Positions 1 to 64,000 of a DNA stretch of 64,000 nt are shown here, piece by piece. The position numbers were made by a program, and so were the translations under genes. Positions within the stretch are counted from its first letter, which is position 1; each line of letters opens with the position of its first letter. Source of the DNA: Pseudomonadota bacterium. Its GTDB lineage: Bacteria > Pseudomonadota > Alphaproteobacteria > Micavibrionales > CSBR16-224. Location of the stretch: positions 430,001-494,000 of the forward strand of contig CP053449.1 of NCBI GenBank assembly GCA_013285465.1, read 5' to 3'. The notes under the pieces were generated by a model, which had not been told where the DNA came from, did not search any database, and saw only the letters and a program-made list of their open reading frames with translations.

Positions 1-78
1 TCTTTTTTTTACCAATTATCTGCGCCGGAAATCAGGCCGGATTTTGCCTACTGGTTTCAGGCTAAGTGTTTTTTCAAG
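1..78 (+). other. 16S to tRNA-Ile spacer (start of rRNA internal transcribed spacer)
   Basis: Non-coding sequence in front of tRNA-Ile. No 16S 3' end (anti-Shine-Dalgarno CCTCC) is visible, so the 16S gene must end just before base 1. Short GC-rich complementary segments around bases 24-62 (GCCGG/CCGG and GCCT/AGGC) suggest a small hairpin. Confidence 0.6.
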
Positions 79-155
79 GGGCCTGTAGCTCAGTTGGTTA
101 GAGCGCGCGCTTGATAAGCGTGAGGTCGAAAGTTCAAGTCTTTCCAGGCCCACCA
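79..155 (+). tRNA. tRNA-Ile (anticodon GAT)
   Basis: A 77-base cloverleaf with CCA encoded. The acceptor arms GGGCCTG (79-85) and CAGGCCC (145-151) pair perfectly, followed by discriminator A152 and CCA 153-155. The anticodon loop CTTGATAAG carries GAT, and the TTC-type T-loop is present. It lies in the 16S-23S spacer as in most alphaproteobacterial rRNA operons and is cut from the common transcript. Confidence 0.97.
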
Positions 156-175
156 TTGAACAGTTTGATGGATAA

Positions 176-251
176 GGGGCCATAGCTCAGCTGGGAGAGC
201 GCCTGATTTGCATTCAGGAGGTCGTCGGTTCGATCCCGATTGGCTCCACCA
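176..251 (+). tRNA. tRNA-Ala (anticodon TGC)
   Basis: A 76-base cloverleaf with CCA encoded. GGGGCCA (176-182) pairs with TGGCTCC (241-247) with one G-T pair, then A248 and CCA 249-251. The anticodon loop TTTGCAT carries TGC. It is separated from tRNA-Ile by 20 bases, the standard Ile-Ala spacer arrangement. Confidence 0.97.
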
Positions 252-530
252 TTAACTTCTTAAGTTCACTTGGATAAAAACAGTGAGTTTAAGAAGTTTA
301 TGAACCGGAAACGGCGCATAGATGATCGGAATTTTTTGCCAAAAGCAAATAACTCCGGGGTTCTTGTATATTGTGAATAGGTTTTGTCATCAGTAAAGCA
401 CACTGATAATATAACGAATGACCAAAAATTCAATTTGTGCTGCCGAGATCATTTGCAGGCGTCGAAAGCGTGCTTTTGTTTGTGTTACAACAAGCAAAAA
501 AGCGGTTTTGTCACTGCGCGTGATTTCAAT
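252..530 (+). other. tRNA-Ala to 23S spacer
   Basis: Non-coding, AT-rich transcribed spacer of about 280 bases with no supported gene. Its last bases form the 5' side of the 23S processing stalk: TCAATTCAAG at 526-535 is perfectly complementary to CTTGAATTGA at 3277-3286, an expected RNase III substrate. No intact boxA antitermination element could be assigned with confidence. Confidence 0.7.
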
Positions 531-3284
<2,754 letters not shown>

Positions 3285-3286
3285 GA

Positions 3287-3452
3287 CCGCGCTTACTTAT
3301 TTTCTTCGGAAGATAAATAAGAGCAAATTCACGCGCAGCGATAAGACCGCAAAATGAAAGCGGTTGTACAAAAGAATTTTTGATCGCGAATGCCCGTGTG
3401 CAATACGCGATGACAAAACCCCTGTTTTGATCAAAGACACATATGTTTGGAT
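3287..3452 (+). other. 23S to 5S spacer
   Basis: A 166-base transcribed spacer without a gene. It contains an AT-rich hairpin at about 3294-3319 (CTTATTT against AAATAAG around a TCTTCGGAAGA core). A second stem lies at about 3378-3412 (ATCGCG against CGCGAT). Both are probably processing structures. Confidence 0.5.
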
Positions 3453-3570
3453 GAGTCGGTGATTATAGCGAGGATGAAACACCCGATCCCTTCTCGAACT
3501 CGGACGTGAAAAGCCTCTGCGCCGATGGTACTTTGTCTTAAGGCACGGGAGAGTAGGTCGTTGCCGACTC
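3453..3570 (+). rRNA. rrf: 5S ribosomal RNA
   Basis: About 118 bases. The terminal helix GAGTCGG (3453-3459) pairs with CCGACTC (3564-3570). The conserved segments ACACCCGATCCCTTCTCGAACTCGG-like (3479-3505) and GGGAGAGTAGGTCG (3548-3561) are present. No tRNA-fMet gene follows, unlike many alphaproteobacterial rRNA operons. Confidence 0.93.
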
Positions 3571-3621
3571 TTCCAAGCATATGTTTCTAAGAGAAAAACA
3601 GGTCACAAAAACAAGATTTTA

Positions 3622-3650
3622 AAAGGGAGCTTTCGGGCTCCCTTTTTTCT
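3622..3650 (+). terminator. rho-independent terminator of the rRNA operon
   Basis: AAAGGGAGC (3622-3630) and GCTCCCTTT form a 9-bp stem around a short loop (TTTCGG), and the T tract continues TTTTTT. It sits 52 bases after 5S and before the next gene, so it most likely ends the rRNA transcript. Confidence 0.88.
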
Positions 3651-3697
3651 TTATGAATGTCCGTATAGCAAAGAATAAGAACAATAAAGGTGGCGCG

Positions 3698-4684
3698 ATG
3701 ATCACGCAAATCAGAACACTTTCCCCGGGATTCCTGCTGGCGGCACTTGTCGGTCTAGCAGCGCAAGGAGTAGGCAACCACTATGATGCGCCGGTGATGC
3801 TGTTTGCTTTGCTGTTCGGTATTGCACTCTCTTTTCTGCATGCGCGCTCCAATCTGCAGCCGGGTATTGACTGGACAGGGCGTACGGTTCTGCGCCTTGG
3901 AATCGGGCTTTTGGGTATCCGCATTGCCTTTCAGGATTTATTTGCTTTGGGCTGGACGATGGCGGCGGTGATTGTCTCCGGCATTGTGACAACAATCTTT
4001 CTCGGCGTGTTTTTGGCGAAATGGATGAAATTGCGGACCGAGCTGGGCATACTGACCGGCGGGGCGGTCGGCATTTGCGGCGCTTCGGCGGCAATGGCAA
4101 TTTCCGCCGTCCTTCCCAACCATAAAAGCAAGGAACAGGAAACCGTGCTGGCGATTATCGGCGTGACGGCTTTATCCACTGCGGCAATGGTACTGTATCC
4201 GCTGGTTGCGTCTTTTTTCGGATTGGATGAACATCAGGCGGGCATTTTTTTCGGCGGCGCAATCCATGATGTGGCGCAGGTCGTCGGGGCGGGCTATTCC
4301 GTATCGGAAGGGACGGGCGATCTGGCAACGCTGACCAAGCTTGTCCGTGTCAGTCTGCTGGTGCCTGTGGTGATGGCGCTGCTCTTCTGGTTCAGAAAGC
4401 GCCATGCGGAAGCCGGAGAGGGAAAAGTGCCGGGACTGCCGCTGTTCCTGATCGGATTCTTTGCCTTGATGTTGCTGAACAGTTTGGTGGATATCCCCCC
4501 TGTTTTAAAAGACGCAACGGCAACATTGTCGCGTTTTGCGCTGGTCTTTGCGATCGCTGCCATCGGTGTGAAATCGCATTTGCAAAAACTGCTGACGCTT
4601 GGATTGAAGCCCGTTTTGCTGATGACATTGGAAACATTGTGGCTGACGGGCTGGGTGCTTTTGGCTGTGCTTTATCTGGTGTAA
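3698..4684 (+). CDS. YeiH/UPF0324 family membrane protein (putative sulfate exporter family)
   Basis: A hydrophobic polytopic inner-membrane protein of 328 residues with about nine to ten predicted membrane segments, matching the YeiH/UPF0324 family in length and layout. Recognisable family features are the early DWTGRTVLRLGIGLLG segment, the GGAVGICGASAAMA glycine-rich loop and the GAIHDVAQVVGAGYS motif. The family is sometimes called a putative sulfate exporter, but its substrate is not firmly known. An upstream ATG at 3653 exists but lies on the rRNA terminator; the ATG at 3698 has AAAGGTGG upstream and fits the family N-terminus. The glycosylase gene follows after 12 bases and is probably co-transcribed. 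Confidence 0.85.
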   Translation: MITQIRTLSPGFLLAALVGLAAQGVGNHYDAPVMLFALLFGIALSFLHARSNLQPGIDWTGRTVLRLGIGLLGIRIAFQDLFALGWTMAAVIVSGIVTTIFLGVFLAKWMKLRTELGILTGGAVGICGASAAMAISAVLPNHKSKEQETVLAIIGVTALSTAAMVLYPLVASFFGLDEHQAGIFFGGAIHDVAQVVGAGYSVSEGTGDLATLTKLVRVSLLVPVVMALLFWFRKRHAEAGEGKVPGLPLFLIGFFALMLLNSLVDIPPVLKDATATLSRFALVFAIAAIGVKSHLQKLLTLGLKPVLLMTLETLWLTGWVLLAVLYLV

Positions 4685-4696
4685 GGAAACAGGAAG

Positions 4697-5212
4697 ATGA
4701 GCCGCGTAACAAGCTTTCCGCCTGTGGCTGCAGATGATGCGCAGATTTTGATTCTGGGTGCGATGCCGGGCGTAAAATCGCTGGAGGCCGGTGAATATTA
4801 CGCGCATCCGCGCAATGCCTTTTGGCCGGTGATGGCGGTATTATTCGGCGTGCAAGGCTTTGATAATTATCAGGAAAAAACGGCGCTGCTGCGGGAAAAC
4901 CGCATTGCGCTTTGGGATGTCCTGCAGCATTGCACCCGTCCGGGCAGTCTGGACAGCGCCATCAAAAATGACAGCATCGTCACCAATGATTTTGACGTTT
5001 TTCTGCGCAGGCACCAACAAATACACCATATATTCTTTAATGGCGGCAAGGCCGAGACGGAATTTCTGAAACGTGTGCAGCCTGATTTGCCGCAGGAAAT
5101 ACAGGCGCGGTTGTCGCTGACCCGTCTGCCCTCGACCAGCCCGGCAATGGCAAGCCTGAATGTTGTGCAGAAAACTGCGGCATGGTGCTGTGTAAAAAAG
5201 GCGCTGCTTTAA
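4697..5212 (+). CDS. DNA-deoxyinosine glycosylase (uracil-DNA glycosylase superfamily, family 6-like)
   Basis: A 171-residue enzyme of the UDG superfamily, expected to remove hypoxanthine (deaminated adenine) from DNA in base excision repair. Motif 1 is GAMPG (residues 21-25). The HPRNAFWP segment at 37-44 supplies the Asn typical of the hypoxanthine-DNA glycosylase group. The C-terminal LPSTSPAM takes the place of motif 2. The length is normal for the group. The start is supported by AGGAAG upstream. Its stop shares the palindromic TTAA with the stop of the convergent MFS gene (overlap 5209-5212). Confidence 0.83.
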   Translation: MSRVTSFPPVAADDAQILILGAMPGVKSLEAGEYYAHPRNAFWPVMAVLFGVQGFDNYQEKTALLRENRIALWDVLQHCTRPGSLDSAIKNDSIVTNDFDVFLRRHQQIHHIFFNGGKAETEFLKRVQPDLPQEIQARLSLTRLPSTSPAMASLNVVQKTAAWCCVKKALL

Positions 5213-6552
5213 CGCGTGGATTTTTTGCTTTTCTGCGCTGTTTTTTCTTCTGTTATATTGGCAGCTGTCTTGCGCTTGATCTTCGGCGTCATGCTTTCCT
5301 GTGCGGTTTTGATCATGGTTTTCAGCAGGGGTGTGACACCGACCGGCATACGCATGGCGGGCAGATAAGTTCCTTGTTCCGCTGAGGGTACAGCCTCGCT
5401 GATAGTGATGCGCCAGATGCTATAGAGTCCAAACAAAAGATGCAGAACGCTTAACGAGACAGGGAAACTCTGCATGCCGTAGACATTCATAACAAAGGCG
5501 CAGAGCAACGGCCCGATAACCGAAGAAACGCCGTAAAAAATATACAGCGTCGCGCTGGCCGAGACCATCTGGCTGGGCTTCAGTTTGTCATTCATATAGG
5601 CCAGAATCATCGCGTAAAGCGGCAGGAAAAACACGCCATAGGCAGCCATGAAAACGGCGGCAATCAGACGGTCCGTTTCGACAAACCAGCCGACACCCGC
5701 AATGGACACCGCCGATAAAAAAGATAAGCCGCAGATGACAACACGGCGGTCGCCGCGGTCGGATAATGCTCCTGCGGGCCATTGCGATAAGGCACCCGCA
5801 AGAATGAAGGTGGAGAGAAGTAATGTGATATCGGCAGTGGCCAGTCCGATCCTCTGCAGATAAATCACGCCCATCGTAAACATGATACTATGTGTCAGCC
5901 CCATATTGATGGCACCGATGGCACTCAGGCGACTGGTATCAAACAGTTTTTTAATCGGAAAAAGCTCGGGTGTTGAAAAATGCGGCGTTTTGCGCGTGGT
6001 TAGCAAGACGGGCAACAGAGCTGCGGAAATCAGGATGGAGACCAGAATATAAAGAAAGGCCTCCGTCGGCTGCGCCATATTCACCAGATTATAACCGAAT
6101 GCCAGAAACAGATACTGAATGGTCATGTAAATAGCCACGACCTGTCCGCGGACGCGTGGACGCGCCATGTCATTCAGCCAGCTTTCCGCTGCGACAAACA
6201 GGCCGGCAAAGGCAAAGCCGTTGACGGCGCGCATCACCATCCAGACATAAGGGTCGATACTGATAAAATGGAACAGAATGGTAATCGAGGAGATGGAAGC
6301 CATCGCTGCAAACATGCGCGGATGTCCGATCCCGCCGATGATACGGGGCGCATAGCGCGCACCTGCCAGAAAACCCGCATAATACATCGACATGAAGACA
6401 CCGATCATCATGGTTGAAAAGTCTTCAATGGCAGCACGTAAACCGATCAAAGTGCCTTGCAACCCGCTTGCCACCTGTAGCAAAGCAATCCCGAGAAGTA
6501 GTGCGGAAATATTTTTAAAAGAGCCGATTAAAAGGCGGGTGGCATGTTTCAT
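5209..6552 (-). CDS. MFS transporter
   Basis: A 447-residue major facilitator with about 12 membrane segments. The loop between helices 2 and 3 reads GARYAPRIIGGIGHPR, and the second half has the equivalent AGALSDRGDRR motif, typical of MFS proteins related to the YcaD-type group. The substrate cannot be told from the sequence. The C-terminal 40 residues are hydrophilic and lysine-rich (ending QKSKKSTR), a cytoplasmic tail. It is convergent with the glycosylase gene and divergent from ppa, so it appears to be a single-gene unit. No strong ribosome binding site precedes the ATG. Confidence 0.85.
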   Translation of the reverse strand: MKHATRLLIGSFKNISALLLGIALLQVASGLQGTLIGLRAAIEDFSTMMIGVFMSMYYAGFLAGARYAPRIIGGIGHPRMFAAMASISSITILFHFISIDPYVWMVMRAVNGFAFAGLFVAAESWLNDMARPRVRGQVVAIYMTIQYLFLAFGYNLVNMAQPTEAFLYILVSILISAALLPVLLTTRKTPHFSTPELFPIKKLFDTSRLSAIGAINMGLTHSIMFTMGVIYLQRIGLATADITLLLSTFILAGALSQWPAGALSDRGDRRVVICGLSFLSAVSIAGVGWFVETDRLIAAVFMAAYGVFFLPLYAMILAYMNDKLKPSQMVSASATLYIFYGVSSVIGPLLCAFVMNVYGMQSFPVSLSVLHLLFGLYSIWRITISEAVPSAEQGTYLPAMRMPVGVTPLLKTMIKTAQESMTPKIKRKTAANITEEKTAQKSKKSTR

Positions 6553-6656
6553 TTTATTTCAGTTGCCGCTTTTTACTGTCGTTCATTGTTTTTTCAGTAT
6601 ATAACCATTTTGAAGGAAACGGGCGCAAGCGCTTTCTGTTCCCGCGGGCTTTTTGT

Positions 6657-6685
6657 TTGAAAGTTGCTCCCCCTTTTCCTATAAT
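6657..6685 (+). promoter_or_regulatory. sigma-70 type promoter of ppa
   Basis: TTGAAA (6657-6662), a 17-base spacer and a consensus TATAAT (6680-6685). The start codon of ppa follows 67 bases after the -10 box. One of the best promoter matches in the window. Confidence 0.75.
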
Positions 6686-6752
6686 GAATTATGTTATCAA
6701 AACGACAGGTCGCCGTGATATAAACGGGCAGAATAAAAACAGGACAGAAAAA

Positions 6753-7418
6753 ATGGATCTTTCAAAAATTCCAGTTGGCACGAATCCGCCGGATGAAGTT
6801 TATGTCGTTGTTGAAAACGGGAAGGGCGGCAATCCCGTAAAATATGAAATCGACAAGGACAGCGGTGCTGTGTTTGTGGATCGTTTCATGTATACCGCGA
6901 TGCGTTATCCCGGCAATTACGGCTTTATTCCGCACACATTGTCGGAGGATGGCGATCCGGTTGATATTCTGGTTCTGGGCGATACGCCTGTCATCCCGAC
7001 GGCGGTGATGAGCGTCCGTCCAATCGGTGTGCTGATCATGGAAGATGAGCAGGGGATGGATGAAAAAATCATCGCCGTACCGGTTGATGAACTTCTGCCC
7101 GATCAGGAAGAAATAAAATCCTATAAAGATCTCAGCAAGATCAAGCGCGAGCAGATTGAGCATTTTTTCAAACATTATAAAGATCTTGAGCCCGGCAAAT
7201 GGGTGAAGGTCGGCAGCTGGGGTGATGCCGATGATGCGAAGCGGTTGATTGAAGAAGGCATCCAGCGCGAAAAAGATGCGAAAGCCTCTGTAAAGAAAGC
7301 GGCCAAGAATACGGCAAAGACGGATGGCTCTACTGCCAAAAAAGATAAGCCGCAAAATTCCTCCGCCGCGAATAAGAAGAAGCGCGCAGGCGGCAATACG
7401 GGTAAACCAAAGCGTTAA
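6753..7418 (+). CDS. ppa: inorganic pyrophosphatase (family I) with lysine-rich C-terminal extension
   Basis: Soluble family I pyrophosphatase that hydrolyses PPi to two phosphates with Mg2+, pulling biosynthetic reactions forward. The N-terminus MDLSKIPVG is typical. The signature EDGDPVDILVLGD (about residues 63-75) holds the metal-binding aspartates, with KYEID, RYPGNYGF and the late WVKVGSWGD also present. The start at 6753 follows AGGACAG; longer in-frame starts lie in the promoter. The enzyme proper ends near residue 178. The remaining 40 or so residues are a K/A/N-rich, probably disordered tail (KKAAKNTAKTDG..., ending GKPKR) that ordinary 175-180 residue relatives lack. This tail may bind nucleic acid or another acidic partner, which is inference only. 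Confidence 0.94.
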   Translation: MDLSKIPVGTNPPDEVYVVVENGKGGNPVKYEIDKDSGAVFVDRFMYTAMRYPGNYGFIPHTLSEDGDPVDILVLGDTPVIPTAVMSVRPIGVLIMEDEQGMDEKIIAVPVDELLPDQEEIKSYKDLSKIKREQIEHFFKHYKDLEPGKWVKVGSWGDADDAKRLIEEGIQREKDAKASVKKAAKNTAKTDGSTAKKDKPQNSSAANKKKRAGGNTGKPKR

Positions 7419-7505
7419 GCCGCTTTTTTCTTTTCATTCCCTTTTCTCTTTGTGTCCTATATCATAAACGGCAGGGACAGTTTATGCGCTGAAGGAACAA
7501 ATCAT

Positions 7506-7997
7506 ATGGAACAGCAACCAGAGCAGAATATTCAGGAAACGGCAGCGGAAAAAAGTAATGCTGTGCAGCCGGAACAAGAGCCGGAAACAGTGCCGGAGAA
7601 ACCGGAAGAGCAGGCGGAACCGAAAACCCGTATCGACAGATTGTTGCGCCGTGTACGCAATGATGTTCTGACCGTTTATCTGATTGGAAAAGATAAGCGC
7701 CTGTCCACAGGGCTGAAAATTTTTGCGCTTTGCATTCTGTCTTATGCGCTCAGCCCTGTTGATCTGATACCGGATTTTATTCCGGTACTCGGTTATCTGG
7801 ATGATATTCTGCTGCTGGTTCCGGCCGTCTATATTCTTTATGCGATGATTCCGCCGGAAATTCTGGAAGAGCTGAAAATCAAAGCGCGTAATGCAAAAAT
7901 CGAAGTCTCGAAAAAGCAGAAAATGGGCGCCGTCATGTTCGTCGTTACGCTTTGGACAATCGGCGCGGCATGGATCTTCTTTATGTTCGTTCTTTAA
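7506..7997 (+). CDS. DUF1232 (YkvA-like) membrane protein
   Basis: A 163-residue protein. Residues 1-45 are an acidic E/P/Q-rich disordered head. The DUF1232 core follows (SYALSPVDLIPDFIPVLGYL with the LDDILL motif) and spans one or two membrane segments. A final hydrophobic helix lies at the C-terminus (VMFVVTLWTIGAAWIFFMF). The molecular role of the family is unknown. The start at 7506 has GAAGGA upstream; an earlier in-frame start at 7452 has no support. It is convergent with the next gene and overlaps it by 4 bases. Confidence 0.82.
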   Translation: MEQQPEQNIQETAAEKSNAVQPEQEPETVPEKPEEQAEPKTRIDRLLRRVRNDVLTVYLIGKDKRLSTGLKIFALCILSYALSPVDLIPDFIPVLGYLDDILLLVPAVYILYAMIPPEILEELKIKARNAKIEVSKKQKMGAVMFVVTLWTIGAAWIFFMFVL

Positions 7998-8497
7998 ACA
8001 TCCTCTTGATACGGCGCGATATTGTTAAGGGCCGCGATAAAATCCGTCACAGGTGCCAGCGGGTCGTCCTGTCCGGCCAGTTCTTTTGCGATAAATTGAC
8101 CGATCACCCCTTCATGGGCAACGGCAAAGCGGATGCGTTCCTGTTCGTCAGGCGGGGCAAGCGGGACAGCAGCGGCATAATCGGCAATACAGTTATTCAC
8201 CAGCTTCGCCATTTTTTTCAGCTCTTTCGTCCAGTCATTCGTGCCAAGCTCTTGTCCGGTTTGCACGGCGCGTGCCAGATAGGAGTCGGAGGCTTTGGGG
8301 ATGCCGTGTTTTTCCGCCAGCGGTGTCAATAGCCGGATAACGCTTTCTTCCAGCTGTTTCAAAACCAGCAACTGTTCTTTAATCCGCTCGTCTTTCACGG
8401 CATCCGCTGCAGTCCGGAACATGACAACACCGAATTCCTCGCCGTGATAAATGTCGCGTAAATGCGCGTGATAGGATTTCTCGGTATTGTCAGCCAT
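7994..8497 (-). CDS. hypothetical protein, possible ferritin-like four-helix fold
   Basis: A soluble, mostly helical protein of 167 residues that I do not recognise by name. Its pattern resembles ferritin-like proteins. An early helix has HGEEFGVV (Glu19/Glu20), a second helix has LKQLEESVIRLL, and a late helix has AVAHEGVIGQF, giving the Glu and His residues that could form a di-iron site. This is only a suggestion, since the spacing is not that of a classical ferritin or rubrerythrin. It is the last gene of a minus-strand run (10682 down to 7994) and lies 10 bases after its upstream neighbour. Confidence 0.55.
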   Translation of the reverse strand: MADNTEKSYHAHLRDIYHGEEFGVVMFRTAADAVKDERIKEQLLVLKQLEESVIRLLTPLAEKHGIPKASDSYLARAVQTGQELGTNDWTKELKKMAKLVNNCIADYAAAVPLAPPDEQERIRFAVAHEGVIGQFIAKELAGQDDPLAPVTDFIAALNNIAPYQEDV

Positions 8498-8507
8498 AAG
8501 AATGAAA

Positions 8508-9236
8508 TCAGTGATTATGTTTGCGCCCGCGCCGGATCATTGTTCCCAGACGTGACGGTTTCTTGGGCCTGTCGGGAAGGTTCGGCAGGCGTTTCCATTT
8601 ATCCATTATAGAGGAAACACCCATTAAAACAAAGATCATCGGAAAAACGGAGAATAGTCCGACGATGGCACCGGCGCCGGATTGGTTTCCATCCATATCA
8701 CGCATCTCGCGGGACATATCGACGTAATCTTGGAATTGCGGGTTTAGAGGCAGATCTGCACGTGCCTCGTTCCGCCATTCCGCATAGGCGGGGTCAATCA
8801 CAATTGCGGTTTGCTTGTCAAAACCGGATTGTTGAAACCTTTCGGCAACGTCGCGAAAATCCTCTTCATTGATAGCATCGGAGCGAAGCATAACAGAGGC
8901 ATATTCCTGACTAAGCCAACGGATGGTTTTTGCGTTCTTATCAATCTGCGTGGATAGACTGCGGCGCTTGCTGATATCGTTATTCAGTGCGGCCATATCA
9001 AATTCCTGCTGCAGGCTGCTGTTTTCCGCCATCAGGTTTTCCAGACGATCCATGCGCTGATCCAGAACTTGCAGAACCTCCTCCCGCTGGGCGCTGTGTT
9101 CCATATCCATATCAGTATCCATAACGGTGAAGGTGGCCGTGCCAAGCGCGGCCATACCACTCAAAACAAAAGCGGCAGCGGCAAAGCCGTTATCCGTTTT
9201 GCGGGCGATTTTTTTGCGAAGCGGTTCTTGCGCCAT
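8508..9236 (-). CDS. hypothetical membrane protein with coiled coil
   Basis: An unrecognised protein of 242 residues. A membrane segment lies near the N-terminus (AAAAFVLSGMAALGTATFTV). A long charged helical region of about 120 residues with coiled-coil character follows (QREEVLQVLDQRMDRLENLMAE). A second membrane segment lies near the C-terminus (IVGLFSVFPMIFVLMG), ahead of a basic proline-rich tail. An in-frame ATG at 9248 would add four residues. The inner ATG at 9236 is preferred because GGATGG sits 8 bases before it. The central domain would lie between the two membrane helices, probably in the periplasm. No homologous family comes to mind. Confidence 0.6.
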   Translation of the reverse strand: MAQEPLRKKIARKTDNGFAAAAFVLSGMAALGTATFTVMDTDMDMEHSAQREEVLQVLDQRMDRLENLMAENSSLQQEFDMAALNNDISKRRSLSTQIDKNAKTIRWLSQEYASVMLRSDAINEEDFRDVAERFQQSGFDKQTAIVIDPAYAEWRNEARADLPLNPQFQDYVDMSREMRDMDGNQSGAGAIVGLFSVFPMIFVLMGVSSIMDKWKRLPNLPDRPKKPSRLGTMIRRGRKHNH

Positions 9237-9316
9237 GCTATGCACCATCCGTTGTTATTAGCGTACAAGGCGGTGACTATAGCGTATTTTTATTTTTATG
9301 TCAATTTGGCGGCGGG

Positions 9317-9799
9317 TCAGTGACTGCGAAACAGCGTGTCGGCCAGAAACATGCCTTCATCGCAAAGCGTGCTTTGCTGGGTTTCTCCCAGCGCCTGAAT
9401 ACCGCTGAGATAACCGATAAAAAAGCCGCGTTCTTTCGCCGGGGCGGTCAGAATCAGCGCGGCTTTATATTCACCGTAACCGCCGATCTCTGCGAGTTGT
9501 TCCTGCCGCGTATCAAGATATTCGTCAAGCAGTGCGGTAATTTTCAGCCCGCGCCGCTCGGAGAGCAGGGAGGTCAGCGTATCGGCAACGCCTTTTTCGC
9601 GGCAGGTTCCCAGCAGGATTTCCGCCTCCATAAAGGGGGAAATATCCAGCAATATTGCGGCGGCATCATCATAGGCCATTTCCAGCACATCCGTTGCCGT
9701 ATCACTATCATCCGCAGCGAAAACCGGCGCGCTGCCGCATAAAACCAGCAGGCAGAACATACTCAGCAGGGAGAGGGCGTAAAAGGATATTTTCGGCAT
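9317..9799 (-). CDS. hypothetical secreted protein
   Basis: A 160-residue protein with a clear Sec signal peptide (MPKISFYALSLLSMFCLLVL..., probable cleavage after PVFAA near residue 29). The mature part has two cysteines (CREKG and STLCDE) that could form a disulfide. It is largely helical and carries YDDAAAILLDIS and GFFIGYLSGIQALGE. No known domain is recognised. It probably acts in the periplasm. It is in line with its minus-strand neighbours, 59 to 70 bases apart. Confidence 0.6.
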   Translation of the reverse strand: MPKISFYALSLLSMFCLLVLCGSAPVFAADDSDTATDVLEMAYDDAAAILLDISPFMEAEILLGTCREKGVADTLTSLLSERRGLKITALLDEYLDTRQEQLAEIGGYGEYKAALILTAPAKERGFFIGYLSGIQALGETQQSTLCDEGMFLADTLFRSH

Positions 9800-9858
9800 A
9801 AAGGGCGGATCTCTCTTTATTCTTCAAGAGATATTATGCGGCTTATATTTTAGAAAAT

Positions 9859-10278
9859 CTAGCGCCGTTTTACCTGATGCCGGGCCGTATTGTCATTGCG
9901 TCCCCCGGTACCGGGAAGGCATTTTTGCGCTTCTTTGACCATTTTGGGCGGCATTTCGCTGAGCTTTTTGGTTTCGGTCGCGGTAACGCTATTGCCCTGA
10001 ATGGTCGAAATTGTGGCCATAGACAGGCTGAAATCCAGTTCATACATGCGCAGTGTGTTATCGTCGACACGCCGGAAATAGAGTGCAGTCGTGTCGTCAA
10101 GAGCGCTATAACGCTCTTTGTGGCCTGATTGTTTAAAATCGGCGGCGACAGGAGGCATCTCTACGCGCTGCGCATCAATTTTTTTTGCCTGTTCTTTAAA
10201 GGAACGGCGCATATCATCGCGCAATTCGTCGATATTTTCCTGTGCGCGGCGAATGTAATAATAGGCGTCGCAGGACAT
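9859..10278 (-). CDS. hypothetical protein, paralogue of the adjacent gene (copy A)
   Basis: A soluble 139-residue protein of unknown function. It resembles the neighbouring 133-residue protein: both start MSC plus tyrosines, have a helical N-terminal third, share LR-hydrophobic-YE-DF-x4-MATI in the middle (residues 76-90 here) and an identical KKLSEMPPKMV (residues 104-114). It therefore arose by tandem duplication. The C-terminal tail is basic (ending HQVKRR). It is separated from copy B by 2 bases and is surely co-transcribed with it. Confidence 0.6.
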   Translation of the reverse strand: MSCDAYYYIRRAQENIDELRDDMRRSFKEQAKKIDAQRVEMPPVAADFKQSGHKERYSALDDTTALYFRRVDDNTLRMYELDFSLSMATISTIQGNSVTATETKKLSEMPPKMVKEAQKCLPGTGGRNDNTARHQVKRR

Positions 10279-10280
10279 TG

Positions 10281-10682
10281 TTATCCTCGCTTACTGCGGA
10301 TGATGTTGCGGGGCGTATCGATTTTATGGGCTTGCTGGTGCCCTTGTAACAATTGCTGGCCCGTTTGCACCATTTTCGGCGGCATCTCGCTGAGCTTTTT
10401 GCTTTCGACACCGATCAGGCGGCGGTCTTTGACAACCATAATTGTGGCCATTTGCAATTCAAAATCAAATTCATAAAGGCGCAAGGGATAGGTGTCGGAG
10501 GTCTTCACATAGGTGACGGCGTCCTTATCGGTGACGTGATAGCCGCCGATGCCGGATTGTGCCAGTTCCTGCAATCTTTCCGGCAGTTCGGCAGCAGCCA
10601 TTTTCCGGCGCATATCCTGCGCAAAGCGGTCAAAGTCGCTTTTCAGATTATTAATCTTGCTGCTGGAGTAATAACAACTCAT
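10281..10682 (-). CDS. hypothetical protein, paralogue of the adjacent gene (copy B)
   Basis: A soluble 133-residue protein of unknown function, first gene of the minus-strand run. It shares KKLSEMPPKMV (residues 95-105) and the LRLYEFDFELQMATI-type core with the next gene but differs elsewhere, so the duplication is old. The basic tail ends RSKRG. A near-consensus promoter lies directly upstream on the minus strand (10721-10749). Because the conserved peptide is exactly kept while the rest has drifted, it probably contacts a partner or ligand (inference). Confidence 0.6.
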   Translation of the reverse strand: MSCYYSSSKINNLKSDFDRFAQDMRRKMAAAELPERLQELAQSGIGGYHVTDKDAVTYVKTSDTYPLRLYEFDFELQMATIMVVKDRRLIGVESKKLSEMPPKMVQTGQQLLQGHQQAHKIDTPRNIIRSKRG

Positions 10683-10720
10683 ATATCAGGGTGTCCTTAA
10701 TCGCCGTAACTATCGCAGTA

Positions 10721-10749
10721 AGTATAATAAAAATACCAAGTTATGTCAA
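10721..10749 (-). promoter_or_regulatory. sigma-70 type promoter for the paralogue pair and downstream genes
   Basis: Read on the minus strand: TTGACA (10749-10744), a 17-base spacer and TATACT (10726-10721), about 39 bases before the start codon of the 10682 gene. The match is nearly perfect. Confidence 0.75.
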
Positions 10750-10756
10750 TTTTTTA

Positions 10757-10785
10757 TTGACAATTTATAGGGTGGTGATTACTGT
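10757..10785 (+). promoter_or_regulatory. probable promoter of the 10828 gene
   Basis: TTGACA (10757-10762), a 17-base spacer and TACTGT (10780-10785), 42 bases before the start codon. It is back to back with the minus-strand promoter, with the two -35 boxes only 7 bases apart, so the two units could share control. Confidence 0.55.
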
Positions 10786-10827
10786 TTCGGAAATGGTATC
10801 AAGACTTTTGCCTGAGGAGAGGAAAGT

Positions 10828-11418
10828 ATGGTTTACCGTCGATCGGAACGTTTGGAAGAGCATTTGAAAAGCGTTAATACGCTTGAAATGTTCAAACGTT
10901 CGGAAAATTCAAAACAACCGGTGGAGAGTGATGCCGCATATTGGAGCGAGAGCCTCAATATGAAGGAATGCATGCGCAGTTTAAAGCAGTTGTGCAGCCT
11001 GTCCCCCTATTCCGAACGTTTTCAGGAATTGTGCGAAGACCGCGACGCGACACAGATTTTCTACCTGCATCTGGCGCGTATTGCCCGCAGTGTTGAAATT
11101 ATGGGTGACCGTGCGCCGGCATTGTATAAAAAAATTGATGAGTCGCTGCGGGCATTAAGTGACGAAGACTATAGTGATACCCGTAAGGCCTATATGGTGG
11201 TCTGGACGGCGATGGATCTGGATAAGCCCGAACGCGTGCGTGATAATCCTTTCAACCGTCTTGCGGCAAAAAAAGCCGCTGTGGCGGAAGCAGAGGCGGC
11301 GCAGGAAAAAGAAAAAGCGGCGGCCGCGAAAACAGGCGTCAAAAAGAAGAAAACGGCAAAAAGCGCTCCTGCCAAGAAGAAACAGAGTAAAAAACAGCTT
11401 AAAAAGCCCGGACGTTAA
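10828..11418 (+). CDS. hypothetical protein with lysine/alanine-rich tail
   Basis: A 196-residue cytoplasmic protein of unknown function. Residues 1-145 form a helical domain with scattered charged residues (NMKECMRSLKQLC, IFYLHLARIARSVEIMG, YMVVWTAMDLDKPERVRDNPF). Residues 146-196 are a low-complexity A/E then K-rich tail (KKKKTAKSAPAKKKQ...). Such a tail is typical of nucleic-acid-associated proteins, but that is inference. The start is supported by GAGGAGAGG and its own promoter. It ends 6 bases before the convergent TPR gene. Confidence 0.65.
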   Translation: MVYRRSERLEEHLKSVNTLEMFKRSENSKQPVESDAAYWSESLNMKECMRSLKQLCSLSPYSERFQELCEDRDATQIFYLHLARIARSVEIMGDRAPALYKKIDESLRALSDEDYSDTRKAYMVVWTAMDLDKPERVRDNPFNRLAAKKAAVAEAEAAQEKEKAAAAKTGVKKKKTAKSAPAKKKQSKKQLKKPGR

Positions 11419-11424
11419 AAGACA

Positions 11425-12186
11425 TCAGTCTTTTTTCCAGAACAGCCATTTACGGCCGCGTGCCTCTTCCTTTGCGGTTTGGGCAACAGGTTTTGTATTG
11501 TTCAGCTGGTCGGAGAGGTAGTTTTCCTCTTCGCAGATACCGCCTTGGCAAAGACTGCGTAATGCGGCCAGACGCTCGATGACAAGGTCGCGCTTTCCTT
11601 CTTTTAACTGCAGCAGCCCGATATAAAGATGTGCGCCCATATGATGGGGGTTCCCCATCAGCGCCCGGTCAAGGGCTTTTCGTGCATCTTCCATCATGCC
11701 CAGATGAAAATAGCACTGCCCCAGATAGGCTTGGGTATCGGCATTGGAAGATTCGCGTGACATGACTTTTTTCAATGTTTGCACAGCCTGTGCATATTGT
11801 CCGGCCATCATCTGCGTTTCTGCGACCTTCAAGCCGGCATCCGCCCCCCAGGGTGCCATTGCCCCCGTTTTGGGCGGGACGGCTGCGCCGGAAACAGGGC
11901 TGTTTTCACCGGCAACGGCGTTTTTTAACCCGTATGATGGCGGCGGGTTTTCCGGTTGTTGTTGCGGGGCTGTTTCAGCATTGGACGGTGCCGCTGCGGG
12001 AGGAGGATCACTTTCCATGCGGAAATAGCCGTAATTCCCTTGTCCGGCTTTCATTGTCGGAGGTGTTTGTACACCGGGCGGTGTCTCGGCAGAGGCGGAA
12101 TGGGGGAAAAGAAACAAAACGGCAATAGCGACGGCAATCACCGGTTTATATTGTCGGCTTCTGTTCAAAATTTTCGCTGCCATCAT
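11425..12186 (-). CDS. secreted tetratricopeptide repeat protein
   Basis: A 253-residue exported protein. A basic N-terminus and hydrophobic stretch (PVIAVAIAVLFLFPHSASA) form a signal peptide cut near residue 33. A P/A/Q-rich linker follows up to about residue 110. Two to three TPR units follow (AQAVQTLKKVMSRESSNADTQ; YLGQCYFHLGMMEDARKALDRA; AHLYIGLLQLKEGKRDLVIE). Two cysteines (CQGGIC) lie close together near residue 215. The protein is probably a periplasmic scaffold, partner unknown. Its start overlaps the end of the upstream acylphosphatase gene by 41 bases, and the signal peptide needs this upstream start, so the overlap looks real. Confidence 0.75.
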   Translation of the reverse strand: MMAAKILNRSRQYKPVIAVAIAVLFLFPHSASAETPPGVQTPPTMKAGQGNYGYFRMESDPPPAAAPSNAETAPQQQPENPPPSYGLKNAVAGENSPVSGAAVPPKTGAMAPWGADAGLKVAETQMMAGQYAQAVQTLKKVMSRESSNADTQAYLGQCYFHLGMMEDARKALDRALMGNPHHMGAHLYIGLLQLKEGKRDLVIERLAALRSLCQGGICEEENYLSDQLNNTKPVAQTAKEEARGRKWLFWKKD

Positions 12187-12433
12187 ATTCCCCTTCTGTT
12201 GCGCTGATATCGCTCACGCGTGCTAGAACCGGTCCTTTATAGCAGGCTGCGACCATATCGTCCACCGCTTCCTTTGCGCCGTGAAACAGGGCTTCAACCC
12301 GTCCGTCGCGCAAATTTCTGACCCAGCCTTTCAGTTCGCGGCTTTGGGCTTCGGTGACCGTCCAGTAACGGTAGCTGACGCCTTGCACGCGCCCGCTAAT
12401 GAAGACATGTGTTGTTATTTCGGGGGAGGTCAT
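12146..12433 (-). CDS. acyP: acylphosphatase
   Basis: A 95-residue enzyme of the normal family length that hydrolyses acyl phosphates such as acetyl or carbamoyl phosphate in the cytoplasm. The signature GRVQGVSYRYW (residues 14-24) supplies the catalytic Arg of the phosphate loop. The second signature GWVRNLRDGRVEALFHG (residues 36-52) supplies the catalytic Asn. It lies between the carboxypeptidase gene (14 bases upstream) and the TPR gene, which it overlaps by 41 bases. Confidence 0.93.
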   Translation of the reverse strand: MTSPEITTHVFISGRVQGVSYRYWTVTEAQSRELKGWVRNLRDGRVEALFHGAKEAVDDMVAACYKGPVLARVSDISATEGEYDGSENFEQKPTI

Positions 12434-12447
12434 GGGGATGCTGAATC

Positions 12448-13785
12448 TTACTGTGCTGCGGCGACAATGATGCAGTTATTGATATTGCTGCATGTCTGCA
12501 CGGCGCTGTCACGGCTGAAGCCGGTGATACGGGCGCGGTAAATCGTGCCGCGCTGGGTGTGCAGCGGCAGGACGCGGGGAAGAATTTTCTGCTCCCGCGG
12601 TGTTTTCAAGGTGGTGATCGTTTTGTTCAAAGCTTTTTCCGCCGCCTGTTTCGAGGTAAAGGCACCGATTTGAATTTGCCAGCCCGGATCATCTGCGGTT
12701 TGTGCGGCTTTTTTCGCGACAGGGCGCAGCCCTGCCTTTGTTTCGGCGATGGCGCTGACGCTTTTCCGTGTCTCTATATCAATATCGCCTTCACCCGTAA
12801 TCAATCCCATCATATCGAATTGCGCATTGTGGTCGGCAGGCTGGGCGCCAAAGTTCTTTTCCACGGCGGTATCCAAAGCCGCCAGTTCGATTTTCGGTGT
12901 CACCGGCTTGCGGGACGGCAGCGGCGGTGCTTTTTGCCATTGCGCCAATTGCAAACGGTCTGCCCGGGCAAAGCCGTTATCCAGCAGCATGGCCATATGA
13001 TTGTTACGTGTTTTTGATGTTCTTCCGCCGAACACAACACCGATCAGGCGGTGCCCGTCACGCACGGCAGAGGCAACAAGGTTAAAACCCGAAGCGCGGA
13101 CATAGCCTGTTTTGATGCCGTCCATACCTTCATAGGTTCCCATCAGGTGATTGTGGTTTTTATATGTCACACCGGCATAGGTGAATTCGCGCAGGCTGAA
13201 ATACTTATAATATTCAGGGTGATAATACATCAAAGACCGCGCCAGCACCGCCATATCCCGCGCCGAACTGACCTGTTGCGGATCATGCAGACCGGAGGCG
13301 TTTTTAAAGACGGTGCGCCGCATGCCGAGGGTGCGGCTTTTGGCCGTCATCATGCGGGCAAAATTCGATTCCGTGCCGCCGATGGCTTCCGCCAGAACAA
13401 CAGCGACATCATTGGCGGATTTTGTCACCAGCGCGGCAATGGCATGGTCAACCCGAATCGACGTTCCGGGTTTGAGTCCCAGTTTCGATGGCACCATACT
13501 GGCCGCGTGCCGCGAAACGGGCAAATATTGGCGCATTTTCAGCTTGCCGCTTTTCAGGGCATCGAAAGCCATGTAAATAGTCATGATTTTTGTCAGAGAG
13601 GCCGGATGCAGGCTTTTATCGGCATGGCGTTCACTCAAGACCTTGCCGCTGCCTGCATCGACCACGATCGAGGCGTAGCGGCTGTTGGCATGGGCGGCAG
13701 ACGGAAAAAACGCGGCAACAAAACATGCGGTCATTACAAACGCAAACAAATGCCTGAAGGTTTTAAGCCTGTCGTGCATGTGCAT
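12448..13785 (-). CDS. D-alanyl-D-alanine carboxypeptidase (PBP5-like, S11) with SPOR domain
   Basis: A periplasmic penicillin-binding protein that trims the terminal D-Ala of peptidoglycan stems. A signal peptide spans residues 1-33. The three active-site motifs are SLTK (Ser63-Lys66), SAN (123-125) and KTG (225-227). After the catalytic domain comes a linker of about 90 residues. A C-terminal SPOR domain (about 365-440, WQIQIGAFTSKQAAEKAL...) binds denuded glycan strands and would direct the enzyme to division sites. This S11-SPOR fusion is common in alphaproteobacteria. The start at 13785 has AGGA upstream; 13779 is an alternative. A good promoter is present at 13875-13903. Confidence 0.92.
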   Translation of the reverse strand: MHMHDRLKTFRHLFAFVMTACFVAAFFPSAAHANSRYASIVVDAGSGKVLSERHADKSLHPASLTKIMTIYMAFDALKSGKLKMRQYLPVSRHAASMVPSKLGLKPGTSIRVDHAIAALVTKSANDVAVVLAEAIGGTESNFARMMTAKSRTLGMRRTVFKNASGLHDPQQVSSARDMAVLARSLMYYHPEYYKYFSLREFTYAGVTYKNHNHLMGTYEGMDGIKTGYVRASGFNLVASAVRDGHRLIGVVFGGRTSKTRNNHMAMLLDNGFARADRLQLAQWQKAPPLPSRKPVTPKIELAALDTAVEKNFGAQPADHNAQFDMMGLITGEGDIDIETRKSVSAIAETKAGLRPVAKKAAQTADDPGWQIQIGAFTSKQAAEKALNKTITTLKTPREQKILPRVLPLHTQRGTIYRARITGFSRDSAVQTCSNINNCIIVAAAQ

Positions 13786-13874
13786 ATCAAAAAATTCCTA
13801 AACGGTTTGTTTTAAAGACGCGACTGCGCTCAACCATCGGTCGGGAAAGAAAACGTCTCCCTGTCAGTTATTTT

Positions 13875-13903
13875 ATCATAGCGGTTTTGCCCTGTGCTGT
13901 CCA
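13875..13903 (-). promoter_or_regulatory. probable promoter of the D,D-carboxypeptidase gene
   Basis: Read on the minus strand: TGGACA (13903-13898), a 17-base spacer and TATGAT (13880-13875). Both boxes match the consensus at 5 of 6 positions. It lies 90 bases before the start codon. Confidence 0.6.
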
Positions 13904-14023
13904 TATGCCCCTTGTTAAAGATAAATATGCGGGTAATAAAACCAGTATGGCACAATTTCGTAAATAAAATTCAAATAGATAGACGGCTTTTTAAGCGTTT
14001 TTTATTTTTTCCTGTGCCGATGC

Positions 14024-14052
14024 TTGACTAAGGCAGGAAGACAGGGCATTTT
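14024..14052 (+). promoter_or_regulatory. possible promoter of gapR
   Basis: TTGACT (14024-14029), a 17-base spacer and CATTTT (14047-14052). The -35 box is good and the -10 box poor; the assignment rests mainly on position. Confidence 0.3.
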
Positions 14053-14103
14053 CTGATGTTTAAAACAATTACCAGAGCAACTCTTTTTTAAGGAGAGAAA
14101 AAT

Positions 14104-14382
14104 ATGACGACGGCAACGATGACAGCTGCGGCACCTTCAGATACGGCAGGGGTTGCGGGGGAAAGATTGAAATCATTTATCGAACGGATTGAACGGCTGG
14201 AAGAAGAGAAAAAAGCTCTGTCCGAGGATATCCGCGAAGTCTATGCAGAGGCCAAAGCCGTGGGTTTTGAGCCGAAAATCATGCGTAAAATGATTTCCCT
14301 GCGCAAAATGGAACTGGAAAAAAGACGGGAAGAAAATGAACTTCTCGAACTTTATATGGCTGCTGTCGGTATGGCGGAATAA
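14104..14382 (+). CDS. gapR: GapR family nucleoid-associated protein (DUF2312)
   Basis: A 92-residue protein of the DUF2312/GapR family, found almost only in alphaproteobacteria. GapR binds overtwisted DNA ahead of moving polymerases and stimulates topoisomerases; in Caulobacter it is needed for growth and division. The family core is present in order: ERLKSFIERIERLEEEKK (coiled-coil helix), IREVYAEAKAVGFEPKIMRK, and the final MISLRKMELEKRREENELLELY helix. Residues 1-20 are a short A/T-rich head. AAGGAGAG precedes the ATG. It is a monocistronic gene between divergent and codirectional neighbours. Confidence 0.93.
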   Translation: MTTATMTAAAPSDTAGVAGERLKSFIERIERLEEEKKALSEDIREVYAEAKAVGFEPKIMRKMISLRKMELEKRREENELLELYMAAVGMAE

Positions 14383-14539
14383 TTTTTCGTGATAATTCAC
14401 TAGACCTTTTTGCCCTGCCGTCATAATATTTTCATTGGAAGCTTTCATCAACTGAAGGCGTTTTGAAAAAACGGGTTGTGGCCAAAAGGTTTAAACGCCG
14501 GAATTCAAAGCGAATATGCGGGTAAAACAATAAAATAGT

Positions 14540-15874
14540 ATGACCAGCCAAAAACACAGTTATAACCCACTGCTTGTCTTGTTGGCGGCCTTTGTTGCCG
14601 TTTACTTTGTTGCTGTTCCGGTTGCGCTGGCACAACAGCAGATGATCAGAGGCGGTTTTCAACCCAGCTTTAACGCAGGGCTGCGCGCGTTTTCTCAAGG
14701 CGATAACGAACTTGCCGGGAAGCATTTCCTGCGTCTGGCGCATGATGGCGATGCCCGTGCGCAATATTATCTGGCCTATCTGATGGATATTGGCGAAGGT
14801 GTCGGTCGTGACCCCTATGGCGCGATTTCATGGTACCGGAAATCGGCGGAACAGGATTATCTGCCTGCGCAAAGCTATCTGGGTTATGCCTATAGCGCCG
14901 GAAAAGGTGTTCAGAAAAATGATACGGAAGCCTTTAAATGGTACACGATTGCGGCGCGGCGGGGGGATGCGATTGCGCAGAATAACCTTGCGACAATGCT
15001 GCGTCTTGGCCGCGGCTATCAGAAAGACGAGGCGCTTGCCGCGAAATGGTACGAGCAGGCGGCCATGCAAAATAACGTCCGCGCACAATATAATCTGGCC
15101 ACGATGTATCTGCGTGGCGCAGGTGTTGCACAAAATTATAAGGAAGCTTTGCGCTGGTATGAATATGCCGCACGTCAAGGCGATGTTTTCGGACAAATGG
15201 CGCTGGCCTATATGTATCGCCGCGGTATGGGCGTTCCGCAGGATTACATGCAGGCAGTACAATGGTATATGCTGGCAGCGGATCAGGGCAATGCCGATGC
15301 CCGCTATAACCTTGCCCGCATTTATGAAAGCGATATTCCCGGTCTGGATAAGACGGCGGAAGATGCTGCTGTCTGGTATTTCCGGGCAGCCAGCGAAAAC
15401 GGCCACCCCGGCGCACAATACCGTCTGGGAAAAATGTATGCGGAAGGCAAGGGCGGCGTCAAAAAAGATGACCGCGAAGCGATTGCCTGGCTGCGGAAAG
15501 CGGCGGATCAGGGCTATGTTCCGGCCTTTGTACCTCTGGCGCGCTATTACGAGAAATTCGGGACAGGTATCCCCGCGCGTTTGAACAGCGCGATTAATCT
15601 GTATCAAAAGGCTGCGGAATGCGGGTCGCCCGAAGGGCAAATGGAATTGGGGCGTATCAATTATGAAGGACTTGGCAATTTCCGCGCGAATCACGTGAAA
15701 GCCTATCAATGGTTTGCACTGGCGGCGATGAATATGCCATCGGGCGAGATGAAAAACAACGCGATTATCGCGCGTGTCCGCGTCTCTGCCAATCTGACGG
15801 AAGAACAGCTTTTTGAAGGCAAAAAGCAGGTGACGGCATGGAAGCCGAAGCCGGGATGCGGTACCGGCAATTAA
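14540..15874 (+). CDS. exported Sel1-repeat protein
   Basis: A 444-residue protein with an N-terminal signal peptide (hydrophobic 11-30, cut after ALA near residue 31). About nine Sel1-like (SLR) repeats of about 36 residues follow. They carry the hallmark A-x-x-x-L-G/A-x-x-Y-x-x-G-x-G-V-x-x-x-x-x-x-A-x-x-W-Y/F-x-x-A pattern; examples begin at AQYYLAYLMDIGEGV and AQNNLATMLRLGRGY. Such solenoids serve as protein-protein adaptors, often in envelope maintenance. No Shine-Dalgarno is obvious. The lemA gene follows 39 bases later in the same direction. Confidence 0.88.
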   Translation: MTSQKHSYNPLLVLLAAFVAVYFVAVPVALAQQQMIRGGFQPSFNAGLRAFSQGDNELAGKHFLRLAHDGDARAQYYLAYLMDIGEGVGRDPYGAISWYRKSAEQDYLPAQSYLGYAYSAGKGVQKNDTEAFKWYTIAARRGDAIAQNNLATMLRLGRGYQKDEALAAKWYEQAAMQNNVRAQYNLATMYLRGAGVAQNYKEALRWYEYAARQGDVFGQMALAYMYRRGMGVPQDYMQAVQWYMLAADQGNADARYNLARIYESDIPGLDKTAEDAAVWYFRAASENGHPGAQYRLGKMYAEGKGGVKKDDREAIAWLRKAADQGYVPAFVPLARYYEKFGTGIPARLNSAINLYQKAAECGSPEGQMELGRINYEGLGNFRANHVKAYQWFALAAMNMPSGEMKNNAIIARVRVSANLTEEQLFEGKKQVTAWKPKPGCGTGN

Positions 15875-15913
15875 TCACTTCTGCGAAAAATTTACAGGGA
15901 AACGAGGGATATT

Positions 15914-16483
15914 ATGAATGCTTTGGTGATTTTGCTGGTTATAGTCGGTGCCATCGGGCTTTTACTGATTGTTATTTACAACCGTCTGGTGGCTTTGCGT
16001 CAGAAGCGTCTGAATGCCTTTTCCGATATTGATGTACAGCTGAAACAGCGTTATGACCTTATCCCCAATCTTGTGGAAACGGTAAAAGCCTATGCAAAGC
16101 ACGAAGATAAAGTTTTCATGCAGGTGACGGAGGCGCGTGCCAGCGCCATGAAAAGCCGCGATGACGGCATTGAAGGCCGTGCGGCTGCAGAAGGCGTATT
16201 AGGTGCGGCAATGATGCAACTGATGGCAGTTGCCGAGAATTATCCCGCACTGAAAGCCAATGAGAATTTTCAGCAGTTGCAGGCGGAACTGTCTGACCTT
16301 GAAAACAAAATTGCCGCGGCGCGCCGCTTCTTCAACAATGCGACGAGCGAGCTGAATACGGCAATCCAGCAATTCCCGGCGGTATTGTTTGCCGCATCTT
16401 TCGGCTTTAAGAATGAGGCGTTTTTCGAACTTCCCGAAGCCGAAGCGGAAGCCGTGCAAAAAGCGCCGGATGTCAATTTTTAA
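15914..16483 (+). CDS. lemA: LemA family protein
   Basis: A 189-residue LemA-family protein. The N-terminal membrane helix spans residues 3-22. The cytoplasmic signature YNRLVALRQKRLNAFSDIDVQLKQRYDLIPNLVETVKAYAKHE follows, then a helical bundle ending in the conserved AVLFAASFGFKNEAFFE. The role of LemA is not established. In many genomes it is paired with a TPM-domain or peptidase gene; here no such partner follows, because a terminator lies 46 bases downstream. Confidence 0.92.
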   Translation: MNALVILLVIVGAIGLLLIVIYNRLVALRQKRLNAFSDIDVQLKQRYDLIPNLVETVKAYAKHEDKVFMQVTEARASAMKSRDDGIEGRAAAEGVLGAAMMQLMAVAENYPALKANENFQQLQAELSDLENKIAAARRFFNNATSELNTAIQQFPAVLFAASFGFKNEAFFELPEAEAEAVQKAPDVNF

Positions 16484-16528
16484 GCATTTCTTCCTTTGCC
16501 GGGACGGCAGAAATGTGAAAACTGTTTT

Positions 16529-16556
16529 AACAAGAGGTGTTCTACCTCTTGTTTTT
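16529..16556 (+). terminator. rho-independent terminator after lemA
   Basis: ACAAGAGGT (16530-16538) and ACCTCTTGT (16544-16552) form a perfect 9-bp stem around the loop GTTCT, followed by a short T run. It ends the Sel1-lemA unit. Confidence 0.8.
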
Positions 16557-16645
16557 CAATAAAAACTGTAAAAACAGTGCCTTGCGCCAATATCTGAAGA
16601 TTTTAATAAAATTTTATCTATTTCTTGGTACTGTTAAAAATACGC

Positions 16646-16668
16646 CCCCTGTTTCTAGTGGACAGGGG
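16646..16668 (+). other. hairpin in the leader of the sensor kinase gene
   Basis: CCCCTGT (16646-16652) and ACAGGGG (16662-16668) enclose a 9-base loop. There is no T tract, so it is not an obvious terminator. It lies about 36 bases upstream of the kinase start codon and may be a leader RNA structure or a protein-binding inverted repeat. Confidence 0.4.
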
Positions 16669-16703
16669 TGTTTATCTAAGTGGAATCAGAGTGAAAGCTT
16701 TAA

Positions 16704-19331
16704 ATGGCGGAGCAGCATCAGGCAGAAGCACGAAAAACAGGCCCCCCGCCTTCCGGGCCGGTGCGGGGCAGTGCTGCCGTTGTGTCCGGTAAAGCCGGCT
16801 ATAGCGACGTTCTCGGCTTCTATCTCAAGGGGCTCAGCGTTGTTTTAATCTTTTTTGCCGTTATTTATCTCCTCATGCAGGATCTGAAATCCTCGGAAAC
16901 GCAAAAAATTGCACATGCTTTTCTGCAATCTGCGCAAGAAAATGTCCGTGATCTGGAAGTCATCGGAGAGCATCTGAATAATTATCTGATCGCCTCCGGC
17001 GATACACTTGATAAAAAGGACACCACCTTCATCTGGGACATGCTGGATAAGGGTAATCTGGCACAAGGACTGCTTTGGTTTTCTCCCTATGATGGAAAAT
17101 GGCGCCAGATGGATTCATTTTCCCGCTATAATGTCAGGGAAGTATTTACCGAAGGAAATTTAAGCCGCTTCCATAAAAAACTGGTTGAAAAAGCGCAGCT
17201 TGGGCAGAACCGTGCCGTACTGGATATGGATATGCTGTCTCCGGTGCTGCCGTCGTCTAATTTCAAAGACCCGGAACAAATCAAGGGGCTTTTGCCTTGG
17301 CTGTTTGCATATGAGTATAAGCCGGGTAATTACGGTTTTCTGATTTTACTGCCGGAAATTTCAAAGCTTTTTGCCCTCGAGCAAGTTGAAAACGGGGTCG
17401 CACCGGTCAGCGGGCTGGCTTTATTCACACCGCATAGCGAAAACGAGATGTTCCGCCATGGCGGCGACAATCAAGGGAGCGGCGGGCTGTTTAAGCCAAT
17501 GAGGTTGCGTCAGGGGATTGTTATGGCCGGTGAAAGCTGGGAAACGGAAATTCTTGCACCGCCGACAACCGCTTACCGTGTCTTTACGGTTCTGCCCTGG
17601 GCGGGGCTTGTACTGGGCTTTCTCTGTATCGGTGCAGGCGGGGTATTGCTTCACCGCGGCTATTTGAAGGAAAGGCAGCTGGCGCATATCTCCGAAGCGC
17701 TGTCCAGCAAGAACACGGAACTGTTGAACCGTGAAACGGAACGGCAGAAGCTGATTACGGAGTTTCAGAAAAGCGAATGGGAATACCGTAGTATTATCAA
17801 TGCGGTATCGGATGTGATTTTTGAAACCGATCAAACAGGGAAAATCCTGTTTTTGAATGATAAATGGCGCGACATTATGCAGGCCGAAGCGGATTATGCG
17901 ATCAATACAAATCTGTTTGATTATTTGCACCCAAGCGATCTGGGACGGCATAAAGAGCTGTTTCAGGGATTTACCAGCGGTGACCGCGGATCGTACCGCC
18001 GCGAGGCACGTATGAAAACGGAAAGCGGTGATTTCCGTTTTGTCGAACTGGGTTTCAGCATGATCCGCATGTCGGAATCCGGCTCCCGCGTGGTCGGAAC
18101 AATTACCGATATTGAACAGCGTAAAAAAGCCGAACTTGCGCATGACAGTGCTGAAAAACAATACCGGGAAATGTTTGAAAACGCGCTGAACGGGATTTAT
18201 CAGGCGACGCCCGAAGGAAAATTCGTCAGTGTTAATCAGGCATTTGCCGATATTCTCGGCTATGCCGATCCCGAAGATTTGAAAGAGGCGATTACCAGCA
18301 TCCGCGACCAGATCTATGTTGATCCGCATGAACGTGCCGTTCTGGAACTGCAGGTTGCGCAGCATGGTAAAGTCTTTGGTGTGGAACACGAGGTTTATAA
18401 AAAAGACGGCAGTACGATATGGGTACTGGAAAATCTGCGTGCCGTTTACGGCAGTGATGATGAAGTAAAACATTTCGAGGGGAATTTATGGGATGTCACA
18501 TCGCGCCGTGCGGCCGATGAAGCCTTGAAGAGTGCCAAACTGGAGGCGGAATTAACCAGCCAGGCCCGGATTGAATTTATGGCGAATATGAGCCATGAGC
18601 TGCGCACGCCGCTGAATGCGGTGATCGGTTTTTCCGAGATTATCCGTAACGAAGTCATGGGACCGATCGGACAGGATGTTTATAAAGAATATGCGCAAGA
18701 CATTCATGACAGCGGCAAACAGCTTCTGAATATCATCAATGATATTCTGGAATTGTCACAGATTGAAATCGGCGACCGCGAATTGAAGGAAAAATCTTTC
18801 CCGATGGCGCGGATTATCCAATCCGTCCTCAGCTTGCTGGATCATAAAATAAAAGAAGGGCAGCTGCGCGTTGACACCTCCATTCCGGAAGACCTGCCGA
18901 ATATCTTTGCGGAAGAGCTGGCGATGAAACAAGTGCTGATGAATGTGGTCAGTAACTGTGTGAAATTTACACCGCCCGGCGGCAAAATCGGAATCACTGT
19001 CTCTATTGATCCGGAAGAACATATGATGGTTGAAATCACCGATACAGGTGTCGGCATGACGGAAGAAGAGCTGGCGAAAGCAATGCAGCCCTTCGGTCAG
19101 GTCGAGACGGAGCTGGATCGTGATACGTCGGGAACGGGGCTGGGACTGTCTATCGTTCAGGCGCTGGTGGACCTCCATAGAGGCCGTTTTATGATCGCCA
19201 GCCAGAAAGAGAAAGGCACGACTGTCAAAATGGTTTTCCCGAAAGAGCGCGTCGTGCCCAAGCCTTATGAGGCACCGCGGGAGGAAGACGAGACGCAAAC
19301 AGGTGATAACCGCTCTGCCGGTCTGATTTAA
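16704..19331 (+). CDS. membrane-bound PAS-domain sensor histidine kinase
   Basis: An 875-residue inner-membrane kinase. Residues 1-35 are cytoplasmic. Membrane helices near 42-58 and 296-316 enclose a periplasmic sensor domain of about 240 residues without a recognised fold. A coiled stretch leads into two PAS domains (about 360-475 and 485-605). The HisKA dimerisation helix has MSHELRTPLNAVIGFSE with phospho-acceptor His631. The HATPase domain has the N box (NVVSNCVKF, Asn751), DTGVGM (780-785) and GTGLGL (811-816). There is no receiver domain and no response regulator gene next to it, so it is an orphan kinase whose signal and target are unknown. A promoter was not identified with confidence. 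Confidence 0.92.
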   Translation: MAEQHQAEARKTGPPPSGPVRGSAAVVSGKAGYSDVLGFYLKGLSVVLIFFAVIYLLMQDLKSSETQKIAHAFLQSAQENVRDLEVIGEHLNNYLIASGDTLDKKDTTFIWDMLDKGNLAQGLLWFSPYDGKWRQMDSFSRYNVREVFTEGNLSRFHKKLVEKAQLGQNRAVLDMDMLSPVLPSSNFKDPEQIKGLLPWLFAYEYKPGNYGFLILLPEISKLFALEQVENGVAPVSGLALFTPHSENEMFRHGGDNQGSGGLFKPMRLRQGIVMAGESWETEILAPPTTAYRVFTVLPWAGLVLGFLCIGAGGVLLHRGYLKERQLAHISEALSSKNTELLNRETERQKLITEFQKSEWEYRSIINAVSDVIFETDQTGKILFLNDKWRDIMQAEADYAINTNLFDYLHPSDLGRHKELFQGFTSGDRGSYRREARMKTESGDFRFVELGFSMIRMSESGSRVVGTITDIEQRKKAELAHDSAEKQYREMFENALNGIYQATPEGKFVSVNQAFADILGYADPEDLKEAITSIRDQIYVDPHERAVLELQVAQHGKVFGVEHEVYKKDGSTIWVLENLRAVYGSDDEVKHFEGNLWDVTSRRAADEALKSAKLEAELTSQARIEFMANMSHELRTPLNAVIGFSEIIRNEVMGPIGQDVYKEYAQDIHDSGKQLLNIINDILELSQIEIGDRELKEKSFPMARIIQSVLSLLDHKIKEGQLRVDTSIPEDLPNIFAEELAMKQVLMNVVSNCVKFTPPGGKIGITVSIDPEEHMMVEITDTGVGMTEEELAKAMQPFGQVETELDRDTSGTGLGLSIVQALVDLHRGRFMIASQKEKGTTVKMVFPKERVVPKPYEAPREEDETQTGDNRSAGLI

Positions 19332-19619
19332 TCAGGCGATTTTCTCAAGATACTCCGCCATTTTTATATCTTTTTCCGATAAGCCGCCCGCATCATGGGT
19401 CGTCAATGTAATCTCGACACGGTTATAAACATTGAACCATTCAGGGTGATGGATCATTTTTTCCGCCTTCATGGCAACCCGCGTCATAAACGCGAATGCC
19501 TGGCTGAAGTTTTTGAATTTGAAAGTTTTTTTAATCGCATCCCGTGCGGGGTCATGGGTCCAGTCAGGATGTTTTGACAGGAAATCATTGCGCTGTTCTT
19601 CTGAAAGTTTATTTTCCAT
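19332..19619 (-). CDS. phhB: 4a-hydroxytetrahydrobiopterin dehydratase (pterin-4a-carbinolamine dehydratase)
   Basis: A 95-residue enzyme of normal length that dehydrates 4a-hydroxytetrahydropterin formed by aromatic amino acid hydroxylases, regenerating the cofactor. The family signature is complete: [21 protein letters not shown] with the catalytic HHPEW, then [17 protein letters not shown]. The normal partner, phenylalanine hydroxylase, is not in this window. The gene ends at the base after the stop of the convergent kinase gene. Confidence 0.93.
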
Positions 19620-19743
19620 TTTTCATTTTCTTCTCGTCTGGTTATACTGAATATTACGAAGCAGATTAGTCGGGTCTTTTCACGATTGCAACAAAAGGGT
19701 GTCAAACCTGAAAACGGGAAAGATTTCTTAGGAGGAGATAGGC

Positions 19744-20196
19744 TTGGAAAACCGCGGAATTATAATGAGTTACACGGAGCCTCCGACATTGGAGGATCTT
19801 GAAGCACTTTCAAAATCCATTGTTGACGCACTGCCGGACGGGCTTGGAAAATATATCGGCAAGCTGAAGATCATTGTCGAAGATTTCCCCGATGCCTATA
19901 TCGAGCAGGAGCTCGAACTGGATACGCCCTACGACATCCTCGGCTATTACGAAAGCGCAGGCCCTGCCGCTATCGGCCATCTTGCCGCCCATAAAGACCG
20001 CCGTGATACGCTGCGCCTGTTCCGCCGTCCCATTCTGGATTTATGGTGTGAAACGGGCGAAGACCTGACCACAGTCGTCAATCGCGTGATCTTGCAGGAA
20101 ATCGGCAACCATTTCGGCTTTACTGATGACGAGGTGGAAATGTATGAGGAAGATATGGAGAAGAATGATCTTCTCAATTTCGACCTGACGGCCTAA
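19744..20196 (+). CDS. zincin-like metallopeptidase family protein with degenerate metal motif
   Basis: A 150-residue protein of the small 'metallopeptidase family' (COG3824/DUF1025-like). The family framework is clear: PTLEDLEAL at the start, IVEDFPD, TPYDILGYYE, LRLFRRPILDLWCE, and the C-terminal helix followed by HFGFTDDEVEMYE. Active members read HEIGHHFG at the motif, but here it is QEIGNHFG (Q118, E119, N122, H123). Both zinc-binding histidines of HExxH are therefore replaced, and the protein is probably not a peptidase. The TTG at 19744 is chosen as start because a perfect AGGAGG (19730-19735) lies 8 bases before it. The ATG at 19765 matches relatives' N-terminus and is the alternative. 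Confidence 0.78.
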   Translation: MENRGIIMSYTEPPTLEDLEALSKSIVDALPDGLGKYIGKLKIIVEDFPDAYIEQELELDTPYDILGYYESAGPAAIGHLAAHKDRRDTLRLFRRPILDLWCETGEDLTTVVNRVILQEIGNHFGFTDDEVEMYEEDMEKNDLLNFDLTA

Positions 20197-20210
20197 AGTA
20201 TTTTTCGATT

Positions 20211-20915
20211 TTACCAGAACCTGTCGTAATGCACTCTTTCTTCGGGAACGCCAAGCGTTTCGAGGATGCCGAGCGTGTGCAGCATCATGCCTTTGGGGCC
20301 GGCAAGGTAAATATCGGTATTTTTCCAGTCATGTGCCGCTTGTTCAATATGTTCGCCGACCAGCCCGGCGGCAAAGTCCTGATGCGGGCGCAGCAATACG
20401 GGCGTGTAGAGAAAATGCGGATTGGCGTTATCCAGTCCGCGGAACAGATCATGCAGATACAGCTCATCCGCCGTATTACATCCCCAGTAAAGATGTACGG
20501 GGCGTGCGGGGTTATGCGCCTGTGCCGTGGTGATGATCGAATGTATGGGGGCAATACCGACACCGCCGGCAATGGCAATGAGCGGGGTATCCGCGTCTTT
20601 TTCCAGACGGCTTTTCCCATGCGGCATATCTATAGTCAGGCTGTCGCCTTGTTTTAGCTGTGCGAAAGCCTCTGTCGTAGGGCTTGCAGGGGCGGTTTTG
20701 ATGTGAAAGCTGATCAGCGCATCACCTTCGGCGCTGGCGATGGAATAGGGACGCGGCTTTTCCATGGCCTCTGTTTGCAGATAAGCAAATTGTCCGGCGG
20801 CAAAACCGGCAGGCGCGTCGGGACGGCACATCAGGATAATGGTTTCCTCTGTGGCTTTGATAATGTCTTCAACAATGGCTGTCATTGTCTGCGCGCCGGA
20901 GGCGGGATTTTTCAT
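20211..20915 (-). CDS. FAD/NAD(P)-binding oxidoreductase (ferredoxin-NADP reductase superfamily)
   Basis: A 234-residue flavin reductase module. The first half is the FAD-binding barrel with RPYSIASAE (R-x-Y-S motif). The second half is the nucleotide-binding domain with IAGGVGIAPIHSII, HLYWGCNTADELYL and the C-terminal IYLAGPKGMM. There is no [2Fe-2S] cysteine cluster, so electrons must pass to a separate acceptor or to a free substrate. The physiological partner is unknown. A shorter start at 20885 (MTAIVEDIIKATEET) fits relatives equally well. It is the last gene after the M3 peptidase pair, with a 23-base gap. Confidence 0.82.
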   Translation of the reverse strand: MKNPASGAQTMTAIVEDIIKATEETIILMCRPDAPAGFAAGQFAYLQTEAMEKPRPYSIASAEGDALISFHIKTAPASPTTEAFAQLKQGDSLTIDMPHGKSRLEKDADTPLIAIAGGVGIAPIHSIITTAQAHNPARPVHLYWGCNTADELYLHDLFRGLDNANPHFLYTPVLLRPHQDFAAGLVGEHIEQAAHDWKNTDIYLAGPKGMMLHTLGILETLGVPEERVHYDRFW

Positions 20916-20938
20916 GGGTCTTGTCGCCGTTTTGTCTT

Positions 20939-22933
20939 TTATGGTCTAAAGCGGAAGCTTTTCTTATTGTTATCGCCGCCGCGGGCGGAATTGTCGAGAT
21001 TTTTTTTATCTGCCAATCCCGGAACAGTCGTTCCCAGAATATCCGCAATGGAAGGTGCGGAGGTCGGAATGGCGGAGGGGGTGCCGCTTTCAAGAATATT
21101 CAGATAATCCTCAATCAGTTCCAGCCCTTTTGTCCAGAATTCCTGCGATGTATGGTCAAGGCCGAGCGGTTGCAGCAGTTCTTTTAGGTCGGCGCTCATA
21201 CCCGCTTTCAGCAGATTGGTGTAATCTTCGATAAATTGCGGCTTGTCATCGGTTTCCTGATACAGTTTGTAAAGGCTGTTGGCCATGCCTTGCGCAAAGC
21301 TGTAGGAAAAGACATAGAAAGACGGCGGTTCGAAGAAATGCGGCACCATGCACCAGGAATAACGCTGGTAGTCGTCGATTTCGACGGACGGGCCGTAATA
21401 TTCCTGCAAGACATCCACCCAGATATCGCTGATTTCTTCCGCATCAGGCGCGCCGGTTTGTGCGCTTTCATAGACGCGTTTTTCGAAATCGAAATAAGCC
21501 ATTTGCAGCATACCGCTTTCCAGCAGCCCCTCGATCTGGTGCTGTAGCAGTTTTCTTTCGACATCGGGGTCTTTGGTTTTGCCGCGCAGATAATCGAACA
21601 TCAGCATCTCGGAAAAGACGCTGGCGATTTCCGCCATGGTTTCCGGCGTGTCGGATAAAAGCCCGCCCTGGGCTTCTTCCGCCAGCACCATATGAATGCC
21701 GTGTCCCAGCTCATGCGCCAGTACGACAAGGCTGATAATATCTTCATTGAAATTGGTCAGGATATAAGGGTGTCCATCCGGTCCCGTCGGCAGGGTGAAA
21801 TCACTTGCCGCTTTGCCTTTATGCGGCGCGGCATCAATATAGCCGCCCTCGAAATATTCTTTGGCGATATTTGCGAATTTCGGCGAAAATTTGCGGAAGG
21901 CGGAAAGGATTTCCGGCTCGGCCTGCTCCCACGGATATTCCAGATCTTCCAGTTCCGTCTGACCCGGCACAGGGTCGGAGAGGCGGCTGGATGGCAGTAC
22001 ATCCACACCATGCTGGTCAGCCAGCCATTTGTAATAGCGGTGCGACAGCGAGATATAGGATTTTTTCACGGTCTCGCGCAGCATATCGGCGGTATCCGCA
22101 TCCAGTTTGTTACGGTCAAGAAAGTTCTGGTCATGGCGGTCATGCCCCAGCCATTCGCGGTCGATATCCTGTGTTTTAATCACGGTGCTGAGGACGGTGG
22201 CAAAGCGTTTGCTATGCTGTTTCATCAGATCGGCCTGCGCCTGACGGGTTTCCTCAGGCGTGTCTTTTTCCACCGCGGCGACCTTTTCTTCCAGCGCGAT
22301 GACATGTTTCTGATAATAGGCGGACAGCCCTTCGGTATGGATGGAATCAAAAACACCGCTCAGCGTCTGGATGTCCGCAGATAATTCACGGGTGGGCGTG
22401 CCGCCGCGCAGCTGCGCCAGCCAGGGCGCGTATTTTGACATGGCGGGGGCGCCGAGTTTGAACAGCAGTTTTTCCTCGCTCATATCCGCCAGCTGGTCAA
22501 GAAAGTCTTCAAGCTGCTGGTCAATACCGCCGACCCAGCTTTGCAGCGGTTTGATCTTTTCAAAATTCGCGGCATTGTCGGAAATCAGCAATTCGCCATA
22601 GGCATAGATTTTCATTTTGCGGTTATTGATGACCTCATAAGCGGCAAGGGCTTCGGCCAGTTCTGCGCCGGGCATGTCATTAACATCAACACCTTCATAA
22701 GCATCTAGAAATTCAGCCAGTTTTTCTTCGACAAAAGCCTGATCATTTTTCAAAGCGCGGGAGCGCAGGCCGGGATAAAGATTTTTTAAATTCCAGCGGC
22801 CGTTTTTACCATTGGCGCCGCGCCCGGCATCATTCTCTGCTGTTTTTTTGGTGTTCTCCGGTGCGTCATTGCCCTCCGCGCTACGGCGTTTTGCAAAAAT
22901 ACGGGACAGGCGGTCATGGCGTTGTGGTTTCAT
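20939..22933 (-). CDS. M3 family oligoendopeptidase (PepF-like), active copy
   Basis: A 664-residue cytoplasmic zinc peptidase that cuts short peptides. The M3 motif HELGHGIH places zinc ligands at His407 and His411 with catalytic Glu408. The downstream TPETMAEIAS gives the third ligand near Glu435. The late HFFEPPSFYVFSYSFAQGMA holds the His/Tyr residues used for substrate binding. The start at 22933 forms an ATGA overlap with the stop of the upstream paralogue and has AGGAGG 9 bases before it; longer in-frame starts are not supported. Residues 1-45 are a basic, low-complexity head. It is coupled to a catalytically dead paralogue, see the next gene. Confidence 0.92.
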   Translation of the reverse strand: MKPQRHDRLSRIFAKRRSAEGNDAPENTKKTAENDAGRGANGKNGRWNLKNLYPGLRSRALKNDQAFVEEKLAEFLDAYEGVDVNDMPGAELAEALAAYEVINNRKMKIYAYGELLISDNAANFEKIKPLQSWVGGIDQQLEDFLDQLADMSEEKLLFKLGAPAMSKYAPWLAQLRGGTPTRELSADIQTLSGVFDSIHTEGLSAYYQKHVIALEEKVAAVEKDTPEETRQAQADLMKQHSKRFATVLSTVIKTQDIDREWLGHDRHDQNFLDRNKLDADTADMLRETVKKSYISLSHRYYKWLADQHGVDVLPSSRLSDPVPGQTELEDLEYPWEQAEPEILSAFRKFSPKFANIAKEYFEGGYIDAAPHKGKAASDFTLPTGPDGHPYILTNFNEDIISLVVLAHELGHGIHMVLAEEAQGGLLSDTPETMAEIASVFSEMLMFDYLRGKTKDPDVERKLLQHQIEGLLESGMLQMAYFDFEKRVYESAQTGAPDAEEISDIWVDVLQEYYGPSVEIDDYQRYSWCMVPHFFEPPSFYVFSYSFAQGMANSLYKLYQETDDKPQFIEDYTNLLKAGMSADLKELLQPLGLDHTSQEFWTKGLELIEDYLNILESGTPSAIPTSAPSIADILGTTVPGLADKKNLDNSARGGDNNKKSFRFRP

Positions 22934-24741
22934 GCGGACGGCCCTCCTTTTTTCTTTTGTGCAGCGGGCTTTTGTACCGATTTGTCTGCCGCCAACTGCT
23001 TGTCCAGCGCGGTCAATTGCTCCAGACGCTTCTCCAGCAGGCTGACACCGTCCTGCCATGTTTGCTCATCCGTGATATCAATTCCCAGCGTTTTCAGAAG
23101 CGGTTTCCCCTGTTTGGAGGAACCTGCGGCCAGAAAATCGGCGAATTTTTTATTCTCCGCCGCCGGATCGCTGCTGTCTTTGCGGTCATGCATCAGCTTG
23201 GCGGCAAGCGTCAAACCGAACATATCCTGCAAAGCGTCAGCTGTATCGGACAGCATATAGGGCGCTTCGACCCACAGCATATCCAGACCCGGTGCATCAT
23301 AATCGACGGCAGGACCAAAAGCATTTTGCAGCGAGGCTTTCCAAAGTTTTTTCGCTTCATCAACGGAGACTGTACCCTGTTTTTCCGATAAATCGTTTAA
23401 GGCGCGGTCACATGCGGTGACGGCGGCGGAAAGCGAGAGCGTTAAAAGGCTGCGCTCAATCTGATAGGCAATCAGGTCGCGTTTTTCAGCGGGATCATTT
23501 GCGGCATCGATCAGCGCATCCAGCGCGGCGAATTCCGCCGCATGTCCGGCCAGCGTTTCAAAACCGGGCAGCGGTTTTGCCGTCAGCGGCGTATTGTTTT
23601 TGGCGGCATGATCTCGCTGGATATCGCGTCCAATGCCGTGTGCCGTCAGCGCCATACGTTCCAGCGTTGCGGGTGTACCGTCAAGGCACAGATAGGACGG
23701 GCGGTCATCGGGCATGATAAACAGCTTCATCGGGCGCAGCGGTGTTCCGCTGCCGCTGTTTTGTCCATCCAGAACTTTCAGTGTGCCGTCATTTTTCGGG
23801 AAGAGCTTTTCCAGCGCGGGCAGGGCGGTTTTCTCCCACGCTTCTTCCTTGGTTTCCGGTACGGGAATATGCAGCAGGTCGGCGGGGTGCAGGCGCGGTA
23901 CACCCGCTTGCTGCGCCTTGCGTTTGTAAAATTTTGCGGCAATTTGCGGCAGCTTTCCGGTGAGGGCCTTCATCATTTTATGCGGCACATCCTCGGGAGT
24001 CTGGCTTTGCGCGGTAAAAGCCTTTTCCGGCGTATCAAAGCCGCGGATGGCGGCGGCAGCACCAGTGCTGCGCATACGGTTGCTGAGAAGTTGCATCAGC
24101 GTTTCGACATCTTCTTCCGTCTCGGCAGCAAAATTTGCAAAAATTTTGCTGCGTTTCTCTGCATCACTTTCTTCACGCAAAGCCTGCAAAAGCGGTGCAG
24201 CATTATCTTCCGTAACGGGGGCGGCAAGTTTGGCCCAGATATCTTTCAAATCAGGGTGCTTATGCGCCTGATCATGCAGATAGCATTCGACATCTTCTTC
24301 ATAAACCGTACCGCTATAGGAACGGTGCAGGCGCAGCCAGGGCGTATAGGCGGCCAGTTTCGGCTCTTCCGCCATGCGGTCAAGAAGTTCGAATTCCGGA
24401 AAGGCGGCAATCTCGCTTTTGAAAAACAGCGTGTCGCGTGCGGCGTCATTCAGTTTTTTTTGTGTTTTGCGCGCCCAGTCATCGTTTTTCTCGACGGTGA
24501 TATGGCGCAGATCAACATAGGAATGCAGGGCTCCGGCCTGTGACAAAATGGATTCATACTGCTGAAAAGCGGTTAGAAGGCCCTGCCCGTCAAGATCGGC
24601 AATGCCTTCCGCATAGTTGTCGCGGAAGGCTTTGACGTCTTTTTTCAGTTGCGACATAGCAGCGCGGAATTCACCGGAGGTTTTTCCGGGGAAAATATCC
24701 TTCAGGCTCTGCAAATGGGAGGCAGGGCGCTCGGTTTTCAT
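22930..24741 (-). CDS. M3 oligoendopeptidase-like pseudoenzyme (active site lost)
   Basis: A 603-residue relative of the following active M3 peptidase. The fold is recognisable along its whole length: LKDIFPG at the start, YTPWLRLHR matching YAPWLAQLR, YKRKAQQAGVPRL matching YKWLADQHGVDVL, the strand before the active helix, and a similar C-terminal LGIDITDEQTW. At the active helix HELGHGIH is replaced by HGIGRDIQ (His368 kept, Glu to Gly369, second His to Arg372), and the FSYSFAQ substrate segment is lost. The gene is otherwise intact with no frameshift, so it is maintained. It probably acts as a structural or regulatory partner of the active copy, to which it is coupled by a 4-base overlap. 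The tail is K/A-rich. Confidence 0.83.
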   Translation of the reverse strand: MKTERPASHLQSLKDIFPGKTSGEFRAAMSQLKKDVKAFRDNYAEGIADLDGQGLLTAFQQYESILSQAGALHSYVDLRHITVEKNDDWARKTQKKLNDAARDTLFFKSEIAAFPEFELLDRMAEEPKLAAYTPWLRLHRSYSGTVYEEDVECYLHDQAHKHPDLKDIWAKLAAPVTEDNAAPLLQALREESDAEKRSKIFANFAAETEEDVETLMQLLSNRMRSTGAAAAIRGFDTPEKAFTAQSQTPEDVPHKMMKALTGKLPQIAAKFYKRKAQQAGVPRLHPADLLHIPVPETKEEAWEKTALPALEKLFPKNDGTLKVLDGQNSGSGTPLRPMKLFIMPDDRPSYLCLDGTPATLERMALTAHGIGRDIQRDHAAKNNTPLTAKPLPGFETLAGHAAEFAALDALIDAANDPAEKRDLIAYQIERSLLTLSLSAAVTACDRALNDLSEKQGTVSVDEAKKLWKASLQNAFGPAVDYDAPGLDMLWVEAPYMLSDTADALQDMFGLTLAAKLMHDRKDSSDPAAENKKFADFLAAGSSKQGKPLLKTLGIDITDEQTWQDGVSLLEKRLEQLTALDKQLAADKSVQKPAAQKKKGGPSA

Positions 24742-24876
24742 GGCGTACCGTCTTTCCGCATATCTTCCTGCAAATGGTTTAAGGTCACAGGAAGCCTAGC
24801 ATAAATCCGGATACAGGGAAAACAAAACTTCTGTGCAAGCTTTATGTGAATAGGGCTTGCGACAGGTTTTATGCGC

Positions 24877-26022
24877 TCATGCGCTCATACTCTCATTCGT
24901 TGCGGCATATTTGATATCAATATCTTCAATACTGGTATCTGCCGGGCCGCGCTTTTTATAAAGCTGGCCGTTGCGCGTTTCCAGAAATTCATCAAAGGGA
25001 ATATCTTCCTGACGGATAAATCCGCGGCCGGCAAGCTTGCCGGTATCCACCATTTCAATAACCGAACAGACCGAGGCTGCCGTTGTCCATGAAATAGCGC
25101 GCCATTGCCGTCCGTTAATGACTTTGGGCAGATAGCCGTTGATGAATTCTTCACGCAGCAGCTTGTCATGCTTGCTCCAGCCTTCGACCGAGGCATGGAC
25201 ATAAACGATGTCTTCGGAAACCGGCGGTTTTGCATGGGACAGGACTTTAGCGGTTTCCTGCAGGTTTTCACGCATGAACAGCTCATGCAGCAGGAAATTC
25301 ATCATCTTGGCATGACCGGGGTAACGGATGCTTTTGTAATCCAGATTTTCAACACGGTCGATATAAGTATCGCACATTGTGCCAAGCCCGCCCGATGTGG
25401 TGAAGGCTTCCAGCTCCTGCCCGTTAATGAAGATTTTTTCCAGCCATTCCAGCGGTGATACCAGTTTTTTCTGGCCGCGTTCTATGACTTCACAATCATT
25501 CAGATATTCGTTGATAACACCTTCGGGTGACCAGTTAAAGGCATAGCCCAGATGCCCTGTCGGGTGCTGGGGCAAGGCGCCGACGCGCAGTTTCATATGG
25601 CGGATTTTTTTGAAATCGCGCGCCAGATAGGCACCGACAATCCCGATGAAGCCGGGGGCAAGACCGCATTGCGGTGCCAGCACGGTTTTGGCATCTTTTG
25701 CCAGTTCCAGAATATATTGCGTGGTCGGGACATCTTCCGTCAGGTCAAAATAATGCAGACCTTCTTCAACCGCCAGACGGGCGATATCTTTATTCAGGAA
25801 AAACGGCAGGCAGGAAACAACAGCATCATTGTCTTTCATCAGCGCCTGCAACTTTGCGGGATTGGAAACATCCAGCTCTTTTGCGTCAAAGGGAAAGTCT
25901 TCGGACAGCGCGGCATCTGCGCCCGTGACCTTATAACCGGTTTCATGCAAAAGTGTTGCAACCAGTACACCGACACGCCCCAGCCCCAATACCAGGATAT
26001 TTTTGATTTTTTCCTGTGCCAT
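24877..26022 (-). CDS. saccharopine dehydrogenase family protein
   Basis: A 381-residue NAD(P)-dependent oxidoreductase of the saccharopine dehydrogenase-like family. The Rossmann nucleotide motif is at the N-terminus (VLGLGRVGVLVATLL, GxGxxG). A characteristic substrate domain follows (CGLAPGFIGIVGAYLA, TTSGGLGTMCDTY, KSIRYPGHAKMMNFLL). The family includes lysine and carboxyspermidine dehydrogenases and related enzymes; which reaction this one performs cannot be settled from the sequence. GGAAGGGAAAG precedes the ATG. It is divergent from the rhomboid gene with 76 bases between, so it is likely a single unit. Confidence 0.82.
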   Translation of the reverse strand: MAQEKIKNILVLGLGRVGVLVATLLHETGYKVTGADAALSEDFPFDAKELDVSNPAKLQALMKDNDAVVSCLPFFLNKDIARLAVEEGLHYFDLTEDVPTTQYILELAKDAKTVLAPQCGLAPGFIGIVGAYLARDFKKIRHMKLRVGALPQHPTGHLGYAFNWSPEGVINEYLNDCEVIERGQKKLVSPLEWLEKIFINGQELEAFTTSGGLGTMCDTYIDRVENLDYKSIRYPGHAKMMNFLLHELFMRENLQETAKVLSHAKPPVSEDIVYVHASVEGWSKHDKLLREEFINGYLPKVINGRQWRAISWTTAASVCSVIEMVDTGKLAGRGFIRQEDIPFDEFLETRNGQLYKKRGPADTSIEDIDIKYAATNESMSA

Positions 26023-26098
26023 TTCTTTCCCTTCCTTTTCTTCTGAAACTTGTTATCTTATTGTCTTGAATAGACCAAAATACGGATAAAGACAAGTA

Positions 26099-26866
26099 AT
26101 GTCGGAGCAGGATAAAAAAAGCGGTAAAGGTAAAAAAAACGGTGCCGGTGATGATAATGTCACACCGTTTCCGTCTTCGATGCGCGATCGCCAGCAATAT
26201 TACAAGGAAAAACAGCTGAAAGAGCAACCGCCGCCACCGAAACAACCTTACGAACCGATGCTGAATCTGCCGCCGGCGGTGAAAATACTGTCTTTGGTAC
26301 TGATCGGCATTCATGCGGCATCGCTGCTGCTGTCGGCGGACATGAAATTCAAAATTTATTACGCTCTGGCTTTTGTGCCGGCCCGTTACACGGGTGACAT
26401 GCCTTTTGATATATGGGCGTTTATCGCACCTGTAACGCATATGTTTCTGCATGTCGGCTGGACGCATCTTTTCGTCAATACCGGTATGACGCTGGTATTC
26501 GGAACCATGCTGGAGCGCCTGATGGGCGTGAAGCATATGATGATGATTTTTATTGCCGCGGGTCTGGTCGGGGCGTTTACGCATATGGCCTTTTATCCTT
26601 TTTCACCCGCGCCGCTGATCGGCGCATCAGGGGGGCTTAGCGGTTTGTTCGGTGCGGTGATTATCATCATGGGCAACCAGCCCGGCGCCAGCCGGAAAAG
26701 CATGTACTGGATGATCGGTATCTGGGTTCTGATCTCGCTGGTTTTTGGCGGCATCGGTTTCGGCAGTGTTGACAATGTCGCATGGACGGCGCATATAGGC
26801 GGTCTGTTCGGCGGAATCGGCATGTTCGCCTATCTCAGAAAAAAATACTATAAATACAAAGAGTAA
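26099..26866 (+). CDS. rhomboid family intramembrane serine protease
   Basis: A 255-residue membrane protease that cleaves transmembrane substrates within the bilayer. A hydrophilic K/P-rich head (residues 1-58) precedes six membrane segments. The catalytic dyad is Ser177 in GASGGLSG and His232 in AHIGGLFGG. The HMFLHVGWTHLFVN segment (residues 114-127) supplies the conserved His/Asn oxyanion residues. No extra C-terminal domain is present. Substrates are unknown. It lies 20 bases before lpdA on the same strand and may share its transcript. Confidence 0.92.
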   Translation: MSEQDKKSGKGKKNGAGDDNVTPFPSSMRDRQQYYKEKQLKEQPPPPKQPYEPMLNLPPAVKILSLVLIGIHAASLLLSADMKFKIYYALAFVPARYTGDMPFDIWAFIAPVTHMFLHVGWTHLFVNTGMTLVFGTMLERLMGVKHMMMIFIAAGLVGAFTHMAFYPFSPAPLIGASGGLSGLFGAVIIIMGNQPGASRKSMYWMIGIWVLISLVFGGIGFGSVDNVAWTAHIGGLFGGIGMFAYLRKKYYKYKE

Positions 26867-26886
26867 AAGAAAAAGAGGAAATGCGG

Positions 26887-28293
26887 ATGTCTGACAAAAG
26901 CTATGATGTTGTGGTAATCGGGGCGGGACCGGGCGGTTATGTTTGCGCTATTCGGGCGGCACAGCTGGGGCTTTCCGTAGCCTGTGTTGAAAAACAGGCG
27001 CTGGGTGGTACCTGTCTGAATGTCGGCTGTATCCCTTCCAAAGCGCTATTGCACACATCCGAGCGTTTCGAGGAAGCGGGGCATGATTTTAAAAAACTCG
27101 GTATCACTGTTTCCGCACCGAAGCTGGATTTGAAAACCATGATGGCGCATAAAGATGCGGTGGTGAAAGACAACACGCAAGGCATCGGCTTCCTGTTCAA
27201 GAAAAACAAGGTCGATCATGTCAAAGGCACAGGAAAAATTCTTGATGCAGGCAAGGTTGAAGTAACCGAAGGAAAAGGCAAGCCGACGGTTTTAAAAACC
27301 AAGGCGATTGTGATCGCGACGGGTTCGGAAGTCACGCCATTGCCGGGGATCGAGATTGATGAAAAACAGATCGTCTCCTCGACGGGGGCGCTGGTATTTG
27401 ATGCCGTGCCGAAAAAGCTCGCCGTCATCGGCGGCGGTGTGATCGGGCTTGAAATGGGAACGGTCTGGCGCAGGCTGGGTGCGGAAGTGACCGTCATCGA
27501 ATTTCTGGATAAAATTCTGCCGCCGATGGATAACGAAATTTCCAAACAGATGCAGCTGATTTTGAAAAAACAGGGCATGTCCTTCAAGCTGGGAACAAAA
27601 GTCACCGCTGCGAAAAAAGCGGGCAAGAAAGTCACATTGACGATGGAACCCGCCAAAGGCGGCAAAGCCGAAACGGCTGACTTTGACGCTGTTCTGGTCT
27701 CGATCGGGCGCCGCCCGCATACGGAGGGGCTCGGTCTGAAAGAAGCGGGCGTGAAGATGACGGAACGCGGACAGGTTGATGTGAATGATCATTTCGAAAC
27801 CAATGTCAAAGGCATCTATGCCATTGGTGATGCCATCCGCGGCGCGATGCTGGCGCATAAAGCCGAAGATGAGGGCATGGCGCTGGCTGAAATTCTGGCA
27901 GGCAAAACCGCACATATTAATTACGATTGCATTCCGGGGGTGGTTTATACCGCGCCGGAAGTTGCCGAAGTCGGCAAAACCGAAGAGCAGTTGAAAGAGG
28001 CCGGTATCAAATACAAATCCGGTAAATTCCCTTTCATGGCCAATGGCCGCGCCCGCGCGATGAATAAAAGCGAAGGCTTTGTCAAAATCCTGACCGATGC
28101 GAAAACCGATAAGGTTCTTGGCTGTCACATCATTGGCGCGGAAGCGGGAACGCTGATCGCCGAAGTGGTGCTGGCGATGGAATTCGGCGGCAGTGCGGAA
28201 GATATCGCCCGCACCTGTCACGCACATCCGACTTTGAACGAGGTTGTGAAGGAAGCGGCTTTCGCAGCCTTTGATAAACCCATCCATATGTGA
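26887..28293 (+). CDS. lpdA: dihydrolipoyl dehydrogenase (E3)
   Basis: A 468-residue flavoprotein that reoxidises the lipoyl group of 2-oxoacid dehydrogenase complexes or the glycine cleavage system with NAD+. The FAD motif VIGAGPGGYVCA is at the N-terminus. The redox disulfide lies in GGTCLNVGCIPSKAL (Cys43, Cys48). The NAD motif VIGGGVIGLEMG follows, and the catalytic HAHPTLNE His-Glu pair is near the C-terminus. The length is standard. The start at 26887 has AGAGGA at good spacing; the ATG at 26881 is too close to it. No E1 or E2 gene is adjacent. The stop overlaps the next start as TGATG. Confidence 0.96.
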   Translation: MSDKSYDVVVIGAGPGGYVCAIRAAQLGLSVACVEKQALGGTCLNVGCIPSKALLHTSERFEEAGHDFKKLGITVSAPKLDLKTMMAHKDAVVKDNTQGIGFLFKKNKVDHVKGTGKILDAGKVEVTEGKGKPTVLKTKAIVIATGSEVTPLPGIEIDEKQIVSSTGALVFDAVPKKLAVIGGGVIGLEMGTVWRRLGAEVTVIEFLDKILPPMDNEISKQMQLILKKQGMSFKLGTKVTAAKKAGKKVTLTMEPAKGGKAETADFDAVLVSIGRRPHTEGLGLKEAGVKMTERGQVDVNDHFETNVKGIYAIGDAIRGAMLAHKAEDEGMALAEILAGKTAHINYDCIPGVVYTAPEVAEVGKTEEQLKEAGIKYKSGKFPFMANGRARAMNKSEGFVKILTDAKTDKVLGCHIIGAEAGTLIAEVVLAMEFGGSAEDIARTCHAHPTLNEVVKEAAFAAFDKPIHM

Positions 28294-28970
28294 TGGCTGT
28301 GATGCGGCTGCTTGTCACAGGTTTTCCTGCCTTTTTGACGGTGCGGCGCAATCCGTCGGAAATTCTTGTCCGAAAATTGCAAACCGAAAACTGGCGACCG
28401 TTTGAGAATTGCCGCACGGATTATGCCGTACTGCCGATGGATTACGATGAAACCCGCAAAATCATTCAGGGCTTTTTTGATGATGATCCGCCCGATGTTG
28501 TTGTACATCTGGGGCTGGCGGTGTCATCTTCCGCGATCCGGCTGGAAAAATTTGCGAAAAATCTGGTTTTCCCGAAAGACCCTGCACAGCAGATCAGGAT
28601 AGAAGAGGCTGAAGAAGGTGATTGCGGTGATGTGGCGGCAGACGGCGCGGCGCGGCTGAAAGCGACATTGCCGCTGGAAAAAGTAAAACAAGCGCTGCTG
28701 CAAAACGACATTCCTTGTGTAATCTCCGAAGATGCCGGTACCTATCTGTGCAATTTTGCCTCTTATGTGACGGCTTATGAAATCCGTCGTCGCAACAGCA
28801 AAAGCTTATCGGGTTTTATCCACATTCCCTTCACAACGGCGGAGCGGGATATTCTGCAATATTGCGCGATGGAGAAGGCCTCTCCCTATCTGATGACGCC
28901 GGAGATGCTGGAACAAGGCATCAAAACGGCATTGCAAATTTGCGCGGCGGAAATGCAGGCCGTCGTCTGA
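28293..28970 (+). CDS. pcp: pyroglutamyl-peptidase I-like protein (peptidase C15)
   Basis: A 225-residue cysteine peptidase of the C15 family, expected to remove N-terminal pyroglutamate from peptides. The N-terminal LLVTGFPAF corresponds to the family's VTGFEPF. HLGLAVSSSAIRLEKFAKN holds the catalytic Glu region, SEDAGTYLCNFASY contains the catalytic Cys, and GFIHIP holds the catalytic His. The Phe-Pro and Ala changes in the first motif make it a divergent member, so activity is likely but not certain. The start overlaps the lpdA stop by one base (TGATG). An internal ATG at 28302 is also possible. Confidence 0.82.
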   Translation: MAVMRLLVTGFPAFLTVRRNPSEILVRKLQTENWRPFENCRTDYAVLPMDYDETRKIIQGFFDDDPPDVVVHLGLAVSSSAIRLEKFAKNLVFPKDPAQQIRIEEAEEGDCGDVAADGAARLKATLPLEKVKQALLQNDIPCVISEDAGTYLCNFASYVTAYEIRRRNSKSLSGFIHIPFTTAERDILQYCAMEKASPYLMTPEMLEQGIKTALQICAAEMQAVV

Positions 28971-28972
28971 TT

Positions 28973-30430
28973 TTAATGCACATACGGATTTTTGGTGGTG
29001 CGCAGCATCAGCCGTATCGGTGTTCCGGGGATGTCGAAAGATTCGCGCAATCCTGAAATCAGGTAACGCTGATAACTGTCGGGCAAATCTTTTGGACGCG
29101 ACAGCCATAATGCGAAGGTCGGTGGGCGTGATTTGACCTGCGTCATATAGCGTAAACGGTTCGGGCGTCTTTGTACCATCGGTGGCGGGTGGCGGCCCTC
29201 CATATAGGCCAGCCAGCGGTTTAAGCCGCCTGTCGGTACACGTTTGTTCCAGACATGGTAGGCTTCCAGAACGGTATCCATCAATTTATCCATACCGCGT
29301 CCGTTCAGGGCGGAGATCGTGACAATCGGCACATCCTTGATTTGCGGCAGCGATGTTTCCAGCTTATAGGCGGCATGTTCCAGCACTTCGGTTTTTTCCT
29401 CTGCCGCATCCCATTTATTGATGGCGATCACCAGTGCGCGGCCTTCTTCGACCACATGCGCGGCAATGGATAAATCCTGACGCTCAAACAGCTTATCGGG
29501 TTCCAGCATCAGCACGACAACCTGTGCCAGACGAATAGCGCGGAAACTGTCATCCACCGCGTATTTTTCGATTTTATCGGTGATTTTGGCTTTTTTGCGG
29601 ATGCCTGCCGTATCGACCAGACGAAACGGGCGGTCATTATAGACCCAATCGGCGCTGACGGCATCGCGGGTAATACCGGGTTCCGCCCCCGTCATCGAGC
29701 GTTCTTCTTTTAAAAGCGCATTCATCAAAGTTGATTTTCCGGCATTCGGACGGCCGACAATGGCCAGTTTAATCGGTTTTTCCAATGCGGCTTCCAGCTC
29801 TTCCGGGCTTTCCTCTTCATCGCCAAAACCTGTACCGCTGCCTTCCTCATAAGGAATATAGGCGTTTTCCGCATCCTGCGCTGCGGCATTTTCCTCCTCT
29901 TCTTCGGCGGCCTTTGCTGCCGCCTCTTCGTCCGCTTTTTTTACCAGCGGCGCCAAAAGCGAGGCAAGATCGGTGAAGCCGACGCCATGTTCGGCGGAAA
30001 TCGGGACGGGTTCGCCCAGGCCCAGCTCATAAGCTTCGTAAAGGCCTTCGTCGCCGCGGCGGCTTTCGCATTTATTGGCGATCAGGGCACAAGGCATATT
30101 CTGACGGCGCAGCCAGCCTGCGAAATGCGTATCCAGCGGCGTTACGCCCGCACGGGCATCAATCATAAACAGCACAAAATCGGCATGTTTCAGCGCATTT
30201 TCAGTGCTTTTACGCATCCGGCCTTCGATGCTGTTATCAAAATTCTCTTCCAGCCCTGCCGTATCGACAACGCGGAATTTCAGCCCCATGAATTCACAAT
30301 CGGATTCGCGCCAGTCACGCGTGATGCCCGGCGTATCATCGACAATCGACAGTTTTTTGCCCGTCATGCGGTTAAACAATGTCGATTTTCCGACATTCGG
30401 GCGTCCGATAATGGCGACTTTTAACGTCAT
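28973..30430 (-). CDS. der: ribosome biogenesis GTPase Der (EngA)
   Basis: A 485-residue double-domain GTPase needed for maturation of the 50S ribosomal subunit. G domain 1 has GRPNVGKSTLFN at residues 8-19, DTAGLEE and NKCE. G domain 2 has GRPNAGKSTLMN at about 231-242, DTAGIRKKAK and NKWDA. The C-terminal KH-like domain ends near the stop. Between the two G domains is an unusually long acidic linker of about 50 residues (KKADEEAAAKAAEEEEEN..., residues about 175-225). Its start overlaps the stop of the upstream methyltransferase by 4 bases (ATGA). Confidence 0.95.
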   Translation of the reverse strand: MTLKVAIIGRPNVGKSTLFNRMTGKKLSIVDDTPGITRDWRESDCEFMGLKFRVVDTAGLEENFDNSIEGRMRKSTENALKHADFVLFMIDARAGVTPLDTHFAGWLRRQNMPCALIANKCESRRGDEGLYEAYELGLGEPVPISAEHGVGFTDLASLLAPLVKKADEEAAAKAAEEEEENAAAQDAENAYIPYEEGSGTGFGDEEESPEELEAALEKPIKLAIVGRPNAGKSTLMNALLKEERSMTGAEPGITRDAVSADWVYNDRPFRLVDTAGIRKKAKITDKIEKYAVDDSFRAIRLAQVVVLMLEPDKLFERQDLSIAAHVVEEGRALVIAINKWDAAEEKTEVLEHAAYKLETSLPQIKDVPIVTISALNGRGMDKLMDTVLEAYHVWNKRVPTGGLNRWLAYMEGRHPPPMVQRRPNRLRYMTQVKSRPPTFALWLSRPKDLPDSYQRYLISGLRESFDIPGTPIRLMLRTTKNPYVH

Positions 30431-31749
30431 TCTGGCTTATGATCCTTTTTATCTTCTTTTGCGTCTTCTTTGCGCACAGCTATAGCACAGAAAAAGCCGT
30501 CTGTCTTGTGTTCGGAGGGCAGCAGCCGCATCGCCGCACCGCTTAAAGGAATATGTGCCAGTTCCGGCATTTTTGACAGATCGGTTTGCGTGAAATCAGG
30601 GTGTTTTTCAAGGAATGCGGCGAATTGCGCTTCGTTTTCCTCAAATAGCAGCGAGCAGGTGGCATAAACCAGCTTGCCGCCCGGCTTTACCTGTTTGGCG
30701 GCACTGTCCAGAATGCGCGCCTGTGTTTCCAGCAGAGATGACAGGTTCGGGCCGATATTGCGCCATTTTTTATCCGGGTCGCGCCGCCATGTCCCTGTTC
30801 CCGTACAGGGGGCATCCACCAGCACGATATCAAATGTGCCGCGCTTCCGTTTTAAGATTTTGTCGTTTTCACTGCTTAGCGGCAGCAGCGTGGTATTGAA
30901 CATTCCGGCACGTTTAAAGCGCTGCTTTGCGCGTTTCAACCGGCCTTCGGAAATATCGGCGGCGGTGATACTGCCTTTATTTTCCATCAAAGCACCCATT
31001 GCCAGCGTTTTCCCGCCCGCACCTGCGCAGATATCCAATACCCGCATACCGGGCTTCGGCGCTGCGGCCAGCGCAATCAATTGCGAGCCTTCATCTTGTA
31101 TCTCGAAAAGCCCGTCCTGAAACAGTTTCATCTGCCCCAAAGCAGGACGACGCCCTGCAATACGCAGTCCCCAGGGGGAATAGGGTGTTTCTTCAATGCC
31201 GCGCGGCAGTGCTTTTTCCAATGCGGCTTTCAAGGTCGCGCGGTCGGTTTTCAGCGTATTGACGCGCAAATCCAGCGGCGCTTCCTCCAGCATGGCTTCC
31301 ATGACGGCATGAAATTTGTCGCCCAGAGTTTTCTTGAGCGTATCGGCCGCCCATTGCGGGCATTCCAGCGCAATATGTTCGGGCTGGCCTTTTGTGAAAA
31401 TCGGCTGGCCTTCCAGCATCCGGTACAGCTGTTTTTCATGCTCCGACAGCGGGGCGGGGGCATATTTGTTATCCGGCTCTCCGAAGAAATCGCCGGGTTT
31501 TTCCTTGGACAGCAGCGCCATTTCGGCAATCACGAACAGCCGCGGCTCGGGCGCGGGAAGATGTGCAGACAGGCGGTGATAATGACGCAGGATACGGTAC
31601 AGCCGGTGGGTAATATCGCGGCGGTCACCGCCGCCGATATAGCGGTGATTGCGGAAAAAAGCCGAGATCACGCCGTCAGCAGGACGGTCAGAGGCAAAAA
31701 TCTCGCCCAGAAGGGAGATAACGGTGTCGATACGGGCAGCGGGCGTCAT
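30427..31749 (-). CDS. rsmB: RsmB/NOP family RNA (cytosine-5) methyltransferase
   Basis: A 440-residue SAM-dependent methyltransferase that makes 5-methylcytosine in rRNA. The N-terminal 150 residues are a NusB-like helical RNA-binding domain (ARIDTVISLLGEIF...). The catalytic domain has the SAM loop VLDICAGAGGKTLAMG, DAPCTGTGTWRRDPD with the release Cys of motif IV, and VYATCSLLFEENEAQ with the nucleophile Cys of motif VI. Whether it methylates the RsmB site (C967 in E. coli 16S) is inferred from family membership. The gene is coupled to der by an ATGA overlap. Confidence 0.88.
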   Translation of the reverse strand: MTPAARIDTVISLLGEIFASDRPADGVISAFFRNHRYIGGGDRRDITHRLYRILRHYHRLSAHLPAPEPRLFVIAEMALLSKEKPGDFFGEPDNKYAPAPLSEHEKQLYRMLEGQPIFTKGQPEHIALECPQWAADTLKKTLGDKFHAVMEAMLEEAPLDLRVNTLKTDRATLKAALEKALPRGIEETPYSPWGLRIAGRRPALGQMKLFQDGLFEIQDEGSQLIALAAAPKPGMRVLDICAGAGGKTLAMGALMENKGSITAADISEGRLKRAKQRFKRAGMFNTTLLPLSSENDKILKRKRGTFDIVLVDAPCTGTGTWRRDPDKKWRNIGPNLSSLLETQARILDSAAKQVKPGGKLVYATCSLLFEENEAQFAAFLEKHPDFTQTDLSKMPELAHIPLSGAAMRLLPSEHKTDGFFCAIAVRKEDAKEDKKDHKPE

Positions 31750-31771
31750 AGGCGGAGCCTGTCTTTCTTTT

Positions 31772-31799
31772 TTGTGTTTTCTTGTATTCGTGTTATAAA
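31772..31799 (+). promoter_or_regulatory. possible promoter of surA
   Basis: TTGTGT (31772-31777), a 16-base spacer and TATAAA (31794-31799), 36 bases before the chosen surA start codon. Confidence 0.4.
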
Positions 31800-31835
31800 C
31801 GGGAACAGAGTTTTTGCAAAGGAAAGAGTATATTC

Positions 31836-33230
31836 ATGCAGCTGATACGTCCTGTTTTTCTGGCGTTTTTCGCATTCATTTGTTTCACCGTCCTGCCTCA
31901 TGCGGCAAAGGCCTCTCTGCAACGTGAAGGTATTGTCGCGGTTGTGAATGATTCCGTGGTGTCTTACAGCGATATGCGCAACCGTATCCGTCTGAATATG
32001 ACGGGTTTCCGCGGTGAACTGACGCCGGAAATCCAGCAGCAGATCGAAAAGCAAAGCCTTGATGCGCTGATTAATGAAACCCTGCAAATGCAGGAAGCCG
32101 CACGTCTTGATATCAGTATCACACAGCAGCAGGTCAATGAAGGGATTGATCAGGTCGCCAAAAATAACGGCTTTGACCCGCAGGAATTCCGTGCCCGTTT
32201 AAAAGCGACAGGGGTTCCGATGTCAACGCTGGAAGATCAGGTGCGTGCGGAAATCGCATGGTCATATGTGGTACAGCGTAAACTGCGCCCGCAGATCAAT
32301 ATTTCCGAAACGGAAATTGATGCGACTTTCCAACGGATTGAACATCAGAAAACCCGCCATCAATACCGGATTGCGGAGATCGTCCTGAAAGGTGAGGATG
32401 ATGAGGTTTTGAACGGCAGTATTAAGGAAGTTGTCGGGCATTTACAGCAAGGCGCACCTTTCCCGGCGGTTGCACAGCGTTATTCGCAAAGCGCCACCTC
32501 CGGCCGCGGCGGCGATCTGGGCTGGATGGATGAACAGCAATTGCCTGCGGAATACCGTGATGCCGTGTTGCAATTGGCAAAAGGCCAGCTGGCGCCGCCC
32601 TTGCAAGTGGATGGCGGTGTAGCGATTGTGTTGCTGATTGATAAATATGATGCGGATACAGATAGCACCGCTCCGGCTGTCGCGCCTGATTCTGCGGCAA
32701 CGGAAAGCGCTGCGGCAGGGACGGATTCCGAAATGCGCGTCACGCTGAAACAGATTGTTATTCCGATTGCGGAAGATGAGCCCGAGGCCGTGATTGTGGC
32801 CAAAACCGCCCGCGCCCGCCAGCTGGTACAGGAAATCAGCGGTTGTGCCGATATGGCGGAAAAATCCAAACATTTCCTTGCTCCGGCAACAGGGGATATC
32901 GGAACGATTCCTTTAAGCGCCCTGCCGCCGCAGATTGCGGCGATGGTGGCTGACCTTCCCATCGGAAAAGTAAGCGATCCGATCCGTCACCGTGACGGAA
33001 TCGGCGTGTTGATGGTCTGCGCCCGCGAAGGAGCGGCGGCAAAAACTGCAGAGGTTACAAAATCCGCACCTTCGCCTGCCGCACAGGCTGTGGCATCTTT
33101 GTCAGAGAAAGATGAGGCGATGCGTGACGAGGTCGCCAACCGTCTGGGTATGGAACGTCTTGGCCGTTTGCAGGAACATTATCTGCGCGATCTGCGCGCT
33201 TCGGCTTATATCGAGCTGCGCGCACAATAA
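31836..33230 (+). CDS. surA: SurA-like periplasmic peptidyl-prolyl isomerase and chaperone
   Basis: A 464-residue exported folding factor for outer-membrane proteins. The signal peptide MQLIRPVFLAFFAFICF ends near AKA (residue 26). The SurA N-terminal chaperone domain follows (GIVAVVNDSVVSYSDMRNRI). Then comes one canonical parvulin domain (HQYRIAEIVLKG, SQSATSGRGGDLGWMDEQQLP). A second, degenerate parvulin-like domain follows (VTLKQIVIPI, GTIPLSALPPQIAAMVADLPIGKVSDP). An A/T/S-rich linker of about 35 residues separates the two. The start at 31836 has GGAAAG upstream and yields the signal peptide; the longer frame from 31782 runs into the promoter. Confidence 0.9.
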   Translation: MQLIRPVFLAFFAFICFTVLPHAAKASLQREGIVAVVNDSVVSYSDMRNRIRLNMTGFRGELTPEIQQQIEKQSLDALINETLQMQEAARLDISITQQQVNEGIDQVAKNNGFDPQEFRARLKATGVPMSTLEDQVRAEIAWSYVVQRKLRPQINISETEIDATFQRIEHQKTRHQYRIAEIVLKGEDDEVLNGSIKEVVGHLQQGAPFPAVAQRYSQSATSGRGGDLGWMDEQQLPAEYRDAVLQLAKGQLAPPLQVDGGVAIVLLIDKYDADTDSTAPAVAPDSAATESAAAGTDSEMRVTLKQIVIPIAEDEPEAVIVAKTARARQLVQEISGCADMAEKSKHFLAPATGDIGTIPLSALPPQIAAMVADLPIGKVSDPIRHRDGIGVLMVCAREGAAAKTAEVTKSAPSPAAQAVASLSEKDEAMRDEVANRLGMERLGRLQEHYLRDLRASAYIELRAQ

Positions 33231-33264
33231 ATCCTGTGGTTCAGGGGGTAACAAGGGTGCGGTT

Positions 33265-34344
33265 TTAGGTTTCGGACAGCAATGCGGCCTGATCTTCGGA
33301 TACCAGCACATCAATAATCTCGTCCAGCGCTTCCCCGGTTAAGACCTTATCCAGCTTATACAGTGTCAGATTAACGCGGTGGTCGGTGACGCGCCCTTGC
33401 GGAAAGTTATAAGTACGAATGCGTTCGGAACGGTCGCCGCTGCCGACCTGACTTTTACGGTCTGCAGCACGTGCATCGGCTTGTTTCTGCCGCTCGGCTT
33501 CGTAAATCCGTGCGCGCAGAATTGTCATCGCTTTGGCACGGTTTTTGTGCTGGGATTTTTCATCCTGCTGGCTGACAACGATTCCTGTCGGAATATGGGT
33601 GATGCGCACGGCGCTATCGGTGGTGTTGACGGATTGTCCGCCGGGTCCCGAAGCGCGGAACACGTCAATCCGCAAATCATTTTCATTGATATCGACATCA
33701 ACCTCTTCCGCTTCGGGAAGAACGGCAACGGTTGCGGCGGATGTGTGGATGCGCCCGCCGCTTTCCGTTTTCGGCACACGCTGGACACGGTGAACGCCCG
33801 ATTCAAATTTCAACCGTGCAAAAACATTGGTGCCGGTAATCGAAACAATGACTTCCTTATAACCGCCGATATCGCTTTCCGACGCTTCCATAATTTCAAA
33901 ACGCCAGCCACGCAGACCGGCATAGCCGCGATACATATCAAACAGGTCGCTGGCGAAAAGTGCGGCTTCATCGCCGCCTGTTCCGGCGCGGATTTCCAAA
34001 ATGGCGTTTTTGGCATCGGCCTCGTCTTTGGGCAGCAGGGCGATGCGGATATCATGTTCCAGATCGGGCAACTTTTTTTGCAGAGCGTAAAGCTCTTCTT
34101 CTGCCATGTCGCGCATGTCTTTATCCATGCCGGGATCGGCAATCATACCTTCCAGATCAGCCGCTTCTCCGGCGGCGGATTGATAGCTTTCGATTTTTTC
34201 GGCAATGGGGGACAGTTCGGCATATTCGCGCGACATGCTGACGAATTCCTCTGACGAAGCCGTGCCCTCGGACATCAGCGCGGTCAGTTCCTGATGCCGC
34301 GCCAGAACCTGTTCCAGCTTGCGGTGAAAAGATTGTGAGGACAT
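33265..34344 (-). CDS. prfA: peptide chain release factor 1
   Basis: A 359-residue class I release factor that reads UAA and [23 protein letters not shown] carries the GGQ motif, whose Gln inserts into the peptidyl-transferase centre. The Pro-x-Thr-type codon-recognition region and the C-terminal helix pattern ([23 protein letters not shown]) are typical. The length is normal. In many alphaproteobacteria prfA is followed by prmC, which methylates this Gln; here the next gene downstream is the convergent surA, so prmC must be elsewhere. The rodZ-like gene is 3 bases upstream. Confidence 0.96.
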
Positions 34345-34347
34345 TGG

Positions 34348-35373
34348 CTATCGTCCCGTATGACGTTTGAGGATTTCATCGGCATCCAGAGAGATACCGC
34401 GAATAATGTCGCCTTTTTTACCGAAAGGCGGCATTTTCTTGCCGTCGACATAGACATCAATGCCGCCTGCATTCGCTGTCGCCAGCTTGGTATTCTCGCC
34501 GCGCGGGACGTAATAACTTTGCCCGGGGCGTAAAACCTGCTGGAACAGGGTCTGGCCGCTGCCGTCGCGCACCTGCACCCAGCTGGAATCGCGGGCAATC
34601 AGAACGATACGGCTGTTGCCGCGCCTGTTGCCAAAGCTTTCTCCGGTCTGGATATCGGAGATAATGCGCTGGCTGCGCTGTGTGACAGGCGGCGGAATGG
34701 GAGCCTGCCGTTCCTCGACCGGAATAATATCTGTCGGGGCGGTTTCCGTTTCAGCCATGCTGTCAGTTGCGGCTGTTACAGCGGCGTCCTCTGTTGTTTC
34801 TTCCGTTATTGCGGTTGTTTGCGCGGCGATATCCGTTTCGGCAGCGAGAAGGTCATGCGTGCCGTCCGGTGTATCTGTTGAGGTGATACTTATCTCGGCA
34901 TTTTGCAAAATACCGGTATCGTCATAACCCGCCTGCATTTGTGCGGGAACATCCGGAACCATTTTTTCAGCGCCTGTTTCCTCATCGCCGCCGGAGAAAA
35001 GGAACCACAGTGCCAGAATAAGAACCAGCCCCACGCCTGATGCCGCCAGAATGAAATGTGACGGCAGATGCGTGTCACGTGGCGGAGGGGAGATGTTCAG
35101 CTCCGCCTGTTTGGGGGCGGAAGCGGCATGTTCCTCTTTAAACAGCCGGGCAATCTCGTCGCCGTCCAGCCCCAGCTGCACAGCATAGCTGCGCACGAAA
35201 CCGATGGCATAAACCATGCCCGGCAATTCAGCGATATTGCCGCTTTCAATGGCTTCAAGCTGTCCCGCACGCACATTGATAGAGGTCGCGACATCTTTCA
35301 GGGAAAGATTTTTCGCCTCTCTTTCACGTTTTAAAAACGCGCCGACTGATTCGTGTCCATCCTGTGTGTTCAT
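34348..35373 (-). CDS. rodZ: RodZ-like helix-turn-helix membrane protein (DUF4115)
   Basis: A 341-residue protein with the RodZ layout. An N-terminal Xre/Cro-type helix-turn-helix domain (residues about 8-75, LKREREAKNLSLKDVATSI) is followed by one membrane helix (about 110-130, FILAASGVGLVLILALWFLF). A periplasmic linker rich in T/A/E (about 140-240) leads to a C-terminal DUF4115 domain (SWVQVRDGSGQTLFQQVL, ending near KKMPPFGKKG). RodZ connects the MreB cytoskeleton to the cell-wall elongation machinery. The ATG at 35373 is preferred over the GTG three bases earlier. It lies between ptsP and prfA in one run. Confidence 0.86.
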   Translation of the reverse strand: MNTQDGHESVGAFLKREREAKNLSLKDVATSINVRAGQLEAIESGNIAELPGMVYAIGFVRSYAVQLGLDGDEIARLFKEEHAASAPKQAELNISPPPRDTHLPSHFILAASGVGLVLILALWFLFSGGDEETGAEKMVPDVPAQMQAGYDDTGILQNAEISITSTDTPDGTHDLLAAETDIAAQTTAITEETTEDAAVTAATDSMAETETAPTDIIPVEERQAPIPPPVTQRSQRIISDIQTGESFGNRRGNSRIVLIARDSSWVQVRDGSGQTLFQQVLRPGQSYYVPRGENTKLATANAGGIDVYVDGKKMPPFGKKGDIIRGISLDADEILKRHTGR

Positions 35374-35400
35374 CACATAACCGTTTATTGTCTTTGCCGC

Positions 35401-37752
35401 TTATACTGTGCTGATTCCGTGATCCTGCGCGAAAGCGTGCAGTTCGACCCGCAGACTGTGTTCCTCCGTCTGCATCAGCTTTTCTATATAAGGCTTTAGC
35501 AAGGTAATATCAAGGCTGCCGCACATGTTGTGCATCAACGGGATGCGCGCGCCGGGCATGGATAGCCGCGTATAGCCCAGGGCAATCAGCGCGGCGGCTT
35601 CCAGCGGCTGTGCGGCGGCTTCGCCGCAGACCGAAAGCTCCGTCCCGTGTTTTTTGCAGCTATCGGCAACATGTTTCATGATGCGCAGCATCGGCGGTGA
35701 TAAAAATTCATAACGGCCATGCATCAGGGCACTGCCGCGGTCGGCGGCGAAAATATATTGCATCAGGTCATTGGTGCCGACGGAAATAAAATCGACCTCG
35801 CGGCAGAGCGCATCCATTTGCCACAGCAGTGACGGCACTTCCAGCATGACACCGAATTTGACATTTTCCGGCACATCGCGTCCTTTGGCGGCAAGCCGTT
35901 CTTTGGTCGCGCGGAGGATCGTTTTGACATGACGGATTTCTTCAACCTCCGTCACCAGCGGCAGCATAATATGCAGCGGTATTTTGTAATTGCCTGCCGC
36001 TTGCAGAAAGGCGCTGAATTGCGTCCGCAGAATGGCGGGGCGGTCGATGCCAATCCGTACGGCACGCCAGCCCAGTGCGGGGTTCTCCTCTGTCGGTGCT
36101 TCGAAATAGGGCAGGGGTTTGTCGCCGCCGATATCCAGCGTACGGAAAAAGACAGGTTTTTCCGCGCCCGCCTGATCGAGAACCTTGCGGTACATTTCCG
36201 TCTGTTTGGCGACGCTGGGATAACGCGTCCAGCCCATAAAGGTCAGTTCGGTGCGGAACAGCCCGATCCCCGCTGCGCCGTAATCATGCATCAGCGCGAC
36301 CTCGGAGGGCAGGCCCGCATTCATATAAAGAGATATTTTGGTGCCGTCACGGGTGGTGCAATCAGCATTGCCTTGCCGTCCGCTCAGACTTAAATGGCGT
36401 TCGCGCTGACGGATTTGCGCTTTCTTGCGTTTATACAGGCGCAGCGTATGCGCCTCTGGCAGCACGAAAGCAACGGATTGGTCGGAATCAATAATAATGC
36501 GGTCGCCCGGATTAACATGCCGCATTGCGCCCGCGCATTGTCCCAGAATGGGGATATCCATCGTGCCGGCGATAATGGCGATATGGCTGGAAATGCTGCC
36601 GGTTTCAAGAATGATACCTTTGATCGTTTCCAGCGCATATTCCATGAGCCCCGACACACCCAGATTATGAGCGACCAGAATGATCTCATCGGTGTTGGCT
36701 GTCTCGGTATCGATATTATCCAGCGCCAGCCGCAATTTGTCGGACAGGTCATTGATATCGGAAAAACGGTCGCGGATATAAGGGTCGGCGACTTTCGCCA
36801 GTGTGAAATAGGTTTTTTGCCGTGCAAATTCGACCGCTGCCGGAGCGGACAGGCCGAAAGTGATGCCCTGGCGGATCTGCTCAATCCACATCGGATCCTG
36901 TAACAGCAGCTGGTGCATACGCAGGCAGTCCACCGCCTCCTGTGACAGATGGGCGCGTTGCAGAGTCAGAACCTGCTCGTTCTTGGCGATCAGCTTGGCG
37001 ATGGCATCATCCAGCGCGTTATATTCATGTTTCTTGCTTTTGGCGGCATAGGTTGTGATCTCATGCGGCGCACCATGCAGCACGGCCTGACCGATGGCAA
37101 TGCCGCCGCCAAAACCGGTACCGGTTATATGGGTCGAACGCGGTGTGTAATTCAAAGGCGTTTTACTGACATCACGGCGGTAGGAGGCGGTGTTTTTCCG
37201 CCGCCGCTTGATCTGCGGCGCAAGGCTTTCATGCAGTTTTCGTTGTGCCGTTTCCGATAAAAGATGTCCCGCCGTCTGATGCCGCATCAGAGATGACAAC
37301 CCGACGGCCAGTACATGCAGCTTGTTGATGCGCTCATCCGTCATGTCATCGGTTTTACGCGTATAACAGACAAAGCCGCCCTGCACATCCATCTTGTGGT
37401 CAAAAACCGGCAGAGCCAGAAAAGCGCCTTCTTTCGTGCGCAACGGAATATCGCCGAATTTGCCGGAAACCAGCAACGGCGCTTTGTCACGCACCAGCAC
37501 ATTCAACACGGCAAAACCGTCATTGATGCGTTTGTCTTCATAACGCTTGCTGCGTACCCTGCCGTTGATATAAAGGGGTCTGCGGTCTGTCGGTGTCAGG
37601 TAACACAGAAAATCCATGTCGGGAAAACAGAGCCCCGTATCTTTCAGCAGTGCCAGAAAGGCGTCCTGAAAACTGCTATCCTGCTCTTTTGAAACATCCT
37701 GATAAGCTGTGCGCAAATTGTCGATGCGCTTCAGCAGCATGAGAAGCGTCAT
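35401..37752 (-). CDS. ptsP: phosphoenolpyruvate-protein phosphotransferase PtsP (nitrogen PTS enzyme I)
   Basis: First enzyme of the nitrogen-type PTS, passing phosphate from PEP to NPr. About 783 residues: an N-terminal GAF domain (about 1-150), the swivelling phosphohistidine domain (TGSISSHIAIIAG, with the active His after SS), and the PEP-binding barrel (GIGLFRTELTFM, TLDIGGDKPLPYF, ISVGTNDLMQYIFAADRG and VCGEAAAQP with the catalytic Cys). The GAF part is divergent. The start is uncertain. 37752 begins right at the GAF helix. In-frame ATGs at 37806 and 37854 would overlap or enter lysC. No strong ribosome binding site is seen at any of them, so translation may be coupled to lysC. Confidence 0.9.
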   Translation of the reverse strand: MTLLMLLKRIDNLRTAYQDVSKEQDSSFQDAFLALLKDTGLCFPDMDFLCYLTPTDRRPLYINGRVRSKRYEDKRINDGFAVLNVLVRDKAPLLVSGKFGDIPLRTKEGAFLALPVFDHKMDVQGGFVCYTRKTDDMTDERINKLHVLAVGLSSLMRHQTAGHLLSETAQRKLHESLAPQIKRRRKNTASYRRDVSKTPLNYTPRSTHITGTGFGGGIAIGQAVLHGAPHEITTYAAKSKKHEYNALDDAIAKLIAKNEQVLTLQRAHLSQEAVDCLRMHQLLLQDPMWIEQIRQGITFGLSAPAAVEFARQKTYFTLAKVADPYIRDRFSDINDLSDKLRLALDNIDTETANTDEIILVAHNLGVSGLMEYALETIKGIILETGSISSHIAIIAGTMDIPILGQCAGAMRHVNPGDRIIIDSDQSVAFVLPEAHTLRLYKRKKAQIRQRERHLSLSGRQGNADCTTRDGTKISLYMNAGLPSEVALMHDYGAAGIGLFRTELTFMGWTRYPSVAKQTEMYRKVLDQAGAEKPVFFRTLDIGGDKPLPYFEAPTEENPALGWRAVRIGIDRPAILRTQFSAFLQAAGNYKIPLHIMLPLVTEVEEIRHVKTILRATKERLAAKGRDVPENVKFGVMLEVPSLLWQMDALCREVDFISVGTNDLMQYIFAADRGSALMHGRYEFLSPPMLRIMKHVADSCKKHGTELSVCGEAAAQPLEAAALIALGYTRLSMPGARIPLMHNMCGSLDITLLKPYIEKLMQTEEHSLRVELHAFAQDHGISTV

Positions 37753-37795
37753 ACGGCGCTTTTTTGCGGGCGTATTTCCGCTTGCCGCAGTTTTT

Positions 37796-39040
37796 TTACG
37801 CGGCATCATCCAGCCCATAGGCCGTATGCAGCGCACGCAAGGCCAGCTCGGCATATTCCTCGCCGATCAAGACGCTGACCTTGATTTCCGATGTGGAAAT
37901 GACATGGATGTTGATGCCTTTATCGGCAAGGGTCTGGAACATCTGCTGTGCGACACCGGCATGGCTGCGCATGCCGATACCGACAATGGATATTTTGGCG
38001 ACATCGCTGCTGTGCTCCATTTCGCAACCTTCCAGCCCTTCATTCTTGATGGATTTGTTAAAGATGCTGATGGTGCGTTCCAGATCGGCACGCGGTACGG
38101 TAAAAGTCAGATCCGTCATACGGGTATCGGCGGCGATATTCTGGACAATCATATCGACATTGACGCTGGCCTCGGCCAGCGGCCCGAAGATTTTTGCTGC
38201 GACGCCCGGCGTATCGGGCAGTTTCCGCAAGGTAATTTTCGCATCGTCGCGGCTGCATGTGATGCCGCTGATAAGAGCTTTTTCCATTAATTCATCCTCA
38301 CTGACAAGTAGGGTTCCTTTTAAATCGCTGCCGACGGCATCTGCAAAGCTGGACAGCACCTGCACGCAGACATTTTCCTTCATCGCCATTTCGACCGAGC
38401 GCGTCTGTAACACTTTTGCGCCGACCGAGGCCATTTCCAGCATTTCCTCATAACATATCTGTTTCAGCTTTTTCGCCTTTGGCACAATGCCGGGGTCGCA
38501 GGTATAAACGCCTTTGACATCGGTATAAATATCGCAACGGTCTGCGCCGACGGCTGCGGCCAGAGCCACAGCGGAGGTGTCCGAACCGCCGCGCCCTAAT
38601 GTCGTGATACGGCCTTCGGGCGAAATGCCCTGAAATCCGGCGACAACGGCGACGGCATTGCCGGCGAATTGTTTTTTGAATTTTTCGGTGTCGATATCTT
38701 CAATCCGTGCCTTGGCATGGGAACGGTCGGTTAAAATAGGGATTTGCCAGCCCTGCCACGAGCGGGCATTGATACCGCGTTTCTGCAAGGCCATCGCCAG
38801 CAGTCCTGATGTGACCTGTTCACCCGAGGACACAACGGCATCATATTCGCGCGCATCATGCAGCGGGCTGATTTCCTGACAATAGGAGACAAGCTGGTTT
38901 GTCACGCCCGCCATGGCGGAGACGACAACGGCGGCGCTATGCCCTGCGCGAACTTCCGCCGCGACTTTATTGGCGACATTCTCAATCGCCTCAATCGTGG
39001 CGACCGATGTTCCGCCGAATTTCATGACCAAAAGCGCCAT
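37796..39040 (-). CDS. lysC: aspartate kinase
   Basis: A 414-residue enzyme that phosphorylates aspartate, the first step to lysine, threonine, methionine and diaminopimelate. The N-terminal MKFGGTSVA is the substrate/ATP motif. GRGGSDTSAVALAAAVGA and YTDVKGVYTCDP complete the kinase domain. Two ACT domains follow (about 270-410), the usual site of feedback inhibition by lysine or threonine. The start at 39040 has GGAAGGG at correct spacing; the frame also opens at 39070. It lies upstream of ptsP, the order seen across alphaproteobacteria. Confidence 0.95.
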   Translation of the reverse strand: MALLVMKFGGTSVATIEAIENVANKVAAEVRAGHSAAVVVSAMAGVTNQLVSYCQEISPLHDAREYDAVVSSGEQVTSGLLAMALQKRGINARSWQGWQIPILTDRSHAKARIEDIDTEKFKKQFAGNAVAVVAGFQGISPEGRITTLGRGGSDTSAVALAAAVGADRCDIYTDVKGVYTCDPGIVPKAKKLKQICYEEMLEMASVGAKVLQTRSVEMAMKENVCVQVLSSFADAVGSDLKGTLLVSEDELMEKALISGITCSRDDAKITLRKLPDTPGVAAKIFGPLAEASVNVDMIVQNIAADTRMTDLTFTVPRADLERTISIFNKSIKNEGLEGCEMEHSSDVAKISIVGIGMRSHAGVAQQMFQTLADKGINIHVISTSEIKVSVLIGEEYAELALRALHTAYGLDDAA

Positions 39041-39097
39041 TTGATCGCCCTTCCGCTTTTCTTTCTTCAAATTGTTTATAGCATTTTCACAAAGACA

Positions 39098-39126
39098 TTG
39101 GAAACGCTACCTTAATCGAATAGAGT
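39098..39126 (+). promoter_or_regulatory. possible promoter of purA
   Basis: TTGGAA (39098-39103), a 17-base spacer and TAGAGT (39121-39126), 45 bases before the purA ATG. The -10 box lies inside a small inverted repeat CGAAT...ATTCG (39117-39133). Confidence 0.4.
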
Positions 39127-39170
39127 AGATTCGGCTTCTAAAAAAACACCAGCATGAAGGAAGGTTTGTC

Positions 39171-40460
39171 ATGGGAAATGTCGTCGTCGTTGGCTCGCAA
39201 TGGGGAGATGAGGGCAAAGGCAAAATCGTTGACTGGCTGGCAAGCCGCGCCGATGTGGTTGTGCGCTTTCAGGGCGGGCATAATGCCGGTCACACGCTGG
39301 TGATTGATGATGTGACCTATAAGCTGCATTTGCTTCCCTCGGGCATTGTCCGCAAAAATACACATTCCGTCATCGGTAACGGCGTTGTGCTGGACCCCTG
39401 GGCATTACTTGAGGAAATTGCCGCCGTCGGCAAACAGGGCGTAAAAGTCACACCCGATAATTTGTCGATTGCCGCGAATGTGCCGCTCATTCTGCCGCTG
39501 CATGGAGAGCTTGACCGCATTACCGAAGAGGCGCGCGGACGTAATAAAATCGGCACGACCGGACGCGGTATCGGCCCGGCCTATGAGGATAAAATAGGCC
39601 GCCGCGCCATTCGTCTTTGTGATCTGGCGGATGCCAAGGCGCTTTCAGGAAAAATCGAACGTCTGCTGGTACATCATAATGCGCTGCGCCGCGGTTTTGG
39701 CGTTGCCGAAACCGATGAATCGGCCCTGGTGCAGAAATTGCTGGATATTGCGCCGAAAGTTCTCCCTTTTGCCAAACCGGTCTGGAAAATGCTGGCCGAT
39801 GCACAGGCCGCCCGCAAACAAATTCTGTTCGAAGGGGCACAAGGGATGATGCTGGATATCGATCACGGCACTTATCCTTATGTGACCTCATCGAATATCG
39901 TGGCGGCGCAGGCGGCAACGGGCAGCGGCTTTTCGAGCGAACATCTCGATTTCGTTCTCGGCATTACCAAAGCCTATACGACGCGCGTCGGTGAAGGGCC
40001 GTTTCCGACCGAGCTGAGCGATGATACGGGCGAGGAGCTGGGGCGTCGCGGACATGAATTCGGTACAACAACGGGACGCAAACGCCGTTGCGGCTGGTTT
40101 GATGCCGTACAGGTGCGTCAGGCTGTGATGACAGGCGGTATCAACGGCATGGCTTTGACCAAGCTGGATGTGCTGGATAGTTTCGCGGAGATCAAAATCT
40201 GCACGGGTTACGAATATAAAGGTGAAAAACTTGATTATCTTCCCGCCGCCGCCGAAATACAGGCGAGTGTGACACCCGTCTATGAAGTCATGGAAGGCTG
40301 GAAGGGCGAAACCAAAGGCGCAAAAAGCTGGGCGGAATTGCCTGCCGCCGCCGTCAAATATGTCCGCCGTCTGGAAGAGTTGGTCGGTATTCCCGTGACA
40401 GTCCTGTCAACAGGCCCGGAACGGGATGAAACGATTTTGGTCGCCGATCCTTTCGCCTGA
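39171..40460 (+). CDS. purA: adenylosuccinate synthase
   Basis: A 429-residue enzyme that joins IMP and aspartate with GTP to form adenylosuccinate, the first committed step to AMP. The N-terminal [16 protein letters not shown] is the GTP-binding signature with the catalytic Asp, and GHNAGHTL holds the catalytic His. The interior [19 protein letters not shown] matches the second PROSITE pattern, and the C-terminal [10 protein letters not shown] is conserved. The length is normal. GAAGGAAGG precedes the ATG. It stands alone and divergent from lysC. Confidence 0.97.
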
Positions 40461-40461
40461 T

Positions 40462-40478
40462 ACATATATTATATATGT
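40462..40478. repeat. AT-rich inverted repeat after purA
   Basis: ACATATA (40462-40468), three bases, then TATATGT (40472-40478): a perfect 7-base palindrome right after the purA stop. It is too AT-rich for a standard terminator and has no T tract. It could be a protein-binding site for the next gene or chance. Confidence 0.3.
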
Positions 40479-40502
40479 CCTGAAAAACAGGAGATGATGA
40501 CG

Positions 40503-41600
40503 ATGAGCCTTCTGAAACGCCGTTCCTTTCTGAAAAAAGCCGCACTTGCCGGTATCGCCGCCCCTGTTGCGGCGGCGTCAAGCTTTCCGGCACCGGCAAT
40601 TGCCAAAGATAAACTGCGCTGGAGCATGACGACGACATGGCCGAAGAACTTCCCCGGTCTCGGCACGGCGGCAAACCGTCTGGCACAGGAAATCACTCGC
40701 GCCTCTGACGACCGTCTGGAAATTCGCGTCTATGGTGCGGGCGAGATTGTACCGGCCTTTGACGCAATGGATGCGGTGTCAAACGGCACCGTGGAAATGG
40801 GGCATGGCGCGCCCTATTACTGGAAGGGCAAAGCCCCTGCCGCACAGTTTCTGGCCAGCATCCCTTTTGGACTGACGGCACAGGAGCAGAATGCCTGGCT
40901 TGATTTTGGCGGCGGACAGGAGCTGGCGGACGAGATTTATGCTGGAATGGGCTGCAAGTTTTTTGCCGCAGGCAATACCGGCGTGCAGATGGCGGGATGG
41001 TATAACCGCGAGATCAACAGCATTGCCGATTTTCAAGGGTTGAAAATCCGTCTACCCGGTCTGGGCGGTGAAGTGTTAAAGGCGCTGGGGGCAACCGTGG
41101 TCAATCTGCCGGGCGGGGAATTACTGCCTGCCATTCAGTCCGGCACGATTGACGCCATTGAATGGGTCGGCCCTTATAATGATGTCTCTTTCGGGCTACA
41201 CCGCGCGGCAAAATACTATTATGCACCCGGCTGGCATGAACCGGCGACGATTCTGGACAGTTTTATTAATCTGAAGGCATGGCAGGCTTTGCCTGCGGAT
41301 TTGCAGGCTATTGTTGAAAATGCCGCCCGCGCGGCGAATCAGTATGTTTTGAACGAATTAATGGCCAGGAATGCTGAATTTCTGCGGATTTTGCAGGAAA
41401 AGCACAAGATTGTGCCGCGGCAACTATCTCCCGAGATTCTGAAAAACATCAGAAAAGCGGCGGAAAAGGTCGTCGGGGAGCTTGCTGCGCAAGATGCTGT
41501 CAGTAAAAGACTTTATGACAGCGTATCCGCCTTTCAGGCCATGGCGGCACCATGGAGCGCACTCTCCGAAACGGCCTATCTGACGGCGCGCGGCGCGTAG
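40503..41600 (+). CDS. TRAP transporter solute-binding protein (DctP-like), Tat-exported
   Basis: A 365-residue periplasmic binding protein of the TRAP (DctP) family. The N-terminus MSLLKRRSFLKKAALAG is a twin-arginine signal (RRSFLK), cut after AIA near residue 32. The mature protein has the family strand order, and SGTIDAIEWVGPYND (around residue 217-231) lies at the ligand pocket. The WVGPYND type is associated with 2-oxoacid or mannitol-like carboxylate binding, but the ligand is not certain. The start at 40503 has AGGAG 8 bases before it; two earlier ATGs abut that site. The membrane subunits DctQ and DctM are absent, so it is an orphan. Confidence 0.88.
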   Translation: MSLLKRRSFLKKAALAGIAAPVAAASSFPAPAIAKDKLRWSMTTTWPKNFPGLGTAANRLAQEITRASDDRLEIRVYGAGEIVPAFDAMDAVSNGTVEMGHGAPYYWKGKAPAAQFLASIPFGLTAQEQNAWLDFGGGQELADEIYAGMGCKFFAAGNTGVQMAGWYNREINSIADFQGLKIRLPGLGGEVLKALGATVVNLPGGELLPAIQSGTIDAIEWVGPYNDVSFGLHRAAKYYYAPGWHEPATILDSFINLKAWQALPADLQAIVENAARAANQYVLNELMARNAEFLRILQEKHKIVPRQLSPEILKNIRKAAEKVVGELAAQDAVSKRLYDSVSAFQAMAAPWSALSETAYLTARGA

Positions 41601-41623
41601 AGCCCCTGATATATGGGGGCTCT
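41599..41623 (+). other. GC-rich hairpin at the end of the TRAP protein gene
   Basis: AGAGCCCC (41599-41606) and GGGGCTCT (41616-41623) form a perfect 8-bp stem with a 9-base loop, overlapping the TAG stop. No T tract follows, so it may be a weak terminator or an mRNA-stabilising structure. Confidence 0.5.
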
Positions 41624-41919
41624 AGGCGGTTTCCTGTTGAAAATCCCTTTACAAGCGGCGGGCGGTATTATATGACTGCAGGATCACCGCGAATTGTATT
41701 TATTCGGAAAAACGCAAAATTATGGAATTTTCCGGTTGACAAAATTTCCGTGTTATGGTAATTCTTAACCATACGACGGAATACGACATATGCGAAAAAA
41801 TGCTCAGCAATGATGCTGTGCGGATTTTTTTTACAAAAAACGGCATATGCCCGCGTAAAAAACGGAAAACGGATTTGAAACAGATTATAAAGACTGAAAA
41901 GTAAGAAAGGGGAATACTG
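41601..41919 (+). other. intergenic region upstream of dnaK
   Basis: A 319-base gap with the hairpin at 41599-41623 and a sigma-70-like promoter at 41736-41764. It has no open frame with coding character. No CIRCE element (TTAGCACTC-N9-GAGTGCTAA) and no convincing sigma-32 site were found. The leader from the promoter to dnaK is about 150 bases long and AT-rich. Confidence 0.5.
41736..41764 (+). promoter_or_regulatory. probable sigma-70 promoter of dnaK
   Basis: A consensus TTGACA (41736-41741), a 17-base spacer and TAATTC (41759-41764). The -35 box is perfect and the -10 box weak. It lies about 155 bases upstream of the dnaK ATG. Confidence 0.45.
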
Positions 41920-43851
41920 ATGGGTAAGGTCATCGGGATCGATTTGGGAACAACGAACTCCTGTCTCTCTGTGTTAGAGGGTGGTTCATACAAGATTTTG
42001 GAAAACCAGGAGGGCGAACGCACGACCCCTTCTATTGTCGCGTTTACAAAAGACGGCGAATGCCTTGTCGGTGACCCGGCAAAGCGTCAGGCGGTTACCA
42101 ACGCACAGAACACGCTTTATGCGATTAAACGTTTGATCGGTCGTCGTTTTGACGACGAGAAAACGAAAGAGCTGCAAAGCAAAGTCCCTTATAAAATTGT
42201 GGAAGCCGATAACGGCGATGCATGGGTCGAAATCGACGGCAAGAAAATGTCGCCGTCCGAGGTTAGCGCCCGTATCCTGCAAAAACTGAAAAAAGCCGCA
42301 GAAGACTATCTTGGTGAAGAAGTCACGGATGCCGTTATTACGGTTCCGGCTTATTTTGACGATAGTCAGCGTCAGGCAACGAAAGATGCCGGTACGATTG
42401 CCGGTCTGAACGTCCTTCGTGTCGTGAACGAGCCGACGGCTGCCGCACTTGCCTATGGTCTGAAAAAATCCGGCGACAGCAAAGTCGTTGTTTATGACCT
42501 TGGCGGTGGTACATTTGACGTTTCCATTCTGGAACTCACCGAAGACGAAGGCGAGCAGACCTTTAGCGTTCTCTCCACAAATGGTGACACCTTCCTGGGT
42601 GGTGAAGATTTTGACAACCGCATCATCGACCATTTGGCCGAAGAATTTGCCAAAAGCAATGACGGCATGGATCTGAAGAAAGACCAGCTGGCACTGCAAC
42701 GTCTGAAAGAAGCTGCGGAAGATGCCAAGAAAAAACTGTCCACGGGACAAAGCTATCAGGTCAATATTCCGTACATTACGGCTGATGCAAGCGGACCGAA
42801 ACACCTTGATGTCACGATTACGCGTTCGACGCTGGAAAATCTCGTCGGCGATTTGATCGAAAAATCAATCGGCCCGTGCAAACAGGCGCTGGCGGATGCC
42901 GGTCTGACGATGAATGATATCGACGAAGTCATTCTGGTCGGCGGTATGACCCGTATGCCGAAAGTCCGCGAGACGGTGAAAAACTTCTTCGGTAAAGAAC
43001 CGAATAAGAGTGTGAACCCCGATGAAGTGGTTTCCGCAGGTGCGGCACTGCAAGGCGGTATCATCTCCGGTCATATCGATAACGCACTTCTGGTTGATGT
43101 CACGCCGCTGAATATCGGTGTTGAAGTTGAAGGCGGCTTGATGGATGTCCTGATTAAGGCGAACTCGCCGATGCCGTGTGAAGGCAAGGATATTTATACA
43201 ACGGCCAAAGACAATCAGATGGATGTTGAAGTTCAACTGTTCCAGGGTAACCGCGCACAGGCGAAAGACAACCGCCCGCTGGGAACCTTCTGTCTTGAAC
43301 TGCCGCCCGGCACGAAAAAAGGCGAGCCGGAAATTGAACTGACGGCCCGTATCGATGCCAACGGTATTCTGAATGTTTCCGCGATGGATAAATCCACGGG
43401 ACAGAAAGCCGATATCACGATTAAAGCCAATAGCGGCCTGTCCGAAGACCAGATCGAGGCAATGCAGCAAGACGCGGAAGCCAATGCTGCGAAAGATAAG
43501 GAAGTCCTTGAGAAAGCTGAATTCAGCAACAAAATCGAGGCGGCCCTGAACGTGATCGATAAGGTCAAAACCAAAGAATATTATACGGAAGCAAAAGAAG
43601 ATTTGCAGAAAGGCTTTAATGAGGCCGCAGAAAAACTGCAAACCGTCAAAGGCTCCGATAATGTTAAGGAACTGAAAGAAGCCTATACGGCCTTCCAGGA
43701 AAAACTGGAAGAGCTCGGCAAAGCCTTCACGGCCGCAAAACAGGCCGAGCAGGCAGCAAAAACGGGCAAAGACACGGCAGCACCCGCAGCAAATGCTGAT
43801 GAAGCCGAGAAAAAAGCACCGAAAACGGGTGGCGGTGCAACCCCGAAATAA
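41920..43851 (+). CDS. dnaK: chaperone protein DnaK (Hsp70)
   Basis: A 643-residue Hsp70 that binds exposed hydrophobic peptides in an ATP-driven cycle with DnaJ and Grp[27 protein letters not shown] and [15 protein letters not shown] are the three Hsp70 signatures. The substrate-binding and lid regions are complete. The C-terminal tail is unusual: it ends in a lysine/glycine-rich stretch ([14 protein letters not shown]) instead of the common acidic EEV-containing tail. GAAAGGGGA precedes the start. No dnaJ or grpE gene is adjacent; a strong terminator and the cysD cassette follow instead. Confidence 0.97.
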
Positions 43852-43884
43852 GTTGTTTCAATCCGTTTGGAACTCTAATAAAGG

Positions 43885-43916
43885 CGGGCAGATAGAAATA
43901 TCTGCCCGTTTTTTTT
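43885..43916 (+). terminator. rho-independent terminator of dnaK (copy 1 of a duplicated element)
   Basis: CGGGCAGATA (43885-43894), loop GAAA, TATCTGCCCG (43899-43908), then eight T residues: a perfect 10-bp stem. The core from 43887 to 43914 is repeated base for base at 47635-47662, behind the sulfotransferase gene. Confidence 0.92.
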
Positions 43917-43990
43917 ATTAATTTAAGGTTGAAAAAAAAAATCTTTTTGTTAAAATTCCTTATTTGTTAATTTTTTAAAAATATTTTTTT
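43917..43990 (+). other. extremely AT-rich leader of the cysD cassette
   Basis: About 74 bases made almost wholly of A and T, with long A and T runs, between the dnaK terminator and cysD. It contains TTGTTAAAAT-like promoter material but no clear 35/10 pair. No Shine-Dalgarno precedes the cysD start. The composition is quite unlike the rest of the window. Confidence 0.6.
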
Positions 43991-44881
43991 ATGGCTTGCC
44001 AATCCCTTGAATCTGAAAGCATTTACATCCTTCGTGAGGTTGTAGCCCGGTGTGAAAATCCCGTGATGATGTACTCGATCGGTAAGGATAGTGCCGTCAT
44101 GTTACATCTGGCGATGAAGGCATTTTATCCTGCAAAACCGCCATTCCCGCTGTTACATGTCGATACGACATGGAAGTTTCGCGAGATGATCTCTTTTCGG
44201 GATCGCGTGGCGGCAGTAAGCGGTATGGAGCTGATTGTGCATGTCAATGAAGACGGTGTACGGCAGAATATCTCTCCCTTAAACGGAAATAGCAGTCTTT
44301 ATACCGATATTATGAAGACGGAAGGGTTAAAGCAGGCGCTGAATAAATATGGCTTTGACGCGGCGATCTGCGGTAGCCGTCGTGATGAGGAAAAGTCGCG
44401 TGCCAAGGAGCGTATTTTTTCATTTCGTGATACGCATCACCATTGGGATCCTAAAAATCAACGTCCCGAATTGTGGGATGTCTATAATACACGCAAGCAG
44501 AAAGGCGAAAGTATTCGGGTTTTTCCACTATCAAATTGGACAGAGCTGGATGTCTGGCAATATATAAAAGACGAAGGCATTGATGTTGTGCCGCTGTATT
44601 TTGCGAAGAAACGTCCCATCGTTGAACGTGATGGAGCATTGATCATGGCGGATGACAAGCGTCTTCCGCTCTTGCCGGGAGAAAAGCCGCAGATGCGCTG
44701 TGTGCGCTTTCGTACGCTGGGTTGTTATCCTTTGACGGGGGCGGTGGAATCCGATGCAGACACACTTGAAAAAATTATCGACGAGATGTGCGTTGCGACA
44801 ACATCGGAACGTCAAGGGCGTCTGATTGACCATGACAGCTCAGCATCTATGGAGAAAAAGAAACGCGAGGGATATTTCTGA
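43991..44881 (+). CDS. cysD: sulfate adenylyltransferase subunit 2
   Basis: A 296-residue catalytic subunit of ATP sulfurylase. With CysN it makes adenosine 5'-phosphosulfate from sulfate and ATP. The PP-loop [14 protein letters not shown] (about residues 27-40) binds ATP. The long conserved block [40 protein letters not shown] and [17 protein letters not shown] follow as in all CysD proteins. The N-terminus is a few residues shorter than usual and has no ribosome binding site. The stop overlaps the cysNC start (TGATG). No cysH, cysI or cysJ is nearby, so the product APS is probably used for sulfation rather than for sulfur assimilation. Confidence 0.95.
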
Positions 44882-46806
44882 TGCAGGGACGACAAACACA
44901 GGTGGTGAAGCCATCCTTTAAGCATAAAAAGCAATTGCAGATGGCAACTGCTTCTGCACAGGACGTTCTGCGTTTCATTATCTGCGGCTCTGTTGATGAC
45001 GGCAAATCAACCTTGATAGGACGCCTTTTATATGAATCGAAAAAGATTTTCGATGATCAGCTTTATGCGCTGGAAAATGATTCGAAGCGATTTGGAACGA
45101 CAGGAGAAAAGATAGATTTCGCTCTGTTGGTCGACGGGCTTGCTGCAGAGAGAGAGCAGGGCATTACGATTGATGTAGCTTACCGTTATTTTTCGACTGA
45201 GAAACGGAAATTTATCGTTGCAGATACCCCCGGCCATGAACAATACACACGCAATATGGCCACTGGTGCCTCTACAGCAGAACTGGCAGTTGTTATTGTC
45301 GATGCCCGTAAAGGTGTGTTGGAGCAAACGCGTCGACACAGCATGATCGTCTCCATGATGGGAATTCGGAATGTTATTCTGGCCGTTAACAAGATGGATA
45401 TGATGGAATATGATGAGGCTGTTTTCCACAATATTGTACAAGATTATATGCATTCTGCCGCATCTCTTGGAATAGAAAATGTCACGGCAATACCTATTTC
45501 AGCACTTCAAGGCGATAATGTCACAAAGCTTTCCCCAAAAATGCCCTGGTATGGCGCGTATGTGTTGCTGGAGGCGCTGGAGAATGCGGAAATACGAAAA
45601 GATGTAAAAGATGCCCCATTCCGTATGGCTGTGCAATGGGTAAATAGACCTCATTCAGATTTCCGCGGATATGCCGGAAGAATTGCATCCGGGGCAGCTT
45701 ATCCGGGAATGTCGGTAAAGATCATGCCATCGGGGCGGCAGACGACAGTCACGCGTATTGTGACGTATGACGGTGATTTACCCGAAGCTGTGGCGGGACA
45801 ATCCATCACTCTAAAATTGGCAGATGAGGTCGATATCTCGCGCGGCGATGTGTTATGCTCTGCAGAAAATCCGGTTCCTGTCGCGGATCAATTTGAAACA
45901 AAACTGGTCTGGTTTTCTGACAGGCCGATGGTTTCCAGCCGCCAATACATATTGCAGGCGGGGACGGCATCACTTTTTTGCACACCGAGCAAGCCAAAAT
46001 ATATCTACGACATGGAAACGTTTGAATGCAAAGCGGGAAAAACACTCGCCATGAATGATATTGGTATTTGCGAAATCGCGCTGGATCGCCCGCTGGTCTT
46101 TGAACCTTATCAGGACAACCATGTTCTGGGCTCTTTTATTCTGATTGACCGCATGACCAATGAAACCGTAGCGGCAGGTATGATTAATCATTCACTACGG
46201 CGTGCAACTAATGTGCATATGCATGCATCAAACGTCAATAAATCCTCACGCAGCCTCGTAAAAGGACAACAACCTTGCGTATTGTGGATGACAGGCTTAT
46301 CCGGTTCGGGAAAATCGACAATTGCCAATATCGTTGAGGCGAAACTGACGGCGATGGGGCGGCATACGATGCTGCTGGACGGTGATAATCTGCGCCATGG
46401 GCTGAACCGTGATTTGGGTTTCACCGATCAGGACCGGGCCGAAAATATACGCCGTGTTGCTGAAGTCAGTAAGTTGATGACGGAGGCAGGTCTCATTGTT
46501 CTGGCTGCTTTTATTTCCCCCTTCCGCGCAGAGCGTGATATGGCGCGGCAGCTGATCGGTACGGAAGAGTTTATCGAAATTTTTGTCGATACACCACTGG
46601 CTGTCGCTGAACAACGCGATGTAAAAGGCTTATATAAAAAAGCGCGTGCCGGTGAAATTCCTAATTTTACAGGCATAGGAAGTCCTTATGAGCCGCCTGA
46701 AAAACCGACGATTCATTTGCAGACAGAAGAGAGTGATGCCGAACATCTGGCGGAACATGTTATTTCTTTCATGGAAGAACGAGGCTTCCTTGGAGATGAG
46801 GGGTGA
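44881..46806 (+). CDS. cysNC: bifunctional sulfate adenylyltransferase subunit 1 / adenylylsulfate kinase
   Basis: A 641-residue fusion that both drives APS synthesis by GTP hydrolysis and phosphorylates APS to PAPS, the universal sulfate donor. The CysN part has [15 protein letters not shown] (residues 36-50), [17 protein letters not shown] and NKMDMME, then two beta-barrel domains. The CysC part begins near residue 460 with the P-loop [12 protein letters not shown], followed by [15 protein letters not shown] and [13 protein letters not shown]. The same fusion is found in NodQ, which supplies PAPS for Nod-factor sulfation. It is coupled to cysD and to the sulfotransferase. Confidence 0.95.
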
Positions 46807-46808
46807 AT

Positions 46809-47627
46809 ATGACAGGAGCAGATTTACCAGCCTACAGCTTTCCGCTTTATAGCTTTAACAGGCTGTGGTTTAACACGACAACTTTGCGCCGCCGTAATTT
46901 TGACGGGCAAATTGTCAGTACACATCAGTCCGGCAGTCATTGGCTGAAATATATGCTTTCGCATGTTTTGGCGATGGCATTTGATCTGCCGCCACCGGAA
47001 CATATTCAAGATGATAAAATTATTGGGCATCCAAAGTCCCCGACCAGATATAAAAATGTGCCATGTATTGTGCATTCCCATTCCATACCGCATGGATTTC
47101 TTAAAAACGGTATTGCTGATAAATTTCTGCGGTTTCCGCGTTACCTTGTTTTGTTACGTGATCCGCGCGAATCTCTGATTTCCCATTACGAACGTTTTAA
47201 AGGCGATTATGGGAATGTTGATTTTACGACTTACCTGCACGGCGACCCGCGCGGAAAGAAATTTTATAGTGACTTGTGGACGCGTCTTTGTTTTATGAAT
47301 GCATGGGGCGATATTCTTCGCTCCCAACCGCAACGCAGTCTGCTTTTAACCTATGAAGGGATGGAAAAAGATACGGAAGGTAATCTGCGCCGCACCTGCA
47401 GTTTTTTCTTTCCCAATTTAGATGTGCAAGATGATGTTATTCGGCGCACATTAGAGTTGTCAACGCGAGATAAAATGGCAAAGAACCCGAATAAGGCCGT
47501 GACGACAACAGTGATACGCAAAAACAAAAAACCGCTTGCGGAGTATTTTACGCCTGAGAATGAGGAATTTTTCCGTGCGGCATGTCGCAAATTTCTGCGC
47601 CATGATTTTGGCTATGATTTAAAGTAA
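46809..47627 (+). CDS. sulfotransferase domain protein
   Basis: A 272-residue PAPS-dependent sulfotransferase. The 5'-phosphosulfate loop is at residues 37-50 (THQSGSHWLKYML). The 3'-phosphate site is LVLLRDPRESLISHYE with Arg117 and Ser125. Both match the sulfotransferase type 1/3 fold. A late basic segment (AKNPNKAVTTTVIRKNKK) is in the place of the RKG-type PAPS loop. The acceptor is unknown; a surface glycan is the best guess from the neighbouring sugar genes. The ATG at 46809 has GAGGGG upstream; the frame also opens with GTG at 46803, within the cysNC stop overlap. A duplicate of the dnaK terminator follows 8 bases after the stop. Confidence 0.88.
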   Translation: MTGADLPAYSFPLYSFNRLWFNTTTLRRRNFDGQIVSTHQSGSHWLKYMLSHVLAMAFDLPPPEHIQDDKIIGHPKSPTRYKNVPCIVHSHSIPHGFLKNGIADKFLRFPRYLVLLRDPRESLISHYERFKGDYGNVDFTTYLHGDPRGKKFYSDLWTRLCFMNAWGDILRSQPQRSLLLTYEGMEKDTEGNLRRTCSFFFPNLDVQDDVIRRTLELSTRDKMAKNPNKAVTTTVIRKNKKPLAEYFTPENEEFFRAACRKFLRHDFGYDLK

Positions 47628-47634
47628 AGCACAA

Positions 47635-47662
47635 GGCAGATAGAAATATCTGCCCGTTTTTT
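47635..47662 (+). terminator. rho-independent terminator after the sulfotransferase gene (copy 2 of a duplicated element)
   Basis: GGCAGATA (47635-47642), loop GAAA, TATCTGCC (47647-47654), then CG and TTTTTT. These 28 bases are identical to 43887-43914. The two bases before the left arm (AA) no longer pair with the retained CG on the right, which suggests that this copy was derived from the dnaK terminator. The T run reaches the stop codon of the convergent methyltransferase gene. Confidence 0.9.
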
Positions 47663-48440
47663 ATTTGATAAGAATACCTTGCCCTGTCGGAAGCGTGGCG
47701 ATGCTGCGCCCTTGTGCGGCTGCGAAATTATCCCACATTTCCTGCTGCGGACGGTAAGCGGCAAAACCGTAATCATCTAATAATATAACAGCACCTGTTG
47801 ATAGTTTTGGCCAAAGAATATCTATACAGGCTTTCTCGTAATCCGCATTATTCAGGTCAATGGAAAGATAGGCGATTTTTTGAATATCGGCCTGTGCAAG
47901 TGTTTCCGGTAACATGCCTTGTATCATGCGCACATGCGGGAAGGGCGCAAAGGATTCCGTTACGGCTTCGAAGACACCATCGCGGTGGTAATAACTCTTG
48001 TTATTGCCATCAGCGACTTTTCTTTCTGCTTCGGAAACGCCGTCAACAGGAACACCTGACCATGTATCAAAAAGCCAGAAATTTCTGTCGGTGTTCTCGA
48101 ACCCGAAATAGCGGCAGATCATCATTGATAGCAGACCGGTGAAAACGCCGCATTCGACGAAATCTCCCTCAAGCCGTAAACCGTTTTGCGCCGCCCAGAT
48201 TGCCGTATGGGCACGCCAGCGGACATCGGGTGCTTTCAGACCCGTTGTCGCGAGATGGCGTGCAGCGGTGTAGTCCCAAGCCTGTTTAAATTTGGGGTCT
48301 TCCATAAACTGTAAAGATTTTCCCTTGGTGCCGAAACCGTCACCGCGGTAGTCACAGGACATACGGTAAGGAAGTTTGCACAGGCCGAGTTTGTGTAAAA
48401 CAGACTTATTCTTTACATATGTGTTTGCGGGGGGGATCAT
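47661..48440 (-). CDS. TylF/MycF family sugar O-methyltransferase
   Basis: A 259-residue SAM-dependent methyltransferase of the TylF/MycF family, which methylates hydroxyl groups of deoxy sugars. The SAM-binding GDFVECGVFTGLLSMM, LFDTWSGVP (a loop typical of the family), the metal-ligand segment YLSIDLNNADYEKA and VILLDDYGFAAYRPQ are in the expected order. The last gene of the minus-strand sugar locus; its start overlaps the stop of the CmcI-like gene (ATGA). It ends inside the terminator of the convergent sulfotransferase gene. Confidence 0.85.
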   Translation of the reverse strand: MIPPANTYVKNKSVLHKLGLCKLPYRMSCDYRGDGFGTKGKSLQFMEDPKFKQAWDYTAARHLATTGLKAPDVRWRAHTAIWAAQNGLRLEGDFVECGVFTGLLSMMICRYFGFENTDRNFWLFDTWSGVPVDGVSEAERKVADGNNKSYYHRDGVFEAVTESFAPFPHVRMIQGMLPETLAQADIQKIAYLSIDLNNADYEKACIDILWPKLSTGAVILLDDYGFAAYRPQQEMWDNFAAAQGRSIATLPTGQGILIK

Positions 48441-49204
48441 TTGACCCTCTTTAAATAACCATTCGGCGCAACGGAAATCATCAATTTGTTATCCATTTTC
48501 TGATCAATCTCAAATTCGGGATGGGATTTCAGATATTCCCAGACCGCAGTTTTCGGATTATCGCCGGGGCTCCACGGGCGGTCGGGCCACATATCGGCGG
48601 GCAGGTCTTCGACAATCGTGTCAAAAACAATGCAATAGCTGCCGACACTGGTCAGCGGCGCATAGGCTTCCAGCTCCGCCATCACATGTTCATGCGTATG
48701 GTTGGAATCCAGAATAACCAGAACCTTCTTCTTGCCCTTGGTGGCATCATGCACCTGATCAATAATCTCCTGCGAGGTACTGGAGCCTTCCAGCATGGTA
48801 ATGCGTTTTGCCATCGGATGGTTTTCAATGGCATCACGGTTATGGGCGCGGATATCAATATCAATCGCCAACACGCCGGCATCAGCGGGGCCGCCGCAGG
48901 CCGCATTCAGTTCCAGCATCGCTGCGGAAAAAATGATAGAGCCGCCATGAGCGATGCCTGCCTCGATAATCAAATCCGGCTGTACGTCCCAGATAATTTC
49001 ATGCAGGGCAATCATATCAACCGGGGTCTGGATAATCGGACGCCCCATGAAAGAGAAATTATACATGTATTTCTTTTCAAAAGCGGTACGCAGCCAGTCG
49101 CCGGACAGTTTCTTCCATGCGTCGTCATTGCCGTAACTTTCGATCAAAGCCGATTTCTCTTCTTCAAACGCCACGATCGGATTGTTTGCAGCCTGTGTCA
49201 TCAT
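48437..49204 (-). CDS. CmcI/rhamnosyl O-methyltransferase family protein (cephalosporin hydroxylase family)
   Basis: A 255-residue protein of the CmcI family, which contains SAM-dependent O-methyltransferases of sugars and antibiotics. Typical segments are FMGRPIIQTPVDMIALHEIIW, PDLIIEAGIAHGGSIIFSA (SAM site), VLAIDIDIRAHN, EGSSTSQEI and VLVILDSNHTHEHVMAELE. The family was named for cephalosporin hydroxylase, but most bacterial members next to sugar genes are thought to be methyltransferases. ATG pairs at 49204 and 49201 both follow GGAAGAGA. It overlaps the upstream epimerase gene by 41 bases. Confidence 0.83.
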   Translation of the reverse strand: MMTQAANNPIVAFEEEKSALIESYGNDDAWKKLSGDWLRTAFEKKYMYNFSFMGRPIIQTPVDMIALHEIIWDVQPDLIIEAGIAHGGSIIFSAAMLELNAACGGPADAGVLAIDIDIRAHNRDAIENHPMAKRITMLEGSSTSQEIIDQVHDATKGKKKVLVILDSNHTHEHVMAELEAYAPLTSVGSYCIVFDTIVEDLPADMWPDRPWSPGDNPKTAVWEYLKSHPEFEIDQKMDNKLMISVAPNGYLKRVK

Positions 49205-50012
49205 TCTCTTCCTTTGTCAGTAAAAACGGTAAGTCATCTTGTATTAAACGGGGTGAAAAATCAAATTCATTTGCAATGCGCGCAATGTCGATTTTCGGAA
49301 AGGCACGGGGCGGCGGGGCGGTTTCGGCAAAGCCGATATCATATCCCAGCGCATGGATGGCATCAGCCAGCATATCGCAACGCGTTTGTGTGCCGCTGGC
49401 GACATTGTAAATTTTCTGTTTGCCGGAGAGTGCGATTTTTTCCAGCAAGGGTACGACATCATCTATGGAGACGTAATCTTTTGATGATGCCGGATTGTCA
49501 AGGATTGTCGCTGTGCCCGTTTCTTTCAGGTCTGTTGTCAGTGATCCCAGAAAAGTATGCGGACTTTGCCCGATGCCGTAAACATTGGACAGACGGGCGA
49601 CCCGCATGGCGGGATGATCGATGGTCAGGCACAGGGATTCACCGAGCAGCTTGCTGTAATCATACAGCGCATCTGCGGAAGGCTTTGCCGGAAGCATGCT
49701 CTCCTCGGAAGCAGTATCCTCAACGTCAAGCCCGCCATAAACGCGCGTGCTTGAAAGATAAAGCCATGAGTCAAAAACCGTGTTTTGCAGCAACGCCGAT
49801 AAAACGCCGACATGAGCTTCAATCGTGTCAAAGGGCTGCTGCCGGAAATTACCCGTCAGGCCGATACAGTAAATAACATGGCCGAGATTTTTTCCGTGCA
49901 GTGTGGACGTGTCGCGGGACGGCGCGGCAACATCATGCCCTTGCGCCTGCAGATGCGCCGTTAAGTGGCGGCCGACAAAACCGCTGGCTCCCAAAACCGT
50001 GAAAGAGGTCAT
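49164..50012 (-). CDS. NAD-dependent sugar epimerase/dehydratase (SDR family), probable 4-ketoreductase
   Basis: A 282-residue extended short-chain dehydrogenase. The cofactor motif VLGASGFVGRHL (GxxGxxG) is at the N-terminus. The catalytic YDYSKLLGE (YxxxK) lies mid-protein, preceded by LSSTRVYGG. In this locus the expected job is to reduce the 4-keto group of the CDP-6-deoxyhexose intermediate, since no other reductase is present; this is inference from position. The start overlaps the stop of the upstream acyltransferase (ATGA). The C-terminal 40 residues lie within the 41-base overlap with the next gene and look poorly conserved. Confidence 0.82.
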   Translation of the reverse strand: MTSFTVLGASGFVGRHLTAHLQAQGHDVAAPSRDTSTLHGKNLGHVIYCIGLTGNFRQQPFDTIEAHVGVLSALLQNTVFDSWLYLSSTRVYGGLDVEDTASEESMLPAKPSADALYDYSKLLGESLCLTIDHPAMRVARLSNVYGIGQSPHTFLGSLTTDLKETGTATILDNPASSKDYVSIDDVVPLLEKIALSGKQKIYNVASGTQTRCDMLADAIHALGYDIGFAETAPPPRAFPKIDIARIANEFDFSPRLIQDDLPFLLTKEENDDTGCKQSDRGV

Positions 50013-50500
50013 TTTCTCTGTCCGATCATTTTCAAGGGATTGCCTGCATTGATGCTATAGGCCGGAATTTCACCGCGCACCAATGACATGGCACCGATGA
50101 CGCAGCCTTTGCGCAGAATTGTACCGTCCAGCAGAATACAGCCTGCGCCGATCCAGACATCATCTTCAATGATAATGCCGCCTTTGCTGGGTTTGAAACG
50201 CTGTTCGCGGATCGGACGGTCTTTTTCCTCATAAGCATGATTGACCGGCGCAAAGACGCAATTGGCGGCAATCGCCACATCATCGCCGATGGTAATGCCG
50301 TTGCCGGAATAAAACACACAGCCGGAATTGATATAACTGCGCGCGCCGATAATGACATCGCCGTTGCCGCCGACCGGTTTGATTTTGACAAAGCTGTCGA
50401 CCATGCTGTCATCGCCGATGACGATGCGCGTGCCGCGTGTGCTGTCTTCAATATCGGCCTGTGCGGAAACGCGTGCCGTCGGAGAAATTTCGATGCTCAT
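50009..50500 (-). CDS. left-handed beta-helix acyltransferase (hexapeptide repeat)
   Basis: A 163-residue transferase with hexapeptide repeats: ISPTARVSAQADIE, ITIGDDVAIAANCVFAPVNHAY, GIIIEDDVWIGAGCILLDG and GCVIGAMSLVRGEIP. The His of the NHAY segment is the probable catalytic base. It should transfer an acetyl or similar acyl group to the deoxy sugar. The start at 50500 forms an ATGA overlap with the upstream methyltransferase stop; the frame runs open further upstream to 50593 but inside that gene. It also overlaps its downstream neighbour by ATGA. Confidence 0.87.
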   Translation of the reverse strand: MSIEISPTARVSAQADIEDSTRGTRIVIGDDSMVDSFVKIKPVGGNGDVIIGARSYINSGCVFYSGNGITIGDDVAIAANCVFAPVNHAYEEKDRPIREQRFKPSKGGIIIEDDVWIGAGCILLDGTILRKGCVIGAMSLVRGEIPAYSINAGNPLKMIGQRK

Positions 50501-51723
50501 GCCGCCTCCAGTTCCGGTACGGCGGTCACAAATTGACCGTCCCAGCTGCGGATATAAGCCAGTTGTTCGGCAATTTCCGTACGCAGATTCCACGGCAGAA
50601 TAATCACGAAATCCGGCTTTCTCTCTTCAATTGCTGCGGGCGGCAGGATCGGAATACGGCTGCCCGGCAGAAATTTACCCTGCTTGGCGGGGTTCATATC
50701 GACCACGAAGGGCAGCAGATCAGGACGGATACCTGCGTAATTCAGCAAAGTATTGCCTTTTGCCGCCGCGCCATAACCGGCAACGGTTTTGCCCTCACGT
50801 TTGGCGAAAAGCAGAAATTCCAGAAAGTCGTTTTTGATTTTATCGGCCTTGTCCTGAAATCCGGCATAGTAAGCGGCTGTTTGCATTCCGGCGGCTTTTT
50901 CCCGCGCTAGCAATGCGCTGACACTGTCCTGAACCTTATGTGCTTCCGTATCGGCGCGGCAGGCATAGACGCGCAGACTGCCGCCATGGGTCGGCAATTC
51001 CTCGACATCAAAAACCGTCAATCCGTTTGCGGCAAAAATATGACTGACCGCCGTCAGCGACAGATAGGAATAATGTTCGTGATAAATCGTATCAAACTGG
51101 CCATGTGTGACCAGCTGCATCAGATGCGGAAATTCAAAACTGGCCACGCCGGAGGGTTTCAAAAGAAGAGAAAAGCCGCGCACGAAATCATTGATATCCG
51201 GCACATGCGCCAGCACGTTATTGGCGGCGGTCAGATCAGCCTGTTTACCTTCCGCGGCAAGGCGCTCCGCCAGTGCCACACCAAAAAATTCTTCCAGCGT
51301 ATCGATGCCTTTCTCGCGGGAGGCGGCGGCCGTGCTTTTCGTCGGCTCGATCCCCAGACAGGGAATGCCGCGTTCCTGCACATATTGCAGCAGATAACCG
51401 TCATTGGAAGCGATTTCAACGATATGGCTTGCATCCGTCAGACCGAAACGCGCCTGCATTTTTTCAACAAAATTCTCGGCATGGGCCAGCCATGATTTGG
51501 AAAAAGAGCTGAAATAGGCGTAATCCTCGGAAAACAGCTCATCAGCATCGGCGTAATCTTCCGTCTGCACCAGCCAGCAATGTTCGCAGACCAGAATATG
51601 CAGCGGATACCATTTCTCCGGTTTTTTCAGATCATCTTTGCCAAGATAAGCGTTGGAGGGCGGCGCACTGCCAAGATCAATAAAGCTGGTGGCAAGCGGT
51701 GTCTGGCAATGGCGGCATTTCAT
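50497..51723 (-). CDS. NDP-sugar C-methyltransferase (TylCIII/NovU-type)
   Basis: A 408-residue enzyme of the three-domain sugar C-methyltransferase family. The N-terminal zinc domain has paired CxxC motifs (Cys3/Cys6 and CEHC near residue 50). The SAM-binding domain has VEIASNDGYLLQY and GIEPTKS. The YHEHYSYLSL segment holds the Tyr/His pair of the active site. The C-terminal methyltransferase-associated domain has VAGYGAAAKGNTLL. Such enzymes add a methyl carbon at C-3 of 4-keto-6-deoxy sugars. It is the committed step towards a branched sugar in this locus. GAGGAT precedes the ATG. Confidence 0.9.
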   Translation of the reverse strand: MKCRHCQTPLATSFIDLGSAPPSNAYLGKDDLKKPEKWYPLHILVCEHCWLVQTEDYADADELFSEDYAYFSSFSKSWLAHAENFVEKMQARFGLTDASHIVEIASNDGYLLQYVQERGIPCLGIEPTKSTAAASREKGIDTLEEFFGVALAERLAAEGKQADLTAANNVLAHVPDINDFVRGFSLLLKPSGVASFEFPHLMQLVTHGQFDTIYHEHYSYLSLTAVSHIFAANGLTVFDVEELPTHGGSLRVYACRADTEAHKVQDSVSALLAREKAAGMQTAAYYAGFQDKADKIKNDFLEFLLFAKREGKTVAGYGAAAKGNTLLNYAGIRPDLLPFVVDMNPAKQGKFLPGSRIPILPPAAIEERKPDFVIILPWNLRTEIAEQLAYIRSWDGQFVTAVPELEAA

Positions 51724-51743
51724 AGGCGTTTTATCCTCGGATT

Positions 51744-52310
51744 TTATAAGTCGATTCCGGCAAATTCGCGATCCGCCAGCATTTTATGCGCCTCGTCGCG
51801 TGCTGACAAGCCCTTGGGCGGTAGCGGCCAGTCGATGGCCAATACCGGATCGGCGATATTTAACGCGTCTTCGGCTTCGGGTTCGTAATTGCCGGTATGC
51901 AGATAGATCAGTTCGCAATCATCTTCTAGCGTTTGAAAACCATGGGCGAAACCTTCGGGAATAACCAGCGCGTTCTTTTTTTCAGGCGACAGTTCCACGC
52001 CGTACCATTTCAGATAGGATGGCGATTGCGGGCGCAGATCAACGGCAACATCGAATACACGCCCTGCCGTGCAGGAAATAATCCGTGTTTCGGCATAGGG
52101 CGGATGCTGAAAATGTAAGCCGCGCACCGTGCCTTTCTTGCGTGACAGCGAATGGTTGATTTGCACGATCGGGCGTGTCAGGCCGATCTTTTTGAAATCA
52201 TTAGCGGAAAAAAGCTTGGCGAAAACGCCGCGCTCATCGGAAAAATCATTCCGGACAATTTGCCACAAGCCGCTGATCGGAGTGGTGTGAAAGGAAAACC
52301 GTTCGCCCAT
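51744..52310 (-). CDS. rfbC: dTDP-4-dehydrorhamnose 3,5-epimerase-like enzyme (RmlC/RfbC family)
   Basis: A 188-residue cupin epimerase that inverts configuration at C-3 and/or C-5 of a 4-keto-6-deoxyhexose nucleotide. RGLHFQHPPYAETRIISC carries the catalytic His. FDVAVDLRPQSPSYLKW and PEGFAHGFQTLEDDCELIY complete the signature. In this locus the substrate would be CDP-linked rather than dTDP-linked, since no rmlA or rmlB is present (inference). AAGGTG precedes the start. It lies between the dehydratase and the C-methyltransferase genes. Confidence 0.92.
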   Translation of the reverse strand: MGERFSFHTTPISGLWQIVRNDFSDERGVFAKLFSANDFKKIGLTRPIVQINHSLSRKKGTVRGLHFQHPPYAETRIISCTAGRVFDVAVDLRPQSPSYLKWYGVELSPEKKNALVIPEGFAHGFQTLEDDCELIYLHTGNYEPEAEDALNIADPVLAIDWPLPPKGLSARDEAHKMLADREFAGIDL

Positions 52311-52332
52311 TTTGCCGCACCTTAATTATTGT

Positions 52333-53484
52333 TTATGCGATTTGCTGTTTTTGTTTTTGGCCGCCCGTTGTCGTGGCTTCTTCGCCGCAATAATCTGCGA
52401 TTTGCGCCAGAGAAATATCCCGCATGATGCTGTTCCCTTCAACGGCGGTCTTATACCATTGGACGGTGTTTTTCAGTACCTCCATGATCGGCCAGTTCGA
52501 CTCCCAATCAAGATGTGTGCGTGCAAGGCTGGAATCAAGGCGCAGCAGGGCGGTCTCTTTCGGATCGTCGGGGTTCGGTTTAAAGACGGCCTCGGCTTTA
52601 TCCCCCCACATCTGCGCCATATGACCGGCAACGAAACCCACGGTTTCCTCCGACGACGTATCCGGTGCAAAATTCCATGCACGGGAAAATTCTTCCGGTT
52701 TGCGCCATTGCGCTTCGGCCAGCATTAGGTAGCCTGTCAGCACATCCAGAACATGCTGCCACGGGCGCACGGCATCGGGTTTGCGCAGCTCCAGCGGCTT
52801 TCCGGTTGAAAAGGCGCGGATGGCATCGGGGATCAGACGGTCTTCCGACCAGTCGCCGCCGCCGATAACATTCCCCGCCCGCGCCGAGGCGATGCTTTTG
52901 CCTTGTCCTTCCAGAAAGGAGCGGCGGTAGCTGGAAATCACGATCTCGGCGCAGCCTTTACTGGCACTGTAAGGGTCATAACCGCCCAGCATATCCGTCT
53001 CACGGTAAGGGTGCGGCCAGTGCTGGTCTTCATAAACCTTGTCGGTCGTAATCATTGTGGCAACGCGGACACTGTCCGTCAGACGGATGGCTTCCAGTAC
53101 ATTAACCGTGCCCATCGTATTGACGGCGAAAGTATAAGGTGCATCTTTGTAGGAAACGCGGACAATCGGTTGTGCCGCGAGATGAAAAACGATTTCAGGC
53201 TGAATACCGGTGACGATTTTGCTGACGTCATCACCGTCGCGGATATCTCTGCGGTGATCGCTTGCTAGGTAATCTTTGACGCCTGCCAGCGTAAAATGAT
53301 TGGGCTCGGAGAGCGGATCAAGCGCAATACCGTGAACCTCCGCCCCCATCGCGCTCAGCCATAAAGCAAGCCAGCTGCCTTTAAATCCGGTATGTCCGGT
53401 GACCAGTACGCGTTTTCCCGCCCAGAATTTTTTATCGGGCATCACGCGCGGCTTTGCTGTTGCTGTGCTGTTTGTCATTGTCAT
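52333..53484 (-). CDS. rfbG: CDP-glucose 4,6-dehydratase
   Basis: A 383-residue extended SDR enzyme that turns CDP-glucose into CDP-4-keto-6-deoxyglucose. The NAD motif VTGHTGFKGSWLALWL is the RfbG version of GxxGxxG. PYSASKGCAE carries the YxxxK pair, AGNVIGGGDWSEDRLIPD is diagnostic for this dehydratase, and RPWQHVLD follows. The start at 53484 overlaps the rfbF stop (TGATG); a second ATG at 53478 is close behind. The C-terminal 15 residues are Q/T-rich. Together with rfbF it commits glucose-1-phosphate to CDP-deoxy sugars. Confidence 0.94.
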   Translation of the reverse strand: MTMTNSTATAKPRVMPDKKFWAGKRVLVTGHTGFKGSWLALWLSAMGAEVHGIALDPLSEPNHFTLAGVKDYLASDHRRDIRDGDDVSKIVTGIQPEIVFHLAAQPIVRVSYKDAPYTFAVNTMGTVNVLEAIRLTDSVRVATMITTDKVYEDQHWPHPYRETDMLGGYDPYSASKGCAEIVISSYRRSFLEGQGKSIASARAGNVIGGGDWSEDRLIPDAIRAFSTGKPLELRKPDAVRPWQHVLDVLTGYLMLAEAQWRKPEEFSRAWNFAPDTSSEETVGFVAGHMAQMWGDKAEAVFKPNPDDPKETALLRLDSSLARTHLDWESNWPIMEVLKNTVQWYKTAVEGNSIMRDISLAQIADYCGEEATTTGGQKQKQQIA

Positions 53485-54257
53485 CAATCCCATGTTTTCC
53501 AAGGCGCTTTGCCGGCATCCCAAAGATCTTCCAGCATATTCTTTTCACGCAGCGTATCCATCGGCTGCCAAAACCCTTCATGTTTAAAGGCCTGCAGCTC
53601 ACCTGCTTCGGCAATCTGCTGCAAGGGCTTCACCTCCCAATGTGAGCTGTCGCCGTCAATGTAATCGATGACTTTCGGTGACAGGATAAAAAATCCGCCA
53701 TTAATCCATCCGCCTTGCCCTTTTGGCTTTTCAGTAAAACCGTTGACGGCATCGCCGTCCATTTTTAAAGCGCCGTAGCGTCCCGGCGGCTGTACGGCCA
53801 GAATGGTTGCCAGTTTGCCATGCGCCTTGTGAAAGGCGATCTCCGCCGTGATATCGACATCGGACACGCCGTCACCATAGGTAAAGCAGAAGGCGTCCTC
53901 GTCTTTCAGGTAATCTTTGACACGTTTCAGCCGTCCGCCCGTCATGCTTTCATCGCCGGTATCAACCAGCGTCACACGCCAGTTTTCAGCCTTTTTGCGG
54001 TGGACTTCCATTTCGCCGGTCGCGGTATGAAAGGTCACATCGGACATATGCAGGAAGTAATTGGCGAAATATTCCTTGATCAGATAACCCTTATAGCCGC
54101 AGCAGATCACAAAATCATTAATGCCGTGGGTGGAATACAGCTTCATAATATGCCACAAAATCGGACGTCCGCCGATTTCGACCATCGGCTTGGGTTTCAG
54201 TGTCGTTTCTTCCGAAAGACGTGTGCCGAGGCCTCCTGCCAGAATGACTGCTTTCAT
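53484..54257 (-). CDS. rfbF: glucose-1-phosphate cytidylyltransferase
   Basis: A 257-residue nucleotidyltransferase that makes CDP-glucose from CTP and glucose-1-phosphate. The N-terminal [17 protein letters not shown] is the nucleotide-binding loop, [19 protein letters not shown] carries the substrate Lys, and [14 protein letters not shown] contains the metal-binding Asp. The interior [13 protein letters not shown] is typical of RfbF. The length is normal. It is the first gene of the CDP-sugar operon, which runs down to 47661 with short overlaps. Confidence 0.95.
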
Positions 54258-54374
54258 GGATATTCTCGCCTTTGTTTTTTTAATTTGTATCGGTCTGTAT
54301 GCGGCTTTTGTCGTGTTTTTTCAAGCCGTTTTGTAATACACGTTTTCGCCCTTTGAGTCAATGAAGCGGGGTTG

Positions 54375-55292
54375 TCAGGCTGAACGGGTTTCCGCCCCTG
54401 CGGCAGCGCTTTTGCGTATAGTCTCGGCAAAACCCTGCCAGACATCTTCGGGTGGAAGTTTTTCAATGGGAATGGCGCGCAGCACCGTGACATTCTTACC
54501 GTTCGGTGCGGATTGTTCAGGCTGCGATGTGCCGCCGAACAGTGAAATAACAGGGCATCCTGCGGCGGAAATCAGATGCATCGGTCCGGTATCATTGCCG
54601 ATTGCGGCAAGGGCCTGCCGCGCCAGCGCGGCAATATCGCCAAAAGACGTCTGTCCGCACAGATTCAGGGCCGTGTCTTCATGTCCCGCAACTTCCGCAG
54701 CGATCTCCTGTTCCGCCGGACCGCCCAGAATAACAGGTTGAAACCCCTCTTTGGCCAGTTTTTGCGCCAGAATGCCGTAATTTTCGGCGGGCCAGCGTTT
54801 TAACGGGTGCTGCGGCGCAGCGCCCGGCACCAGCAGAACAAAAGGCGGTTTTAGGGCAAAAGCGCCGGTGTCACCGTCCATCCAGGGCATATCGGGAATG
54901 GGGAAAACGCGGCTGTCGGTAATGGTTAAAACCTGTTTGCTCGTGGCACCGCCGCGGTACCAGTTTTTGCGCGCCGGAGCAGGGGACAGCAGACGCAGGA
55001 TTTTTGTGCGGTCATTCTGCTGCATGTCATAGACAAGGTCGAAACGCTGCTTCCGCATCATGCGGCGCAATCCCAGCCATTTACCGATTTCCGCGAAGCG
55101 GTAACGCTGCATGGTCAGAACCTGATCGAAATAGCCGGATTGTTTTGCCAAATCTTCAAACAGTGGCGTGGTCAGCAGCGTTATTTTGGCATCGGGATGA
55201 TATTTGCGCACGGCTTCCATCACGCCGAGCGTTAAAATAAAATCGCCAAAGGCGCTGAGCCTGATGAAAAGGATGTTTTTATAATCCGCCAT
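54375..55292 (-). CDS. glycosyltransferase family 9 (heptosyltransferase-like)
   Basis: A 305-residue GT-B enzyme of family 9, related to ADP-heptose:LPS heptosyltransferases. The N-terminal IRLSAFGDFILTLGVMEAVRK is the acceptor-side signature (R-x-S-x-x-G-D-x-x-x-T). The C-terminal NDTGPMHLISAAGCPVISLFGGTSQPEQSAP is the nucleotide-sugar site. The start at 55292 is the natural family N-terminus; upstream in-frame codons at 55418 are not supported. It probably adds a sugar to lipopolysaccharide core. A 117-base gap separates it from rfbF. Confidence 0.9.
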   Translation of the reverse strand: MADYKNILFIRLSAFGDFILTLGVMEAVRKYHPDAKITLLTTPLFEDLAKQSGYFDQVLTMQRYRFAEIGKWLGLRRMMRKQRFDLVYDMQQNDRTKILRLLSPAPARKNWYRGGATSKQVLTITDSRVFPIPDMPWMDGDTGAFALKPPFVLLVPGAAPQHPLKRWPAENYGILAQKLAKEGFQPVILGGPAEQEIAAEVAGHEDTALNLCGQTSFGDIAALARQALAAIGNDTGPMHLISAAGCPVISLFGGTSQPEQSAPNGKNVTVLRAIPIEKLPPEDVWQGFAETIRKSAAAGAETRSA

Positions 55293-55377
55293 GTTTTCTT
55301 CGCGTTTGCTTTTGCTGTTGACTGCTTTTATATATACAGGTGTTTGACGATGATACAAGAGAACAATATGTGACGGA

Positions 55378-56307
55378 ATGACCATGACGGAATTGCTTGA
55401 AAAACTGACAATTGCCATTCCCGTCTATAATGATGTGAAATATATCGGACGGACGATTGAAACCTGCCTGACCGAGGCGGGGAAAATCGTTATTTATGAT
55501 AACGCATCGGATGACGGCACCAGCGATGTTTGCGCGGCTTTTGCCAAAGAGCATCCGCATGTCACGCATATCCGTCATGCGGAAAATGTCGGGGCGTTTG
55601 AAAATTTCAAACGGCCCTTATTTGATTGCGACACGGAATATTTCAGCTGGGTCGGATCGCATGATCTGCTGGGAAAAAACTATGCTGCGCCGATTTTGAA
55701 AGAAATGGAAAAAGACCCTGCCGCGATTCTGGCTGTCGGCACAATCAGACATATTGATGAAAACGGCACGGAAACGGGGCGGGTCAGTATTTCGCGCTGG
55801 GTCAATAAAACGCGGAACAAACCGCCGCTTAAGCGTCTGGCAAATTGTGTGGCGAACTTAAAAGACTGTTTTATGATTTACGGCGTTTTCCGTACGGACG
55901 GTCTGCGTAAGGCATGGATTGATCACGCGCTTTTGGGGCATGACCGTGTCATGCTGACAAAGCTGGCAGGGCATGGCAATTTTCTGTATGTGCCCGGCAG
56001 TATCTTTTATGCGCGTAATCAGGATAAAGCGCGCGATGCGGCAAAAGATCAGGAGCGCCGTACGGAAGTACTGGTCGCAGCGAAAGAGAAACCTTTGGAA
56101 AAATCGCTGCTGCCAAGAAATCTGGGTATGGTTGAAACCGTGCTGTCTTTCGTGGAAAGCGACAAGGATCTGAAAAAGGCGCTGAAAATTATTGATAAGA
56201 TCAACCGCCGTTACGTCAACCGCCGCTATTACCAGAAATTGCGGCTGGTAAAAATCGCAGCCATGCTGTTGGCGGGCGCTTTGCTGTTCTGGCTCTGGCG
56301 TATCTGA
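55378..56307 (+). CDS. glycosyltransferase family 2
   Basis: A 309-residue GT-A glycosyltransferase. The N-terminal LTIAIPVYNDVKYIGRTIETCL is the family 2 nucleotide-binding start, and YDNASDDGTSDV is the first Asp motif. The FSWVGSHDLLG segment is in the place of the DxD region. The C-terminal 45 residues are basic with one hydrophobic helix (MLLAGALLFWLW), anchoring it to the inner membrane. The sugar it transfers cannot be told. The ATG at 55384 has better spacing to GGA and is an equal choice. It is divergent from the GT9 gene. Confidence 0.87.
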   Translation: MTMTELLEKLTIAIPVYNDVKYIGRTIETCLTEAGKIVIYDNASDDGTSDVCAAFAKEHPHVTHIRHAENVGAFENFKRPLFDCDTEYFSWVGSHDLLGKNYAAPILKEMEKDPAAILAVGTIRHIDENGTETGRVSISRWVNKTRNKPPLKRLANCVANLKDCFMIYGVFRTDGLRKAWIDHALLGHDRVMLTKLAGHGNFLYVPGSIFYARNQDKARDAAKDQERRTEVLVAAKEKPLEKSLLPRNLGMVETVLSFVESDKDLKKALKIIDKINRRYVNRRYYQKLRLVKIAAMLLAGALLFWLWRI

Positions 56308-56370
56308 AACCGCTTTACGCTTTGCCGCCCCTGCGTTACCATCTTGTAGAGAAGGGGATCAGGCTGCGCC

Positions 56371-57522
56371 ATGGCGACCAAAAAAACACCCGCAAAGAAA
56401 AAGACGAAAAAACCTGCCGCGAAAGAGCAAAAGCAGGTTGAACTTGCTTTGCAAGGCGGCGGTGCGCATGGCGCAATTACATGGGGTGTGCTGGATCGCT
56501 TGCTGGAAGATGAGCGGGTGAATATCGCCGCCATCAGCGGTACCAGCGCAGGTGCGATGAACGGTGTTTTGGTTGCTGACGGACTGTCAGGGAAGGGCGG
56601 TCGCCAAAACGCCCGCAAAAAACTGCATGATTTCTGGAAGGCTGTCAGCGATGCGGCGCGGTTCAGCCCGTTGCAGCGGACATTCTGGGATCGCTGGGTC
56701 GGGAACTGGAATCTGGACCATTCCCCCGCCTATCTGATGATGGACTACATGTCCCGCACATTTTCTCCCTATGAAATCAATCCGCTGGATATTAATCCGC
56801 TCAGGCAGGTTGTCGAAACCATGGTCGATTTCGGACGCGTCAATTCCTGCAAGGCATTGCAGGTTTTTGTCACGGCAACAAATGTCCGCACCGGCACGGC
56901 GCATATTTTCCGCCAACCCGATATTACGGCGGAAACGCTGATGGCCTCCGCCGCGCTGCCGTTTTTATACAAAGCGGTTGAAATCAAAGGTGAAGCCTAT
57001 TGGGATGGCGGTTTTACCGGAAACCCTGCGCTGTTTCCGCTGGTTGATGACTGCCATGCCCGCGATATCGTGCTGGTGCAGGTAAATCCGTTTTACCGCG
57101 AGGACGTGCCGCGCACGGCGCGTGAAATTATCAACCGTTTAAATGAAATTACCTTCAATGCCAGCTTGCTCAAAGAGTTGCGCGCGATCATATTGCTGAA
57201 AGAGATGATCGAAAATGAAGGGCTGGAGCAGGAAAGCTACCGCTATATGCGTATTCACCGCATCCATGCCGATAAGGATGTGGCGCGGCTGTCGGCTTCC
57301 AGTAAGCTGAATGCGGAATGGGATTATCTGATTCATTTGCGTGATATCGGGCGCAAACATGCGGAAAAATGGCTGAAAGAAAATTGGGAAAATGTCGGAG
57401 AAAAATCGACATTTGACCTGTCTTGCGCTTTGGCAGGCAGTATCCGCCCTGTCAGCCGTCCTTTTTCCGATGCTGCGAAATCGGGCGCTGTGAAAGAGAA
57501 GCCGAAAAAACCCGCCAAGTAA
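56371..57522 (+). CDS. patatin-like phospholipase
   Basis: A 383-residue serine lipid hydrolase. The oxyanion loop LQGGGAHGAITWG, the nucleophile GTSAG (Ser59) and the catalytic YWDGGFTGNP (Asp211) form the complete patatin Ser-Asp dyad. The N-terminus (residues 1-22, MATKKTPAKKKTKKPAAK) and the C-terminal tail (KEKPKKPAK) are lysine-rich and probably disordered. There is no signal peptide, so it is likely a cytoplasmic or membrane-surface enzyme. The substrate is unknown; members act on phospholipids or storage-lipid precursors. Confidence 0.92.
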   Translation: MATKKTPAKKKTKKPAAKEQKQVELALQGGGAHGAITWGVLDRLLEDERVNIAAISGTSAGAMNGVLVADGLSGKGGRQNARKKLHDFWKAVSDAARFSPLQRTFWDRWVGNWNLDHSPAYLMMDYMSRTFSPYEINPLDINPLRQVVETMVDFGRVNSCKALQVFVTATNVRTGTAHIFRQPDITAETLMASAALPFLYKAVEIKGEAYWDGGFTGNPALFPLVDDCHARDIVLVQVNPFYREDVPRTAREIINRLNEITFNASLLKELRAIILLKEMIENEGLEQESYRYMRIHRIHADKDVARLSASSKLNAEWDYLIHLRDIGRKHAEKWLKENWENVGEKSTFDLSCALAGSIRPVSRPFSDAAKSGAVKEKPKKPAK

Positions 57523-57591
57523 TTCACATAATGTTAACCCTCTTTCTCTATACTGTTCAAAGGGATAATAGAGCTTAGAGGGGGATTGATT

Positions 57592-58419
57592 GTGGGGACA
57601 TCAATCGAACGCGACCGGCTGAATGCCGCGGTCGCAAGGCTTTTCGGCCTGAGAGAGAATCTGGAACAGCACGGGGTGAAACTGGACGAGCTTGAGGATC
57701 TTCATATATTCGGTTACGGCTCTCTTCCCGATAAACCGCACTGGCAGCCGACGTCGATGACGCCGGCTTTTTTAACGGGTTTTCGCCGCAGTTTCTGCTG
57801 TAAATGTATTAGCCGCGGCACGGATGACTTCACGGGACTGACTTTGGGGCTTGAAAAGCTGGAAGACGGAGTCGTGCCGGGAGCGGTATTATCATACCGC
57901 AATATACCGTTGGGGGATCTGGCCGATATGATGCATGTTTTTGCCGACCGCGAAGTACCACGTTTAAAAATTTATCATTTCGGATTATGCGATACGGAGC
58001 TGGCTGACGGCCGGATTGTGAAAGCATTGGCCTGTTTTGCCGATACAGGCAGCGAAAATTATCTGCACGGCATGTCCGTGACGGAAAAGTCGCAGATTAT
58101 CGCCATGGCCAGCGGTGAAAAAGGCACCTGTAAGACCTATCTGGACCATTATGTGCGGCTGCGTGTGCAGAATGCGCGTTTTGACGATCATCCGCCGGAG
58201 CGGCAAATTGCTTTGATGCGGGACAAGGATTATTTCATGCGGCTGATGCAGGCGGTTGATTTGCGCCGCGCTGAAATGCGGCTGACAATGCCGGAATATG
58301 TTGCGCAGCTCGAAGAGCTGGAAGCACAGCAGCTGCATCTGTGGCAGGTCAGCAAAGGCAAGGCTGATAATGTGTTTGAAAATGACAATCCCGCCGCAAA
58401 ACATGCCGACAGGGCATAG
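57592..58419 (+). CDS. gamma-glutamylcyclotransferase (ChaC-like)
   Basis: A 275-residue enzyme of the ChaC type, which splits glutathione into 5-oxoproline and Cys-Gly. HIFGYGSLPDKP is the substrate-binding YGSL motif. GFRRSFCCKCISRGTDDFTGLTLGLE is the characteristic ChaC block, and GAVLSYRNIP follows. The C-terminal 60 residues are a helical extension beyond the core. The start is GTG at 57592, because AGAGGGG lies 7 bases before it; the TTG at 57586 is too close. It precedes the hut cluster in the same direction, 71 bases upstream of hutU. Confidence 0.87.
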   Translation: MGTSIERDRLNAAVARLFGLRENLEQHGVKLDELEDLHIFGYGSLPDKPHWQPTSMTPAFLTGFRRSFCCKCISRGTDDFTGLTLGLEKLEDGVVPGAVLSYRNIPLGDLADMMHVFADREVPRLKIYHFGLCDTELADGRIVKALACFADTGSENYLHGMSVTEKSQIIAMASGEKGTCKTYLDHYVRLRVQNARFDDHPPERQIALMRDKDYFMRLMQAVDLRRAEMRLTMPEYVAQLEELEAQQLHLWQVSKGKADNVFENDNPAAKHADRA

Positions 58420-58490
58420 GTGACATTCCCCCCGCTTTGGTGTAGCTTTTGAGTCCGAAGTTATAACCGCTGGATAAGGGATACGGAATC

Positions 58491-60179
58491 ATGACGACAC
58501 AAGCTGCATTGAAAAACCGGCGTGAAATTCATGCGCCGACGGGAACCGCGCTGACGGCAAAATCCTGGCTGACCGAAGCCCCTTTACGCATGTTAATGAA
58601 TAATCTTGATCCCGATGTTGCGGAGAACCCTGATGCGCTGGTTGTTTATGGCGGTATTGGTCGTGCGGCGCGCAACTGGGAATGTTACGACAAAATCATC
58701 GAAACCCTGACGGCACTGAATGAGGATGAAACCATGCTGGTGCAATCCGGCAAGCCTGTCGGCGTGTTTAAAACCCATAAAGATGCACCGCGCGTGTTGA
58801 TTGCCAATTCCAATCTGGTGCCGCATTGGGCAAATTGGGAGCATTTCCGCGAGCTGGATCAAAAAGGTCTGATGATGTATGGCCAGATGACGGCGGGATC
58901 GTGGATTTATATCGGCTCGCAAGGTATTGTGCAGGGCACTTATGAAACCTTTGTCGAGGTCGGGCGCAGCCATTTCGGCGGTGATCTGAAAGGCAAATGG
59001 ATTTTGACGGGCGGGCTTGGCGGTATGGGCGGCGCACAGCCGCTGGCCGCGACGATGGCCGGCGCATCAATGCTGGCGGTGGAATGTCAGGACATCTGTA
59101 TCTCACGCCGCCTGAAAACCCGTTATCTGGATTGCCGTGCCGAGACGCTGGACGAGGCGATCGACATCATTGAAAAAGCCCATGCGGACGGCAAAGCCGT
59201 TTCCGTCGGGCTGCTGGGCAATGCAGCGGAAATTTTCCCTGAAATTGCCCGCCGCGCGAAAGAGGATGCGCGTTTCCGCCCTGATGTGGTCACCGACCAG
59301 ACCAGTGCCCATGATCCGCTGAACGGTTATCTGCCTATAGGGTGGACATGGAAAGAGGCGGAGATTAAACGCGAAACAGACCCCGATAATGTTGTGAAAG
59401 CGGCGCGGGACTCAATCGCCGTGCATGTGCAGGCGATGCTGGATTTATTCCATATGGGTATCCCGACGCTGGATTACGGCAATAATATCCGTCAGGAAGC
59501 TTTCGATCAGGGCGTGAAAGACGCCTTCGATTTTCCCGGCTTTGTTCCGGCCTATATCCGCCCGCTGTTCTGCCGCGGTGTCGGCCCGTTCCGCTGGGCG
59601 GCTTTGTCGGGCGATCCTGAGGATATTTACAAAACCGATGCCAAGGTCAAGGAGCTGATTCCCGATAATCCGCACTTACATAACTGGCTGGATATGGCAC
59701 GGGAGCGCATTGAATTTCAGGGCCTTCCGGCGCGAATTTGCTGGGTGGGTCTGGGTGAACGCGCAAAGCTGGGGCTGGCCTTTAACGAGATGGTGGCATC
59801 GGGCGAATTATCCGCGCCGATCGTGATTGGCCGCGACCATCTGGACAGCGGCTCTGTCGCCAGCCCGAACCGCGAGACCGAGGCGATGAAAGACGGCAGT
59901 GATGCCGTTTCGGATTGGCCTTTGCTGAACGCGCTATTAAATACCGCATCGGGTGCGACATGGGTATCGCTGCATCACGGCGGCGGTGTCGGGATGGGAT
60001 ATTCCCAGCATGCGGGGATGGTGATTGTCGCTGACGGCACGGAGGATGCGGCGCGGCGTCTGGAGCGCGTTTTGACCAATGATCCGGCAACAGGTGTGAT
60101 GCGTCATGCCGATGCGGGTTATGATATCGCGGTGGACTGCGCGAAAGAACAGGGTCTTAATCTGCCGATGATTAAATAA
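58491..60179 (+). CDS. hutU: urocanate hydratase
   Basis: A 562-residue NAD+-containing enzyme that hydrates urocanate to 4-imidazolone-5-propionate, step 2 of histidine breakdown. Diagnostic segments are [22 protein letters not shown] (NAD site), [46 protein letters not shown] and [20 protein letters not shown] with the catalytic region. The length is standard. AAGGGATACGGA precedes the start. hutH follows after 13 bases, so both are in one transcript. No clear HutC operator was recognised upstream. Confidence 0.97.
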
Positions 60180-60192
60180 GGAAAACACAAGG

Positions 60193-61740
60193 ATGGCAAA
60201 AGAATTTCTGCTGCAACCGGGGGCATTGACACTGGCTGATTTGCGCCGCGTGCTGGAATCGCATGTGCCGGTCAAATTGCCGAAAACGGCTTATGCCGCC
60301 ATGGCGAAAAGCGAGAAGGCGGTCGCGGATGTGATCGCGCAGGGGCGAACGGTTTACGGGATCAACACCGGTTTCGGTGATTTGGCAAAAGTCTCAATCT
60401 CCACGGAAAAAATCGGACATTTGCAGCGTAATCTGGTGCTGTCCCATGCGACGGGGGTTGGCAATCCGCTGTCGGATGATGTCGTGCGGCTGATACTCTT
60501 TATGAAGATCAATGCGCTGGCGCAGGGTTATTCCGGTATCCGCCGCGAAGTTATCGAGGCGCTGCTGTTTTTATACAATAATGAAATCTATCCGATTATT
60601 CCGGCGAAGGGGTCAGTGGGGGCATCCGGTGACCTCGCGCCGCTGGCGCATATGGTGCTGCCGCTTTTGGGTGTCGGCAAGGTGCGCATCAAGGGCAAGG
60701 AACAGGATGCCGCCGCCGCGATGAAAAAACGCGGTTTCAAATTCCTGACGCTTGCGCCGAAGGAAGGTCTGGCGCTCTTGAACGGGACGCAGGTCTCCAC
60801 CGCGCTGGCGCTGGCGGGATTGTTTCAGGCAGAGGATTGCTATGCCGCTGCCGTGGTGGCGGGGGCTTTGTCGATTGATGCGGCAAAGGCCAGTACCGTG
60901 CCGTTTTATCCCGAAATCCAGCGTGTGCGTGGACAGCAGGGGCAGATCGACATTGCCGCGCAGTACCGCAAATTGATTAAAGGTAGCGCCATCCGTGAAT
61001 CGCACCGCGCCGTCGATTCCAAAGTGCAGGACCCGTATTGTCTGCGCTGTATGCCACAGGTGATGGGGGCCTGTCTTGACCAGATGCGTTATGCTGCGGA
61101 TATTTTCGGGCGCGAGGCTAATGCCGTGACTGATAATCCGCTGATTTTTGCCGAAGACGGCAATATTTATTCCGGCGGCAATTTCCATGCCGAACCTGTT
61201 GCGATGGCCGCCGATGCGCTGGCGGTGGTGATCGCCGAAATCGGCGCGATGAGCGAACGCCGTATTGCCATGCTGATTGATGCCAAGGTTTCCGGTCTGC
61301 CGTCTTTTCTGGTGAAAGATGCGGGGGTGAATTCCGGCTTTATGATTGCGCATGTGACGGCGGCGGCGCTGGCCTCGGAAAACAAGATGCTCTCGCATCC
61401 GGCCTCGGTCGATAGTCTGCCGACATCGGCCAATCAGGAAGATCATGTTTCGATGGCGACGCATGGCGCAAAGCGTTTGATTACGATGGCGCGCAATACC
61501 TCCGACATTGTGGCGATTGAGTTGCTGGCATCTGCACAGGGCGTCGGTTTCCATGCGCCGCTGAAAACCTCCGTGCAATTGCAAAAAGCCGTGGCGCTGA
61601 TCCGCGAGAAAGTCGACCCCTATGAGGAAGACCATTATTTCGCGCCCGATATCGCCTTTGCAGGCGGGCTGGTGCGCGCGGGGCATTTCCGCGGTTTTGT
61701 CACGGCGGAAATTCTGCCGTCAGGGAATAAAGGGGTATAA
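60193..61740 (+). CDS. hutH: histidine ammonia-lyase
   Basis: A 515-residue enzyme that converts histidine to urocanate and ammonia, step 1 of the pathway. [13 protein letters not shown] contains the Ala144-Ser145-Gly146 triad that cyclises to the MIO cofactor. [35 protein letters not shown] and TDNPLIF are other conserved segments of the active site. The length is normal. It lies between hutU and hutG with short gaps. Confidence 0.97.
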
Positions 61741-61755
61741 AGGAAAGCAAGCGGT

Positions 61756-62586
61756 ATGAAAACGCATAACCTGTATTGCGGTACGTCGCCGCTTTTGATC
61801 TCCGTCCCGCATGCGGGCACATTCGTGCCGCCTGATATCAAGCGACGGCTCTCCACCCCCGCGATCAAACTGCCGGATACCGACTGGCATCAGGAACAGA
61901 TTTACTACGAAATGCATGAGGCGCTGGGCGCGTCCCTGCTGGCGGCGACGCATTCGCGCTATGTGGTTGATCTGAACCGTTCCCCTGCGGATGAAGATTT
62001 ATATCCCGGTCAGGTCAAGACAGGGCTGGTGCCGCTGGAAACTTTCGCGGGCGAGAAAATCTATCTGCCGGGTGAAGAGCCCGATGCGATCGAACACAGT
62101 AACCGCGTCACCGCCTATTGGTATCCTTACCATGATGCGCTGGCGGCGGAGCTGGCGCGGATTAAAGAAGAATTCGGTTTTGCGCTGCTTTATGACGGGC
62201 ATTCGATCTGCTCCACCGTGCCGCGTTTGTTTGACGGCACATTACAGGATTTGAATATCGGCACGGCACGGGGTGAAAGCTGCGCCCCCGATCTGGCGGA
62301 GTGTTTTTACGGCGCCTTGCAGGATCAGGGATATTCCAGCGTGCTGAACGGGCGTTTTGTCGGCGGCTTTATTACCCGTAATTACGGCAAGCCTGCCGAA
62401 GGCGTGCATGCCATCCAGATGGAGCTGACATGGAAGAATTACATGAAGAAAGAGGCCGCGCCTTATCATTATGATGCGGATAAAGCGGCAAAGCTTTCCG
62501 CAGTTTTGCAAAATGCGCTGGCGCAGCTTATCCGCTTTGCGGGTGAACGGTTTGCCCGCCCCGAATTGTCGCTGCACAAGGACTGA
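61756..62586 (+). CDS. hutG: N-formylglutamate deformylase
   Basis: A 276-residue zinc amidohydrolase that splits N-formylglutamate into formate and glutamate, the last step of this version of the pathway. PLLISVPHAGTFVPP carries the first metal His. DTDWHQEQIYYE, VVDLNRSPADEDLYPGQ and LLYDGHSICSTVPRLFDG supply the other active-site residues. The presence of this enzyme fits with hutF, the other enzyme of the formyl branch. The last 59 bases overlap the 3' end of hutI on the opposite strand. Confidence 0.94.
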   Translation: MKTHNLYCGTSPLLISVPHAGTFVPPDIKRRLSTPAIKLPDTDWHQEQIYYEMHEALGASLLAATHSRYVVDLNRSPADEDLYPGQVKTGLVPLETFAGEKIYLPGEEPDAIEHSNRVTAYWYPYHDALAAELARIKEEFGFALLYDGHSICSTVPRLFDGTLQDLNIGTARGESCAPDLAECFYGALQDQGYSSVLNGRFVGGFITRNYGKPAEGVHAIQMELTWKNYMKKEAAPYHYDADKAAKLSAVLQNALAQLIRFAGERFARPELSLHKD

Positions 62587-63760
62587 AGCCGATATAGTAG
62601 GATAGCTCGGCAGGGTGTGAAATATCCCAGAGTGCGAGATCAGCGGCTTTGCCTTTTTCCAGTGTGCCGCAGTCCTCCTGCCAGCCGAGTGCCTTTGCCG
62701 CATTGATTGTTGTACCTTGCAGCGCTTCCAGCGGGGTCATGCCGAACAACATGCAAGCCATATTCATCATCAGCAAAATCGAGGCCGAGGGGGAGGATCC
62801 GGGATTGCAATCCGTGGCAATGGCCATCGGTACATTATGCTGCCGCATCAGATCGAGCGGGGGCAGTTTTGTCTCTTTCAGGAAATAGAAAGCACCGGGC
62901 AGCAGTACGGCAATTGTTCCGGCCTCCGCCATTTTTTTGATGCTGTCTTCCGTCGTATATTCCAGATGGTCGGCAGAGAGCGCTTGATACTGCGCCGCCA
63001 AAGCGCCGCCGTTCTGATCGGAAAGCTGGTCGGCATGAAGTTTGACCGGCAGGCCGTATTTTTTTGCGCGCTCGAAAACGCGGGCAACCTGTTCGGGGGT
63101 GAAGCCGATTTTTTCACCGAAAGCATCAACGGCGTCGACAAGGCTTTCGCGGAAAACGGCGGGCAGCATTTCCTTGCAGACATGTTCGATATAGCCGTCA
63201 GGGTCATCCTTGAATTTCGGCGGCAGGGCATGTGCGCCCAGAAACGTACGCTGTACGCGTAGCCCCGTATCCGTTCCCAGACGGGTGGCAACACGCAGCA
63301 TTTTCGCCTCGGATTCCGGTGTCAGGCCGTAGCCGGATTTGATTTCAATACCTGTCACGCCTTCGCCGATCAGCGTATCAAGACGTTTGCGGGCGGCATT
63401 ATAGAGGCTATCTTCATCGGCGATATTGGTTGCGGCAACGGTGGAGAGAATGCCGCCGCCTGCCGCGGCGATTTCGGCATAGCTGGCACCGTTCAGGCGT
63501 TTTTCGAATTCCGTGGCGCGGCTGCCGCCATAGACAAGATGGGTGTGGCAGTCGATCAGTCCGGGGGTCATCCATTTGCCTTCTGCGTCATGGACTTCTT
63601 TGGCAAGCTCTTGCGGTGCGCCGGGCGGCAGGGCGGACATTTCACCCAGCCAGCGTATTTTGCCGTCGGCAATACCGAGCGCGCCGTTTTTGATGATACC
63701 GTAATCCCCCTCCGGCGCCATCGTGGCAAGATGTGCGTTGATCCAGATTGCGTCCCACAT
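62528..63760 (-). CDS. hutI: imidazolonepropionase
   Basis: A 410-residue amidohydrolase that opens imidazolone propionate to N-formimino-glutamate, step 3 of histidine breakdown. LIDCHTHLVYGG holds the metal ligands His72 and His74. IEIKSGYGLTPESEAKML, RTFLGAHALP and ATDCNPGSSPSASILLMMNMACM are diagnostic for HutI. The length is normal. AGGGGG precedes the ATG. It is transcribed against hutUHG and divergently from hutF, so at least two promoters serve the pathway here. Confidence 0.96.
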   Translation of the reverse strand: MWDAIWINAHLATMAPEGDYGIIKNGALGIADGKIRWLGEMSALPPGAPQELAKEVHDAEGKWMTPGLIDCHTHLVYGGSRATEFEKRLNGASYAEIAAAGGGILSTVAATNIADEDSLYNAARKRLDTLIGEGVTGIEIKSGYGLTPESEAKMLRVATRLGTDTGLRVQRTFLGAHALPPKFKDDPDGYIEHVCKEMLPAVFRESLVDAVDAFGEKIGFTPEQVARVFERAKKYGLPVKLHADQLSDQNGGALAAQYQALSADHLEYTTEDSIKKMAEAGTIAVLLPGAFYFLKETKLPPLDLMRQHNVPMAIATDCNPGSSPSASILLMMNMACMLFGMTPLEALQGTTINAAKALGWQEDCGTLEKGKAADLALWDISHPAELSYYIGFSPCAATIRGGQTVHPQSG

Positions 63761-63829
63761 AATTTCCCCCTAGACTGCGTTAGTCGTTGCGTTTTTTATT
63801 GAAGCTTATTATCCGCATCGGGGTAGGGA

Positions 63830-64000
63830 ATGACAACAATTTTTGCAAAAACCGCGCTTTTGCCCGCAGGCTGGGCCGATAACGTGTTGATCAGAACGGA
63901 TGATAACGGCCGGATTACGGATGTGCAGCCGGATAGTGTCGCGCCGCATGATGCCGTGCAGGCAAACGGGCCGGTGCTGCCCGGTATGCCGAATACGCAT
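63830..64000 (+). CDS. hutF: formimidoylglutamate deiminase (N-terminal part; cut by the window end)
   Basis: The first 57 codons of a plus-strand gene that runs past base 64000. Its start MTTIFAKTALLPAGWADNV and the segment GPVLPGMPNTH match the N-terminus of HutF, where H is the first metal ligand of the amidohydrolase fold. HutF turns formiminoglutamate to N-formylglutamate, the substrate of HutG, which fits the hutG gene here. GGGTAGGGA lies before the ATG. A weak promoter candidate is TTGCGT-17-TATCCG at 63787-63815. Confidence 0.85.
   Translation, partial: MTTIFAKTALLPAGWADNVLIRTDDNGRITDVQPDSVAPHDAVQANGPVLPGMPNTH

Follow-up and report, generated by a model that had tools for sequence, protein, structure and literature searches.

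The window analysed here is a continuous stretch of 64,000 nucleotides from an alphaproteobacterial genome. Its reverse strand carries two adjacent genes of the M3 peptidase family, here called A (upstream) and B (downstream). Their features and those of their immediate neighbours are as follows, from upstream to downstream in window positions.

24877..26022 (-), upstream neighbour, saccharopine dehydrogenase-like protein, separated from gene A by 135 nt
22930..24741 (-), gene A, encoding P0002, an M3B homologue of 603 aa that is catalytically dead, with its frame intact
23617..23640 (-), pseudo-active site of P0002, HGIGRDIQ, residues 368-375, with H368 kept, Glu replaced by G369 and His by R372
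23557..23559 (-), E395 of P0002, the retained third zinc-ligand position
23224..23259 (-), residues 495-506 of P0002, with Y495, D502 and D506 at the positions of the substrate/transition-state His, Tyr and Tyr of active M3 enzymes
22943..22948 (-), Shine-Dalgarno sequence AGGAGG of gene B, lying 9 nt ahead of its ATG and within the 3' end of gene A
22930..22933 (-), ATGA in which the stop of A and the start of B overlap
20939..22933 (-), gene B, M3B oligoendopeptidase P0001, 664 aa, complete active site
21692..21715 (-), HELGHGIH of P0001, residues 407-414
21629-21631 (-), third zinc ligand of P0001, E435
21302..21340 (-), intact substrate segment of P0001, H532...Y540...Y544
20211..20915 (-), downstream neighbour, FAD/NAD oxidoreductase (ferredoxin reductase-like), separated from gene B by 23 nt

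The two proteins align with each other at 23% identity over 595 columns (BLASTP, E 4e-19). The initial annotation had described two M3 genes overlapping by ATGA, with the upstream product aligning along its full length and its frame open over 603 codons, and this description was confirmed. Its further proposal that the twins are produced in equal amounts did not carry over, because gene B also has a strong Shine-Dalgarno sequence of its own and equality could only be assumed. A promoter scan found nothing exceeding chance. Just upstream, a seven-codon mini-ORF (MRKDGTP; 24738-24761, (-)) ends in an ATGA overlap of its own, at the start of gene A. It is identical, except for its flanks, in G001, a genome from another species of the genus, with an indel of approximately 110 nt just upstream, and it could be a leader peptide or a chance occurrence. 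Elsewhere in the same genome there is a separate M3 peptidase gene (G000:C1:2355807-2357270; L001, L002) that has strong PF01432 matches and one 754-codon open frame.

P0001 has every residue of the expected active-site set (H407, E408, H411, E435, H532, Y540 and Y544), which comprises the HExxH motif, the downstream Glu ligand and the substrate-contacting His and Tyr residues. The annotation of this protein as carrying HELGHGIH and a full set of ligands is correct. Against Pfam PF01432 it scored 119 bits, well over the cut-off of 27. Against the NCBIfam model TIGR02290 (M3_fam_3) the match was full length (1-585 of 587) at 358.8 bits, below the curated cut-off of 561.7. Judged by this score, P0001 is a divergent relative.

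P0002 matches TIGR02290 with an E-value of 6e-37 and PDB entry 2QR4 with an E-value of 9e-10 across residues 44-579. These values, together with the match to P0001, are far beyond chance and indicate that P0002 is an M3 homologue from end to end. Its score against PF01432 was 19.7 bits, below the cut-off of 27, so automatic annotation could miss it. We read its active-site columns in an alignment with 60-odd homologues, in which the catalytic Glu, both zinc His, the third-ligand Glu and the two Tyr residues are invariant in the other proteins. P0002 does not have the HExxH form, reading HGIGR at residues 368-372, and keeps two of the three zinc ligands (H368 and E395). The loss of the catalytic Glu and the second zinc His that had been read from HGIGRDIQ thus stands. 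By contrast, the FSYSFAQ segment that had been reported as lacking is aligned in P0002 and substituted (ADALQDMFGL), not missing.

Structure prediction was carried out for both proteins. With four sequences as input, the AlphaFold model of P0002 is of low confidence (pLDDT 61, pTM 0.54) and that of P0001 is poor (pLDDT 48, pTM 0.29). When the low-confidence P0002 model was used in a Foldseek search, the first nine matches were all M3B enzymes with TM-scores of about 0.45-0.5.

The only orthologous pair found lies in G001 (contig SBHI01000117.1; MAG Alphaproteobacteria bacterium M3014), and a search for related loci across genome contigs returned this record alone. Identity between the two species is 93% for P0002 and 96% for P0001. 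For P0002, dN was 0.034 and dS 0.755, giving a dN/dS of 0.045 (Nei-Gojobori), compared with 0.035 for P0001 and 0.005-0.118 for seven neighbour genes by the same method; these ratios come from a single species pair and are neither lineage- nor site-specific rates. Third positions account for 196 of the 247 nucleotide differences in gene A, and there are no stops or frameshifts. In neutral simulations with 247 random substitutions, an average of 6.9 in-frame stops arose and the frame stayed open in 1 of 2000 draws. Only four of the 42 replaced residues of P0002 fall in residues 400-603. From the low dN/dS, the excess of third-position changes, the lack of stops and the few replacements in residues 400-603, we conclude that P0002 is under ordinary purifying selection and is a maintained pseudopeptidase. 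Relaxed selection on the pseudoenzyme, which the initial annotation had named as an outcome that would count against its proposal, is contradicted by a ratio within the range of the neighbours. The two adjacent homologous genes, one of them catalytically dead and selectively kept, form a dead/active peptidase pair.

On the opposite strand, at 19744-20196 (+), the window encodes a Zincin_1 (PF06262) protein in which HExxHxxG reads QEIGNHFG, so that both His of HExxH are lost. It is 99% identical in G001 with a dN/dS of 0.005. The motif in relatives reads QEIGHHFG, YEIGHHFG or HEIGHHFG, and it is degenerate in several genera of the order. This protein is perhaps a second pseudopeptidase that has been kept.

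We searched 142 genomes of the order for the two genes. Tandem A-B genes, both encoding HELGH, occur in ten genomes of one other family (f3; genera g6, g17 and g21). The same ATGA overlap is found in eight of the nine contiguous tandems, with a gap of 3 nt in the ninth (G029); in the tenth genome (G047) the two genes are separated by a contig break. P0001 groups with the B proteins with 100% support and scores 566 bits against the B profile versus 395 against A. It is, on this evidence, the orthologue of B. In several relatives in f3 (L039, L041, L043, L094 and L097), another active M3 gene, designated type C, lies upstream of the tandem, and some have a conserved gene of approximately 304 codons between type C and A-B, resulting in clusters of three M3 peptidases.

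The placement of P0002 is less direct. Its profile scores were 232-240 bits for A and 126-184 for the other profiles; where A gave 232, other alphaproteobacterial M3 proteins gave 181, B 128 and C 126. A one-residue insertion (GPAVDYD-A-PG) is common to P0002 and all ten A proteins and occurs in no other homologue in that alignment. In the tree, P0002 falls beside A with weak support (62/25), which can be attributed to its very long branch, separating it from its relatives by about 5-7 changes per column. Grouping P0002 with the whole clade of B and P0001 was not rejected in the smaller set (p-AU 0.305). The preference for the A profile, the common insertion and the operon order with its overlap make it likely, short of proof, that P0002 is orthologous to A. 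It seems highly improbable that P0002 is instead a lineage-specific duplicate of P0001 and not a descendant of the old A gene. A recent copy of P0001 is not rejected in a larger, quick tree (p-AU 0.28), but it is rejected in the careful tree (p-AU 0.007), P0002 prefers the A profile over B by about 100 bits and has the A insertion, and the position and overlap of the gene match those of A. The pairing with its four-base overlap is old, as shown by the same ATGA in the f3 tandems.

The surroundings of the pair differ between the two families. Downstream of the f3 pair comes an ABC1/UbiB-like gene, joined in several genomes by transhydrogenase-like genes (named by eye from their sequences). In the window genus the pair sits between the saccharopine dehydrogenase-like and FAD/NAD oxidoreductase genes. 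G003 (genus g2) also has these flanking genes, there with other neighbours and no pair. The pair would therefore have moved here as a unit or been lost elsewhere. Frequent loss in relatives had also been named as counting against a functional pseudoenzyme, and here the outcome is mixed. G005, from the window's own family, has an orthologue of B alone in the f3-like ancestral setting with no A found, and both genes are absent from genera g2 and g3. A has thus been lost outright at least once, and several of the genomes compared have neither gene. In G002, the third species of the genus, no pair was seen; as contigs C207 and C287 end at either side of the site, this absence is no evidence of loss. 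As G005 shows, B does occur with no A beside it, and so it has no universal need of A.

The dead state has been seen in two species of a single genus, those of the window genome and G001. The HExxH form is kept in all other M3 homologues with a readable motif, roughly 90 proteins that include those of alphaproteobacteria with two or three copies; this sample was taken from the best matches within a single class and does not amount to a census of M3. One frame without HExxH (G307_L080) was excluded as probably a wrongly picked frame.

Both proteins have the fold of, and end-to-end homology with, M3B oligoendopeptidase F (PepF; TIGR02290; PDB 2QR4 and 3CE2). Compared with this family, P0001 has the whole catalytic apparatus, whereas P0002 has lost its catalytic Glu, one of the zinc His and the His/Tyr residues that contact substrate. 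PepF has been described as an active peptidase, for instance in pheromone degradation (PMC9173638). Among the parallels in arrangement, the best known are the two-gene M16B peptidases, namely MPP alpha/beta, Sphingomonas SPH2681/SPH2682 and Thermus TTHA1264/TTHA1265, which have an active and an inactive subunit (PMC11266112, PMC12731061). In these cases the heterodimer is required for activity and the bacterial subunits come from neighbouring genes (PMC11266112, PMC12731061). The likeness lies in homologous active and dead metallopeptidases that are encoded, in the bacterial cases, by neighbours on the chromosome. M16B proteins differ in having the unrelated M16 fold, an HxxEH motif and two halves that close a chamber, whereas in M3 a single chain contains the complete site. 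Tma108 (M1), Goe (M13), FtsHi (M41) and the ADAM pseudopeptidases (M12) are likewise intact, dead and functional, but they belong to other families and are eukaryotic. A 2024 review of metallopseudopeptidases lists cases in M1, M12, M13, M14, M15, M16, M24 and M41 (PMC11266112). An M3 pseudopeptidase appears neither in that review nor in the open-access papers searched, in agreement with the initial annotation, which knew of no such description; an earlier one may exist. A pseudopeptidase beside an active paralogue is a known kind of arrangement, and what appears new here is the M3 case and the ancestral tandem of two active enzymes.

The idea that best accommodates these results is that P0002 most likely does a non-cutting job, probably as a partner of P0001. 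In the ancestor of part of the order, one operon would have encoded first A and then B, both active M3B oligoendopeptidases, with translation coupled through ATGA. In the window genus, replacement of the Glu, of one zinc His and of the substrate His/Tyr set would have cost A its catalysis, while selection kept its fold, its reading frame and its coupling to B. P0002 may then bind P0001, forming a heterodimer or a larger hetero-complex in which it is the non-catalytic subunit, and might there shape the substrate access, stability or activity of P0001, much as inactive subunits do in the two-gene M16B peptidases. The selection on amino acids, the retention next to an active enzyme and the age of the coupling speak for a role of P0002 at the protein level, beside P0001. 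Since the active site of an M3 enzyme is complete within one chain, regulation, stabilisation or gating would be the likelier task of a dead subunit. We put the probability of the hetero-complex, on which this account turns, at approximately 0.5. The initial annotation had suggested a heterodimer in which the pseudoenzyme regulates or presents peptides; the maintenance of P0002 and the age of the pairing lend that suggestion partial support.

The next best reading, though an unlikely one, is that P0002 works alone as a peptide-binding protein (a sink, carrier or sensor) through its old substrate channel, with a link to P0001 that is functional, not physical. The full-length M3 fold kept by sequence, the top Foldseek matches to M3B oligoendopeptidases and the retained first zinc His and E395 are consistent with this, and known pseudopeptidases such as Tma108 and Ebp1 still bind peptides (PMC11266112). 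However, the substrate-contacting His/Tyr set is gone too, which disfavours an unchanged substrate site, and the P0002 model is of low confidence (pLDDT 61). Still less probable is that P0002 now serves as an unrelated enzyme or moonlighting protein and stands before P0001 as a leftover of history. Such a role would fit the very long branch of P0002, consistent with a change of function, and the new locus of the pair in the window genus, but the ATGA overlap with B survived both the move and the divergence. The least credible reading, which the lost catalytic residues and the lack of A in G005 might suggest, is that P0002 is a recently inactivated copy becoming a pseudogene, which is contradicted by the dN/dS of 0.045 over 603 codons (within the range of the neighbours) and the average of 6.9 stops in neutral simulations, or only a translated leader for P0001, which would not constrain amino acids and would precede a gene with its own Shine-Dalgarno sequence.

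M3 oligopeptidases are regarded as self-sufficient enzymes. Returning to P0002 as a subunit of a P0001 complex, this could, as a more tentative proposal than the account above, be the first heteromeric M3 peptidase, one in which an active pair had already formed a complex before one subunit died and was kept as an obligatory regulatory or structural subunit. The scale is modest, with two known species. What the locus provides is a comparable before and after, with relatives in which both members are active, one genus in which the dead member is kept and one relative with B alone. The reason for keeping the pseudoenzyme is therefore directly testable with existing genes.
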